Source: Microbotryomycetes sp. JL201 (taxonomy: Eukaryota; Basidiomycota; Microbotryomycetes). Taken from it: DNA of 55,317 nt. Where the stretch lies: the NCBI GenBank assembly GCA_033819885.1, contig JAQYUZ010000067.1, positions 1 to 55,317 of the forward strand, written 5' to 3'. Position numbers and translations under genes: made by a program. A model generated the notes under the pieces. It made no database searches. It saw nothing but the letters and a program-made list of their open reading frames with translations, and was not told the origin of the DNA. This document shows, piece by piece, positions 1 to 55,317 of the stretch (its first letter is position 1; every line of letters begins with the position of its first letter).

Positions 1-316
1 AATTTTTTTTATTTTTGGGTTTTACCAAAAACCATGTTTTTTTTAAAAAGGTTTTAAAAACCAAGGGTATTTAACGGGGCCCCCCCCCCCCCCCCCCCCC
101 CCTTCGCAAAGCAGCCTGCTCTTGCCGTGCACGATAACGGAGTCCGAGCTTGAGCTCGATACCAGTCAGCACCCTCTCATGAACTGCGGGGTCCGGCAAA
201 GCCTCGACAAAACATTTTGCGTAGCCATGCAAAGAGATCCCCAGGTTTTGCGTCTCCAGTAAGCCCTGCTTACAAGATCAATCAGCATAATGTTTGAAGC
301 ATATTATGACGTGCGA
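1..316. other. Contig end, low-complexity, no gene
   Basis: The first ~75 bases are runs of T, A and G of inflated length, followed by an uninterrupted run of more than 20 C from about position 80. This looks like the poor-quality end of an assembled contig, not a biological repeat. From about 103 to 316 the base composition is normal. It is probably the 3' flank of the minus-strand gene that ends at 317. I see no gene here. Confidence 0.6.
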
Positions 317-1851
317 TCAAAGCACTCGGAGGATTGGAATGCGACTGACTGCGCGAATTGCGGTGTTCAAACAGGAATGTATGGACTTGACAAGGTCTGT
401 TCGGCCAGCATCCACCAGTCCCTTGTCGGCGAACAGACCGAGCGTGATGCTCATCCACAAGATTTTTCGCCGTGAAACGTTCTCCGCTTTGTGATCTGCA
501 CGGAGGCCTTTCGAAAGCGCGTACGTGTTCCAGTAACGGAATAGTATGTCAATGAAACCAGGTCGCTTGATCTCGAGCCCATCCTCATCGTCAGACTTAT
601 GGAACACGTGAGTGTTGAAGTGAGGCTGGCGTCGGATTTCGCTGATCAGGATGTCCGTGGACCGATCGGAAGGCTCGAGGGCAGCGAGGGCGTCCAAGAA
701 ACAGGATTTGTAAGCCATTTCACGAGAAAAGATTCTCGGATCTTGATCAATGACCTGATATGGATTCCATGATAGTTAGTTCACGTTCATTGCGCCTTTC
801 ACTTGCGGTCTGACTAACCTCGATCAACATGTCCTCAACAGATCTCACCGTCGCGTGAAGCACTGGAAACGCGTCCAGTCGGAGAAGTTTCGCATAGACC
901 TTGCTGAGCCACACGGTTTGTGCAAACGCTTCCTTGGCCAGGTCGCCTGCGGCATCGTGCGCCGTCCAGCTTGAGTCTAGGACAGAGAACCAATCTTCGT
1001 ACAATTGAGAACGCTGTGAAGTGCCCGCCTCGCGGCGTTGCGGCTTGGACAAGCTCTTGACAGTTCGGCGATTGATCGTCGTTGACGTAATTTCAAGATT
1101 TGCTTCCAAATTCGCAGCGACCTTGTCATGGAAATGCATTGCCGGCAAGTGTCGGACGAAAGCCGATACGTATTTGTCCAGGTGTGCTGCAACATTGTTT
1201 GAGCGAACGAATGACTTGGCAGAGATCATCGGTCAGCATGAACCAGGTACAACCGTTGCCTGGGCCAGACTCACGCGGTGCAGCAAATTTTGGAAAAATG
1301 AGAAGGTCTCTGAGCGAACATGCGATGGCAATCCTAATACCGCGCAAGGCATGTGCTGCTGGATACTCAAGAGACTGGAGAATGCCCACCAGTTGTAGGT
1401 GACATTGTCGTTCGGAGTGGATGCTCCTTGCACGTGAAACCGACCAATGGCGAAAACTCCCGCGACTGAGTACTCAGGACCGCCAGCCTGCTTGGCCAGC
1501 GTCCCAAGCTCGACTTTTTGAAAATGATTGTTCAGACGTCTGCTCGCTTCTCGATCGTGCAGGCTCTCGAGCAAGCACTCTGCATATTCAATTTGATTCG
1601 CTGACCAGTGTGGATCGTTCTGAAGAATCTGAGACGGGCGTTCTCAGAGCTCGTCCTTCAAAACTCTGCGAGTCTCTCACCTGCTTGAGAATTCTTGGTG
1701 CCTCATCAAGCAGCTCTGCGGGCTCAATTTGCAGCGCGCACCCTTCAATTGCCGCGATCAGCCGGCACGTCTGAGCATGCCAATGTGACTTGGTTAATGA
1801 TAGGACCTGGGAGCTCATCATTTTCTTATGTTGTTCGCTTTTGAAGTTCAT
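317..1851 (-). CDS. Hypothetical protein, four exons, 452 aa
   Basis: I do not recognise this protein. Four exons join in frame: 1851-1681, 1628-1275, 1214-819 and 754-317. The introns of 52, 60 and 64 bp have GTGAGA, GTGAGT and GTTAGT donors and AG acceptors. Every exon length is a multiple of three and the sum is 1359 bp. The product looks soluble, with no signal peptide or membrane helix. The middle is rich in basic and polar residues around residue 215, and the C-terminal third has hydrophobic helices, including a stretch reading LWMSITLGLFADKGL. The ATG at 1851 is the first in frame. A stop lies upstream, but a further 5' exon at 1950-2290 cannot be excluded. It is transcribed away from the K+ channel gene. 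Confidence 0.6.
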
Positions 1852-2448
1852 GAGGATAGGGCCAGCCTTGGTCAGATCATGTGGCGCAGGCACGGCCGAG
1901 AATATTTCGAATGTCCGCGAGGAGCTGCGATGGCCACACTGGCGAGCCAACTAAGGTATTGCTCGCGGGTTCAGCATACAGGCGCACAAACGATTCACCG
2001 TGTCGCTCTGAACCATGTACAGCGCTGGACCACTGATACCACGCTGTACAGAATCGGAAACGCAGCCATTTGAAAGGCTCAAGACGGAATCCAGGTCGTT
2101 ATATCGACGCGGCCGATGTTGTATCCTCAGGAGATAAATGAGGACAGCCCAGTCATGGGTATTTCTGGAATTATGATGAAAGCAAGTCACGTGAATGCTG
2201 CGGTTGCCTTGTTTCGTCCCGACGCTGTCAACGCCGCGTGTAGTCCGAGTGATTCCAGCACATGTGTGCAGTAATATACGCGCCACGACACTCAGCAGCG
2301 ATCATTCTGCCGCAGTAGCGACGCGATCGAAGCGGAGCCGAGCTCGGTCGAGCGCCAGCAAAGGCGACAGACAGTGTTTCAGCGTAGAGAACGCGAGTCA
2401 GGCTTCGACCTGAGATTGTTGGATCACGTACAGGCACCTCCTTGCGCT
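1852..2448. other. Divergent intergenic region upstream of the TOK channel
   Basis: About 600 bp separate the divergent unknown gene and the K+ channel. Short open stretches on both strands (for example minus 1951-2286) have no recognisable motif. It probably holds both promoters and the 5' UTRs. No other feature is supported. Confidence 0.4.
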
Positions 2449-5400
2449 ATGCCGGACGATCTGTACGATGAAAAGGCAGTGAGCGCCGACAGCCACTCGA
2501 GTCCGCTCTCACAGTCGTCCGCAAAGGGCGAAGCAGACATGAAGCGTGTAGAATCACTCGATGACGGCAAGGACGACCGCGTGTACGCCCTCGATCACGC
2601 GCAGCAGCAGAAAGTCGACTCGGAGCCACAAGGCGAGCAACATGATGTCGCAGCACAGCAGGCGCCTGACCGAGATGACGAGGAGGAACACCATGACAAG
2701 GGCACACGCCACGGCACTCATCGCTACCTGCCAATCGTCAGCGGGCTGCTCGTTCCGTTCTCGGTCTTGCTTGATGTATGCTGCCCGAACGCTCACACTG
2801 CCTTACCACACGAGGCTGACATTGTCCCGGCGTCACCAGATTCCAGGACTGACCGAGAGGTGGTACCAGCGTACGGTAGGTTACAAGGTCGTCGAGACGA
2901 AACCCAATCCTCCGCGTGAGTGGCGATCGCGTTCGGGGACCAGTCGGCGAATTGACGGTACACTTCCAGTGCTCGACGTCGGACAGGCAGTGTCCATGTT
3001 CTTTGGCGTTGCTGCGAATGCGGCGCTAGTGATGCGCTTTCTTGAGAAACGGCCGTACCAGATGACCTGGGTGGCGATTGCCTCGCTCACGCTGCATGGT
3101 AAGAGCAAGCACAACAAGCGACATAAAAAATCTTATTCCTTTAGCATTACAGACATTCTCCAGCTCGTCATTGTCCTCACATTCGGCATCATTCACAGCG
3201 TCAACGACGGTTTCGTGAGTTCCATCAACCCGGGCCAGTCAGTCTGGATATTCAAGGCTTATAAGCGAGACTGCAGACATATGGAACCGCCTACTGGATG
3301 ACGGTTGCCTCGACAGCTGCGTCTCTGACCGTCAACGTCACGCTTGTGGTTGACCTCGTCCGGACTCCGGACTTTCGAAGCAAAGGTCAGCCACGTCTTC
3401 CAAGGCCCGAGAAGCACATCTCGCACTGACGCGACCGAGACACACAGGATCAGGCCTCACTGAGAAGCAGCGCTCGCTCGTGATTGCCGTCATGTCCCTT
3501 CTCGTTTACATCGGTCTCGGCTCGCTTTGCTACACGTTCTTGATCGACCCTCACCTCAGTTACATCGACAGCATGTATTTCACCATCACAACGATCGAGA
3601 CTGTCGGCTTTGGCGACATCACACCCAACACGCTGCAAGCTCGAATCGTTGCATTTTTTTACAACACGGTCGGCATCATCATGCTCGGTTTCACCGTCGC
3701 GATCGCCCGCGAGACTATTATTGAAACTTTCGAAGCGTCGTACCGTGCTCGGCGGGACGCGTTGGCAGTAAAGGCTCGAGAACGCAAGGAAGAGCGACGC
3801 AAACGGTTGCGAGAGCGCCACGAGCGGAGAGAGAAAGAATTACGCAGTCGGCTTATTGCCGAGGGCGTACAAGACGTCGACGCCGAAGTTGAAGCACTCA
3901 AACAAAGCGGAATGTTTGATAAGCATGCACTAGCTGAAGCGAATCGGAACGTCAAACAGCCGGAAGGGGATGCTTTACCGTCTCCCGTTGCGTGCAGCAA
4001 TGTCCAAGTCATGCAGGCCGCTAATCGAGTCGCTCAAGCTCGTCGAGAGCTCGATTTCTTCGAGGAACGTCGCGAGGGGCTTGGGCCTGTACGCTCGGCT
4101 TGGAGATGGCTTCTACGCAGCGTCGGCCTGCTCAAGACCTTTGATCCGCTCGATCGCGAAGCACGCAGGCTCGGAACAAGCCAGGAAGACGAACTTGAAG
4201 GCCGGCAGTTGACACGCACAGCGACCATGAGTTCGATCATGAGCGGGGCGTCGCACGAGGAGCAATTCAAGTCGTTCAAGAAGCAAATTCAAGCGGAGCA
4301 GGTGCATAACTTTTCGCATAGGTCGACTAAGTTTGCTGACTGATGTCGCATATTGGTCCAGAGGAAAGAGTTTCAGCTCAAGTTGACGATTGCATTGGCT
4401 TTGTTCTTTGTGTTTTGGCTCGTCGGTGCCGCCGTCTTCTCGGCAACGGAGAATTGGACCTACTTCGAGGCTTTATACTTCTGCTACATTTTCTTCTCAA
4501 GTGAGCCTGAGCTGTTTTCGCCGATTCTGGTTATGCTGACCGCTTTTCTGCAGCTATCGGGTAAGTAAAAGCTCAGCTTGGCGCACGAACGATACTTACA
4601 CGCCAACCTGATTAGCTACGGCGACTATTCTCCGAAGTCGGCGTGAGTTGAGCGGCGACTTGACTTCTTACCCATTGCTGACACTCCTAGCGCAGTGGCG
4701 GCCGCGCTTTTTTTATCGCATGGTCGCTCCTTTCCGTGTCTGTCATGACCTTGCTCTTGTCCGTTGTCACAGAAACCTGGTCCTCGCGATATCGATCGAC
4801 TATTGCCGACGGCAGCAACCGCAAGCTCTTGAAACGCGGCAAACAAGCGCGATCCCAAACTGCCGACGCTGCCATCGCCAAACTGCTCGCAACTGAAGGT
4901 TACAGCGCTCAAGCCGAAAGGATCAATGCTAAAGATTTGCCTGGCAAATTGATCGACGCGCTCAAAGGATTTCACGATCACGCGAGGTTCTTTATGCTCG
5001 GTCGAACTGGTGATCCACCTGAACGTTTCCGCAATCTCGTTGACGGCTTGTCCGAAGTCGAGAACGCTTTGAACTCGCTCGCGGACGAATCTGAAGCAGG
5101 GATACAAGGCGACACGAAACACTTTTTGTTCATGTTGTCGTACGAGCGACAATTTGATGTCTTGATGGACGCAGCGGAACAGGTCGGCAAGGTCTTTCAA
5201 GCGCACCAAGACGAATTGGAAAAGATGAGACGGCTGAACGCAGAACTGAAAGAAGCACTGAGCGAGCGTAGCGAGAGTCTGAAAAAGAAGGCCACGGACG
5301 GCGGTGGGGGTATTTTTGTGAAGCGACCGGCTGGCGGTTACGAAGACGAGCAGAACGAAGAGGAGCTCGAACAAGAGCTTGACGAGCCTGACACGGAGGA

Positions 5401-5719
5401 CAACGCAGAGTGTAGGCAAGGTTCTGCTCTCGATACATCTTCGGCCATGCTCGATCGACTGCACGACCGAGCGGCGGAGGATCAAGTGAGGCTGCGTCGA
5501 GCCGAGCCCGTTCTCCGGCCTCCCAATCAAACGGGCTCCAGTGTCGGGTCGTTCTCTCCAGCCTTGAGTGCCGTCGTCGACCAAGCGATGCAATCAAGAA
5601 CCCTTACGTTCGCCGATGCTCCAACGACTTTACCTAGAGACGAACCAGACACACCGCGATCTCGCAGACCTTCGCAGTTGTGGCAACGTGTTCGTGATGC
5701 CGCGAACTTTTCACATTGA
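2449..5719 (+). CDS. TOK1: TOK-type two-pore outward-rectifier K+ channel
   Basis: A plasma-membrane potassium channel of the fungal TOK family, with eight helices and two pore loops. Ten exons join exactly in frame: 2449-2775, 2840-2915, 2970-3098, 3153-3214, 3277-3385, 3448-4301, 4362-4500, 4554-4560, 4616-4642 and 4696-5719. They give 917 aa. Helix 1 ends with the family signature IPGLTERWY. The first filter is TVGFGD (near 3601) and the second is TIGYGD, assembled across the 7-nt exon 4554-4560. The last helix starts AFFIAWSLLSVSV. Between helices 6 and 7 is a linker of over 200 residues with a very basic, coiled-coil-like start (RKEERRKRLRERHERR). The C-terminal tail after helix 8 is about 300 aa, charged and acidic. 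The start ATG at 2449 is the first in frame. Family assignment is firm. Gating and regulation by the linker are inference. Confidence 0.93.
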
Positions 5720-5978
5720 ATGTTTTTATCTTTGAGAGTAGCGGGAACGATATTGTTGTTGTTTTTTTTTTTTTTTGGATGGTGATTGGAATTGCCAGCT
5801 GTATCCTGCTTCCCCTGGCAAGTCATCTTGACGCAGTGCGTTTGGCGCTCAGGCAATCCGGCAGCATATTGGAAATGATGCACTATTTGCAAGGGCAGAA
5901 GCCGATTTGCCAATCATCGATACCGCCAACAACTATATTAAACCGACCGAGTGGATATCGTGGGCTTCCGCCCACTTT

Positions 5979-8377
5979 CTAGCTTTCTCGTTGGGCATCA
6001 ACCGGCACTTGAGAGCGCCGCTGACCTTCTGGAGCACTGTCCGAAATCGGAGCCGACAAAATCGGAGCCGACAAGCTGAAGCGAAGACACTGTACAGCCT
6101 GTCTCTGATACAGAGCAGAGTCTGCACCCAAATGTTCTCGAGTGAAATCGAGCGCTTGCTCGAACCAACCAAGTCCTTCAAGGAGCATTTGTTTTGTCGC
6201 TGCGGCCGGTCGAAAAGGTTCTTCGATGAGAGATCGCATCGGTCCGGTTAAAAGTGATGTCGTCAACGCGTTCAACTTGTATGAAATCTCGGGATGACAG
6301 CAGCCAAAGATTTTGAACGACAAAAGCAATTCAGCCACTCTGCGTTTGAACACAGAGTTTTCCGGGTCGGATTGAGGTTCGGTGCTTAACGTAACACTTA
6401 AGTTGCTGATCTTTGACGCAGGCCAAGTCGGGGTATATACAAACCCGGGAAAGTCAAGAAACTCGCGGAAGAGCGCCGACACCTTGCCACCCACAAATTC
6501 GTCCTTGTGCTCTGTAGCCTGCATTCAGGGAGCTGATCCTCACGCGCATTCGGAAAGGCACTCACTGATGGCTTGCAGCAAATGTGGTTCGTCGTCCAAT
6601 ATTGTGTCGGCTCTGTTCAACATGTCGACGAGCCTCGCAACGTCAAGTTCCCACGTGCGGCCGCACGTCTGACACGTAAGCGTTCGTGTCTTGTCTTTGC
6701 AATAGTTTGAGCATCCCGCCCACAACTCGGAGACTGTCAAAAGCGTCAGATACCGGGCCGTTAAACTAAGCAAATGACTTGACTGACGAGGTGTAGAGGC
6801 AAACCCGTAGCACTTTCCATCTGGAGCTGCAATGCATTGAATCCGCTCCCTGACATCGACTTGACCAACATTTGTGTTTCGACACAGCTCACAATTGCAC
6901 TGTATGCCGTACCAATTCGAAAGGATCATCTGCCGCCTGAATTTCGGCCAGGCTGAATCGATCACTGAGATCGTGACTTCTTCTCCAGGTTTGAGACATC
7001 TGATTGTCCTGATTTGAAGCATCTCGTCGTTTGTGCCGGTGCGCGCTTTCGGGAAAACTATCACCGCAGATGGGGTGCACGAGTGGCGAAAGAGCGAGGC
7101 GATTGGAGAAACACAGTCGCCGATCGCATTGCCCGTCAGACTCGTGAGGCTTCGACGTTCCAGTACCACTGCCGGTCACTCTGAATCAGGCATACCGCTT
7201 CTGATTCGGACAGTCTGAGCAGGCTCACCTTTTTGACTACGAGCCACAGATAGAGTTCAGACTTGAATTCCCGTAGCAGCGTTTCCATGTCCAAGTAGAC
7301 TGTGAGGGCCGAAACTGCTTCATCAATCTGCTGTCCTAACCACCAGTGAACCTTTTCGGGGCCGTCCGGCAACGAGTCATAATGCCGTCGCATCTCTGTT
7401 CCGTTCTCGCCCCGCCAGAGCCACACGAGACGGGCAATGCCGCGCGTGACCGCGTCAGGTGAGTCACAAGGGATGACCTCGGCGTCGCGATATAGAAGCT
7501 GAAAATGTCGCTTCAACGCTTTGCACTCGTGCTTGTGCAAGGGCCAGTCCAGACTCTGGCACCTTGTACTACAGTACACGACGACCTTGCAGCTCGTGCA
7601 CTTTAGCATTTTGGGCTGATCATCCGGCAAGAGCAATCTTTCTGCTGCGGCTTTGGGCACTTTTCCATTTTTTTCCATCTCGAAATCTCCGAAAATGTTA
7701 ATCTTTTTCTGCCAATAAGCGTCTTCGGCATTGATGAAGCAGTGGCTACATCTGTCGTCGAGGTGCGCGTTACTGAGGACGCTGACGAGAGGCTGCGTAG
7801 TGAGCAAGACTCCAGGCTCGATGCGAGTTGTCGCAGCAACGCCAAAGTCTTCGGCAGCAGATCCGGGAACCGAGATGTTCCGGGGTAAAGAGCTGGCTGG
7901 GATAATCTTGAGGCTGGATGGCAAGTCTTGATGTGCGGCAGATGCTTTGCGAGTGGCATCAGCCGACGATGATGCCTCTGGCTTGGCATCAAGGTCAGGA
8001 GCTGGAACCGGGCAAGGGTCTTTGATACAATTGCCTGCAGCTTCCAATAGTTGCTCTTCGGCGAGATTGAGCTCGTCCACCGCCGCCGTCGTTTGGTCGA
8101 GGTGCTCAGGCCCGTGCGAATCAATTGCTGCCAAAGCGCTCGTGCCTGGCGACCGCGCGTTAGATGGTTGACTTTCGGTAGTTTCGGGCGTATCATTGTC
8201 GCCAGAAGCGATGCGCTGGTCCATTGACGGCGGCCCGTGCACCGCGTCTCGACGCGCGTCCTCCGACGGCTTTTCGTTGCGCTGCAGCCGCTCAAGCATC
8301 CATCGGTGAGCTCGTTCGTTTGCTGTCTCGTGTCGAGGTGCCGCATGCCATGGCGCCTTGTGGTTCCGGCTTGACAT
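5979..8377 (-). CDS. SET/MYND (SMYD-type) protein, copy 1
   Basis: A probable lysine methyltransferase of the SMYD class, in which a MYND zinc finger interrupts the SET domain. The N-terminal ~190 residues are low-complexity. The split SET begins near the segment VAATTRIEPG. The MYND finger is clear: CTSCKVVVYCSTRC, then HKHEC. The SET core follows, with the cofactor/substrate signature RHSC, the segment GEEVTIS, and the cysteine-rich post-SET CNCELC. The C-terminal third is a helical TPR-like tail. Exons are about 8377-7229, then to 6566, then 6511-5979, with a clean GT-AG intron at 6512-6565. The exact first junction is unresolved. The strong GTGAGC donor at 7228 leaves the wrong phase, while other donors nearby (a GTCCGA or a GC site) keep the frame. 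RHSC replaces the usual NHSC, so activity should be tested, not assumed. The start MSSRNH is the first good ATG. Confidence 0.8.
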
Positions 8378-8791
8378 GGTCGGAGACAGGACACAAAAAT
8401 GGCGTTCCTGTATAGCGACAGGACCCTTTTTCGTGTTGGACACAGAGAGACTCGGACATGCACGTCGTCCCTTGGAAACACTTTCTGTGACAACAAGTGG
8501 GTCCAGCGCTTGAAAATCATCAAGCCTGCGCCAGCACAACGAATTTGTTGGTCAACCTCTAGGTTTTTGACTTGACAGATAACCCAAGGCATGGTTTGTC
8601 TACAGCCTCGCACTGTCTCAGTATAAGATGATGTGCGAGCCCACAGTCAAAATCGGCGTCTGCTCTGGATCCTAGGTTCGGCAAGTCTTTCGCCAGAGCA
8701 AGCCACGATCTTGAATTCAAGGAACTACATATGAAGCGAAGGCACAACCAGACCATGCTCAAGCGCCAACCGGTCAGCTTTTCCAAAAGGA
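8378..8791. other. Spacer between the two SMYD genes
   Basis: About 410 bp lie between the ATG of SMYD copy 1 and the stop of SMYD copy 2, both on the minus strand. The spacer must hold the promoter of copy 1 and the 3' UTR of copy 2. I see no coding signal and no third SMYD fragment in it. Confidence 0.4.
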
Positions 8792-10970
8792 TCAACGATA
8801 GGCACCGTGACCCCAAAATCCAGCCTTGATAGTCTCCTTCAGCAACATCGCAATCACGCAAAACTTCTTGACTTGAACAATCTCAATCGGGTACACTGCC
8901 GAATCCTTCCCGAACCCAATCTCGCACTCTTTCAGTACTTCGCGAGCAGCATCGAACCCGGCCCCGATGATTGTGTTTGCCTCGGCGGCAGTGCCACCAG
9001 CGCCATAGACCATCAGGTGCGCCTCGTAAGCGATATCAGAGAGATTACGAGCGGCCGTGTACGCCCTCATGGGGTCGCCAGTTAGCAGGAACGTCGGCAA
9101 AGGGTTGTGGTGCTTCTTGAGGATCGCGCGATGCTCTGGGTCTCTTGGATCCAAGTTGTTCTCGAGAGAGTGCAGAGACACGGGTAAGGGTATGTAGCTG
9201 GGCCCAGAACGCACTTTTGATCGTTCAGTTGGTCGAGGACGTCGAGCTTGATCATGAGCTCATCGACTAGTCATATCGCATTGCCGTCTGGTCATGCAAA
9301 CGATCATCACCCACCGTCAATCGTCTCGAGACACGTCCGGCCGAACTAAAGCACTCACATCCGTCCTCGCGCGGCTTCGAGTCCTCTTCGTCCCGAGCTT
9401 CGAGGCGATCTAGAAGCTTGACGACCTTTTGAACATTGACGATGAACCATTCGTAGTGAGACGTCCGACAGCTGAGCTGCATCCTGTACTGCTCGCTGTG
9501 GTGCTTTTTCCCGGCCCAAATTTTTGACACTGAGAGGAGGATTGCTCGGGATCAGCTACTGACCCGCTACCCAAACACTTCTACCGACCCGACCTACGTG
9601 GAACATTCGCATGGCCAGCGCAACCTTTCTTGATGCACATGATGCGCTCTCGTATGTCAACATCTCGATCTGGTTTCGGGTTGACACACAGCGGACAATC
9701 GCAGTCCAGATCGTATTGATGTTTGAGATGCTGACGTCGTGCCCAAGTCGGCATACCAGTGTCGGCGTAGGATATCGTCACTTCGTCACCTGCCTTGATT
9801 TCGCGAATGGCCCTGACTTGCACCGAGTTGCTGAACTTGCCGTCGCCGGTAGGTGTGAAGGGGAAGACAAGAACGGCGTTGGGCTCGCAGGAATGGTTGA
9901 TCAATGCGACGACCGGTGACTGGAAGGTGCCGATGAAGTCGCCTATTGACCGAAAACAAAGTGAGTGACCTGGTGTTTCTCGACGGCTATTCTGACTTGC
10001 CAGCAATGCTCAAAGTGGGCTGAGAGTTGGTAAACCACTGGAAGCAGTGGGTCAGCTGGTTGCAAATGAGCCTGTGTCGTTTAACCAAGCGAAGCAGCCC
10101 ACCTTTGAAGCGAGTTTGACAAGTTCGCGCTTCGGGTCGGAAAACATCTCGTGCAGCGTCTGCGAGCCCACAAATTGCATCAACCGAGATGCAAGATTTG
10201 AGAATGTCGTCTTGTGCTCTTCATTGAGTGACTTGATGTCGCTGACGTGCATCGCTTCGACTTCTTGCCAATCCGCCACCGGGAAGCGTCTTGATCCACA
10301 GGAGACGAGCGATACCTCGAACGAGCTTAGAAGGAGCATCTTGATGGGTGACTAAGCTCGACGGTACGCGTAAGCGCCTTAAATGCCTCTGAATAGGTTG
10401 CATTCGTGTTTGTGGACGGGCCAGTCTGCGCGCTGACAAACTTCGCCGCAGTAGGCGACAATTTTGCATGCGCCACACTTGCAAAGTCTTGTCGGGCTTT
10501 TTTTCGGCAGATTTGTGCGCAGATGGTCGACCGCCGACACTGGCAAAACGCCCCCGTTCTCTGTTTCGAGCGCTCTGACCTCATCCACTTTTTCCTGCCA
10601 ATCGAGGTCTAGCCCGGACAAGAAGCAGCTGTTGCACCTGAAAGATGACATAGATCTTCGTCAGTTCCGCTCTTGAGATACCAGACAAAATTGAGATCCC
10701 GGGGTAGGCAAGAGTCAAGCTACACGTATCTAGCCAGTCGACAGCGATGCCGCTTGTCATTTGTCCACAAAATGAGACGCTTAAATCAAGATTCTTGGCT
10801 CCGCACCTGTCATTGAGCCACGTCTCTTCGATGACATTGACGATTGGCTTGGCGTTGAAGATTGGACCGATCTTGATGTCTTGGGTTGTAAAAAGTCCGC
10901 GACCACGGCTTTGACCCGTCGAAGTGAAATACGGTGCAATTTTGAGGGTCGGAGGCAAGTCTTTGTACAT
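8792..10970 (-). CDS. SET/MYND (SMYD-type) protein, copy 2
   Basis: A tandem paralogue of the neighbouring SMYD gene with the same domain order. The MYND finger (CGACKIVAYCGEVC, HKHEC) is followed by a shared segment RGIARLLW (copy 1 has RGIARLVW). The SET core has the canonical NHSC, then GDEVTISYADTG and the post-SET CDCPLC. A C-terminal helical region ends at 8792. The first intron, about 160 bp, falls between WLNDRC and NSCFLSG. Just after HKHEC, a 47-bp GC-AG intron (about 10338-10384) restores the frame. Around 10270-10300 I could not join RGIARLLWIK to the following SMYD-like segment EAMHVSDIKSLNEEHK without a one-base problem, so this copy may be decaying or locally misread. The N-terminus is uncertain. 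ATG 10970 lies just before the SET start, but open frame continues upstream to about 11190. Confidence 0.65.
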
Positions 10971-11762
10971 GCCGCTCCAGTCGGGGTTGAGCGGTACCGG
11001 TGGCGGTGCCGAGCCGAGGAGTTTGCCGTCTTGAGGGCTCGTATTGACATCAAGAGATTCAAATTGAGCCGTAAATATCTTGGCTCCGCCTTGTTGTTGC
11101 TCCTCATTGGCAATATGTACTTGAGAGGCCGTCGTCTCGCCGTCTCTGTCCACGGGAGCCACGATGGCGTCAGCAAAGTCTTGAAAGCTTTGTAATAGGC
11201 TTCTACTGCCCTCCTGGCCCTGGCAAAACCGGCCTACCTGCTCTGCTCTGCGAGGTTTGCATCTTCGCGAGGCCCGTGCGCGGCCTCGTCCAGCGTTGGC
11301 GCTGCTGAGGCCACAGTGTGGCTGCAAATAGTGCTATGAGGCTTTTGGCCTGTACTAGTACCCCCCTCAGCCCTCTGCTAGCGGTACTCGGTGGTTGAGC
11401 AGGACTGAAACGGTGGCACGGGCCTCTCCCAGTTTGGTCGAGACGGCCGTGGTCGGTGTAGGTGAATGGATCAAGTATCACCAAGCGACGTTAGCAATCT
11501 TTTCTACGAATCTCGAACATGGTTCGATGAAGGATTATTTCAGTCACTTTCATATGAATTCGCAATTGGCTTGTTTCAAGCCTTTCACACATCCCCCTGT
11601 CGATCGTGAGGCGGAGCATGAAAAGTGGTATCGAATACTATGTCCAGAAGTATTCTCTGGAGACGAGTCTTGAAATTAGGTGTTTGCTGTGACAAAGCTC
11701 GTCGGCCCCCCCACTTCGGGTGACTTTCGCGCGTCACACTTCTACCTTTTTGCCTTCCAACC
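10971..11762. other. Divergent region between SMYD copy 2 and SFGH
   Basis: The right part, about 11330-11762, is the upstream region of the S-formylglutathione hydrolase gene. The left part, 10971-11190, stays open in the minus-strand SMYD frame and may be its true N-terminal coding sequence, although I see no upstream ATG. No other gene is supported. Confidence 0.4.
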
Positions 11763-13115
11763 ATGCCGCTCGAACAGCTGTCGTCGAGTGCGACGTTCGG
11801 GGGCAAAATTGTCAAGTACAAGCATGCCTCGAGCCAGTCTCTGGGCGGATTGGCCGCCCAATTCAATGTGTTTTTGCCAAAAGAGAGCAACAGCGGGCCG
11901 GTGCCGTCAGTCACAGCCACCGCCACAGCATACACAGGCCGAGGCACTGAGAAGTTTGCCTTTGCAGTGTCCTGTACTACCTCGCTGGCCTGACATGCAA
12001 CGAGGACACGGCGTGAGCATTGCATTCCTGACTTCGCTCGAGCTCGGCTAAACGAATTCGACGACGACGGAACTTGACAGGGCGTGGAAAGGTGGATTCA
12101 TCAGGGACGCAGCAGAGCATGGTCAGCCTCGCTATCTTGCCATCTAACCTGTACGTAAACTGACCCGGCCCACGAAAATCCCAGGCATTGCGCTCGTGTT
12201 TCCGGACACTTCACCTCGGGGCGCCGGCATCGAGGGCGAGGACGACGACTGGGACTTTGGCACTGGCGCAGGCTTCTACGTCAACGCGACAGCAGACAAG
12301 TACAAAAAGCACTACAACATGTGAGCACGAGTCCTTGCCGAATTGCCTCTCACTTTCTGACATCAAGGATCGACTGGCTGCAGGGCAAGCTGACGTGATG
12401 AACCGCCGTATATAAAGCACTCATCATTGCGTCATATTCAGTACGACTTTGTCGTCAGCGAGTTGCCGGGCCTGCTGTCAGAGCTCCCGATCGATTCTTC
12501 AAGAGCGTCCATCTTCGGTGCGTCGCGTTTGCACGATTCCCACAAAGTCGCCGTCTGACTCAAAGGTTCTCAGGACACTCTATGGGTGGCCACGGCGCCT
12601 TGATGATCTACCTCAAGAACCTTGACAAGTACAAATCAGCCTCTGGCTTTGCTCCTATCGCCAACCCTACCCATGCACCTTGGGGAGACAAGGCATTCAA
12701 AGGTTATTTGAGCGGTGGAGTCGAGGAAGGAAAGCAATACGACGCCACGGAGCTGATTCGACAGGCAAAGGGCAAGAACGTCAACATTATGGTTGACGTC
12801 GGCACGGGTGACCAATTCTACCAGCAGAAGCAGCGTGAGTGACGAGTTTGTTCGACAATCTGCAGCTATAGCTGATATATCTGGCGGCCGCGATCAGTCT
12901 TGCCCGAGAACTTTATCGCAGCCAGGGACGAGGCCGGATTTTCAGACTCGCAAGTCAAGGTCAATTTGCACGAGAACTACGATCACTCGTATTATTTCAT
13001 TTCGACGTTTGCGCCTGGTGCGTCACACTTGTACCTCGTTCTATCCTGATACGCAGCTGATTAATTCCGGCTGACAGCACACGTCAAGTACCACGCAAAG
13101 TTCCTCAAGGCGTAA
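11763..13115 (+). CDS. S-formylglutathione hydrolase (esterase D family)
   Basis: This hydrolyses S-formylglutathione to formate and glutathione in the cytosol, the last step of glutathione-dependent formaldehyde oxidation. It is an alpha/beta hydrolase with the nucleophile elbow GHSMGGHGA, the conserved [13 protein letters not shown] segment, the [10 protein letters not shown] loop, and the late DHSYYF histidine region. Exons are 11763-11905, 11968-12012, 12081-12121, 12185-12320, 12442-12517, 12574-12834, 12898-13017 and 13078-13115. All junctions are in phase except the 121-bp gap 12321-12441, where one extra base (G) is required to read YNMYDF. A single-nucleotide exon at 12384 would supply it (see findings). 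The expected product is 286 aa, normal for the family. Neighbouring GFA genes act on the same glutathione-formaldehyde chemistry. Confidence 0.92.
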
Positions 13116-13233
13116 AAAAAGCATCGACTTGTTGCAATAGATCTGGTCTTGCCATCTTTGCCGACTGACCTTTAGGAGTCTTGACAAATTGTCCGCGGCC
13201 GCTTTATCGATATACCCAACAGCCTCAAGTGCA

Positions 13234-14001
13234 AGAAGCGGCAAATAGGGCTCCTCCCTCGCCGATCAACCGACCCGAAACAAACCATCGCGCCACAAAA
13301 CCCAACGAAACGGGGACGACAGCTATTGCAAAGACAGAGCTTGCCTTGCTGACCGATCTTGGCGTAAAAGAATTCCTAGGCCGGAATTCGGGCATTGGCA
13401 GTTGGTTCGAGACGAGTAAAGGTCGAGATTTTACAAACGGACACAGTTGGTGTGGTGTGCTCTCAGATTGGTTCAATATGCTGTACGCTGACCTTGTATG
13501 TATTGTCAGGATATCCCTATGACGCGAGTCGGGATGATTGCCTTCGTGAAGCTGAAGACGGATACTTGGTGTTCTGAAGGACTCCCTACCACTGTTTACG
13601 CCCGCTGTCAAGCGCATGATGTCAAACTATGGCAACGACTATGTAAAAGCAATGACGGTGTTTGATGGTCTCGAAGCTCGCTTTTTTATTTCACCGCTGG
13701 ACATGCTCAGGACAGAGACAAATTATCAAAAAGAGGCGGAAAGGTCGGATAAAAGAAATTTCGTGTTCATTGGAGACGGATTTGCGGAGGAATGGGTAAA
13801 GACGCCTGGCAGTGTCGACATTGTCAAGCAGAGCGTGAGCGTTGGCGCATTCAAGGCGGAAGAAAGCAGCACTGACGACGACTTTAGTTTCAGCAAATGT
13901 TTGGTAAAGCCACAGAGGACAAGAATGACGTTATTTTGGATCTCGAGTGGGAACTGACGGGACGGAGGAACGAAAAGCTTACTTTCGAGGTCTGTCGATA
14001 A
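13234..14001 (+). pseudogene. Double-psi-barrel (expansin/RlpA-like) gene, 5'-deleted copy
   Basis: Left copy of the barrel gene that is complete at 15234-16369. The barrel region is intact: LLTDLGVKEFL, GIGSWFET, WCGYPYD, GLEARFF, then IGDGFAEEWVKTPGS. It ends MFGKATEDKNDV and LTGRRNEK before the stop at 13999-14001. Exons about 13234-13452, 13510-13523, 13580-13834 and 13894-14001 keep their splice sites, including a GC-AG intron at 13524-13579 shared with the other copy. What is missing is the start codon, the cytosolic basic stretch, the membrane anchor and the stalk, all removed by a ~370-bp deletion. No in-frame ATG precedes the body. It is therefore probably non-functional unless transcribed from a new upstream start. 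The rest of the frame is undamaged, which suggests recent loss or repair by its sister copy. Confidence 0.75.
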
Positions 14002-14021
14002 CCTTTCATTGTTGTACGCAG

Positions 14022-14613
14022 TCACTCTGGCATCTTTTGAACTTGATCGGCACCGGGAATTGAGCCCAGTCCGGACCACCTGTCCTTGACGAACAACTCG
14101 CTCGCAAATTTCAACTTGTCGGAACCATCGAGCCAGCCGGTCTGCAGGGCAAAGCTGTCTCCGAACGAAGACATCTTGTGGTATAGAGCGCATCCGCAGT
14201 TGCCACAAAAGCCACGAGTCACTGTTCGTCCCGAATCTCAGCGATAGGAGTGGCGAACCAGCCACGGCACATGTGCATACGCACCAGTAGCACCAGAGGC
14301 AGCCGCAGACTGATACTCTTTGATCGGACCGTCAAACTTGGCGTCGTCGAACTTGACCAAAAAATTGGTCGAGAATGCAGAACCAGACGTGCGTTGACAG
14401 TCAGTGCCTGCAAGTGCGAGTCAGCTGCAAAGATAAAAGGTCATAAAGGATCATGTACAGTGGCACGCAATCTGGGCGTCGTGGTCAGAAGAAACTTTGA
14501 CAGTTGACTGTCCGCACAAGCACGATCCTATGGCCGTAGGGTGCGTCAGCTCGCTGTTTCCAACTGTAAGATTGGCATTGCAAGGGGTGTATTGACATAC
14601 CAGTGTGAGGCAT
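14022..14613 (-). CDS. GFA-family glutathione-dependent formaldehyde-activating enzyme, copy A
   Basis: A small zinc protein of the GFA/CENP-V fold. This family is named for speeding the condensation of formaldehyde with glutathione, although that activity is debated for several members. Four exons join in frame: 14613-14601, 14527-14459, 14407-14285 and 14221-14022. The start is MPHTGSCLCG, reached after a 13-nt first exon. Metal ligands are visible as CLCG, then HCTDC, then CGNCGC. The end is IPGADQVQKMPE. The stop lies 20 bp from the stop of the facing barrel gene, so the pair is tail to tail. A second copy lies at 16390-16981. Proximity to S-formylglutathione hydrolase supports a role in formaldehyde handling. 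Confidence 0.85.
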
Positions 14614-15233
14614 CGTCGAGTGCTGGTCGGGGTGTGTGTCTCAATTCAAGAGGAAGAGACAGAGATGCAATATTGCCTGTCATATCACCGAGCGACCGAG
14701 CTCTTTCGGCCCCACAGTGCGGCGTTTTACCAGGTTCGGGGCTGGGCACGTCTTCGAGGACGCTTGTGGGGTATACGCTCTGGTCTGGTGAATGCTCCAT
14801 CACATGTTGGAAAGCGTGTTATAACCGTCCGTATGATCTCGAGCATGCAAGCGGCCTGCTGCGCAACTTCACATTTTCCTCAAAAGGGCCAGCACACACC
14901 ATCATTCACGCAGAAACTCACGCCGGGATGTCTGTAGCTTCATATGCGAGGAATTGAGGGGAGTGCGAGGTTGGCAGGGCCAATTGAGTCGGACATAGTC
15001 ACGTGACTTTTCCGGTTCGACATGTGTAGGACTGCAGAAGCGATGATTCAGAAATGTATGGACGTCAAGTACTACGCAAAATCTTTCAAGGCACAAGAAA
15101 ATACAACAACCTCGACATGTTGCAATAGATGTGGTTTTGTCATCTTCGCCGACGGACCTTCAGGAGTCTTGACAAACTGTCCGCGGCCGCTTTGTTGATA
15201 TACCCAACAGCTCGCGTCGATACCGGTTTGTTT
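14614..15233. other. Spacer between the two duplicated blocks
   Basis: About 400 bp (14640-15050) with no recognisable gene, followed by the start of the right duplicate from about 15055. It includes the upstream region of GFA copy A and of the complete barrel gene. A CCGCGGCCGC motif at about 15180 is shared with the left copy at about 13193. Confidence 0.5.
15055..15100 (+). pseudogene. Relic of the last SFGH exon
   Basis: The sequence ACGTCAAGTACTACGCAAAA matches the last exon of SFGH at 13079-13115 (ACGTCAAGTACCACGCAAAG) and continues with similar flanking DNA. No SFGH sequence precedes it, so the duplication began inside the hydrolase gene and carried only its tail. The stop codon of the parent is changed in this copy. 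Confidence 0.75.
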
Positions 15234-16369
15234 ATGTCGCATTATCGCAGCGTACTCAATGCGTCAGACGAATCTGACCACTCGAATCGTCTCGTTCAAA
15301 GACGAAGAACGAAGCATTTGCGTAAACGACGGCAAAGTTTTGGCGTTGTCGTCGTAGTCGCGGTCGTGCTCATCGTCGTCTTGACCTTGATTGCACTGGC
15401 TTTCCTCTCAGGCAACACTTTTGGTCTGACTGACGAGTTGGAGACGAACAGCACGTTGGACAAGGCGGAGGCATTGGATGCGGCTTCAGCTTCGAGTACA
15501 AGCGCGAAGCAAAAGGATGTCGTCACCACATTGAGTAAATTGCCAGCAAATGACGCTCCGACTCATCCAACGACCGCTCAAGTGCAAGAAACGGCGAATA
15601 GGGCTCCTCCCTCGCCGATCAACCGACCCGAAACAAACCATCGCTCCACAAAACCCAACGAAACGGGGACGACAGCTATTGCAAAGACAGAGCTTGCCTT
15701 GCTGACCGATCTTGGCGTAAAAGAATTCCTAGGCCGGAATTCGGGCATTGGCAGTTGGTTCGAGACGAATAACGGTCGAGATTTTACAAACGGAAACAGC
15801 TGGTGTGGTGTGTTGACAGGGTCATGAGCTTCGAGCTGCACGTTTGCGCGCTGACCTTTGAAAACCTGACAGGATGTCCCTACGACGCGAGTCCACCTCA
15901 CGTCCTTTCCGAAGTGGAAATATTGAGACCTAAGCTTTCTGCAGGATTCACTGCCGCTTTTCGCTCCGGCTGTCAAGCGCATGCTTTTAAATTTTGACAA
16001 CGATTACAGGAAAGCAGCGATGGCATATTGCGGTCTCGAAGCTCGATTCTTCGTTTCGCCGAACGGACATGTTCAGGACAAGGATAAATCGTCAGAAGAG
16101 AGGCGAAAGGGCAGGACAAGAGAGGTCTTGTTGTTCATTGGAGACGGATTTGCAGAGGAATGGGTCAAGACGCCTGGCAGTGTCGACATTGTCAAGCAGA
16201 GCGTGAGCGTTGGCGCATTCAAGGCGGAAGAAAGCAGCACTGACGACGACTTTAGTTTCAGCAAATGTTTGGTAAAGCCACAGAGGACAAGAATGACGTT
16301 ATTCTGGATCTCGAGTGGGAACTGACGGGACGGAGGAACGAAAAGTTTACTTTCGAGGTCTGTCGATAA
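15234..16369 (+). CDS. Membrane-anchored double-psi-beta-barrel (expansin/RlpA-like) protein
   Basis: Exons 15234-15807, 15873-15886, 15945-16202 and 16262-16369 join to 317 aa. The N-terminus is basic (RRRTKHLRKRRQS), followed by one hydrophobic helix (FGVVVVVAVVLIVVLTLIAL) and a low-complexity stalk. This is a type II anchor that would place the barrel outside or in the secretory lumen. The barrel carries GIGSWFET, WCGCPYD, YCGLEARFF, IGDGFAEEWVKTPGS and LTGRRNEK, matching the RlpA-like/expansin-related proteins common in basidiomycetes. The second intron, 15887-15944, is GC-AG (GCGAGT donor) and gives the family segment PYDDSLPLFAP. Such proteins are thought to bind cell-wall polysaccharide. 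No enzymatic activity can be read from the sequence. An upstream ATG at 15129 is in frame but lies in duplicated spacer, so 15234 is preferred. Confidence 0.75.
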
Positions 16370-16389
16370 CCTTTCATTGTTGTACGCAA

Positions 16390-16981
16390 TCACTCTGGCA
16401 TCTTTTGAACTTGATCGGCACCGGGAATCGATCCCAGTCCGGACCACCTGTCTTTGACGAACAACTCGCTCGCAAATTTCAACTTGTCGGAACCATCGAG
16501 CCAGCCGGTCTGCAGGGCAAAACTGTCTCCGAACGTAGGCGTCTTGTGATAGAGAGCACATCCACAGTTGCCACAGAAGCCACGGGTCACTGTGTGTCTT
16601 GAGTATCAGCGATGGGTGGCGACAGACCGCTGGCGGCGCACACGAACACGCACCAGTGGCGCCCGAGGCAGCTTTCGACTGATACTCTTTGATCGGGCCA
16701 TCAAACTTTGCGTCGTCGAGCTTGACGAGAAAGTTGGTTGAGAACGCAGAGCCAGACGTGCGTTGGCAATCAGTACCTGCAATGGCCATTCAGCTGACAA
16801 GACAGCGGAGGATGCAGAATCACATACAATGGCACGCGATATGGGCGTCATGGTCAGTCGAGACTTTGACAGTCGACTGTCCGCACAAGCATGATCCTGT
16901 GACAGAAGATGCCGTGAGCTTGGTGCACCTGATTACAAGAGTGGTGCTGCGAGGAGGAATGGGCATACCGGTATGTGGCAT
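16390..16981 (-). CDS. GFA-family glutathione-dependent formaldehyde-activating enzyme, copy B
   Basis: Tandem paralogue of the gene at 14022-14613, with the same four-exon structure. It has a 13-nt first exon (16981-16969, MPHTG), then SCLCGQSTVKV, HCTDCQRTSGSAF, CGNCGCALYHK and the identical C-terminus IPGADQVQKMPE. Zinc ligands are conserved, so both copies look active. The final exon is nearly identical to copy A over its first 140 bp, while earlier exons and introns differ by 10-20%. That pattern fits gene conversion. It faces the intact barrel gene across 20 bp. The upstream open frame to 17158 is 5' flank, because the spliced start MPHTG has the family N-terminus. Confidence 0.85.
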
Positions 16982-17557
16982 GTTCAAGGGCTCGTCAAGG
17001 AAGGGTGCTCGCTGAGAAGGAGGGAGAGGGAAGGAATCGGGGAGTATGTCATCAAGGTGCCCGAGCCCCTTGGGCCCCACACCGATCGGCCTTTTGACAA
17101 ATTCGATGCCCCTGATTTCACCAAGAGCAGTGGTATGCGGATGCTCACAAAAGCTCACGAAACCTCAATCGTTTACTTCCGATTTCTTTGGCTGCCTGCG
17201 TGCTCTTGCGCAAGGCGAACGGCAAGCCCGCGGTGGAGCCCGCAGAGTTTCTTGCTTTGTCAACAGAAGAGGCCGATACCCATTCTCAAAGTCAAATCAT
17301 ATGGCTGAGGCGATATGGGTGCTACTCATGTATTAGACCGGAGAACCAACGAGGAAGGCGCTTCGAGCTGGATAGATTGAATCACGTGACCTTGTCATCG
17401 GGATCGGCGATGGGCTTCCATTTGCAGTGATGTAATCGGCCAATGATAGCATGAGTGAATGAAGGATTGAATTTTTTGTTAGCTGACTAAGGAAGCTGAC
17501 TCGCGGTGCCGAGCTCTCGCCTTGGCCTCCTGACAAGCAAACGAATGGCAAGAGAAC
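16982..17557. other. Divergent region between GFA copy B and phytochrome
   Basis: About 575 bp upstream of both genes. It contains no long open frame with recognisable protein similarity. It should hold both promoters. No specific operator is supported. Confidence 0.4.
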
Positions 17558-20500
17558 ATGGCGCATCACAACGACGGCACTCGTGTCAATCAGCTGGATG
17601 AGCAGCCTCAGCCAGTATCGCCAAGTTCCAGAGTGTTTCCTGCAGCGAGTTTGCGTCGCAAGCCGAGCGGCGAAACGGCCGCATCGCAAATCGAAAGTCG
17701 TTCAAGTGACGCCAGTGTCTCCCCTAACGGACCCAAAAAGCTTGCCGACCCACGACCGAGCCCATCCAAACCCGCATGGACCGCATGTGCGCCTCCGACG
17801 ACGGCCCAGCTGCCCCGACGGCCGTCCCTTGACCCATTGCAGCCGTCCAACTTGGCCAATCCGACAATCAGCCACATGGAGGGCCTCCCACGCATTGCCA
17901 GCCTGCCCGCATCCGCCCCGAGCTTAGAACAGCCGGTGACGACAGCGCAGCCGTCGCTGCTGATCACTCGGCCCCATACTTACCACTCTGTGCATTGTGA
18001 CAACCCGAATGTTCACTACGTGGTAACGGGAACTAAAGGGGACCTAATCAACTGTCAAGACGAGGTGATTATGCCCTCGGACTTTGCAAAGATTGTCTGC
18101 TGATTCGTCGCACATCACAGCCTATACATACTCCGGGCGCCATTCAGAGTTACGGAGTAATGATCGTGTTTGAAGACACAATCGATGGCAGGCTCATTGT
18201 GCACCAAGTGTCAGAGGTTGGTCCTCTTTGCCCTCGTTCGCTCTGCACCTGTTACTGACTCGGTTGACTTCAGAATTCGGGCCCTGTCATAGGCATCGAC
18301 TGCGAGGAGCTCCTCACTTCAAATTCGCTGAGCGGAGTGTTTGCCGAAAACACCCTGCTCGACATTGCCGACGCCATAGACGAGTTCGACCATCTGCGTC
18401 GCCGCAGCGGAGAAGAATCGCTGCAGTTGCCGGTTGAATTTGACCTGATCACTCCCCGGGGTCAGGCACATGCCTCACTGCACCGGCCAGCGCATGAAGC
18501 CCGCCGATGCGTCCTCGAGCTCGAGCTAGTCGAAGATGAGCGGCAGCCCGCAACGCCTCCGCCTGACGGCTCTCCTGAGCTGGATCCTCTGGCAAAGGCG
18601 GCATCAGTTCTTCCCCAAAGCACCCTCGACGCGTCTACTTTGTCACTTCTGCAGCCTTTACTCAAACTTGAACAATGGAAGGCGAGCTATGCGCCTAATC
18701 CTCAGCGGAATTTGGATGCGCTCAGCCTTATGGCCGACGTCAATGAGCAGCTGTCCAAATGTGATGAGATCGAGCCTTTCCTGGCGGCAAGTTTCCACAC
18801 ATCGTGCATCCATTGAAAGCCTCGCTGAAATGGCTTCTGCAGCTGGTCGCGGCGCTCTTTCGCTCAGTCACCGGCTACACGCGTTCCATGGTCTATCAAT
18901 TCGATGAAGACTGGAACGGACAAGTCGTCGCTGAGCAAGTTGACCCCCGTGCTGTGGTCGATCTGTACAAAGGCCTCGTCTGGCCCGCGTCAGACATTCC
19001 AGCTCAAGCCAGAGAGCTCTACCAGCTCAACAAGATCCGTATTCTGTACGATTCGAGCGCGCCAGTGGCAAGGATGCGCTGCAGGACGAAAGACGAGGCA
19101 GAAACTCCGCTTGACATGACGCACTCGGTGCTCAGAGCCATGTCCCCGATTCACATTCAATATCTCAAAAACATGACAGTCAAGAGCAGCATGAGTGTCT
19201 CGATCAACGTTGGCAAGTGCTTGTGGGGCCTGGTTGCTTTGCATCAGCTTGGTTCGCGCCCACGTCGACCGTCAGCACCAGTCAGGCGACTTGTGAAAAT
19301 GATTGCTGATACGGTGTCGGTTAACCTCGAACGGATCCTGTTGCGGCGTAAACTATTGGCTCGTCAAGTCGTCAGCTTCTCGCTCGGTGCCGAACCGTCT
19401 GTCACGAATCAAGATCTTGACTTGCTCAGTCTTTTTCAAGCAGACTCTGGGGCTCTCGTCAGTGATGGTCGGACAAAGATCCTCGGTAGCGTCGACGACG
19501 CGTCCGAACTCATTGCTTTGGTCGATTTCTTGAAAGAAGAGCGCATCAAAGGCACGCTCTACACGCGAAACATTGCGAAGGACTTTCCTCAAATCCAGTT
19601 TGAGCATGGTTTTGACACCGTTGCGGGATTCTTGGCCATTCCCTTGTCGGGCTCAGACCTTGTCGTCTTTGCTCGGAAAGGCATGGATGAAGAGTTGAGC
19701 TGCTCACAATGTATGCCGAAATCGTTGTTGACGTTGTACTCACCACAGGGTGCACTGGGCCGGAAACCCGCATTACAAGACGCAAGATGGCAGCGAGCCA
19801 AGTCTCGAGCCTCGCAACAGCTTCAAAGTGAGAGACACAAAAAACAAAAACTCTCATCGGCCATATTCGCTGATATCCAGCCTACAGCTCTTCAAAGAAC
19901 TTGTGAGAGGTCGTTGCAGACCGTGGTCCGAGTTTGAGCTCGACCAAGCGCGGCTACTTGCCTCAGTCTACGGTTAGCTCGATCACATGCATCTCGTCAA
20001 AAGTATTCTCACTCGATGCCAATTTTTAGGTGTTTGGAAGAAGAAAACGCCGGCAGAGTCCGCCACTCGCTTGACCGCGCTCTTGCTCGAGAACGCCAGT
20101 CACGAAGCGCGCACGCCGCTCAACATCATCATCAATCATTTGGAGCACGCCCTTGAAGGCGACATTGCCCATCCCGATCTCAAAGAGACGTTACACCGCA
20201 GCGCCGCAGCATCAAAATCGCTGCTTGTCGCCATCAATGACTTGCTCGACTTGTCAAAAGCCGGTCCAATCAGGCACTTGACTGTCAATGAGCCGGTCAA
20301 CGCTCGCACATTCTTGCAAGACTTGACTGCCGTGTTCCGGTTCGAAGCAATTCGCAAGCACTTGTTGTTTGAGCTCGCAGAGGCCACCGACCGCGTCCCG
20401 GACGTGATCATCATCGACGCGACTCAGTTGCGCAAGATTGTGACAAGCTTGCTGGACAATGCCATCAAGTGCACCGATGCGGGCGCCGTCACTGTTCGGT

Positions 20501-21648
20501 TCGGTCTTGAAGGGCAAACTCCCCAGTCAAAGTCGGAAGGCGAGCCGCGACGGGTTTTCATTGAAGTCCGAGACACTGGACCAGGGATTCCTGCCAGACA
20601 GCTGGAGTCGTTGTATCGCCAGCTTGAAGAAGTTGACTCGGACGAGAATGACGAGCAAGAAGATTTGTCGATCGGTCTCGGTTTGGCCCTCGCGGCAAGG
20701 ACGGTCCGTGTGCTCGGTGGCCAGTTGAAACTCGAATCCGCGCCCGATGTCGGAACGACAGCGACAGTTTTTGTGCCATTGGTCGAGCCGACTGAACCAG
20801 GATTCCCGCCCTCGACAGCTTTGTGGCAAGAGCCCTTCAAATCGAGAAAGGCGCAGCGCAAGCTCTCTACCGTACGGTCAAACCCGCCGAGCCCTCCACA
20901 CCTTTCCGAAAGTGAGGCCGCTGCGGCTGCTCTTCCTGCGCCATCTCCTGCGCCACCTCCTGCGCCATCGTCTGCTTCTCATTCGTCTCCGGATGCGCAA
21001 CTGAGCCCTATGCTGTTCAAAGTCAAGGCGGAAAGGAGTCTTTCTGGTTCACACGCGACTCATGCGACGCCTACCCGATCTCAGACTCCAGTGCTTAACC
21101 GAAGTGTGTCCTTGCCCGTCTCAGCCGATCGCCTGCCATCTGTCGTAGTTCCTCCGATGCGCATTCTCGTCGTTGAAGTGAGCTCTTTACTCTTCTCGCA
21201 GCGAGATTTCCGCTGACGATCGTACCAGGACGATCCACTTTGCCGTCAAATCTTGGTCAAACGCCTCGAGCGAGACAGTCACGAAGTCTTCACGGCACAC
21301 CACGGTCTCGAGGCACTCGACATCATCGAGGATCACGATTTCGATATCGTTCTTATGGACATTCAGATGCCAGTTATGGACGGCCTTGAGGCGATCCGAC
21401 ACATCAGACATCGCGAGACGATGATGGCGTACAGCGATTCTCCAAGCAAGCACATGAACGGCCGGCTCCCCGTTTTGGCAGTTTCTGCGCACGTCGAGCA
21501 AGGCTGGAAAGACGTGTTGATGAAGAATGGATTTGACGGTCATGCGGACAAGCCTGTAGACGTGGGAAGGCTTCGCGTCATTTTGGCTGGAGTGCTAGAC
21601 GCTCAAATCAGGCACGATAATTTGCATCGGCGAGTTGGCCTCAGGTGA
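17558..21648 (+). CDS. Fungal phytochrome, hybrid histidine kinase
   Basis: A red/far-red light sensor of the fungal phytochrome class: PAS, GAF, PHY, histidine kinase and response regulator in one chain. Seven exons (17558-18064, 18121-18216, 18274-18786, 18843-19693, 19749-19972, 20030-21177, 21229-21648) join to 1252 aa. A ~140-residue Pro/Ser-rich N-terminus precedes the bilin-site segment CQDEPIHTPGAIQSYG; its cysteine is the expected biliverdin attachment site in this class. GAF has DIPAQARELY. PHY has VHWAGNPHYK and the tongue region. The kinase has the H-box SHEARTPLN, the N-box DNAIK, DTGPGIP and GLGLALA. The receiver has LMDIQMPVMDG with the phospho-Asp, and a conserved Lys in DKPV. 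Intron 18787-18842 has a GC donor (GCAAGT). The intron 19694-19748 was chosen by phase and conservation. All catalytic motifs are present, so it should be functional. Confidence 0.93.
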
Positions 21649-22037
21649 TCCATTTTTACGGCAAGCTGACTGTCGCTTGTACAGTCCAGGAAAATGGCGT
21701 GAAGGTGGATGGTTCTACGATGCGCCCGGCGTCCCCAGCGCTTGAAAATCAGATATCGGATCCGATATTGTATCTAGTGTATGGATTGTGCTGCAATTCG
21801 TCAGTCCTGCTTGATCATTGATGTACATGCACCGCAATCATCGTTTGACTCCTCAAGAGCAAGGTGCCCGCGGCCATCAGACCCTCAAGTATACACACTG
21901 GCTCACAGACAGGGCTTTCTAGTCAAGGGGCAGTGCAAAGCTTTGACTCATCGACTACACCTCTACATCATCGAGTCCTCGGTGTTTTGCTCAGCGCTGT
22001 GTCCGACTCCTCATTCCTCTCTGCTGCCCTCCAAACC
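21649..22037. other. Intergenic, phytochrome 3' flank
   Basis: About 390 bp between the phytochrome stop and the next ATG on the same strand. It would contain the phytochrome terminator and the promoter of the downstream unknown gene. No conserved motif was recognised. Confidence 0.4.
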
Positions 22038-23275
22038 ATGATTGCGCAGATCCAAGTTCACGAGGGAGAGCTCGAATGGCGTCTTGACTGTCTGAAGCTG
22101 TTCTTACACCAAGACCGAATCTTGTCAGGGCTTGAACGACACGCGGACGGCCCATTTGTAGCCCAAAAGCTGTATCGAGTGCTCGAAGGATGCGATCATA
22201 TGGCGAATCTTGGTTTGCATCCGGCGTAAGTATACACGCTCTCTCCGTTGCAGCACGCATTCAAGGTTTTGTCGACCAGGGCTCGCGCGCAGCGTGTTAT
22301 ATTCATGTCTCAAATGGCTTCGCCGTCCAACAAGAACCCTCAAGCCGCAGTGCCATCGTTTTCAGCGGCAAGAGTCTCTTTGACAAACGGAGTGCACCTT
22401 CCGGAAGTTATGGATGGTCTTTGGAAAGGACTGATTGACACCGACCCAATCGTACTGAACAAATATGGAGTCAAGCTTTCATGGCTAGCTTTCTGCTGTT
22501 CGAGCCTGGCTGGCCGGATCCAAGAGCCCAGTGCTGATGTGAAGCGACTCTTTTCGTTGGTGTCTCAAGCTCGTGAACTACTCCTTCTGGTCAGCCATAC
22601 CACCAATACTTGTGCAGCTGCTTCTGGAAAGTTGGTTTATTGAAGAGCCTGTCGGACAGCTTTGTATCCGATTTTTCGACCGCCACGACTCGGAGTCGGC
22701 GGATTCTGACGCCGCAACGAAAGCGGCTGCTATATTGACACAAGCCGCCCAGACGTGGCACCTGCACAAATGGTCTGGAGATCTTCTGGCTCAATTACTT
22801 TCGGCTTTCAAAACGCCCTTTCCGCCTGACCTGTCGCTGACCAGCCACGAGCTCGCTTCGATGTTTGACCACGCATTTTCAATCGCAGCCAGCAGCAAAC
22901 CGCTCGAAGTCAGAGATTTTTCGCCGGCGCAAACCATTTGGATGTGTCAGACTCTTGAAGACTGTGAAAAGATTCCTGGAACCCGGTCAGTCCGCGTAGA
23001 TGCGCTCGACATGTCCCAGAAAGTTGCCGAGTGCGGGTTGGCTTTGAAAAACCAAGTAAAGGTAGTAAGTGCGAATGTTGTACCAAGCAAGCAAATCTGA
23101 GTTGATTTGCTTCAATGCTCAGTACTGTGAACGCCTTGATTGGTCTGACGATATAGCAAAGGCGCTTCGAGACGCTTTCATCTCTGCCCTGCCTCCGAAA
23201 GCCCAAGAAGATGGCAAGTACACTTGCAGGGCTCTCGAAATACCTCAAAGAGGTGGGGCAACGACAAAAGCTTGA
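22038..23275 (+). CDS. Hypothetical protein, four exons, 355 aa
   Basis: I do not recognise this protein. Exons 22038-22225, 22280-22559, 22618-23064 and 23123-23275 join in frame (1068 bp) through introns of 54, 58 and 58 bp with canonical ends. The product has no signal peptide or clear membrane helix. It is mostly helical by composition, with charged and aromatic segments (ELEWRLDCLKLFL near the N-terminus, WHLHKWSGDLLAQLL in the middle). It lies on the same strand as the phytochrome gene, 390 bp downstream, and converges with the GDSL esterase. A relation to light signalling would be a guess from position alone. The frame consistency over four exons argues that it is a real gene. Confidence 0.6.
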
Positions 23276-23436
23276 ACATTGCGCTGCTCCTCGGATCGGG
23301 AGATTGTTTGGCCGATCTCCGCAACGTCAGGAAATATTTTCCCAATTCCCTGCACACTAAAGCTCCACAGCCTAGACGCAAGATCAAGCGAGTCCAACTG
23401 TGGCGTTTGGTAATCTAGTCGATTGCAAGAGATCAA

Positions 23437-24802
23437 TTACAGCCCGAGTACTAGACCATTCATTTCTTGTGCCATTATCTTCATGACCTTGGTTGTCGGG
23501 TGCAACGTGTCAAAGTACAAATACTCTTCGGGATTCGAGCACACTTTGCCCGTCGTACTGTTATAGCATGCATCCAAGGTCTGCTTCAGTCCATACTTGG
23601 AAGGTGTCGTCGTCATTGATCGCCACTGTAGTCGGTTCACCTGAATCAGCGCAATTTTTTCAGGCAAAACCCAAGCACAAAGACGAACCAGCTTTGCCAT
23701 GTCGTAAAAGAACACACGTCCACTCGTCTGAGATTTTAGCTCGGCTGCGAATGCTGCCAAAGCATCGTTGTATTGAGAAGCAAGTTGACCGAGCACGGCA
23801 AGAGCCTTTTTGCGATCGACTTGGCTCAGGTTCTTTGGTAGCTGATAGGTGTAGGTCGGAACAGTCTCGAGAGGAGGAATGCCGACGATCAACGTGTCCA
23901 CTCCCCGAATTTGCGAGTTCAGCTTTGAGTTTGTCGCAATTGCTCTGATCGTGTTGACCATGTCTTTCACGTTCGCCGTCACGTTACGTTTTGCGTTGTA
24001 GACGGCCGAGTATGACATTTTCTGTTCCAGAGCATTTGACCAGATTTGTGCGACAGGATTAATGCCCGAGTTGAAGTAGTGCAAGACGCGACCTTGTCCG
24101 AGCTTGATAGAGCCTGCATCCACGTCGGACAAATATTGCTTTGCTTGGTCGTTGGCGGCGGGACTTTTGGCCCAAGTGCCGGCGAGACCATTGTTGACGA
24201 CCGACCCACCGTACGCGTCTGTCAACAAGTGTCAAGATGGGGCTCGTTGTCTGTGTCGCGAAGCGTCTCACAATCGATAAGGGCCACTCCAGATTTGGAT
24301 TGTTTGAGGGCCGGCTTTGTCGACAAATCAACCATCCACTCGACACCAACTTTGCCGTTCGTGTATCGCCCGCCGTACTTGTCAAACGGGTAGTACTGCC
24401 GCAGCGAATCTGCGTACTTTTTGTCGCGCGCGTGGGCGTTGTCTGCAGGCGCGTGAGTCTTGTTAGACACGTGACCCAGAAGTCATGCTACGTGAATGTG
24501 CACATACCGGTATACGACGCTCCGACTGCCACGACAGCCGAATAAAAATTTGCCGAGACGAGCTTGACGGAAGTCGACGGAGGTGCATTTGATTGCTGTT
24601 GCATTGGGATCGTGTCGGGCGACGTGTCTGAAGTTGGCACGAATACTTGTCCGAGGGCGTCCAGGAGGTCGCTGCCGTTGTTTGCAGTTGAGCTGGCTTG
24701 CGACTGTGCGCGCGTTGAGGAGCTTTCGACAGGCCGGGCGAGCGCCGTAGCGTGCTGCAACACGACGAGCGCGAGTGCAAAAGGCAGTGCTTTCAGTTGC
24801 AT
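23437..24802 (-). CDS. Secreted GDSL/SGNH esterase
   Basis: A secreted serine esterase of the GDSL (SGNH) type, related to carbohydrate-esterase-16-like enzymes. The start MQLKALPFALALVVL is a signal peptide with a cut expected after ALA. A Ser/Gln-rich linker of ~70 residues follows. Block I reads VAVGASYTDNAHARD, with the nucleophile Ser in GASYTDN, split by an intron around 24445-24508. Next come YAYGGSVVNNGL, the GVDTLIVGIPPLETVPTYTY block, and the catalytic D-x-x-H in FDTLHPTTKVM close to the C-terminus. An intron inside KL-VNRLQ (about 23630-23695) is required to keep the frame. The likely substrate is an acyl or acetyl ester on plant or fungal wall polymers, which is inference. It converges with the unknown gene at 22038-23275. 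Confidence 0.85.
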
Positions 24803-25581
24803 GTTTGTACGAGGGTGATGGAGAGGAAAAGAACAAGGAGAGAAGCGTCGCGGACAGGAACGCGGCTTGTGGGTGCGCGAGCGCGGTGCTGCGGGAAAGG
24901 GCAGGCCGTCCCGTCTGTGGGAGCACGTTGGCTGGCACCGAGACATTCGACAAACAGGCCTGGCCCAGCTGGCGAATGTACTACGTGCGGTGAATATCTC
25001 TTCAACACAGCAGCAAGCACCGACACCCGCATTACATCACCACAACAGCAGTCTGACCCGTGTCCTTTTCGGACATGCTGCACCGCATGCCGGGTGCTCG
25101 GGTCACGTCAACCGACCCAGTCGGCGCCATCTGGGAACACAATAACGAATCAGATTGCGATGCTATATTCTCAAACTGAGGCGCTGAATCGGCATGTCCG
25201 CTTGTGCGCTGCACAGACTACAGTATTACTGTGGCCGGTATTGTGTCAGGCGCTCCCCGCCCAGCAAAATGGCTGGCGAATCCGACGCCACCAAGACCAG
25301 GCCATGCTGGAGTCCAAGCGCTAGTATATTCTCGTCAGAATAGCCTCTTAGCTCATGAAGGAGGCGCAGATTGAGTTTAAATGTTGCTCAGGACAGGGCG
25401 ATGACGTGGCAGGGGAGCCCTTAGATAGGAGGTTGCCGCCGCTGTCGAGCTCATTAATTTGGGTCAGGGGCATACCGTCTCTGCGTGAGCAACACTTTGT
25501 CTTTGCTACAGCTGTTCTGTCACGTACTGCGAGTTGACGGCGCCTGCAGTGTCGTTCACGTCCAACACTCTGCCCGCTGCC
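24803..25581. other. Divergent region between GDSL esterase and KH protein
   Basis: About 780 bp between two divergent ATGs. Several open frames cross it on both strands, but none shows a conserved motif or sensible splice pattern. It probably contains two promoters and 5' UTRs. Nothing else is supported. Confidence 0.4.
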
Positions 25582-27408
25582 ATGTCGACGGAAGCTGCAG
25601 CCGACGCACGCAAGCGCAAATGGGATGAGCCTGGAGCAGCTCCAAGTGCCGATGGCGCAAGTGGTGATGGTGCAGCTGCGCCTGCTGCCAAGCAGCAAAA
25701 GACCGACGGCGCCGCCGAGCTCGAAGGCGGCCAGGACGCGCTCGACGCTGCGGGTGAGCGTGTCGATGAAACTATTCAGTTGCAAATTGCTGAAAGTGCC
25801 CACCTCGATCGCAGCCCAAGTCGCCGCTAGGCTGAGCGCCCAATATGCTCCAAAGGCCGCATCGGGCGGCGTGTACGTAAAGGACCAGCGCGAAGCGAGC
25901 GACCCGGAGTAAGCTCAACCTGCTACATAGGCGCTTAGCGTTGGTTTCGGCCGCTGAATCCTGCGGGTCCCGTGCGTCCTCCCGCCAGGTTCGTCAAAGA
26001 CATTGAAATCAACGACATGCGCAACCGTTACGTCTTGACAAAAGGATCTACGCAGCAACAGGTTGGTCTCATGGCCCTGGGTCTTTCGCCACTACACGCA
26101 CGACACATCCGCTGACAGTCCCCAATTCAGATCTTGGCCGACACAGGAGCCAACGTGCAATCCAAAGGCTTGTGGTACCCCGACAAGTCGATGGCTACCG
26201 ATAAAGACCCTCCGCTGTATTTGCACATCACCGCCGTGCGCTTTTTCTATGCCAGCAGATACCTGAAACTCTTGCCTCCACGCTCACTCCCTCGCTCATG
26301 CAGGACACGGCCGAAAAACTGCAAAAAGGTGTCGAGGCAGTCGAAAAACTGATCGAGCAAGAGCTCGGTCCCTTGTTGGACGAGCGTCGATTCAGGCGGC
26401 GCGAAGACGAGCCGCGCGAAAAGCGCAAGTGGCTCGAGGAAAAAATTCCGATCGACGTCGAGCCCCTTCGCAACTTTAACGTGCGAGCCAAGGTCGTCGG
26501 TCCTGGTGGACTGTTTGTCAAATTCATTCAGCAAGAGACGGGCACACGAGTGCAGATCAAAGGAACTGGCTCTGGCTTTATCGAGACGGAGACTGGCAGA
26601 GAGTCTGAGGACCCAATGCACATCCACGTCGCGTGAGTGACCAATCACTTTATCACGCTACACACCGGGGCTGACACGTTCCGCAAACGCACTAGTGGTC
26701 CAGACGAGGCCATGGTAGAACGTGCCGTCGAGCTAGGCAAGGATTTGCTTACAGTAGTCAAGGAAGAGCATGCAAAGGCGCGTGCCGTGCTTGAACAGCA
26801 ATGGGCTGCGCAGCAGCAGGGCTATCAGCCACAGCAGCCTCCGTACGGCGGTCAACAAGGCTATGGCGGCCAGCAACAACCATACCAGGGCGGCTACCAG
26901 GTAGGCACACGTCATGTAGTGCGATACACTCACATGTAGCTGACGCTAGTCCACACAGCAATCGCCTTATGGCGCCGGCGTCACTGCTCCGTTGCCGCAA
27001 GGAGAAGCGCCTCCACCGCCTCCTCCATCGGGTGATGCACCGCCCGGACCCCCAGCCGACCCCTCGCAGCCTGGAGGTCAACAGGCGTCTGCGGAACAAT
27101 GGGCTGCGTACTGGAACTCGCTCGACCCGGCATCACAGGCGTACTATACACAGTGCGCTGATTGACTATCCACCAGCCACAATTCAGAAAGCTGAATTGC
27201 TTCCCACAGGTACTATGCTGCCTACCAGCAAGGTGGGTACAGTGGATCTCCTGCTACACAGGGCCAAACACCTCAACCGCCGCAAGGAGGCAGTGCGCCG
27301 CCACCGCCACCACCCAGTTCAGCGCCACCACCACCGCCTCCTCAAGGTGACGAGCAGAAAGGTGGCAGCGGTAGATTTGGTGCTGTGCCTCCTCCTCCGG
27401 GCTTGTAG
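25582..27408 (+). CDS. KH-domain RNA-binding protein, KHDC4/BLOM7-like
   Basis: Two KH-type modules arranged as in KHDC4 (BLOM7), a splicing-linked RNA-binding protein, so a nuclear role in pre-mRNA processing is likely. The N-terminus (MSTEAAADARKRKWDEPG) is basic. The first module spans FVKDIEIND, LTKGSTQQQI and PPLYLHITA. The second contains NFNVRAKVVGPGG (the GxxG loop), FVKFIQQETGTRVQIKG and GSGFIETETGRES. The C-terminal ~150 residues are Gln/Gly/Tyr- and proline-rich, with WAAYWNSLDP and YYAAYQQGGY repeats and a final PPPPGL. Exon boundaries include 25582-25753, 25815-25908, 25989-26061, 26131-26235, 26304-26632, 26696-26900 and from 26959. A last intron follows AYYT, and the CDS ends at 27408. 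All checked junctions are in phase. Confidence 0.82.
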
Positions 27409-27678
27409 ACTTTGTCGTGCCGAGTGTTATGAAAAAGAGCCAAAGCTCGAGCATGCCGATCTGGTTATACCGGATCATATCGGTGACGGGAGATCGAGTG
27501 CGTGTTTGTGCGAATCCGATGTATGATTACATGAGACAAACATTGCATAATTTCGTGAATCAATACAAAGCCCAGACCTACAAAGCCCAGACCCGAGAAA
27601 TCACCCCGACACTACTTGCTTTCGATTCTCCCCACGAGTTTCAACACAAAACAAGGGCCCCCTTTTGTCTTTCTCCCT

Positions 27679-29760
27679 TTAAACCTTGTACTCGATTTCT
27701 TCTACTGAGCCCGACCTTGAAGATTTTGAATCTTGACGACTTCCAAGTGCCGCTCGTTCGGCTTCTTGTTTGATCTTGATCTCTTCAGCCAACATGGCTT
27801 CGCGCACTTCGGCGTCGTCGTAAACGGTAGCGGCCTCTTCAGTCGTGAGGTTTCGCGTCTCCCTCACTCCAAAGTACACGACGACGAGGTACACGGCCAA
27901 CAATGCCACGTACAAAATGTAGTATTTCCATGCGATTCTGGAATAGCGGCAAAAAAAAAAACACAAGAAAGAAAAGTCAGAACAAATTCAATGCAAAGGC
28001 GGAGCAGGAAGACGGGTGGACTCACGCTGCAAGGGCAACGGGGTTGGCAAACTGGTTCAAAGTTTGTGTGGCGTTTTGCGTAAAGACGTAGAGCGCGACC
28101 GATTTCGCGCGAAGTGACAAAGGCGACATTTCACCGACCATCAACGCAGGAAGGGGTGTCCAAGCGAGCGAGTAAGAGGCCATGAACAAGTAGACCATTG
28201 GGACGATGACGATGCCGGTAGCGCTTTGCTTTGTGCTGGCGTATGCTCCACTCGTACCAGTGATGATGATGAAACATACGAGCATCATGACGAGCGAGGT
28301 GAGAAGCAGTGGTCGACGTCCGAATCGCTCAACGAGCGAGGCGCCACCCATCGACACGAACCAGCAAAAGATGGACAGGCCGCCGTTGATGCCAGAGATT
28401 TGAGCGGGCTGTGTGATACCGTTCTGACGCAAGATTGGTGCGATGTAATACTGGACGACACCGTTGCCGGCAAACTGGGTGACGAAGGCGAGGAAGATGA
28501 CCATAAAGAAGCGACGGCGGTTGCCGGCGGTAGCAAAAAATGCCATCCAGCCGGTCGATCTCGAGGCGCGCTTCTCGATTTCGATGCCAGTCTTGATCTC
28601 GCGGACTTCGAGCATGACAAGGTCGTCGTCCATCTTGCCGTTGGCGCTGCAAGAGCAAGAGAAAGCTCAGTCCGCTGCGGACTCGCGGTTTGAGAAACAC
28701 CAGAACTGACTGGAACTCTGCCAAAATCTTGTGAGCTTCCTCCTCGCGACCTTGAGCAATCAACCAGCGTGGGGACTCTGGGACAAAGTACAAGCCGGCC
28801 AAGAACACGATGGGGCCAAGACCCTGGACCAAGTTCGGAATGCGCCATCCCCACGAGAGCAGCTTGGATTGGTAGACCATGGCGAATGTCAACCATGAAG
28901 CAAAGATCGAGCCCACGTCTGTGCATGCGGGCAAGTCAGTTCCGTGAACGGATTGAGTACGCGACATGCCCACTGACAGAAAAAGGTTGTCAGGAAGCCT
29001 CCGGCCTTTGAGCGGACACGGGGGTGTGCGATCTCTGGGATGAGCGACGCGGCACACATCATGGCGCCAGCCGTACCGAAACCGAGGAATACGCGCGAGC
29101 CGATAAGCTGGCCAACGTTTTGTGCGCAGCCACCAAAGATGGCGCCGGCCAACATGAAGACACCTGCGATGTAACCGACCATCTTGCGGCCGTATTTGTC
29201 GGCCACCCATGCGAGGACGATTGTACCAGGAAGTTTGGGAAAGTAATATGTTGCAGCGATGAGACCGAGCTTTGTGCCTTTGGGTGCGCCCTGAGACGAG
29301 GAGCTCGAGTCAGCTGGGCAGGTTCTCAGGCCACGCTCGGACGTGTGTACTTACAAAGTCGCTTTGCCAGACGGGCAGGGCTTGGAGACCGGCGAGCAGA
29401 CTACCATCGTAGCCGAGAGAGTAGCTGCACGATCGCGCGCGTCAGTCGTCGCGTTGACTAGAGATTCGCGCAGCCGCGGATTTGCGAAGGGCGACCAAGC
29501 GCCAAGTTTCACATCGCCGACGGTCGCGTCAGACTGTATCGACTTACACGGCGCAGTACAGGACCAGCAGATGGATGAATCCTGCATTGGACCACGAGTC
29601 AGCCTCCGAGTGATGCTGAAAGCAGCAGACTCGACACCGAAACTGCCGCTTCCGCGACGGCCAACGCTACCGATGAGCTGCAAAACTGACCTTTGCGCAT
29701 GCCCGGGTCGCGGAACCATTGCGGGTGTGTGTTGTTGTCGAGCTCCTTAAAGTTGACCAT
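27679..29760 (-). CDS. MFS sugar transporter
   Basis: A plasma-membrane sugar/H+ symporter or facilitator of the fungal MFS sugar-porter family (hexose or lactose-permease-like). The start MVNFKELDNN is followed by a short second exon (GFIHLLVLYCA), then VYSLGYDGSLLAGLQALP. Family signatures: DKYGRKMVGY in the loop between helices 2 and 3, GFGTAGAM, PESPRWLIAQGR after helix 6, ERFGRRPLLL in the second half, and a late YFGVRETRNLTTEE ending. The C-terminal tail is Lys/Glu/Ser-rich (SKSSRSGSVEEIEYKV). About seven exons are needed. Donors at the exon ends (GTAAGT after QSDF, for example) are canonical. The substrate cannot be read from sequence. It converges with the KH protein gene, leaving ~270 bp for both 3' ends. 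Confidence 0.88.
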
Positions 29761-30854
29761 CCTTGTTTAGGTGATCTTGTGTGGAGAATCGATGGGATGG
29801 ATGAGGAGGAGAGAGGCGACGCGGGGCCACGCCTTTTGAGCTTTGTCCGCTTCAGTCGGCACCAGAACACATGTGCCTGAGCCTGTCCACACGAAAGAAA
29901 TGACCGGCGGGTCAGACCCGGAAAGCGCGAGCCGGCCTTGGCGAACAGGCGCAATTCAACCGGCTAGCGGCTCTCGCTGCGCACTTCATCCCCGGGCAAT
30001 TTGGCATTGTCCCGATCAATTACCGGCCAGTTTCAGGTTGTACGGGGGCCGCCGCACGATCATTGACCGGCGGGGCAAGGAGCCATCAGAATACTGTATT
30101 ACAACTCCAAGAGGGCAGAGTCACGATTGACTACATTTCGTGGTCCCATCCGAGTGCGCGCTGACTGAGACAGAATAGTATTTGATATTTTACGGCAAGA
30201 TCGTAGTCTGACGCAGGCTTTCGAACACTTACTACACTACGATCCGCTCCAATGCACAGAGTGAAACCTTTCTCGTACATATTGTAGCCCTTTTCCGCAA
30301 CCAGTCAGCTGAAAACAAAACTGGGGCGATCACCCCGGCCGGCCAATTCTGCGGTGCGGCGGCCCGGCATATCATCGGTTAATTTCTATGCTCACGCGAA
30401 GTTGAGCTTTAAACTGGCCGGGACTTTTCCAAGAATCTCCGCTCCAACCCGGGGCGGATTGCAAGGGAAGGCTTTGTTCGCATCCGCAATTGTGGGAGCA
30501 GTACAGATCATGACGCGGCCAATTTCGGCACGCAGGCCAGGCGGGGGCTGGGGCGGACTTCACTCTGATGGTTTCCAAGGTCTTGACAACCAGGCGGTCC
30601 GCCCTTGAGATCCGCATACATGGCCCTGTACATGCACAGCCCAGTAGAGGGAGGTTGCCTACCTTTAGAAGACTGATCAGCATTGAGTTGCAGCGCATTT
30701 CAAAGGTATTTAGTATTTGTCCAGGCGCGGACTGCAGTGGAATTACACGTCTGATTGATTGCCACAGGTTTGGAAGCGCGTTCTAACCTTGGAAATTCAT
30801 ACCACCACTCATCATCCTCGTGAGACAAGTACGACTTCGCTCCTGCAGATCTAT
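29761..30854. other. Long intergenic region, no gene seen
   Basis: About 1.1 kb between the transporter ATG and the mS41 stop. Open frames here (for example plus 30354-30608, minus 30372-30698) have no recognisable domains and no plausible splice partners. The left part, next to the transporter, is presumably its promoter. Several GC-rich CCGGCC/GGCCGG stretches occur at 30000-30080 and 30330-30420. No tRNA, repeat family or relic gene was recognised. Confidence 0.45.
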
Positions 30855-31513
30855 CTACCGCACCCTCTTGCCAAACTGAATCTTGGGTCCCCATCCCCTA
30901 TACTTTTTCTTTGGTTTTGACGGGATTGCCAATGTTTCGATATCGTGACCTTGCCTGTCGCGAACGAACAGTGTCAAAAGTTACATTTCGAAGAGACCGG
31001 TGTCAATCCCCGACTGACCTGTACTTTTCCAACACCCAGAGCAGGTACCGACGATCCTTTGTCGACATGCCAGCGTCTGCCAATTCTTGACCAGACTTTG
31101 TAAACAGAGCAGGCCACGTGAGATCTTCACCGAGCTTTGTGGCGTATTGATCGAGTCCTCTGCCTGCGGCTTTCAGAAGCGCTTCGGGTGATGCAATGGC
31201 GCCTGTGAGTAGCTCATGAAAGCGTCAGCATGCGCAGGTGGAATTGCCATGCCCAAGTCGACAAGCATAGAAGCTCGCCGCTACGGAGCCGACGCGCGCT
31301 TGCTCGAGCGCGACGGCATGGCGATATCTTACCTGATGGCTGCGGTATCCTAGCAGGTGCCGTTGCTGGTGCGTGAAGGCCGCGTCGCAGTGCATACGGC
31401 GATAACGACGGGGAGGCAGCAGCGAGGGCCCTCGCTCCGACAGCAAACGATGCTGCCTGTCGCCAGCATGGACATAGCATCGTCCTAGATGCCGATGTCG
31501 AAAGCAGTGCCAT
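30855..31513 (-). CDS. FYV4: Mitochondrial small ribosomal subunit protein mS41 (IGR/FYV4 family)
   Basis: A mitoribosomal small-subunit protein with the IGR motif. Exons 31513-31333, 31202-31019 and 30954-30855 join in frame. The N-terminus is a likely mitochondrial targeting peptide (MALLSTSASRTMLCPCWRQ, rich in Ala/Arg/Ser). The core has GAIASPEALLKAAGRGLDQY, then the IGR-type segment AGMSTKDRRYLLWVLEKYR. The basic tail PKKKYRGWGPKIQFGKRVR is characteristic of the family. The product is about 155 aa, typical for mS41. It is transcribed divergently from another gene with a mitochondrial-type leader, 161 bp away. Confidence 0.85.
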
Positions 31514-31674
31514 GTCGTGGGCGCGAAACACCTGACAGGAGGTCCCCGAAATCCGAAAAAAAGTCGCGAGGATGAAAAGAAACGACTTTCAGGCTATTGA
31601 CGCCTCCTGCTCGCTCAACTAGCGACGCAAGGCTCACGTTTACAACCTAACCCTACCCTCAAGTTACTACCGAG
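31514..31674. promoter_or_regulatory. Short divergent promoter, mS41 / RRM protein
   Basis: Only 161 bp separate the two start codons, so the promoters must overlap. Both genes encode N-termini of mitochondrial type, so co-regulation is plausible. The region contains an AAAAAAAGTCGCGAGGATG tract and pyrimidine-rich DNA near the plus-strand start. I recognise no specific factor site. Confidence 0.5.
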
Positions 31675-33155
31675 ATGCTCCGGACTACATTTGCAGCAGC
31701 GCGACGGACGCTCGCGCGGTCGGCTGCGCTCACCAAGGCCGCCCGAGTTGACAGCACACCGCTGGCACGCAAGCATGTCGGCCTGATGGGTTTGTGAGTC
31801 ATACAGCCTGTCACTTCATCCGAGACGCCACTCTAGGTTCTCGAATGCGCGAACGCGGCGGCGACACTTTTTCCCTGTGACGACAAACATACAAGCTCAA
31901 CAGTCCCAGGCTGCACATTCTCTTCAGAGAGTGCTTGCAGCGACTGCCGATAAAATTTCTTCTTCTTCTTCATTTCTGAGGTTTCCGCCAAGCCGAAGCA
32001 ACAGCCAACCAACTACGCGGTTTTGATTCGAATGCTAATTCATTTCTCGCACGCCGTACGCGTAGGCCCAGCACACGCTCATTCACGTCTGCTTTGACTC
32101 GCCGCTCGGAAAAAGCGCCCGAGTCCAAGCCCACCGAAGCAGAAGCCGAAGTGCGAGCAGACCAAGGCTTGGCCGAGGAACAAACTCCTCAATCGACAAT
32201 GTCGGCGCAAGAAGCAGCCCAGCCCGAGCTCGCTCAAGATGTTGCCAACCCTGTTGAATCGGCCGCGCAGGAAGCAGAAGACGTGCCCCCGTCTCTCCCG
32301 ACAGAGTCTGAGGCTGACGTGCGAGCAGATGTTCTCGATGCATCTCCGGAGCAATTGGCCTCCGCAGAGCCTACCGAAGACGAGTTGACCAAGCGGACCG
32401 TGTTCGTTGGCGGTCTCAGCTTCAGCGTCGACAACGAGTGGCTCAAGGACGAGATCCTGGCTGCGCTCGATGTTGACTCTGGCGTTGACTTTGTTCGTGT
32501 GGCTCGCAACAATATGGGAAAATCCAAGGGGTGAGCTGCTCGTCTTTTGCACACTCCTTCCGGCAACTGACAGCTCCCGTCACATCCCAGCTTTGCCTTC
32601 ATCCAACTATCAACGCCCGAACTCGCCGAAAAGCTCACAGAGCTCTCCCTCGCCATCGACGGCCGCCCGACCGAGTTCAGGCCATCGCAGACTCCTGCCA
32701 TCCGTCGCAACACGCCCAACTCTCCTCGTCAAGAACGAACTCGATCCGCTCGCGACGTAAGAACTTCGGCACGCAACGAACCTTCAAACACGGTCTGGCT
32801 CGGCAACGTTCCATGGACGACGGACGAGTCCGACATTCAAGACTACATGTCTCAATTTGGCAACGTTGTGAGGGTGTCTGCCCCTAGGGACAGGGAGACG
32901 AATCGAAGTAGAGGTATCGCGTACGTTCAGTACGAAAGTCAAGAAGAGGCAGAGGGTGCAGTCAGAGAGGCGTACGAAGGACAAGGGTTGCAGATCAACG
33001 ACAGGTCTCTCGCGGTTGATTACGCAGAGGTCAAGACACAGTCTTACGGACAAAGGAATGGACAAGACAGGAGGAACAATAACGGACGAGCAAGGAGGGG
33101 AAACTTTGATGGTGAACGGAGACGCCGTGACCGTCGCTTCGAGGACGAAGAATGA
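31675..33155 (+). CDS. Two-RRM RNA-binding protein with mitochondrial-type leader
   Basis: The start MLRTTFAAARRTLARSAALT is a classical mitochondrial targeting sequence. An unusually long 272-bp intron (31794-32065) follows. A Glu/Ala-rich acidic stretch of ~90 residues precedes the first RRM: RNP2 is TVFVGGLSF and RNP1 is GKSKGFAFIQL, the latter split by an intron at 32531. The second RRM starts TVWLGNVPW and has RSRGIAYVQYES as RNP1. The C-terminus is an RGG-like Arg/Gly/Asn-rich tail ending RRRRDRRFEDEE. The order (acidic region, RRMs, Arg/Gly tail) resembles nucleolin-type proteins, but the leader suggests action on mitochondrial RNA. Which RNAs are bound is unknown. It converges with the large axis-like protein gene, 155 bp away. 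Confidence 0.8.
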
Positions 33156-33310
33156 TTTTGCTCTCTTGGTTTCAGTTTGTTGTACGCAAAAACAAAATGT
33201 TTGAGAAAAGTAAACTCCGTGTTTGAGACGGAAAAAATCGCACCAATTCAAGTCAAGCGACAACACAAGTGAGAAAAGGGGGGGTCCCAAGTGGGACCAG
33301 TAGGAAGCAG

Positions 33311-36300
33311 CTAGAAGTGGGTGCGAACGATGTGCTTGACCGCTCTGCGATTATCTCGAGCGCGGGCGTACAACTCTTGAAAACATTGTTTCGTATGAGT
33401 GAGCGTTTCCAAAGAGACTATGGCGCCGGCCGCAAGATCAGAACTGCAAGCGACTGTCAGCGCGGGTTCTTGTTCGGTGCCATTTCGATCCGAAGCGTAC
33501 GAATGTGCTGTCAATTCGCTTGCTTGCCGGAAGATGACCTTTGTCGCTTTGTGACGACTTTGTTGTGCCCGCTCAGTAAATTCCACACGACGGTTCTGAG
33601 CATTACCAACGATAAGCTATAAAATTCAATACGTCAGAAAGACTCTGAGAAGACTCGATCATACGCACTCACATCAACTGCGTCGTACATGCAGCGCCGC
33701 AAGTCTTCGAGGTGATCGTCTTTCTCCGTCTGCTGAGAGACGGCAGACTTCCATCTGTGCCTTCGTTCCCGCGGCACACGCTTCTCTGTCGTATCTTTGA
33801 ACCGGCCATTCGCGCCGCCTTGGTCCCTTTGACCGAAGCTCGAACGAAGTGGCCGAGCGTGACTGGAAGCCTGGCTGCTTTGCTTCTCTTCACGATGCAG
33901 AGGTTGTTGCGGTCGCAGATAGTTTATACGGAGAGGTGATACGTCGAGTTGGCGAGCCACCCGTTCTGGCCTGTAGAGAACTACCTCTGATGAAGATTGC
34001 GATCGTTGCGGCGTTTCTAGAGCGTGGGGCGGTCAGCAACGCGAGGACACGCCGACTGGTACGAGGGACGTACCACGATCTTCGATGCCCGGCGATTTAC
34101 ACATGGACCTGTCCGTTGACGCAGCGAAGTAGCCAGAATCTTCAATCTCGCGATGCTCGCCAGTCTGGGATCGCGCCTCATTTGTGCCCAGGGCTCCCGG
34201 TGAGCCCCTCGCCGACCAAGCTGGCTCGCTTGAAAGACTTGAAAAGGCTTGCGGTACAGTGTGTTCTACCTGCATTTGTATTTTTCCCTTTTGCGTGTCT
34301 GTAGCAGCGAGCGATCCTGACATGGGGGCTTTTGTGCGCAACTGCCGAGTCTTCAAAACGTCTGCCGTTTCTCCGTACTTTTCGTCTTTCTGAATTGTCT
34401 CCGGAGGACCATCGTCTAGCTGAATGGACGCGTCCACTTGCGCGGGGGAAGCACTCGTCTCTTCATGGGGTGTACTCTCGCTTTCGAGCGTGGTCACAGC
34501 TGAATGAGCTAGAGGAGCAGTATTGGCCGCAAGTGGTGTTTTGATGGCATGTCCCAGTCTATCCGTCGCGGCATTCAGCGCCGTGTGATTCGCCCCAACT
34601 TGATAAAAACTCACTCTTTTCTCCTAGCTTCGTTCGCCTCCTCGGCGTCCTCCGTCGCTTGAACTTCCGCGGCTGCAGCCACTCTCAAGTTGTCGCATTT
34701 CTTTTTCCTTGATAGTTGCTGCATGACAGCGCGACGAGATCTCGGTCTGCCGTATGTTTTGCGCTGTGGAGTCGTGGCTTTGGACATTGTCGTGAGAGTC
34801 ATCGTCCGACCTGGTGGCTCTACAGCACTGCTTTGCGTGCTCGACTCTTGAGTTCCCACGGACGGCTTAGACCCGCCGATAGGGATGAGCTTGGGTCGTT
34901 TTAGGTCACGTTTCGGTAGAGACGGGACTCTGATCGGCATTTCCCTCGCCACTCGAACAGACGCCTTAGCCTCTCTTACGTCATTATACGAGCAGATTGA
35001 TCCGGTATCATCGGATCGCTTGCGCTTTCTTGTCTTGGATTTCACGCCCACTGATGAAGCCGGGTCAGTTTTGGATGAAGTCTCGCCTTTGTCTGCAGGT
35101 TTTCCTAAGCCGGCGGGCTGCATCCCTGGACGTCGTGCCTTCGTTGCTGGTCGCCTGTCGGCATGAGTTGTAGCGTGTGTCGTCTCGGGTTTCAATTGTA
35201 GATCCGACCTTTTGGCAACGGGACGGAGAGTCGACTTCTCGACCTTGCGATCCGAGGAAGCTACAGGTGTGCTTTCTCGCGATTGTGGAGCTGTCTTGGC
35301 TGCCAGCAATCTTGTAGAACGTCTTCTTTCCTGCAAGTGCGAGGTCGAACCAGCTTCAATATTCTGCATTGACGCGATCGGAGTTTCTAGCTCGTCTTCC
35401 TCTTCGGAAACAGGCAATGAAGAAAGGTCAGACTGGTCGTCCCACTCTTTAAACAAGACGTCAATCGAAGATTGGTCTAGCAGCCGACCCTCCGAGGCTC
35501 GCTGCTTCACTGCTTCGAATTGTCGAGCCACTAGCTGCCTCGTCGTTTCTCGCGCCCGAACTGTAACCGGGGCCCGCGATTGCCCTGCTGAGATCACTTC
35601 CTTCTTTGCGGTTCCACTTGTTTTCGCTTGTGAAATGTCTGCCAGCTTCAACGTTTCCTGCCCGTTCTTTGCCAACACAGATGATTGCGTCCGCTTGCCC
35701 AAACCTCCCGCTTCATTCTCGCTCAAAGACGGCTTCAACAACGGCATCTTTTGGTACGAAACAGTATCGACGTTGTTTGGTGGTCGAGAAGCATTGATTG
35801 GTTGAGATTGAGACGATCTGCGCAGAGTCCGTCCGGCAAAATCCCGGCCGGAGCTTGTAATGGTGCTATCCGGGCGAGAAGCACTCGCAGTCGTGGACTG
35901 AAACAAGTAAGGGAATGTCTATTGCTCGAGTCAGCAAGTGTTACGGCTGAGATGCAACATGCGCCTTACTTTTGATCTATGCTGTATCGTTCTGCGAAGC
36001 TTCTCAAGGGATGTGCTAGAGTTTGTCGTGACGAAATGCAGCACGTGCCCTTGGCTGTCTACTAATGGGTCGTCTAGCTGACTCAGCCCAAAAAACGGAG
36101 GTTCGTTGAGGACAAAGTCCACGACGATATCCCCTGCGTGAAGTAAGCGTTATCAGTACACTTGCAATACGGGCGGACATGACGAACCTTGAGACTGTTC
36201 GGGCGCCTCGAGCAGCACGACGCTCTTGATGGACGCGAGGGGGACGACAAACCTCTCTTCAAACAGCTCTTGGCTCTCCTCTTGAATGGCAGCGGTGAGA

Positions 36301-37715
36301 GTTGCTGACAGACAAATTCCGTTGATCCACAAGAGCGTGTCCTCATCATCTTCGTTCTTGAGCGGGCGTCCATTGTAGGTGAGCTCGATGATTGAGAACC
36401 ATTGCGACCTATAAAAAATCCGTCGTCTCCGTTTATTCCTGAGACGAAGCCGCTGCCTGCTCACTTCATGACGCTTTCCTGCGCTATCAAGAGCAGCAGG
36501 TCCGGCCCTCTCTGTTGCCGAAAGCGTCAGCGCTGACGGCCAGCACGACGTCGGAGAACCGCCTTCGTCTGACCTCGTAGAATGTGTGGCTCTTGAGGCT
36601 GAGGAATATGGTCTGGAACTCGCTCGCACGATCCCCAAACTGTGTCGAGCCAAACATCCTTTTGACGTACAAGTGCTTTGGGTCGCTCCTTGCATCGAGC
36701 TGAGCAGCAGGACATACGCGATATGCCAGCTCCAACAAAGCAGACGAGATGTGGTAGTCGAAAGATTCCCAAAGTACGGCACCAATGACATTCCTGAGCA
36801 GTCAAAACAATTAGTAGGCTCATTGAGCCGAGACTGATAACTTACGCGGGCAAAGCAGCTCTGCTCTGCTGCTTGTTCGGCTGATTATGAGAGATGAGGT
36901 CCCGCACGATGTCCAAGATCTTTCCGGAAGGAACAGTCAGTCAAAGACGTTAACGAATCCCGGGACGCTGCAGCTTGCAATGTGTTGTATCAGTAGGGGA
37001 ACTCTCCGCTCGACTTCTGCATCCTGTAGCTGGCTCGTAAGTGGTGTAGCTGGGACAGCTTTGCGCCTGACAACGAGGGATATAAGCGGACTGATCAGAA
37101 GCGAGCCAACGAGCGTTCGATCTCAGGCGACGAGGATTGTCAGAGCATGCCAAGAATCTTGAAAGATGGTGTCACTCGCTTACAAGGATCATCGTGGGGG
37201 ATCGCGCTCTGAATGCCGCCAGTATCTTCCAAGTGCGACTGTTTGAGTCGATCAGACGGGGCAAGCGCGTACTTGCGAAGTGAGCTGATGCTGCAATACC
37301 CGCGGGCTGACTCTCGGGCTTACTTTCAGTGCGGTCAGTGCCCGAACCAGTTCAGCTCCGGAGTCCTGGCTCGGGGCGGCTGTAGTCACGAGCACGGTGC
37401 GAACGGCGCAAAGACTCGTAGCCACGTGCGCGAAGGTTTCTGAAGCACGATCCATGTGTTTTGGAAGGCTGCTGTCGATGATGTTGTCCGAAGTTGCCAT
37501 GATGAGATGCTTGAGCAAATCGGGGAGCGACAAACCGTCCTGGTACACCCACGTCTGATCAGTCAGCGGCGTATAAAGCTCGGTAAGCATCTCGTGGCAA
37601 ATTTCTGTACCTGTCGCGTGCTTGTGAGCTGCCGCAGGGCCATCCATCTCTGCTGCTCGGCGTCTTCGCCATCGTTTGTCACTGCTATCGGCTCGCTCGT
37701 AGCGTCGGCCGACAT
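33311..37715 (-). CDS. Large protein resembling SYCP2/Red1 meiotic axis proteins
   Basis: About a dozen exons run from MSADATSEP (37715) to a stop at 33311 and give roughly 1,300 residues. The N-terminal ~350 residues are helical and armadillo-like (SLPDLLKHLIMATSDNIIDS; later SALLELAYRVC, then SEFQTIFLSLKSH). They are followed by a beta-rich segment (TLLWINGICLSATL, FVVPLASIKSVVLLE, HVLHFVTTNS-SLEKL). That order, and the hydrophobic pattern of the second part, resemble the ARM-like and Spt16M/PH-like domains of SYCP2 and Red1. A ~700-residue Ser/Lys/Arg-rich disordered region comes next. The C-terminal ~100 residues are helical (IFRQASELTAH, LETLTHTKQCFQEL), where this family has an oligomerising coiled coil. 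The intron 3' of HTFYE (62 bp) was chosen by phase. The family call is inference from layout and pattern, not from a search. Confidence 0.5.
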
Positions 37716-38126
37716 TTCCCCGAGACAATGAGCATCAAACAACTTCGGGGAATGAAATATATTGACGCTCGCTGTGTGCCTTATGACGTCTTGTGGCGCC
37801 GTTGCCAGGCAGATGACGCGTTGCGACGCGACCCGAACAGAAACCACTGATTTCTCGGTAAGGGGTCTCGAAATTAGCTGGGTAGCAGCTCAACATAAGA
37901 ATCGGAGCTTTGAACTCAGTCAACTGCACCTGCATGACCTGGAACTGTCATCAAGCAAGACAGGAGGCGCTTGCCGCCCACCGCGCCCGCCCACGTCATG
38001 GGTCGCCAGACGAGCTGCGTCAGAGGTCCAACGCCAGTCAATCGCGCCCGGCGCAAGCGTGATTCACCACAAACGACCTCGGCGACTGAAAGTGGTCGTC
38101 TTTATCCGCGACGCGCCCGGATAGCG
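37716..38126. promoter_or_regulatory. Divergent promoter, axis-like protein / DCP1
   Basis: About 410 bp between two divergent start codons. Short open frames cross it but have no known motifs. It should carry both promoters. No clear shared operator was recognised. Confidence 0.4.
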
Positions 38127-39964
38127 ATGGCTTTGCAGTCGAAAGCCGACGCTTTGAGGGCCGAACTGAACCTCAAGAACCTCAGAAGACACGATGCGTC
38201 AATCGAGCAGATACTGTCCACGGCGAGCTATGTAACTGTGTACAGGAACCACGGCGAAGGATGGGTCAGTTGGCGGGAGTGGGCGACCAGGCCGACACGA
38301 TGCACCGCAACAGGGCAGCGCGACTGACGATCAACCATCTCGAAACAGGTCAAGACTGGCATTGAAGGCCCAATGTTTTTGTTTGAGAGGTAAATCAAAC
38401 CGGCAATCAGACCTCGGACAAACCCAGGGGCTGACCTCTACGAATAATTGGCAGATCTCAGTTGCCCCGACATGGCTTCTTTGTCTTGAACAGGCAAGGG
38501 CTCGAGTACGTGCAAGAATACCTCACAGCAGACTCGGACGTCAAGATCGAGGGAGAGTTCTTGCTGTACGAGCCAGGCGAACAAGCAGGTAGGAACCCAA
38601 AAAAAATCAAGTGGCGTCGTCCTGTCTTGACTCGTCTGCTATCTGTATAGACCGAGCGACTGGCTTGTGGATTGCAGAAGAAAAGGACCGGACAGAGCTC
38701 TGCAGAAGAATGGTCGAGTAAGGGGCCAAATCGACGCACAAGCTCACAGCGTTGCTGACGCCATCTGCCATGTTCAGTATCTGTAACGATGTCAAGCGCG
38801 CGGCAGTGGTAGCGAAAAGCTCGCAAATGTCAACAGGGCCAAAGCCCACCAGCAAGGCCATCTCGCTGAACGACTTGTTCGGGTCAGCTGCAAATCCCGC
38901 GCGAATGTCACCTACGATCACATCGCCTTCTCAGCCGTCTGCGCTGCCGTCAACAAGAGTGCCGGCTCTAGACATGCTCTTCTCTTCGGCCGCTTCACCG
39001 CCACCCCCCGCCCCGGCTTCTCGACCTCCGCCGCCGACATTGCCGCCGCTGTCGAATGCGCCAAAACCTACGACAGGGACAAGCTTGCTTGATGAGATGT
39101 TCAAGGCAGCGGCGCAACCAAAACTGTCGCCGCAGCCGACATCGCAGCCGACACCGCATTCCCCACCGCCTAAGGATGCTCACGCCCTGCTGGCCATGCT
39201 TGGCCATCCGAGCAGCAACTCACCTATTCCGAACCAACTGACGCCAAAATTGTCTGAGCCTCAAACGCTGAGCCAGGCGCTCTGCGTTGGCAACCCGATG
39301 CCTGCACCTGCTGCAGCAAGCAGAGCCCAAGCAATGCCTCTAGCTACACAAACAGTTTTGCCATCTTCTCAAACAAAGGCTCCACCACCTCAACCTCGAG
39401 CCGTCTCGCCTGCCGCTTCGACAAAGCCTCTGCCGAAATTCGCTCCGCCTCTACTAAGCCACGACGTGTTTGATATGCTGCCACTGCCTGCAGGCGCACG
39501 AACCGGCTCGCCTTCTGCTTCAAGGTCTCCTTTGGCGCAGACGCAACCTCTTCCGCAGCCCGCCATTTCTCAACCTGCCGTCTCTCAGCCGGCTGTTTCG
39601 CAAAGGCCCGGCGCTGAGCCCCGAACGAACGGCGCCTCGACATCTACATCAGCAATCCAAAACGAGGCGTCCAGTAATGGTCAGACTCGAGAACCGAAAG
39701 CGCTCAGCAAGTCCAACTTGTTGGCAGTGCTCGACGAGCTCGTCACGACTGAAAAGCTCGGCATGGACAAGGTTGAGCAGGGTGTGATTGTCGGTCAGAA
39801 AGAGTTCATCAACAAAGTTCAAGAGATGGTCAAGGTACGTGAAATTTAGGTTTGAGGTTGTGAATTGTCAGTGGGAAATTGACAATGTTTCACAGAAACC
39901 TGCGTTTGCGACGGCCTTGTACGCCAGGTACCTGGAGAGATGTGACGATGAGGATGACGATTGA
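38127..39964 (+). CDS. DCP1: mRNA decapping enzyme subunit DCP1
   Basis: The activator partner of the DCP2 decapping enzyme, acting in cytoplasmic mRNA decay. Exons 38127-38264, 38349-38389, 38455-38588, 38651-38717, 38778-39834 and 39896-39964 join to 501 aa. The N-terminal EVH1-type domain has LKNLRRHDASIEQIL, VKTGIEGPMFLFERSQLPRHGFFVLNR and GLWI near its end. After it comes a ~300-residue Pro/Ser-rich linker with repeated short motifs: SLNDLF, ALDMLF, SLLDEMF, DVFDML. These look like helical leucine-rich motifs that bind Edc3/Pat1-type partners. The C-terminus (SNLLAVLDELV, FATALYARYLE) fits the helical trimerisation region known in metazoan DCP1. The acceptor at 38454 was chosen because it restores the RSxxPRHGF segment of the family. 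Confidence 0.87.
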
Positions 39965-40024
39965 GCAGTACAACATATCCGAGTCGCACTGTTCTGAACT
40001 GCCTGCGAGATGTATGTTGCAAGC

Positions 40025-40829
40025 TTAGGAACATGTCGACTTTCGTTTCTCTAGCGCGGCGCGAAGTATTTCTGGCATGTCCATACGCTGACGAGAAGGA
40101 GGATGACTCGATCAGTGTATGAGCTGGTGAGCTACGCAGCAGACTCACCCTGAGCTTTCCGTAGTCATAGCAGACCATGACGGCCTCGCCGGTTGTCACA
40201 ATCTTTTGTTGCTTCAATGACCAGCAAACGCAGTCCAACGTGAACCTGTCTTTCGAAATTGACAAGACCTTGTGGCCAACCAACAGGGTATCCGGGAACG
40301 TGACTGGTCGCTTGTACCTCGCGTGTATGTCGCTTAAAATAACGCCACCGACTTGACCACCTGGTTTACCTTGAACAAGACTTTGCTCGGACCCTTCAGG
40401 CAGGTCTGGCAACAATGATTGAATGAAATTGATTCGACCGGACTCGAAGAATTCAAACGTTCGAACGTTGTTGACGTGTTGAAACGCGTCCGTGTTGCCC
40501 CAACGGATTTCTTGTTCGATCAAGGATGAACGATCATAGTGATGGTCTTGTACCAATGCTTGGATGCCCTGTTGTCGCAGCCGGGTATACTCTTGAGCAG
40601 AGAACGGACTGCCGAGAGGCGCACTGGGTGAGTCTGAAGCTGAAGAGTGTTGCAATGCTGTGCTCGTATGCAAGTCGCGTCCTGTATGTCGAGAGCACGC
40701 TTTCGAGACCGAGTTGCTCGTGATTCTACGTATGTTGCCGCTGCTGCTGGTCGCCTGCAGAGCTGGGCCCCACACTGACACCACGGGCTTGCGAACCGCT
40801 CGTGCGCGGCTTGAACAGCGCGCAAACAT
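40025..40829 (-). CDS. Hot-dog fold thioesterase, mitochondrial-type leader
   Basis: A 4HBT-type acyl-CoA thioesterase-like protein. Two exons, 40829-40149 and 40087-40025, join in phase to 247 aa. The N-terminal ~65 residues are Arg/Ser/Ala-rich with no acidic residues at first (MFARCSSRARAVRKPVV), which suggests mitochondrial import. The hot-dog core begins EIRWGNTDAFQHVNN; in this family the Asp of TDAF-HVNN is the catalytic acid. It then has FFESGRINFI, the segment GGVILSDIHARYKRPV, and a final helix PEILRAALEKRKS. An in-frame ATG 21 bp upstream (40850) is also possible. The divergent SDR gene starts 176 bp away. The acyl substrate is unknown. Confidence 0.82.
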
Positions 40830-41005
40830 TGTCGTCGCCTTTTCCTGCATTTACGCAGCCAGTCTGGCGTATGCTTGTGCAATGAGGTGGATGGCGGGAG
40901 TCGGCAACTCGAAGAAGCCGCCGGCCGCAGCCACCTTGGGATCTCGAGCAGTTTCTTTCTCCCCTTTTGTCTCTATTATCAACTACCTCGGAAAGCACGC
41001 GCACA

Positions 41006-42262
41006 ATGCAAGATTTGTTCTCGGTCAAAGGCAAGCGAGTACTCGTGTCTGGAGGCGGCAGCGGCATCGGTCGCATGGTCAGTCACGCTCACACTCGCCT
41101 CAAGGCTGAACGCTATCGCGAACGGACGCTGAACGTCTACGCAGATCTCGGAAGGCTATGTCAGAGCTGGAGCAAAGGTGTACATCACGTCGCGCGACGC
41201 AAACAAGCTCAAGCAGTGCGCAGACGAGCTCAACAAGATTGGCCCGGGCGAATGCGTCGCTATGCCGGCAAACTTGGCAGACTATGACGCGATTGTCAAC
41301 CTGGTCAAGGAGCTTGAGAAGAGAGAGAAATGTGAGGGGCAGGCGATAGCGCTGCAGGTCCACGTTCGAGTGGCGAGCGCCCGCTGAATTTTGACTCGAA
41401 AATTGCAGGCTTTCACGTGCTTGTCAACAACGCTGGTCAGCTCCACAGCAAGCATTCGCTCCTGCCATTGCTCTGACACCGTTCCTCTCTTCCCAGGCAA
41501 CAACTGGGGTCAAGAATACTCCGAGTTTCCCGACGCCGCTTGGGACAGGGTGCTTGGCTTGAACGTCAAGCGCGTATTCACATTGACGCAAAAAATGACT
41601 CCGCTCTTGCTCGCATCGCTCGGACCGAACGCCAAGGAAGACGGACCTTGGGAAGACCCGGGTAAGTCCACGTTCAACCCTCACGCCACGTTTGAAAAGG
41701 CCTCATTTTCGTCATTCTCAGCCCGCGTCATCATGATTGGCTCAGTCGATGGTATTCGAGTACCGTCACTCGAGACTTACAGCTATTCGGCCAGCAAAGC
41801 CGCTCTCCATCAAATGTCGCGAGTTCTGGCAAAGAAGCTCGGATACCAGGGCATCACGGTTAACACGCTTGCATGCGGTTAGTCTCTGGGCAAACAGCAT
41901 AGCAGAAGCAGTTCTGAGCTGATCTATTTATCGCCACCAGGTCCATTCCAATCCAAGAGCAAGCACAGACGGCTTTGTCACGCTTTGGTTCACATTCTGA
42001 CTGCCAATCTCCTACAGTGATGGCGGCTACGCTTGAAGCTGCAGGCGATGCTATTGTCGCCAATGTGCCTCTCGGGCGCATCGGCTCGCTAGAAGATGTC
42101 GCAGGCGCGTGCATCTTTCTCAGTTCAAAAGCAGGACAATGGGTCAATGGGTGCGCATAACGATACCATCAGGGTGCTCTGACTCTGTAACTGACGAGCC
42201 TTCCATGGCGCAGCACGATCATCCCGCTGGACGGTGGTTCTCTTGTCGGCGGTAAATTGTAG
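41006..42262 (+). CDS. Short-chain dehydrogenase/reductase
   Basis: A classical NAD(P)-dependent SDR. The start MQDLFSVKGKRVLVSG leads into the Rossmann GGGSGIGR motif. VYITSRDANKL marks the second strand, and the Arg there suggests NADP preference. LVNNAG is the structural motif after strand 4. The catalytic Ser lies in IMIGSVDGI, and Tyr-x-x-x-Lys in YSYSASKAA. The C-terminal part has PLGRIGSLEDVAGACIFL and ends TIIPLDGGSLVGGKL. About eight exons are used, with introns near 41076, 41334, 41435, 41661 and 41878, plus two later ones. The pattern resembles the 3-ketoacyl-ACP reductase / RhlG-like SDRs. The substrate cannot be told. The start ATG was chosen because it gives the usual spacing to GxxxGIG. 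Confidence 0.85.
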
Positions 42263-42527
42263 ATTAACAAGACAGCAAAGCGTTTGATGTATTCGAGTGA
42301 GAAGTACATTGTCTGCCAAACCGGACCCTACGCTGTTCAAAGAACAAATTCAGAGGCACTCGTGTTTTTGGCTTGCGTTTCTGCGAGGTGTCGAGTTTCT
42401 GCGGATTCTTGAATACAGCTGCAGAGAAACAGAAGCACATAGGTGTGTAATGAACGATGGGTTTCGACTTGGCGGTTCACCAGCCTTTCCCTCCGGGCCC
42501 CACTTCAACTCTCCCTCTCTCACACAC

Positions 42528-44215
42528 ATGTCGTTCCCGACGAACCAGTTGCCTGCCGAGTTTGAGCAAGAGCATGGATCTGTCGACCTGCTTGGCGAGG
42601 ACACGAAGCCGAATGTTGATGATGACGTTGACGGCGTCGAAGACGAAGACTTGGATGTCTCGAGGGCAACACAGAGCGTGTGGCTGTGCAAGGCGAGTCT
42701 TCGTTCAATGTTGGCAATGTACAGAATGGGCGTCGCTGTTCTCTGTGTCATGATCTACCCTACGTCCGACCGGCAGCGGTTGCTGCTCATGTGAACCATG
42801 CGGGCGACGACGACGGCGATGGACTGCCACGTATTGGCCCAGCTTGTGTCTGCCCACAATGAAAGACGGCGTCATGGAAGATGACGTCCTGCACAACGCG
42901 CCTAAGCCTTGCCCGGCCTCTGCTGCACCACCATCCGCTGCCGTGCAAGGTATTGACAACAACATTTGTACTCTCACAAACAGATACCAAAATTTCTGAT
43001 GGAAAAGTGGTCTAATGTCGAGCAGGAAGGCCGAGTACTCGGGAGAATCCGAGTCTTTGAAGAGTCAGTCGCAAATCGGGCCCCGTTTCTGCAGCCAAGC
43101 ACGAACCTGAGCCTCGATGCGGATCCAGACTTGACTCGGATGGACAAAACAAGGTCGCACTCATCCTTGACAACAATAACGAGCAAGAAGGCGATGAAGT
43201 TGACTCTAAAGCAAGCGTCAAACCAGAGCCGGGATCGTCGTTGTCAACACGAGACATCAAGGGCAAAGCCAAAGCATCACCAGGCAAAATCGGGATGAGA
43301 AGAGGAGTTCCAACAGAATACAAGCTATCAATCCAAAACAGGGCGAGCAAAAACTTGTACGTTTTCGGCGAGAAGGAGGAAGAGGACGAGCTGAGCGGCG
43401 AGGTCGGGTTTCGGCGCAAGCGGAGTGCGTACCTCGAATAGAGCCTCCTTGTACTTTACTGACATGTCAGGGAATTGAAAGGACGAACGGCTCTCGCCGG
43501 CACGGTCCACCACGAGTGCAGCCTCACTCCAGTTCTCGGTGCATCCTACTCAGGCATCATGCGAGAGCGTCTCAGGAAAGCATCCGAGCCTGTGCGCAAA
43601 ATCAAGCCTCTTGACGTTGACCAGGCCACCGCGAACCGGCTCGCGAGTGGCGCAGGCATGCACGGTATCAAAGGCAAAATCACAGCTTCGAGCTTTGTCG
43701 TCAGTTTGGAGCGGATGTTCAAAGTCGTATGATCCGATCTGACGCTCCACGTCGGTGCAGAAAACGAAACAGCAACAAAAGTCGACTCCTTCTGGAGATC
43801 GCATTCAACCTCGAATGCCACGCAACGAGTTGCTCGACCTCTTGTTTACATACTTTGACCAGGCACCGTACTGGCACGTCAAGGCTCTTGCGGAGCACGT
43901 GAAACAGCCTCAAGTGTACTTGAGGGAGGTGTTGACGGACGTTGCCGAGCTGGTGCCGAGAGGTCCATACAACGGCATGTGGAAGCTAAAGCCAGACTAT
44001 GCCGGCAAAGAGAGGAACCTTGGTGAATACTCTTTTCGGCTGCCCGATCTGGGCTCATTGCTGATAGTGATCCGCGGGCAGGCACAGCAGTCAAGCCAGA
44101 GTCGGCCGCAGCGGATGCAGCAGCACCATCGGACGAAAGAGACAAAAAGCCTCAGGTTGATTCTATGGCTGAAGAGGACGAGGATGACGACGAAGAGATG
44201 GTGATTGTCGAATAA
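42528..44215 (+). CDS. Transcription initiation factor TFIIF subunit beta (RAP30/Tfg2)
   Basis: The small subunit of TFIIF, which partners the alpha subunit and recruits RNA polymerase II. Exon 1 carries an acidic N-terminus and ends VWLCK. The next exon starts IPKFLMEKWSNV, the family signature. The dimerisation region continues as VLGRIRV, then KVALILDNN. A Lys/Ser-rich linker follows, then ELKGRTALAGTVHHECSLTP and GIMRERLRKASEP. The C-terminal winged helix has RMPRNELLDLLFTYF, YWHVKALAEHVKQP and GPYNGMWKLKPDY. The tail is strongly acidic and ends EEMVIVE. The first intron is unusual: GC donor (GCGAGT at 42693) and 291 bp long. ATG 42528 was preferred over an in-frame ATG at 42450 because of protein length. 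Confidence 0.88.
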
Positions 44216-44405
44216 CGATGAGCCACGCATCTCCAATTCCGAAAATTTGAAACAAGGAGGTCGTCCATGTTGTATCTATATTTGAAGAGCGCATCACTTT
44301 GTCGTAGCCAGAACGCCTAGTCGCAACGTGCAAGACTTGCTCTCGCCAGCACTGAGCGGGGTTTGACCTCTCCGCGACAACCCAACAAGGTTGCGGCCCG
44401 TCGAT

Positions 44406-45506
44406 ATGTCGACATCCTTGTGGTCGACTTCAGAGCTGTCATATGCTCGTGTGCCTCTGTCGTCTGCTGCAGACCAGTCAAGTTCGTCTGCAAGCTCGGC
44501 GAAGCGAACCGACGGCCGCTCTGCACTATCGTTCCGCGACGTGGCTCTGTCTACATCAACATCAAAAGCACAAGGAGCGATTGCGAGCTCAACTGTGACG
44601 GTCAACGGTAATGCTGTCGACGGCGGCGGACAAACAAAAGTCGAAGCCGGCGTGCGTGCAGAAGTGGACAGCATGCACGGTGACAATGGCGGCAAAATCA
44701 TCGTCAGCATCGAGTGGTAAGCTGAGCTTCGTGTTCTGGTGTAGCTCCAGCTGCACGTTGACGGCTGAAACCTGTTGCTTCTATAGCGCACCGACTGCAC
44801 TAGATTCAATTCAACCAGAAACACTGCAGCACTTGTCGACTCTGTTAACTTCACTGTTTTCAGCTGCGAGCTTGCCACCTACATTTCTCTCGCAACTGGT
44901 CGTCATTCCAAACCACAAAGCTTGGACTTTGTATCTGGACGTCCTGATTGAAAGCTCGCTTGGAGGCAACGTTATCGATACCTGCATCATCGCCGCAAGA
45001 AGCGCGCTAGCAACAGTCAGACTGCCTTTGACGAGACCCGTTGGATTCGAGTCGGACGATGTGACAGGTTCGGCTATGGACCAAGATTCCGGGTTCTCGG
45101 GACTTGTCAAAGGTGGCAAAGCAGGAGCAAAAGCTGTCGATTTCGAATTGGTCGATGCCGGGTTGGTTGTCGGCGGAGGAGGACAGCGCCTGAAGGACTG
45201 GGAAAAGTTGCCGATCGGAGTCACTCTCAGCTTGGTCAATCAGTTACCGTTCTTGGATGCGACGGCACTGGAAGAGAGTGTAGCCAGCTCTCAGATCGTG
45301 TATTGCTTCACGAGTACTGGAGACTTGTGCGGAATGAAGCAATTGGGCGAGGGAGAGATTGAGTTTGCCAGGTTGTCTGGATTGACCAAGGTAAGACCCG
45401 ATTTCCTGCCACCGAGACCGCTTTGCTGATGTCTTGTATGCAGGACGCACAAAGAATAGCAAGCGAGATGCTCGTCGTCTTGAACAAGAAACTGCATGAC
45501 GCATAG
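44406..45506 (+). CDS. RRP42: Exosome ring subunit RRP42 (RNase PH-like)
   Basis: A structural subunit of the RNA exosome ring, an RNase PH-like protein without its own activity, needed for 3' RNA processing and decay in nucleus and cytosol. Near the N-terminus is KRTDGRSALSFRDVALS, the shared RNase PH start. VTVNGNAV and GGKIIVSIE follow. The second exon begins after a short intron (44719-44786) and carries WTLYLDVLIESSLGGNVIDT, ALATVRLPLTRP and VNQLPFLDATALEESV. A last exon encodes DAQRIASEMLVVLNKKLHDA. The catalytic residues of active PH enzymes are not apparent, as expected. It follows TFIIF beta on the same strand with ~190 bp between them. Confidence 0.87.
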
Positions 45507-45609
45507 ACCGTGTTTCACGCATTTGCATTTCACTTATAGCTCATCGTGTCTATGACGATCGGCGCCTAGTCCTCTCGGCTTCAACTGAGCTTCCCATTGT
45601 CCCTTGCGC

Positions 45610-46612
45610 TCACTCCACGACTCTCTCCATCCCTTGTCCATAACGCACTGCGATACCCGCTTGCCTGGCAGTGTCTCTCGGTGGCAATCCCGGGGGCAAG
45701 GCTGTCAAACAATTGCTTAGCAACACGTTGCGACATGCCGTGTTCAGTTCCAAACTCACTGCTGTCTCGTTGAACTGGTAGGCAAAGTTCTTGTCTGTCT
45801 CTTCAGACAAGATCGACCCGATCCACAACGTTTGGTGCCCAAGAGCGTATGAAGCCGAGACAATCAACGACGATGGCAAGTAGATCTGAGATCTGCCGTG
45901 TTTGATGATGGTCTCGATCGAGGTTCCCCACACGACTTCTTTGACGCCCGACCATCGCAATGCTGATGCGCACTGCACAGCGCGTCAGCTTGGTGTTGCT
46001 CACTAGCATGGTGTACGCTTACCATAGGACATGGCTCTCCATTGGTGTACATTGTGTAGTTGCGCCATGCGAGCAGCATTTCTTGTGGCGACAAACCTCT
46101 GTTTTTCAGGACCTCGGTGCAGGCGCGAATGGCCGACATTTCGCCATGCATGGATGGATCTGCAGAATCTGCTTCATATGCTGCAGACACAAAATAAACG
46201 ACATAGGCCTACCACCAATGACTCCAACTTGATTCGCTGCGACGCAGACAATCTCGTCTGTCCCGTCTGCTTTATGTTCAACGACGACCGATCCAAAAGG
46301 TGCGATTGAGCATGCGTCGCCGTTGATTTCTCGGACCGCGTCATTGGCAATACTGCCAATGCTGTCGTCAGCTCTGCCGAGAGACTGTTTCTGCCGTGCG
46401 CCTCACGCCATGTAATACTCCCGGTCAGCCGCAGGAATGTTATTAATGGCGAGATTTCGCTGGTCATCATTGTGCAAGCCGAGCCCTGCTCAAAGGCAAT
46501 GAGCGTACAAGCGAGCAGCTTTTGGGTGCGGGGGTCCGTGCGCACCTGGGTAATGTGTAGCCACCGCCAATCGGCAGACAAGCAAAAACAGTGTCGCTAC
46601 GGCCGTCTTCAT
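45610..46612 (-). CDS. Secreted cytidine/guanine deaminase-like protein
   Basis: A zinc-dependent deaminase-fold protein with a signal peptide (MKTAVATLFLLVCRLAVATHYPG), so it enters the secretory pathway. Zinc and catalytic residues are clear: HGEMSAIRACTEVL gives His and Glu, and PCPMCASALRW gives the two Cys. Around these lie ADSAIGSIAND, APFGSVVVEHK, VCVAANQ and, later, GVKEVVWGTSIETIIKHG and TDKNFAYQFN. This layout matches fungal secreted proteins of the CMP/dCMP deaminase superfamily, thought to act on guanine or cytidine-type bases. About five exons are used, with an intron at about 45974-46020 just after EPCPM. It diverges from a purine permease gene, which supports a role in nucleobase scavenging. 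The exact substrate is inference. Confidence 0.8.
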
Positions 46613-47072
46613 GGTATTCCCGGTCAAAAGTGTGCCGCAACGCTTGGATTGTCTGCAGAATAGCTTTCCATCTGATCGTCCTCCGCACGCGCCGCGGCCG
46701 ATGAGCTTCGGCCGACCGCTTCGGCCGACGCGAGATTGTAGAATTTCGGAGGCTGACCTATCAAAGCCATCGCACCACCCGCAGCGTCCGCAATCTCGGC
46801 CCTCCCCCACATCCAGGCCTCGCGCGGGAAACAAAACCCTGCAGCGCGATCGGAACGCGACTGCGCGGCCTTGCGAAACACGTTATCTCGGCTGCGATAC
46901 GCGAGATACTTTTGTCAATCCTGTCCTCCTCCTTCTCCTTCTCCTTCTTCTTCACCACGAACGCCACCCTCTTTTCTTCCTCGCTTACAGAGGCACATCC
47001 CTTTTAATCACCTTGCACTCCGCCTCAATTCGTTAGACGAGGCCGGCTTTCTATCGCTCGCCCTCCGTCACA
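46613..47072. promoter_or_regulatory. Divergent promoter, deaminase / purine permease
   Basis: A 460-bp region between the two start codons. It contains three CGGCCG palindromes within 33 bp (46695-46700, 46709-46714, 46722-46727). Two of them extend to TCGGCCGA, which looks like possible Zn2Cys6 half-site pairs. Two GATA-type sites fit HGATAR (reverse strand, at 46758-46763 and 46883-46888), but about one such site is expected by chance. The right half is pyrimidine-rich (TCCTCCTTCTCC-type) before the permease start. Confidence 0.5.
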
Positions 47073-48920
47073 ATGTCCTCGCTCAAAGGAGAACCGACGG
47101 TCGACCCTATCTCCACTACATCGCTGCAAGGTTTCAATGGTGGGCTGAGACCTCTACCTTGGTCAAAGTGGAACACGAAAGAGTTCTGGCTGGGAGATTA
47201 TGTGAGCGAGCTTGGCGCTCAGTCCACGTCTGATTCCCTGAAGTACTAACGATGTGCTTGTCCAGGACTATGCGATGCTCTTCATGCCTTACATTCCCAA
47301 AGTCACCTCTGAGAAATACAAGAATCGAGAAATGCCATTCTTCAGTGCCAATGAGCCTCTGCCAATCCTCTTGATGCTCTTGTTGAGCGTCCAACACTGC
47401 CTCGCAATGCTAGGCGGCTTGGTCACCCCGCCTCTATTGTGAGTTGAGACGTGTTGCCGATCCATCATTATCTGACTCTACTTTTGCCCGGTTAAAGGCT
47501 CGGTGGCGCCGGCGGAGCTGCTTTGGCGCCCGCTCAGCAAGCATACCTCATCTCTGCTTCCCTCATCATCTGTGGCTTGAGCACTGCTCTTCAGGTTTCA
47601 AGCATCAAGCTTCCGTTTGGCTACCGCCTCGGTTCTGGAGTTTTGACAGTAACGGGAACGTCTTTCGCCTTTATCGGATCATCTCTTGGCTACATCAACT
47701 CGCAATACGCAGAAGGTGGCATCTGTCAGCTTGACGCCAGCGGCAACAAGCTGCCGTGCGAGGCGGCTCTCGGCGCCGTTCTCGGTTCCGCCACCGTCGT
47801 TGGCATCATTGCCATCTTCATGTCTTTCACCCCTGCCAAGATCATCCGAAAGCTGTTCCCACCCATGGTCACCGGCGCAATCATGACTTTGATCGGCTGC
47901 AGTCTGATCAGTTCGGGCATCACCAATTGGGCCGGCGGAAGCGGGCCTTGCGCATCAGACTTTACAAAGGCATGTGTTAAAGGCGCTACATGGGGATCTG
48001 CCCGCTTGATCGGTCTCGGATTCCTCGTATTCGCATCAATTGTCGTCTTTGACTTGTTCGGCCCTCCGATGGTGCGCAACTGCTCCGTCTTCCTCGGACT
48101 GGTCCTCGGCATGATCGTTGCTGCCGGTACTGGCTACTTTAATGGCGCCGCTATCGACCGAGCACCGGTGATCACATTCAACTGGGTCCACCGCTTTCCT
48201 TTATCGGTCAAAGGCGACCTGGTTTTGCCTTTCCTCGCCTCGTTCATTGTCGTCTTGTCTGAGACGGTCGGCAACGTCACCGCCACATGCTCGGTGTCTG
48301 GCCTGCCAATCACCGGTGAAGACTTTTCAAAGCGCATCCAGGGCGGAATGCTCGCGGACACGTTGTTCGCATGCTTGGCCGGCCTCGCAACCGTCAGCCC
48401 CCTTACTACATTCTCGCAAAACATCGGCGTCATCGGCTTTACTCGCAATGGCTCGCGGTGGTCAGGCTACGGCTGCGCCTTGCTGCTTGTTCTCGCCGGC
48501 ATTTTTGGCAAAGTCGGCAGTCTTTTCGTCGCCATGCCTCCATCTGTTTTGGGCGGCTTGACGACTTTCTTGTTTGGTTCGGTTGCCATTACTGGTATCC
48601 GATTGCTCGCCATGGGTTGCTGCGTCACCTTGCCCCGGCCGATGGCAACGGAACACGGTCATAGGACATTTGCAGCTCAGCATGACGATGGCAAACGACC
48701 GGGCACGCGTATGATGGCGACCACACGGGCGCTGCTGTTTGTGTCTGCGGGGTTGACTGCGGCCATTGCTCAAGGCGAACCCTTTGCGCGCATCGGGATC
48801 CAGCGAGCTCTGAACGAGCTAGAAGCAATTCAAGAGCTGCCCGAGGTGCGGTCTTGGTCGTCTGTAAGCCTTGACTGTCAGGCCCGCGAGCCAGCAAAGT
48901 CGGCTCATCCTTTCACGTGA
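47073..48920 (+). CDS. Uric acid/xanthine-type permease, C-terminally truncated
   Basis: A nucleobase/ascorbate transporter (NAT/NCS2), closest in pattern to fungal UapA/UapC proteins. Exon 1 is 47073-47201 and exon 2 ends near 47440. Helix 1 has PILLMLLLSVQHCLAMLGGLVTPPLLLGG. Family motifs: QHCLAM, SETVGNVTATCSVSG (expected substrate-binding acidic residue), SPLTTFSQNIGVIGFTRNGSR (the NAT signature region) and MPPSVLGGLTTFLFGSVAITGIRLLA. Similarity stops at about 48611. The last two helices and the C-terminal tail of the family, ~110 residues starting with a DWTRRNRF-like stretch, are absent. The frame stays open without a stop to 48920 and runs in phase into the first exon of the next gene. 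It is either a truncated or fused gene, or an assembly join (see findings). Confidence 0.75.
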
Positions 48921-50544
48921 CTTGCAGAATCCAATAAGCAAGTCGATTTTTGACGCGAAACGACTGCTCAAGGAGGCACTCGCGCGCTCAGACGAGCTGC
49001 CCCTGCTTGCCTTGCACGCCATCAACGAAGCCGCAGGAGTAGCCCAGGCGCCAAGGTCGACTTTGCCGTGGGAACTCGTCGACCGTATCATCACGTTCGC
49101 ACTCGACTTTAACTCGTACAATTATGACTATCGGCTGCGCCAGCTGACACTGCTGTCCTTAATCCGCGTCAGCAGGCACTTTCACGACAAAGTGCGGCCA
49201 GTCGTTGCGCGCGAGCTCCACTTTACCAGCACGGCGCAGTACGAGAAGTATTATAACGCTTCGATCAGACACAGCACGTCGAAATCTGCACGCCGAGCTC
49301 GTGACCTCACCTTGTCCTACTCGGCGGACAACCTGAGCGAAGACGACGAGCCAGAATCGTTCCCTCAAATCGACTTTGTTAGTCACGCGTGGAACCTTGA
49401 CGACACGTCAACTGAAGACTCTCGAGGAGGAAATCACTCTTGGACCTTTGTCTTGCCTGTGTTGCGATGCATTGGCAGTGTCCGCGTCGTTCACTTGAGC
49501 CTGCAGATCAGTTTGACACCGGACCGGGAAGGCGTCCATCAAGCGCTGAGCCGCGTGGCACATGAGGCGTATCAGTTCGAAACGTTGAACACGGTACAAG
49601 AGTTTCGTCTGACCCTTGACGGCTGCGGCGACTCTGCAGGCCGCATGATATTCCCAGAACTGCTTCTGTGGGCGGAGTCGTTGCGATCCCTTGTCGTTAC
49701 AGTTAAACCGGGCCAGACACTCGATCGGGTCGGGGACCTGACAGATTGGGAACCTACGGAAGCACCACAACGGCGCTGGCAGTAAGTTGCCTTCATGAAT
49801 CTTGGTCTCGGGAGATCTCGGTCACTCAAAGTCATGCCGTATGACAGCGAACTAGTTGTGCGAACCTGCCACATTCAATTGCAGACGCTGTTGGAACTCC
49901 TTTCGGACGACATGGTCAATAATCCTCTACGCAGCCTCGACGTCAATGGCTATGTTGACCAAGAATCGTTCGCAAGTGCTAGGGACTTGGTTCAACCGCT
50001 GTACAGCCGCATTCCTAAGACCATAACCCATCTCGGGATCGGTCTTGGCTACTTGGATGACGACGGACCACAAGATGAACCGAGACGCGGTTACTGCAAA
50101 TGGATGACCGAACAATACTTTGATTGTATCGAATCGTGTCAAGGTCTGCGGCACCTTCGACTTGCTCTTCAGTATTTCCACAAATCGACTGTCATGAAGC
50201 GTACACGACGACTTGCTCTCATGCCTCTTCTCAAAAATTTGGTCATTGACGCACCGTTCTCGCTCCTCGAGTACGCAGATAAGGGTTCAGACTTGCCGAG
50301 ATCGATAGGCGACCAGTTTGACTTTCTCAACATCCTGTTGCCTTTCCTTCAGGACGTGCGCGCATTCAGTGCGCTTCAAAACATCGAGCTGGTCTTGACT
50401 GGCGGCACGGAACACCGTACGAAAGATTTGTGGGGTCGTACGAGAAACGAAAGTCAAACGTTTCGTCAGGTTTGCGCACTGCGCAACATTTCCCTCTCGA
50501 TCAGCTGGCTGTCGAACGAGGCAGGTTGGCACCCTCGAGAGTGA
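48711..50544 (+). CDS. F-box-like protein
   Basis: The first exon (MMATTRALLFV...) ends ELPE at a GTGCGG donor. The intron runs to TTGCAG at about 48928, and the second exon starts NPISKSIFDAKRLLKEAL. An F-box-like segment STLPWELVDRIITFAL is followed by RQLTLLSLIRVSRHFHDKVRPVV, the usual continuation in fungal F-box proteins. Such proteins act as substrate adaptors of SCF ubiquitin ligases. The C-terminal ~450 residues have leucine-spaced repeats (LRSLVVTVKPG, LRHLRLALQYF, LKNLVIDAPF) that look like irregular leucine-rich repeats. The junction at 49783-49830 can be joined by a short GTAAGT...GGGAG intron, but this is uncertain. Its promoter would lie in the ~100 bp after the broken permease. 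The start is therefore doubtful. Confidence 0.6.
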
Positions 50545-50705
50545 GCTTGCAGCGGCTTCTGCACCTTGGGTTCGCCTGCGTCACACAATGCACTGGTAAT
50601 TTCTTCTCGACCCACACTCTCGATGTGCATGTCTATCAGAAACACAAATATTTGACTGCAACAAGGTCGCTATCAAGAGCAGAAAGATTTGACCGCTTGC
50701 CAAGT

Positions 50706-51676
50706 TTACCAAGGAATGACGGTGCCCTCGTTCGAGTAGAACGTGAGATCTTCAAGATCCTCTTTCGAAAACAATTTGTAACTGCGATGGATAACGTGTA
50801 GAGAGAGATTAGTTAATGTGGCAAAGCAGGTCGTCAGAGCTGCGACTTGCGCATCTTCGGCAGCTTGTTCGACGGTGATGGCACCGTTGCCGCCGTTCAT
50901 GTCGGTGACGACGTAGCCTGGTGACAAGAGAAGGGTCTTGAAGCCTTCCTATTGACGGCTCGAATGGATCAGTCGCCACCCATGAGCTCAGGACATTGTT
51001 ACTTACGCCCTTGAGAACGTCACTCAGCTTGCGGGCATACATGTTGAGCGCAGTTTTGGAGATTGAGTAAGCGGCAATACCCGGACCAAACCCAAAATCA
51101 AAGCCAATGGATGCCAGCTGGAAATCAGGTAGATCGGATCAGTTGCCTTGGCATGGCTTTGGATGGGATAAGCGAACGCACGCCGGTGCTAAGGAACCAG
51201 ATCTGCTTCTTGTTTCCCTTGCGCAACAACCGAAGGAAGGCCGTCGTGGTGTAGATCTGGCCGAACAGATTGACATCCAAATTGGCCTGCAGATCTTGGC
51301 CGAGACCGCTGTACGAGCCGAGCTGTCAATTTTAGTGTAGACATACCGGAAAGTCTCGGGATCACTCGTCCAAGACAGTCTTTGGTCCCCCGACATTCAC
51401 ACCGGCGTTGTTGATCAGAACATCAACGCCGTTCTTGGCAATGCCGAGCTGCTCGACTTGCTTTGCCGCCTCCTTTGCACTGTCCTCGGAAGAGACATCA
51501 TGCTTGACGATGGCGAGACGGTCCCCGTACTTTGATTTGAGATCGCTGAGCTCCTTTGCGCCGGAAAGGTCGCGAACGAGTGCAATGACGGCTCCGTCAT
51601 TGCTAGATTCGAGAAGCTTTTTGGCATAACCAAAACCGATGCCGCGAGAGGCGCCAGTGATAGCGTAGACAACCAT
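50706..51676 (-). CDS. Short-chain dehydrogenase/reductase, classical
   Basis: An NAD(P)-dependent oxidoreductase. The start MVVYAITGASRGIGFGYAKKLL has the TGxxxGIG cofactor motif. VKHDVSSEDSA and VDVLINNAGVNVGG (the NNAG motif) follow. The active-site Ser lies in WFLST, just before an intron, and Tyr-x-x-x-Lys in AAYSISKTALNMYARKL. The C-terminal part has LLLSPGYVVTDMNGGNGA, the usual PG motif with a downstream Thr. About four to five exons are used, with introns near 51340-51370, 51120-51180 and 50945-51005. The pattern resembles the sniffer/C-factor-like SDRs of fungi. The substrate is unknown. It converges with the F-box gene. Confidence 0.83.
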
Positions 51677-52717
51677 GACAGGCTATTGAAGGAGAATGTG
51701 TGATGGAGAAGAGAGAGAGAGAGGAACGATGCCTTCTTGTCTCATTGATCACCTGCATCCTGGAATGCGCTGCGCGGCTGACCGAGCTTTTTAGGCGGAG
51801 AAATCCCTGCATCTGTGATGTAAGCAGTGTCACACGCGTGAAATGAATCATTGGATCGCTCACGAAGCTGATGTACGTAATTGGGCTGAGCAAGCATGAT
51901 GATTTGACGCCAACGTCAGCGGTGATTACGCGAAAAGTGCGACATGACAAAGGCGATGATAACGACAGAATGGTGAATCAGCTTGAGGGCGTATTACGGT
52001 TATCGGATATACTGCCCGTTAGTCTCGATTCGCAGCCTCATTTTGGCAAGTTCATTCGGCAAGTTGAGGACCAGCGGATGCAGTTCAGGAAACTTATTCA
52101 TTTTGGGAAGTGGGACACGGGCAGGAGTGGGTTTCTTGTCCCCCATAGCGATAAGGGTGCATGGTAGCTAAAGTCCGCTGGTCTTCATTTTCATCTATTT
52201 GATTGACTGGCATCAGCCCGGCGCCGCCCAGCTACCAAAAATTTAAGCCGAGCATTCACGGAATGGTGCTCTGGTCGCAGATGGAGCTGAACGTCAATCG
52301 GGCGATGTACTCATTGAGACTTTGGGTCGCCTGCTAGTCGTCTCGAGCGCGCGCTTCTGGACTCGATGGAGCCAGCCCAGGAAGCGTGACCGAGTTGCCG
52401 GGCGTGTTGTATTACAGCCAGGTCCGTCTTCGTGCGTTTCATCAGGTCATCGTAAGCTCTTGTCGAGTTTTTGGAACTCGATACCCATGCCTCACCTGTC
52501 GGCACAGACTGCGGGGTCAAAAGAGACTCTTGACGACAAAGGTGCAAAACTTGTGAGAACGAATAGTACTCCGGGACGGGGTGCCACACTCTCTTGAATG
52601 TTTGATAGTCGCTGTAGTCATGTGTCGTGCGTCAGAATATTCCACCAGGCTTACATTAGTCATCCGGGCGCTCGCGTCAAAGCGGACGCAAAGGCGCAGG
52701 CCGCTTAAACTGATCGT
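51677..52717. other. Intergenic, SDR to thioredoxin reductase
   Basis: About 1 kb between divergent start codons. A purine-rich GAGAGAGAGAG tract sits at about 51709-51721, in the SDR 5' flank. Open frames at 51871-52167 and 52311-52597 show no known domain. The right part is presumably the thioredoxin reductase promoter. No gene is supported. Confidence 0.45.
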
Positions 52718-54439
52718 ATGCTCTTGCGCTCCCGTGCAGCTTGCCACCTCTCTGCTCGCACACTCACTCGCCGATCCCTGTCGACGTACACGTCATCTGC
52801 CCGTCCTCGTCAATCCACGTTTGCTTGTGCGAGCGCGTTTGCGATTGCCGCCGCCGCTCCATCGCTTGACCGCCCGTTGTCGACTTCATCAAGCTCAAGC
52901 TTCACTCTCAACTCGTCCAGAATGGCACCCATCGTTGCCAACGGCGAAGCTGCCGCAGAACTCAAGACTGGGTACATCAGCCATCCGCACCAAGTTCTGC
53001 ACGCCACAAACTGACCTTGCACGCGCCCGCACCAACAGATCAAATGTCCACAAGGTCGTCGTGATTGGCTCTGGTCCTGCAGGTCCGTCATCTCGACGCA
53101 GTCGCTGTGACCGGCTCGATTCCTGACAAATCAACGCCCTTTTCTCTCACCACTTCGTCACGCAATCAATCGAAACGCTTTCACTCGGACCACAGGTCAC
53201 ACTGCATGCATTTACCTTGCTCGTGCCGCCCTGGAGCCCATCATGTACGAGGTGAGCTTGGTTCGAGCCGTTTTGAGCGGGTGGCGAGCCGACGAAACGA
53301 TACTGACGATGACACATACACAGGGCATGCTTGCTAATGGCACGGCCGCGGGGGGCCAGCTGACCACCACAACAGGTTTCGTCCATTCCGGCGTCTTTGG
53401 GCGTGTAGAGACTGACTTTGGCTGTTTTCCGCCACTCTGCAGACGTCGAGAACTTGTGAGCGTCCTTGGGCCGGCCTGTCGATGTCCGCAGCACTAACAC
53501 AAGTTTGAATAGCCCTGGATTTCCTGAAGGTATTCGCGGACCCGAGATGATGGACTTGTTCCGTGCACAATCGGCTCGCTTCGGCACCGACATTCGCACC
53601 GAGACAATCTCGAAAGTTGGTAAGTGCGACCCGTCCAGCACCAGTATAAACAGCTTACACATGATATGTAGACCTGTCCTCACGTCCATTCAAGCTCTGG
53701 CGGGAAGGTGCCGAGCAAGAAGAGCCTGAACTCGCTCAAACGCTTATCATTGCTACCGGTGCCAGCGCCAGGCGTATGCACTTGCCTGGCGAGGAGACGT
53801 ACTGGCAGTCTGGTATTTCGGCTTGCGCCGTTTGCGATGGTGCCGTGCCAATCTTCAGGAAAAAGCCGCTCGCCGTTGTCGGCGGTGGCGACTCGGCTTG
53901 TGAAGAGGCAATCTATCTGACAAAGGTGTGTCTTGTCCACTACAATTGCCGAATTGTGTGGACTGACATGAAGTTGCGCAACGTTGGTCTAGTATGCCTC
54001 GCACGTTTATGTCCTCGTCCGTCGCGACGTCCTCCGCGCCTCCAAGGTCATGGCCAAGCGGTTGACCTCACATCCGAAAGTCACGGTGCTCTGGAACACG
54101 GTGCCCACCGAGGCAAAGGGCGACGGCGACCTTTTACAAGCTTTGACCATCGAGTCGACCAAGACGGGCGAAAAGTCAGAGCTTCAAGTGAACGGTCTGT
54201 TTTACGCCATTGGTCATGTTCCTGCTACGTCTCTCGTCCGCGGTCAACTCGAGACGGACGAAGATGGTTACATCATCACCGAGCCTGGAACTTCAGTCAC
54301 CTCAGTCAAGGGTGTGTTTGCTGCCGGTGACGTCCAAGATAAAAAGTACAGGCAGGCCATCACATCTGCCGGTTCAGGTTGCATTGCAGCTCTCGAAGCA
54401 GAGCGATTGTTGGCAGAGGAGGAAGAAATGCAAGAATGA
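52718..54439 (+). CDS. TRR1: Thioredoxin reductase (low-Mr, fungal type)
   Basis: An FAD/NADPH enzyme that reduces thioredoxin. The N-terminal extension ([20 protein letters not shown]) is a likely mitochondrial leader. An in-frame [10 protein letters not shown] at 52922 could start a cytosolic form. The FAD motif is [13 protein letters not shown], followed by [13 protein letters not shown] and [19 protein letters not shown]. The redox-active pair is in [12 protein letters not shown]. The NADPH motif is [12 protein letters not shown]. The end has [16 protein letters not shown], typical of the family. Exons are separated by short introns. Those around DVENF are 53378-53445 and about 53459-53512, and a broken copy of them lies 1.2 kb downstream. 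All catalytic motifs are present. Confidence 0.9.
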
Positions 54440-54570
54440 GCCAGTTTTAGAGCTTTTGCTTGTATTATGTGGGCTTTGGGCTGTGAAAATGTTTGCAAGT
54501 AGAACATGAAATACCGTATAGACATATCAATGGCACGTGCTACGAGACACTCTCACGTCAAAGCTGAGAG

Positions 54571-54689
54571 GGGCCAATTGACCACAACGACAGGTTTCAT
54601 CAATTTCGGCGCCTTTGCGCGTGTAGAGACTGACTTGGGCTGCTTTCCGCCACTCTGCAGACGTGGAGAACTTGTGAGCGTCCTTGGGC
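54571..54689 (+). pseudogene. Relic copy of a TRR1 exon-intron segment
   Basis: These 119 bp match 53353-53471 inside TRR1 with about 12 differences (~90% identity). The copy covers part of the GGQLTTTT exon, a whole intron, the 13-nt DVENF exon and the start of the next intron. Since introns are retained it is a DNA-level duplication, not a retrocopy. It has no start and is not expected to encode anything. It lies 132 bp after the TRR1 stop. Confidence 0.8.
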
Positions 54690-54854
54690 AGTTGTGTCAA
54701 CGTCTGCGGTACTGACACAGCTCTGTGTCCTGCTCAGGAGATCGCTTCAACGTACACTCTCACACCTTCGCGTACCTCGCTTCGTCAAAGTCCCACACGT
54801 TCTGATCGCGTCTGCCCTTCTCGTCCTTCCTGTGCCGCTGGCACCCGCCTAGTC

Positions 54855-55317
54855 ATGACAAACGAAGCCGACCCATCCGACGTGGCAAACCGCACGATCA
54901 GTGAGCGCAGGCCGGCGAACGTTACACGCGAGCATACCATCCCCCTTTTCCCACTAGGCTACGACTTTCGGTCGTATCAGACGGCACTACAACGTGTTCT
55001 CGAGACCGGACTGCGCGAGGCAGTGAGTGCATACCCGGCAAGCACATGAGGTCTCATCTGTGCACTGCCTCAGCTCGAGAAATCACCCGGTACCCGACAG
55101 GAGCTCCTGCAACTCGTCAAAATGTCGATCCTTTCCGACGTGAGCCGTGATCTTTGCGGTGGCACCTCCACCAACAACATCCACGCAAGCAACCGCGCCG
55201 GGCTTTACGCCAGCTTGCTGAGGCTGGTCGCCCCCTTTGTCTCGCAAAGGGGAGGCGACCAAATCTTGCAGCTCCATTCAGAGGAGCCCGGCGAAGCCGT
55301 CGGCGGCGACATCGCAA
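54855..55317 (+). CDS. Hypothetical protein, 3' part outside the window
   Basis: The first exon starts MTNEADPSDVANRTISERR and ends LETGLREA at a GTGAGT donor (55023). A 51-bp intron ends TGCCTCAG at 55073. The second exon runs LEKSPGTRQELLQLVKMSIL and continues open to the window edge with SDVSRDLCGGTSTNN. It is helical, with no signal peptide. I do not recognise the family. The gene is incomplete here, and its upstream flank contains the TRR1 relic. Confidence 0.45.

Follow-up and report, generated by a model that had tools for sequence, protein, structure and literature searches.

Exons of a single nucleotide mark the lower limit of spliceosomal exon size. In plants, they have been described in APC11 of Arabidopsis (Guo and Liu, 2015; PMC4674806) and in VPS55 (PMC8831610). 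In the portions of these papers available to us, RNA-seq with RT-PCR was used for both genes, and APC11 was also tested with mutant GFP constructs and cDNA sequencing, in which the mRNA followed the alteration of the base. One-base exons are lost when reads are mapped plainly (PMC8831610). In fungi, the CYP621A P450 genes of Fusarium have a one-base exon that, in the available part of the report, its authors regard as the first in a fungal gene (Nelson and Syed, 2026; PMC12940212); they propose base loss and rescue as its origin. Titles and the beginnings of abstracts returned under the wordings we searched indicated no further nuclear genes with a one-base exon. With so few examples published (APC11, VPS55, and CYP621A in the literature covered), each new one in a new gene helps in judging whether such exons are freaks or have simply been overlooked.

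Three related systems are also relevant, again from partial texts. In the spliceosomal twin introns (stwintrons) of fungi, a single gap contains two U2-type introns in succession, which are spliced out in two steps. The P450 genes of Phanerochaete chrysosporium have many short exons and introns, but the shortest exon is 6 bp (PMC1184071). A one-bp exon occurs in placozoan cox1, yet this gene is mitochondrial rather than nuclear and spliceosomal (PMC5436844).

The window analyzed here is a contig of 55,317 nucleotides (C64) from a genome of 92 contigs and 17,152,241 bases that is fungal going by its gene content. On the plus strand at 11763-13115 it contains a gene for S-formylglutathione hydrolase (SFGH), the last enzyme of formaldehyde detoxification and a conserved housekeeping enzyme. 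The gene very probably contains a one-base exon, and its parts are as follows.

11763-11905, 11968-12012, 12081-12121, and 12185-12320, plus strand: SFGH exons 1 to 4, placed by splicing and translation and by the TIGR02821 score
12321-12383, plus strand: predicted intron 4a, 63 bp, GTGAGC...CTGAC...GCTGCAG
12384, plus strand: putative single-nucleotide exon G, the third base of ATG (Met122), placed by frame, family fit, and signal controls
12385-12441, plus strand: predicted intron 4b, 57 bp, GC-AG, GCAAGC...CTCAT...TTCAG
12442-12517, 12574-12834, 12898-13017, and 13078-13115, plus strand: SFGH exons 6 to 9, placed by splicing and translation, with the stop codon TAA at 13113-13115

As far as the available text of Nelson and Syed (2026; PMC12940212) goes, this locus is most like CYP621A. 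In both, the gene is fungal, the base is a G in a conserved motif, the exon was detected because the reading frame failed, and the gap exceeds double the normal length of an intron (139 nt in CYP621A and 121 in SFGH). The two differ in that CYP621A has the core AGGGT with a GT donor, whereas the second intron of SFGH is of the GC-AG type, and in that the base occupies the second position of a Gly codon in CYP621A and the third position of a Met codon in SFGH. CYP621A also has 20 orthologues and splicing backed by 18 SRA reads, whereas the SFGH case is known from the DNA of one genome. APC11 and VPS55 resemble SFGH in that the frame depends on the base and annotation overlooked it, but they are plant genes and, in the parts of the papers available, the APC11 base of Arabidopsis lies 333 nt past the upstream junction (PMC4674806; PMC8831610). 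The two consecutive introns within one gap recall a stwintron. We dropped this classification because the internal intron of a stwintron lies within a splice element belonging to the external intron, as far as the accessible descriptions go, whereas introns 4a and 4b both have complete ends with one base left between them. One-base exons are thus already known as a kind, and among the matches listed in a search on introns of fungal SFGH genes no title pointed to such a structure. New to us are its occurrence in an SFGH gene, the GC-AG partner intron, and the presence of a 2-nt exon elsewhere in the genome. The single case is modestly new, and the novelty would be larger if a genome-wide richness in ultra-short exons holds.

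The gap at 12321-12441 is 121 bp long and its outer ends are usable as splice sites. However, removal of the whole gap as one intron leaves a coding sequence of 860 nt that is frameshifted and runs into stops. With G12384 retained, the coding sequence is 861 nt, the frame is restored, and the protein has 286 amino acids. The AT that terminates exon 4 at 12320, the G, and the TAC that follows encode the M-Y conserved in the family, which is present at this place in all seven relatives read (5 of the 14 PDB matches listed, and two prokaryote loci, the two relatives found in a scan of prokaryote genomes). The model that includes G12384 scores 334.3 bits against TIGR02821 (cut-off 281.7), with residues 5-283 of 286 covered, making it a full-length member of this equivalog family, and solved SFGH structures align with it end to end (3fcx, E 1.8e-91). 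The remaining six introns are 62, 68, 63, 56, 63, and 60 bp long and their phases are all consistent.

These results agree with an earlier sequence-only reading of this DNA, according to which every other SFGH junction is in phase, a gap of 121 bp compared with 56-68 bp for the other introns needs exactly one G to keep the frame, and the gap divides into a 63-bp GT-AG intron, G12384, and a 57-bp GC-AG intron. The coordinates, lengths, and motifs were all recovered as described. The interpretation as a single-nucleotide exon is also supported, since this is the only parse that we found to keep MYDFVV with ordinary splice sites and intron lengths.

The signals on the two sides of the base differ in strength. 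The CTGAC of intron 4a places the branch A 23 nt upstream of the intron end, and relative to 56 stricter predicted introns its donor is at the 75th and its acceptor at the 86th percentile. The branch site and acceptor of intron 4b are weaker, at the 6th and 9th percentiles, and its donor is at the 32nd percentile in a model that over-counts GC donors. G12384 lies between a complete AG acceptor and a complete GC donor (CAG/G/GCAAGC, 12381-12390) and is required for the conserved frame. Intron 4b has the features of a GC-AG intron, with the donor GCAAGC (of the form GCAAGY) and a CAG end. From these data it is highly likely that the SFGH pre-mRNA carries two short introns around a one-base exon, by far the best reading of the locus.

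We also considered whether repetition or duplication could have produced the anomaly. The DNA at 12180-12640 matches only itself, with no second copy in the genome, and because of this the gap is not a recent decayed duplicate. The other SFGH-family locus returned by a family search of the genome is one distant esterase (C56:468190-468408, 24.7 bits). A recent duplication was dropped as the source on these grounds. A repeated intron family, or introner, was likewise dropped because 12180-12640 is unique and introns 4a and 4b are unlike each other (local score 11 versus a shuffled mean of 11.8).

As long as the outer sites stay fixed, a single two-intron parse keeps the frame, namely 12321-12383, G12384, and 12385-12441. 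When the outer sites were allowed to move, two parses exceeded the score floors, one with the 1-nt exon (25.3) and one with a 27-nt micro-exon (18.1). Among parses with a single intron, ten preserve the frame, and of these 12321-12458 has the best score. The sequence-only reading had stated that the gap contains no further frame-keeping micro-exon; this stands for fixed outer sites but fails if the acceptor moves to 12458, and two weaker in-frame rivals had been overlooked.

12321-12458, plus strand: rival single intron of 138 bp that drops MYDFVVS, chosen by our gene finder when exons below 12 nt are barred
12368-12394, plus strand: rival 27-nt micro-exon, possible only with a first intron of 47 bp and with GTGATG as donor

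The alternative that survives best is a sequencing or assembly error in which one G was lost at the edge of an ordinary 121-bp intron and the inner AG-G-GC is due to chance. If the real genome reads ATG/GTGAGC or CAG/GTAC, a single intron restores the frame. A single intron of this length is feasible on branch-site grounds because a CTGAC lies 48 nt upstream of 12441, comparable to intron 2 of SFGH, where the best CTGAC is 49 nt from the end. Intron length is a weak part of the argument for a split gap. Our gene finder, a small program self-trained on the window and 200 kb of contig C56 (255 kb in total), predicted 543 introns with a median of 63 nt and 80% within 50-80 nt, but 45 of these are at least 115 nt long (including the 138-bp call at the SFGH gap), so that long introns are not rare in the predictions. 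In the C56 aldolase gene described below, for example, introns include ones of 127, 165, and 172 nt. The 23 predicted introns inside Pfam-supported domains have a median of 64 nt and a range of 52-113 nt, one of them being a miscalled thioredoxin reductase GC intron (called as 88 nt, really 67 nt).

What counts against a missing base is the interior of the gap, and controls on the interior score bear directly on this alternative because it needs a right-looking interior to arise by chance. The internal acceptor-branch-donor score of SFGH was reached by 0 of 5,520 noncoding 121-nt windows, which overlap one another and were drawn from both strands, and by 0 of 5,000 dinucleotide shuffles. Because self-training had inflated GC donors to approximately 10%, the window control was repeated with rarer GC donors. 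At GC-donor frequencies of 2% or 1%, 2 or 5 of the 5,520 windows reached the score, with one in each case having G as the base. Some 1-nt decomposition exists for 23 of the 63 other predicted introns of at least 95 nt, but none of the 63 equals the SFGH score. Together, the window controls put the chance of an interior this good at no more than about 1 in 1,000. Additionally, the lost base would make a mere GG pair and not a long run. We therefore regard a lost base as unlikely.

A still smaller probability is assigned to the possibility that the real intron is the 138-bp one at 12321-12458, giving a protein that reads KKHYN-IELPGLL. This intron is in frame and its product exceeds the TIGR02821 cut-off (311.1 versus 281.7). 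However, it loses the M-Y of all seven relatives read together with 23 bits of family score, and within 45 nt it offers no better branch site than a CTCAT at a distance of 35 nt. A single 120-nt intron with non-canonical GT-CA or TG-AG ends, shifted by one base from the normal edge, would also yield the right mRNA, but it is needless given that ordinary sites explain the mRNA, and we think it more doubtful again. To our knowledge, neither GT-CA nor TG-AG ends form an established class of introns. The 27-nt micro-exon with the outer acceptor at 12458 is the least credible of all, for although it is in frame, retains the Met, and scores 323.0 bits, it falls 7 units under the parse with the 1-nt exon, adds three residues to the protein relative to the 1-nt model, and needs, besides the GTGATG donor, a first intron shorter than the shortest (52 bp) of the 23 domain-supported predictions.

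The gene finder called the 1-nt exon when the price on such exons was −3 or −5 and dropped it at the strictest price of −7. It is imperfect, and its SFGH prediction extended into the next gene, to 14186. With tiny exons barred, it put in place an in-frame SFGH model that we take to be wrong and that is still above the family cut-off. Annotation pipelines would probably make the same substitution, and would presumably raise no alarm because all three models, with the 1-nt exon, the 27-nt exon, or the 138-bp intron, exceed that cut-off.

How G12384 is spliced, which intron leaves first, and what becomes of transcripts that skip the base are inferred from the DNA. At 63 and 57 nt, introns 4a and 4b have ordinary lengths for this genome and each could be recognized by intron definition. 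Because the acceptor of 4a and the donor of 4b are one base apart, they could hardly be occupied jointly, and successive removal of the two introns is probable. This would take two rounds of splicing in either order. If 4a were removed first, the second donor would become AUG/GCAAGC; if 4b were removed first, CAG/GUACGAC would remain. Both orders would join AT, G, and TAC to give Met122-Tyr, and the mature mRNA would carry AACATGTACGAC, which is incompatible with both the 138-bp intron and the 27-nt micro-exon. Skipping of the G would join 12320 to 12442, and inclusion of G12384 is probably necessary for a working enzyme because skipping shifts the frame and leads to a stop approximately 35 codons later. 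The U1 protein PRP-40/PRPF40A is apparently needed for micro-exons in C. elegans and in mouse cells, as indicated in the available parts of the reports. In this genome, C7:112439-112616 (plus strand) is probably a U1 snRNA gene going by its sequence, with the 5' end ATACTTACCT / ATACTTACCTTG, but its score of 31.1 bits is below the Rfam gathering cut-off of 69.5. An Rfam search of the window at gathering thresholds gave no match.

We then asked how SFGH compares with other genes of this fungus. At a price of −3, the gene finder called five exons shorter than 12 nt in the 255 kb (1, 2, 6, 7, and 9 nt), and all five fit protein families. Tiny-exon calls on C56 and C64 that required a price of 0 (3 additional calls) or a bonus of 1.5 (15 beyond those at −3) were left out of this count. 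These exons other than that of SFGH, together with further short exons, including some in a 50-kb stretch of contig C7, are listed here; coordinates without a contig name are those of the window.

C56:142874-142875, plus strand: 2-nt exon GC of a class II fructose-bisphosphate aldolase gene, CAG/GC/GTGAGT, restoring P-A-GVVTG
C56:143154-143165, plus strand: 12-nt exon FAIP of the same aldolase gene
C56:143338-143343, plus strand: 6-nt exon GCTTTC of the same aldolase gene
4554-4560, plus strand: 7-nt exon CTATCGG of a two-pore-domain potassium-channel-like gene, in the second pore with the selectivity filter TIGYGD
C56:89849-89857, plus strand: 9-nt exon VKF of a ubiquitin-conjugating E2-like gene, with no gaps around it against 1z2u
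53443-53455, plus strand: 13-nt exon of a thioredoxin reductase gene (TTTT-DVENF-PGFP), found by hand and gap-free there against 5w4c and 3itj
41941-41958, plus strand: 18-nt exon of a short-chain dehydrogenase gene, found by hand, with no gap across it against 2b4q
C7 stretch, 26672-26686 (numbered along the reverse complement), minus strand: 15-nt exon of a Zn2Cys6 regulator gene, Zn_clus above cut-off
C7 stretch, 47806-47820, plus strand: 15-nt exon of a second Zn2Cys6 regulator gene, Zn_clus above cut-off

The 2-nt exon of the aldolase gene is flanked by introns of 71 and 93 bp, and its parse scores 25.3 compared with at most 22.6 for rivals. Its internal score is 16.1, and the best 2-nt decomposition among the 63 long introns scores 11.4. 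Against TIGR01520, the model with this exon scores 575.5 bits versus 564.2 for an in-frame single-intron rival, and the model with the 2-nt and 6-nt exons aligns ungapped with 7rgn from residue 8 onward. In the potassium-channel-like gene, the exons around the 7-nt exon are 4362-4500, 4554-4560, and 4616-4642, and the Ion_trans_2 score is 60.1 bits for a model halting at STIG compared with 102.5 bits when it continues through the 7-nt and later exons.

GC-AG introns were claimed by the sequence-only reading to occur elsewhere in the window, and homology supports this for one intron. The intron at 41959-42017, directly after the 18-nt exon, is of this type, with a donor (GCAAGC) identical to that of intron 4b. 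By contrast, a GC intron (GCCAGC) predicted by our gene finder in the thioredoxin reductase gene was wrong; the real donor of this intron, which precedes the 13-nt exon, is an unusual GTTTCG at 53376. The best PDB match of this protein is 5w4c, from Cryptococcus, and going by this match the fungus is probably a basidiomycete. On C7, the two 15-nt exons occupy the same position in the zinc cluster (CK-RRK[IV]K-CDR) and one of them precedes a GC-AG intron with the donor GCAAGT. A CTGAC branch site upstream and a weaker one downstream is the pattern in the SFGH, aldolase 2-nt, channel, and thioredoxin reductase cases; because the pattern is mixed in the remaining short-exon cases, we draw no inference from it.

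No family-supported exon of 1-2 nt was found in the 50 kb of C7. The 1-nt candidates there, 38437 (at price 0 or with a bonus) and 38497 (with a bonus only), lack family support and were dropped. An 11-nt exon (LPGWF region) of an SH3-like gene, minus strand 21330-21340 along the reverse complement of the C7 stretch, was called at price −3; it is a prediction and is left out of the family-supported count.

In 305 kb (1.8% of 17.15 Mb), family-supported exons thus include those of 1 nt (SFGH), 2, 12, and 6 nt (aldolase), and 7, 9, and 13 nt. Because other ultra-short exons with family support occur in the genome, this fungus seems able to handle them. The 250 kb outside the window contained one exon of 1-2 nt, which would correspond to about 70 in the genome (Poisson range roughly 2-380). 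It is about an even bet that exons of 1-12 nt, including those of 1-2 nt, are ordinary here and occur in conserved proteins of tens to hundreds of genes. If they are ordinary in this fungus, ordinary gene prediction would misread genes across the genome. Having exons of 1 and 2 nt within 305 kb, a fungal genome as small as this would lend itself to work on the splicing and origin of such exons.

Beside the SFGH gene, the predicted genes at 13249-14186 and 15234-16917 share long near-identical stretches, such as PPSPINRPETNH and SVDIVKQSQMFGKATEDKNDVILDLEWELTGRRNEK. Judged by this similarity, the pair is a nearby duplication.
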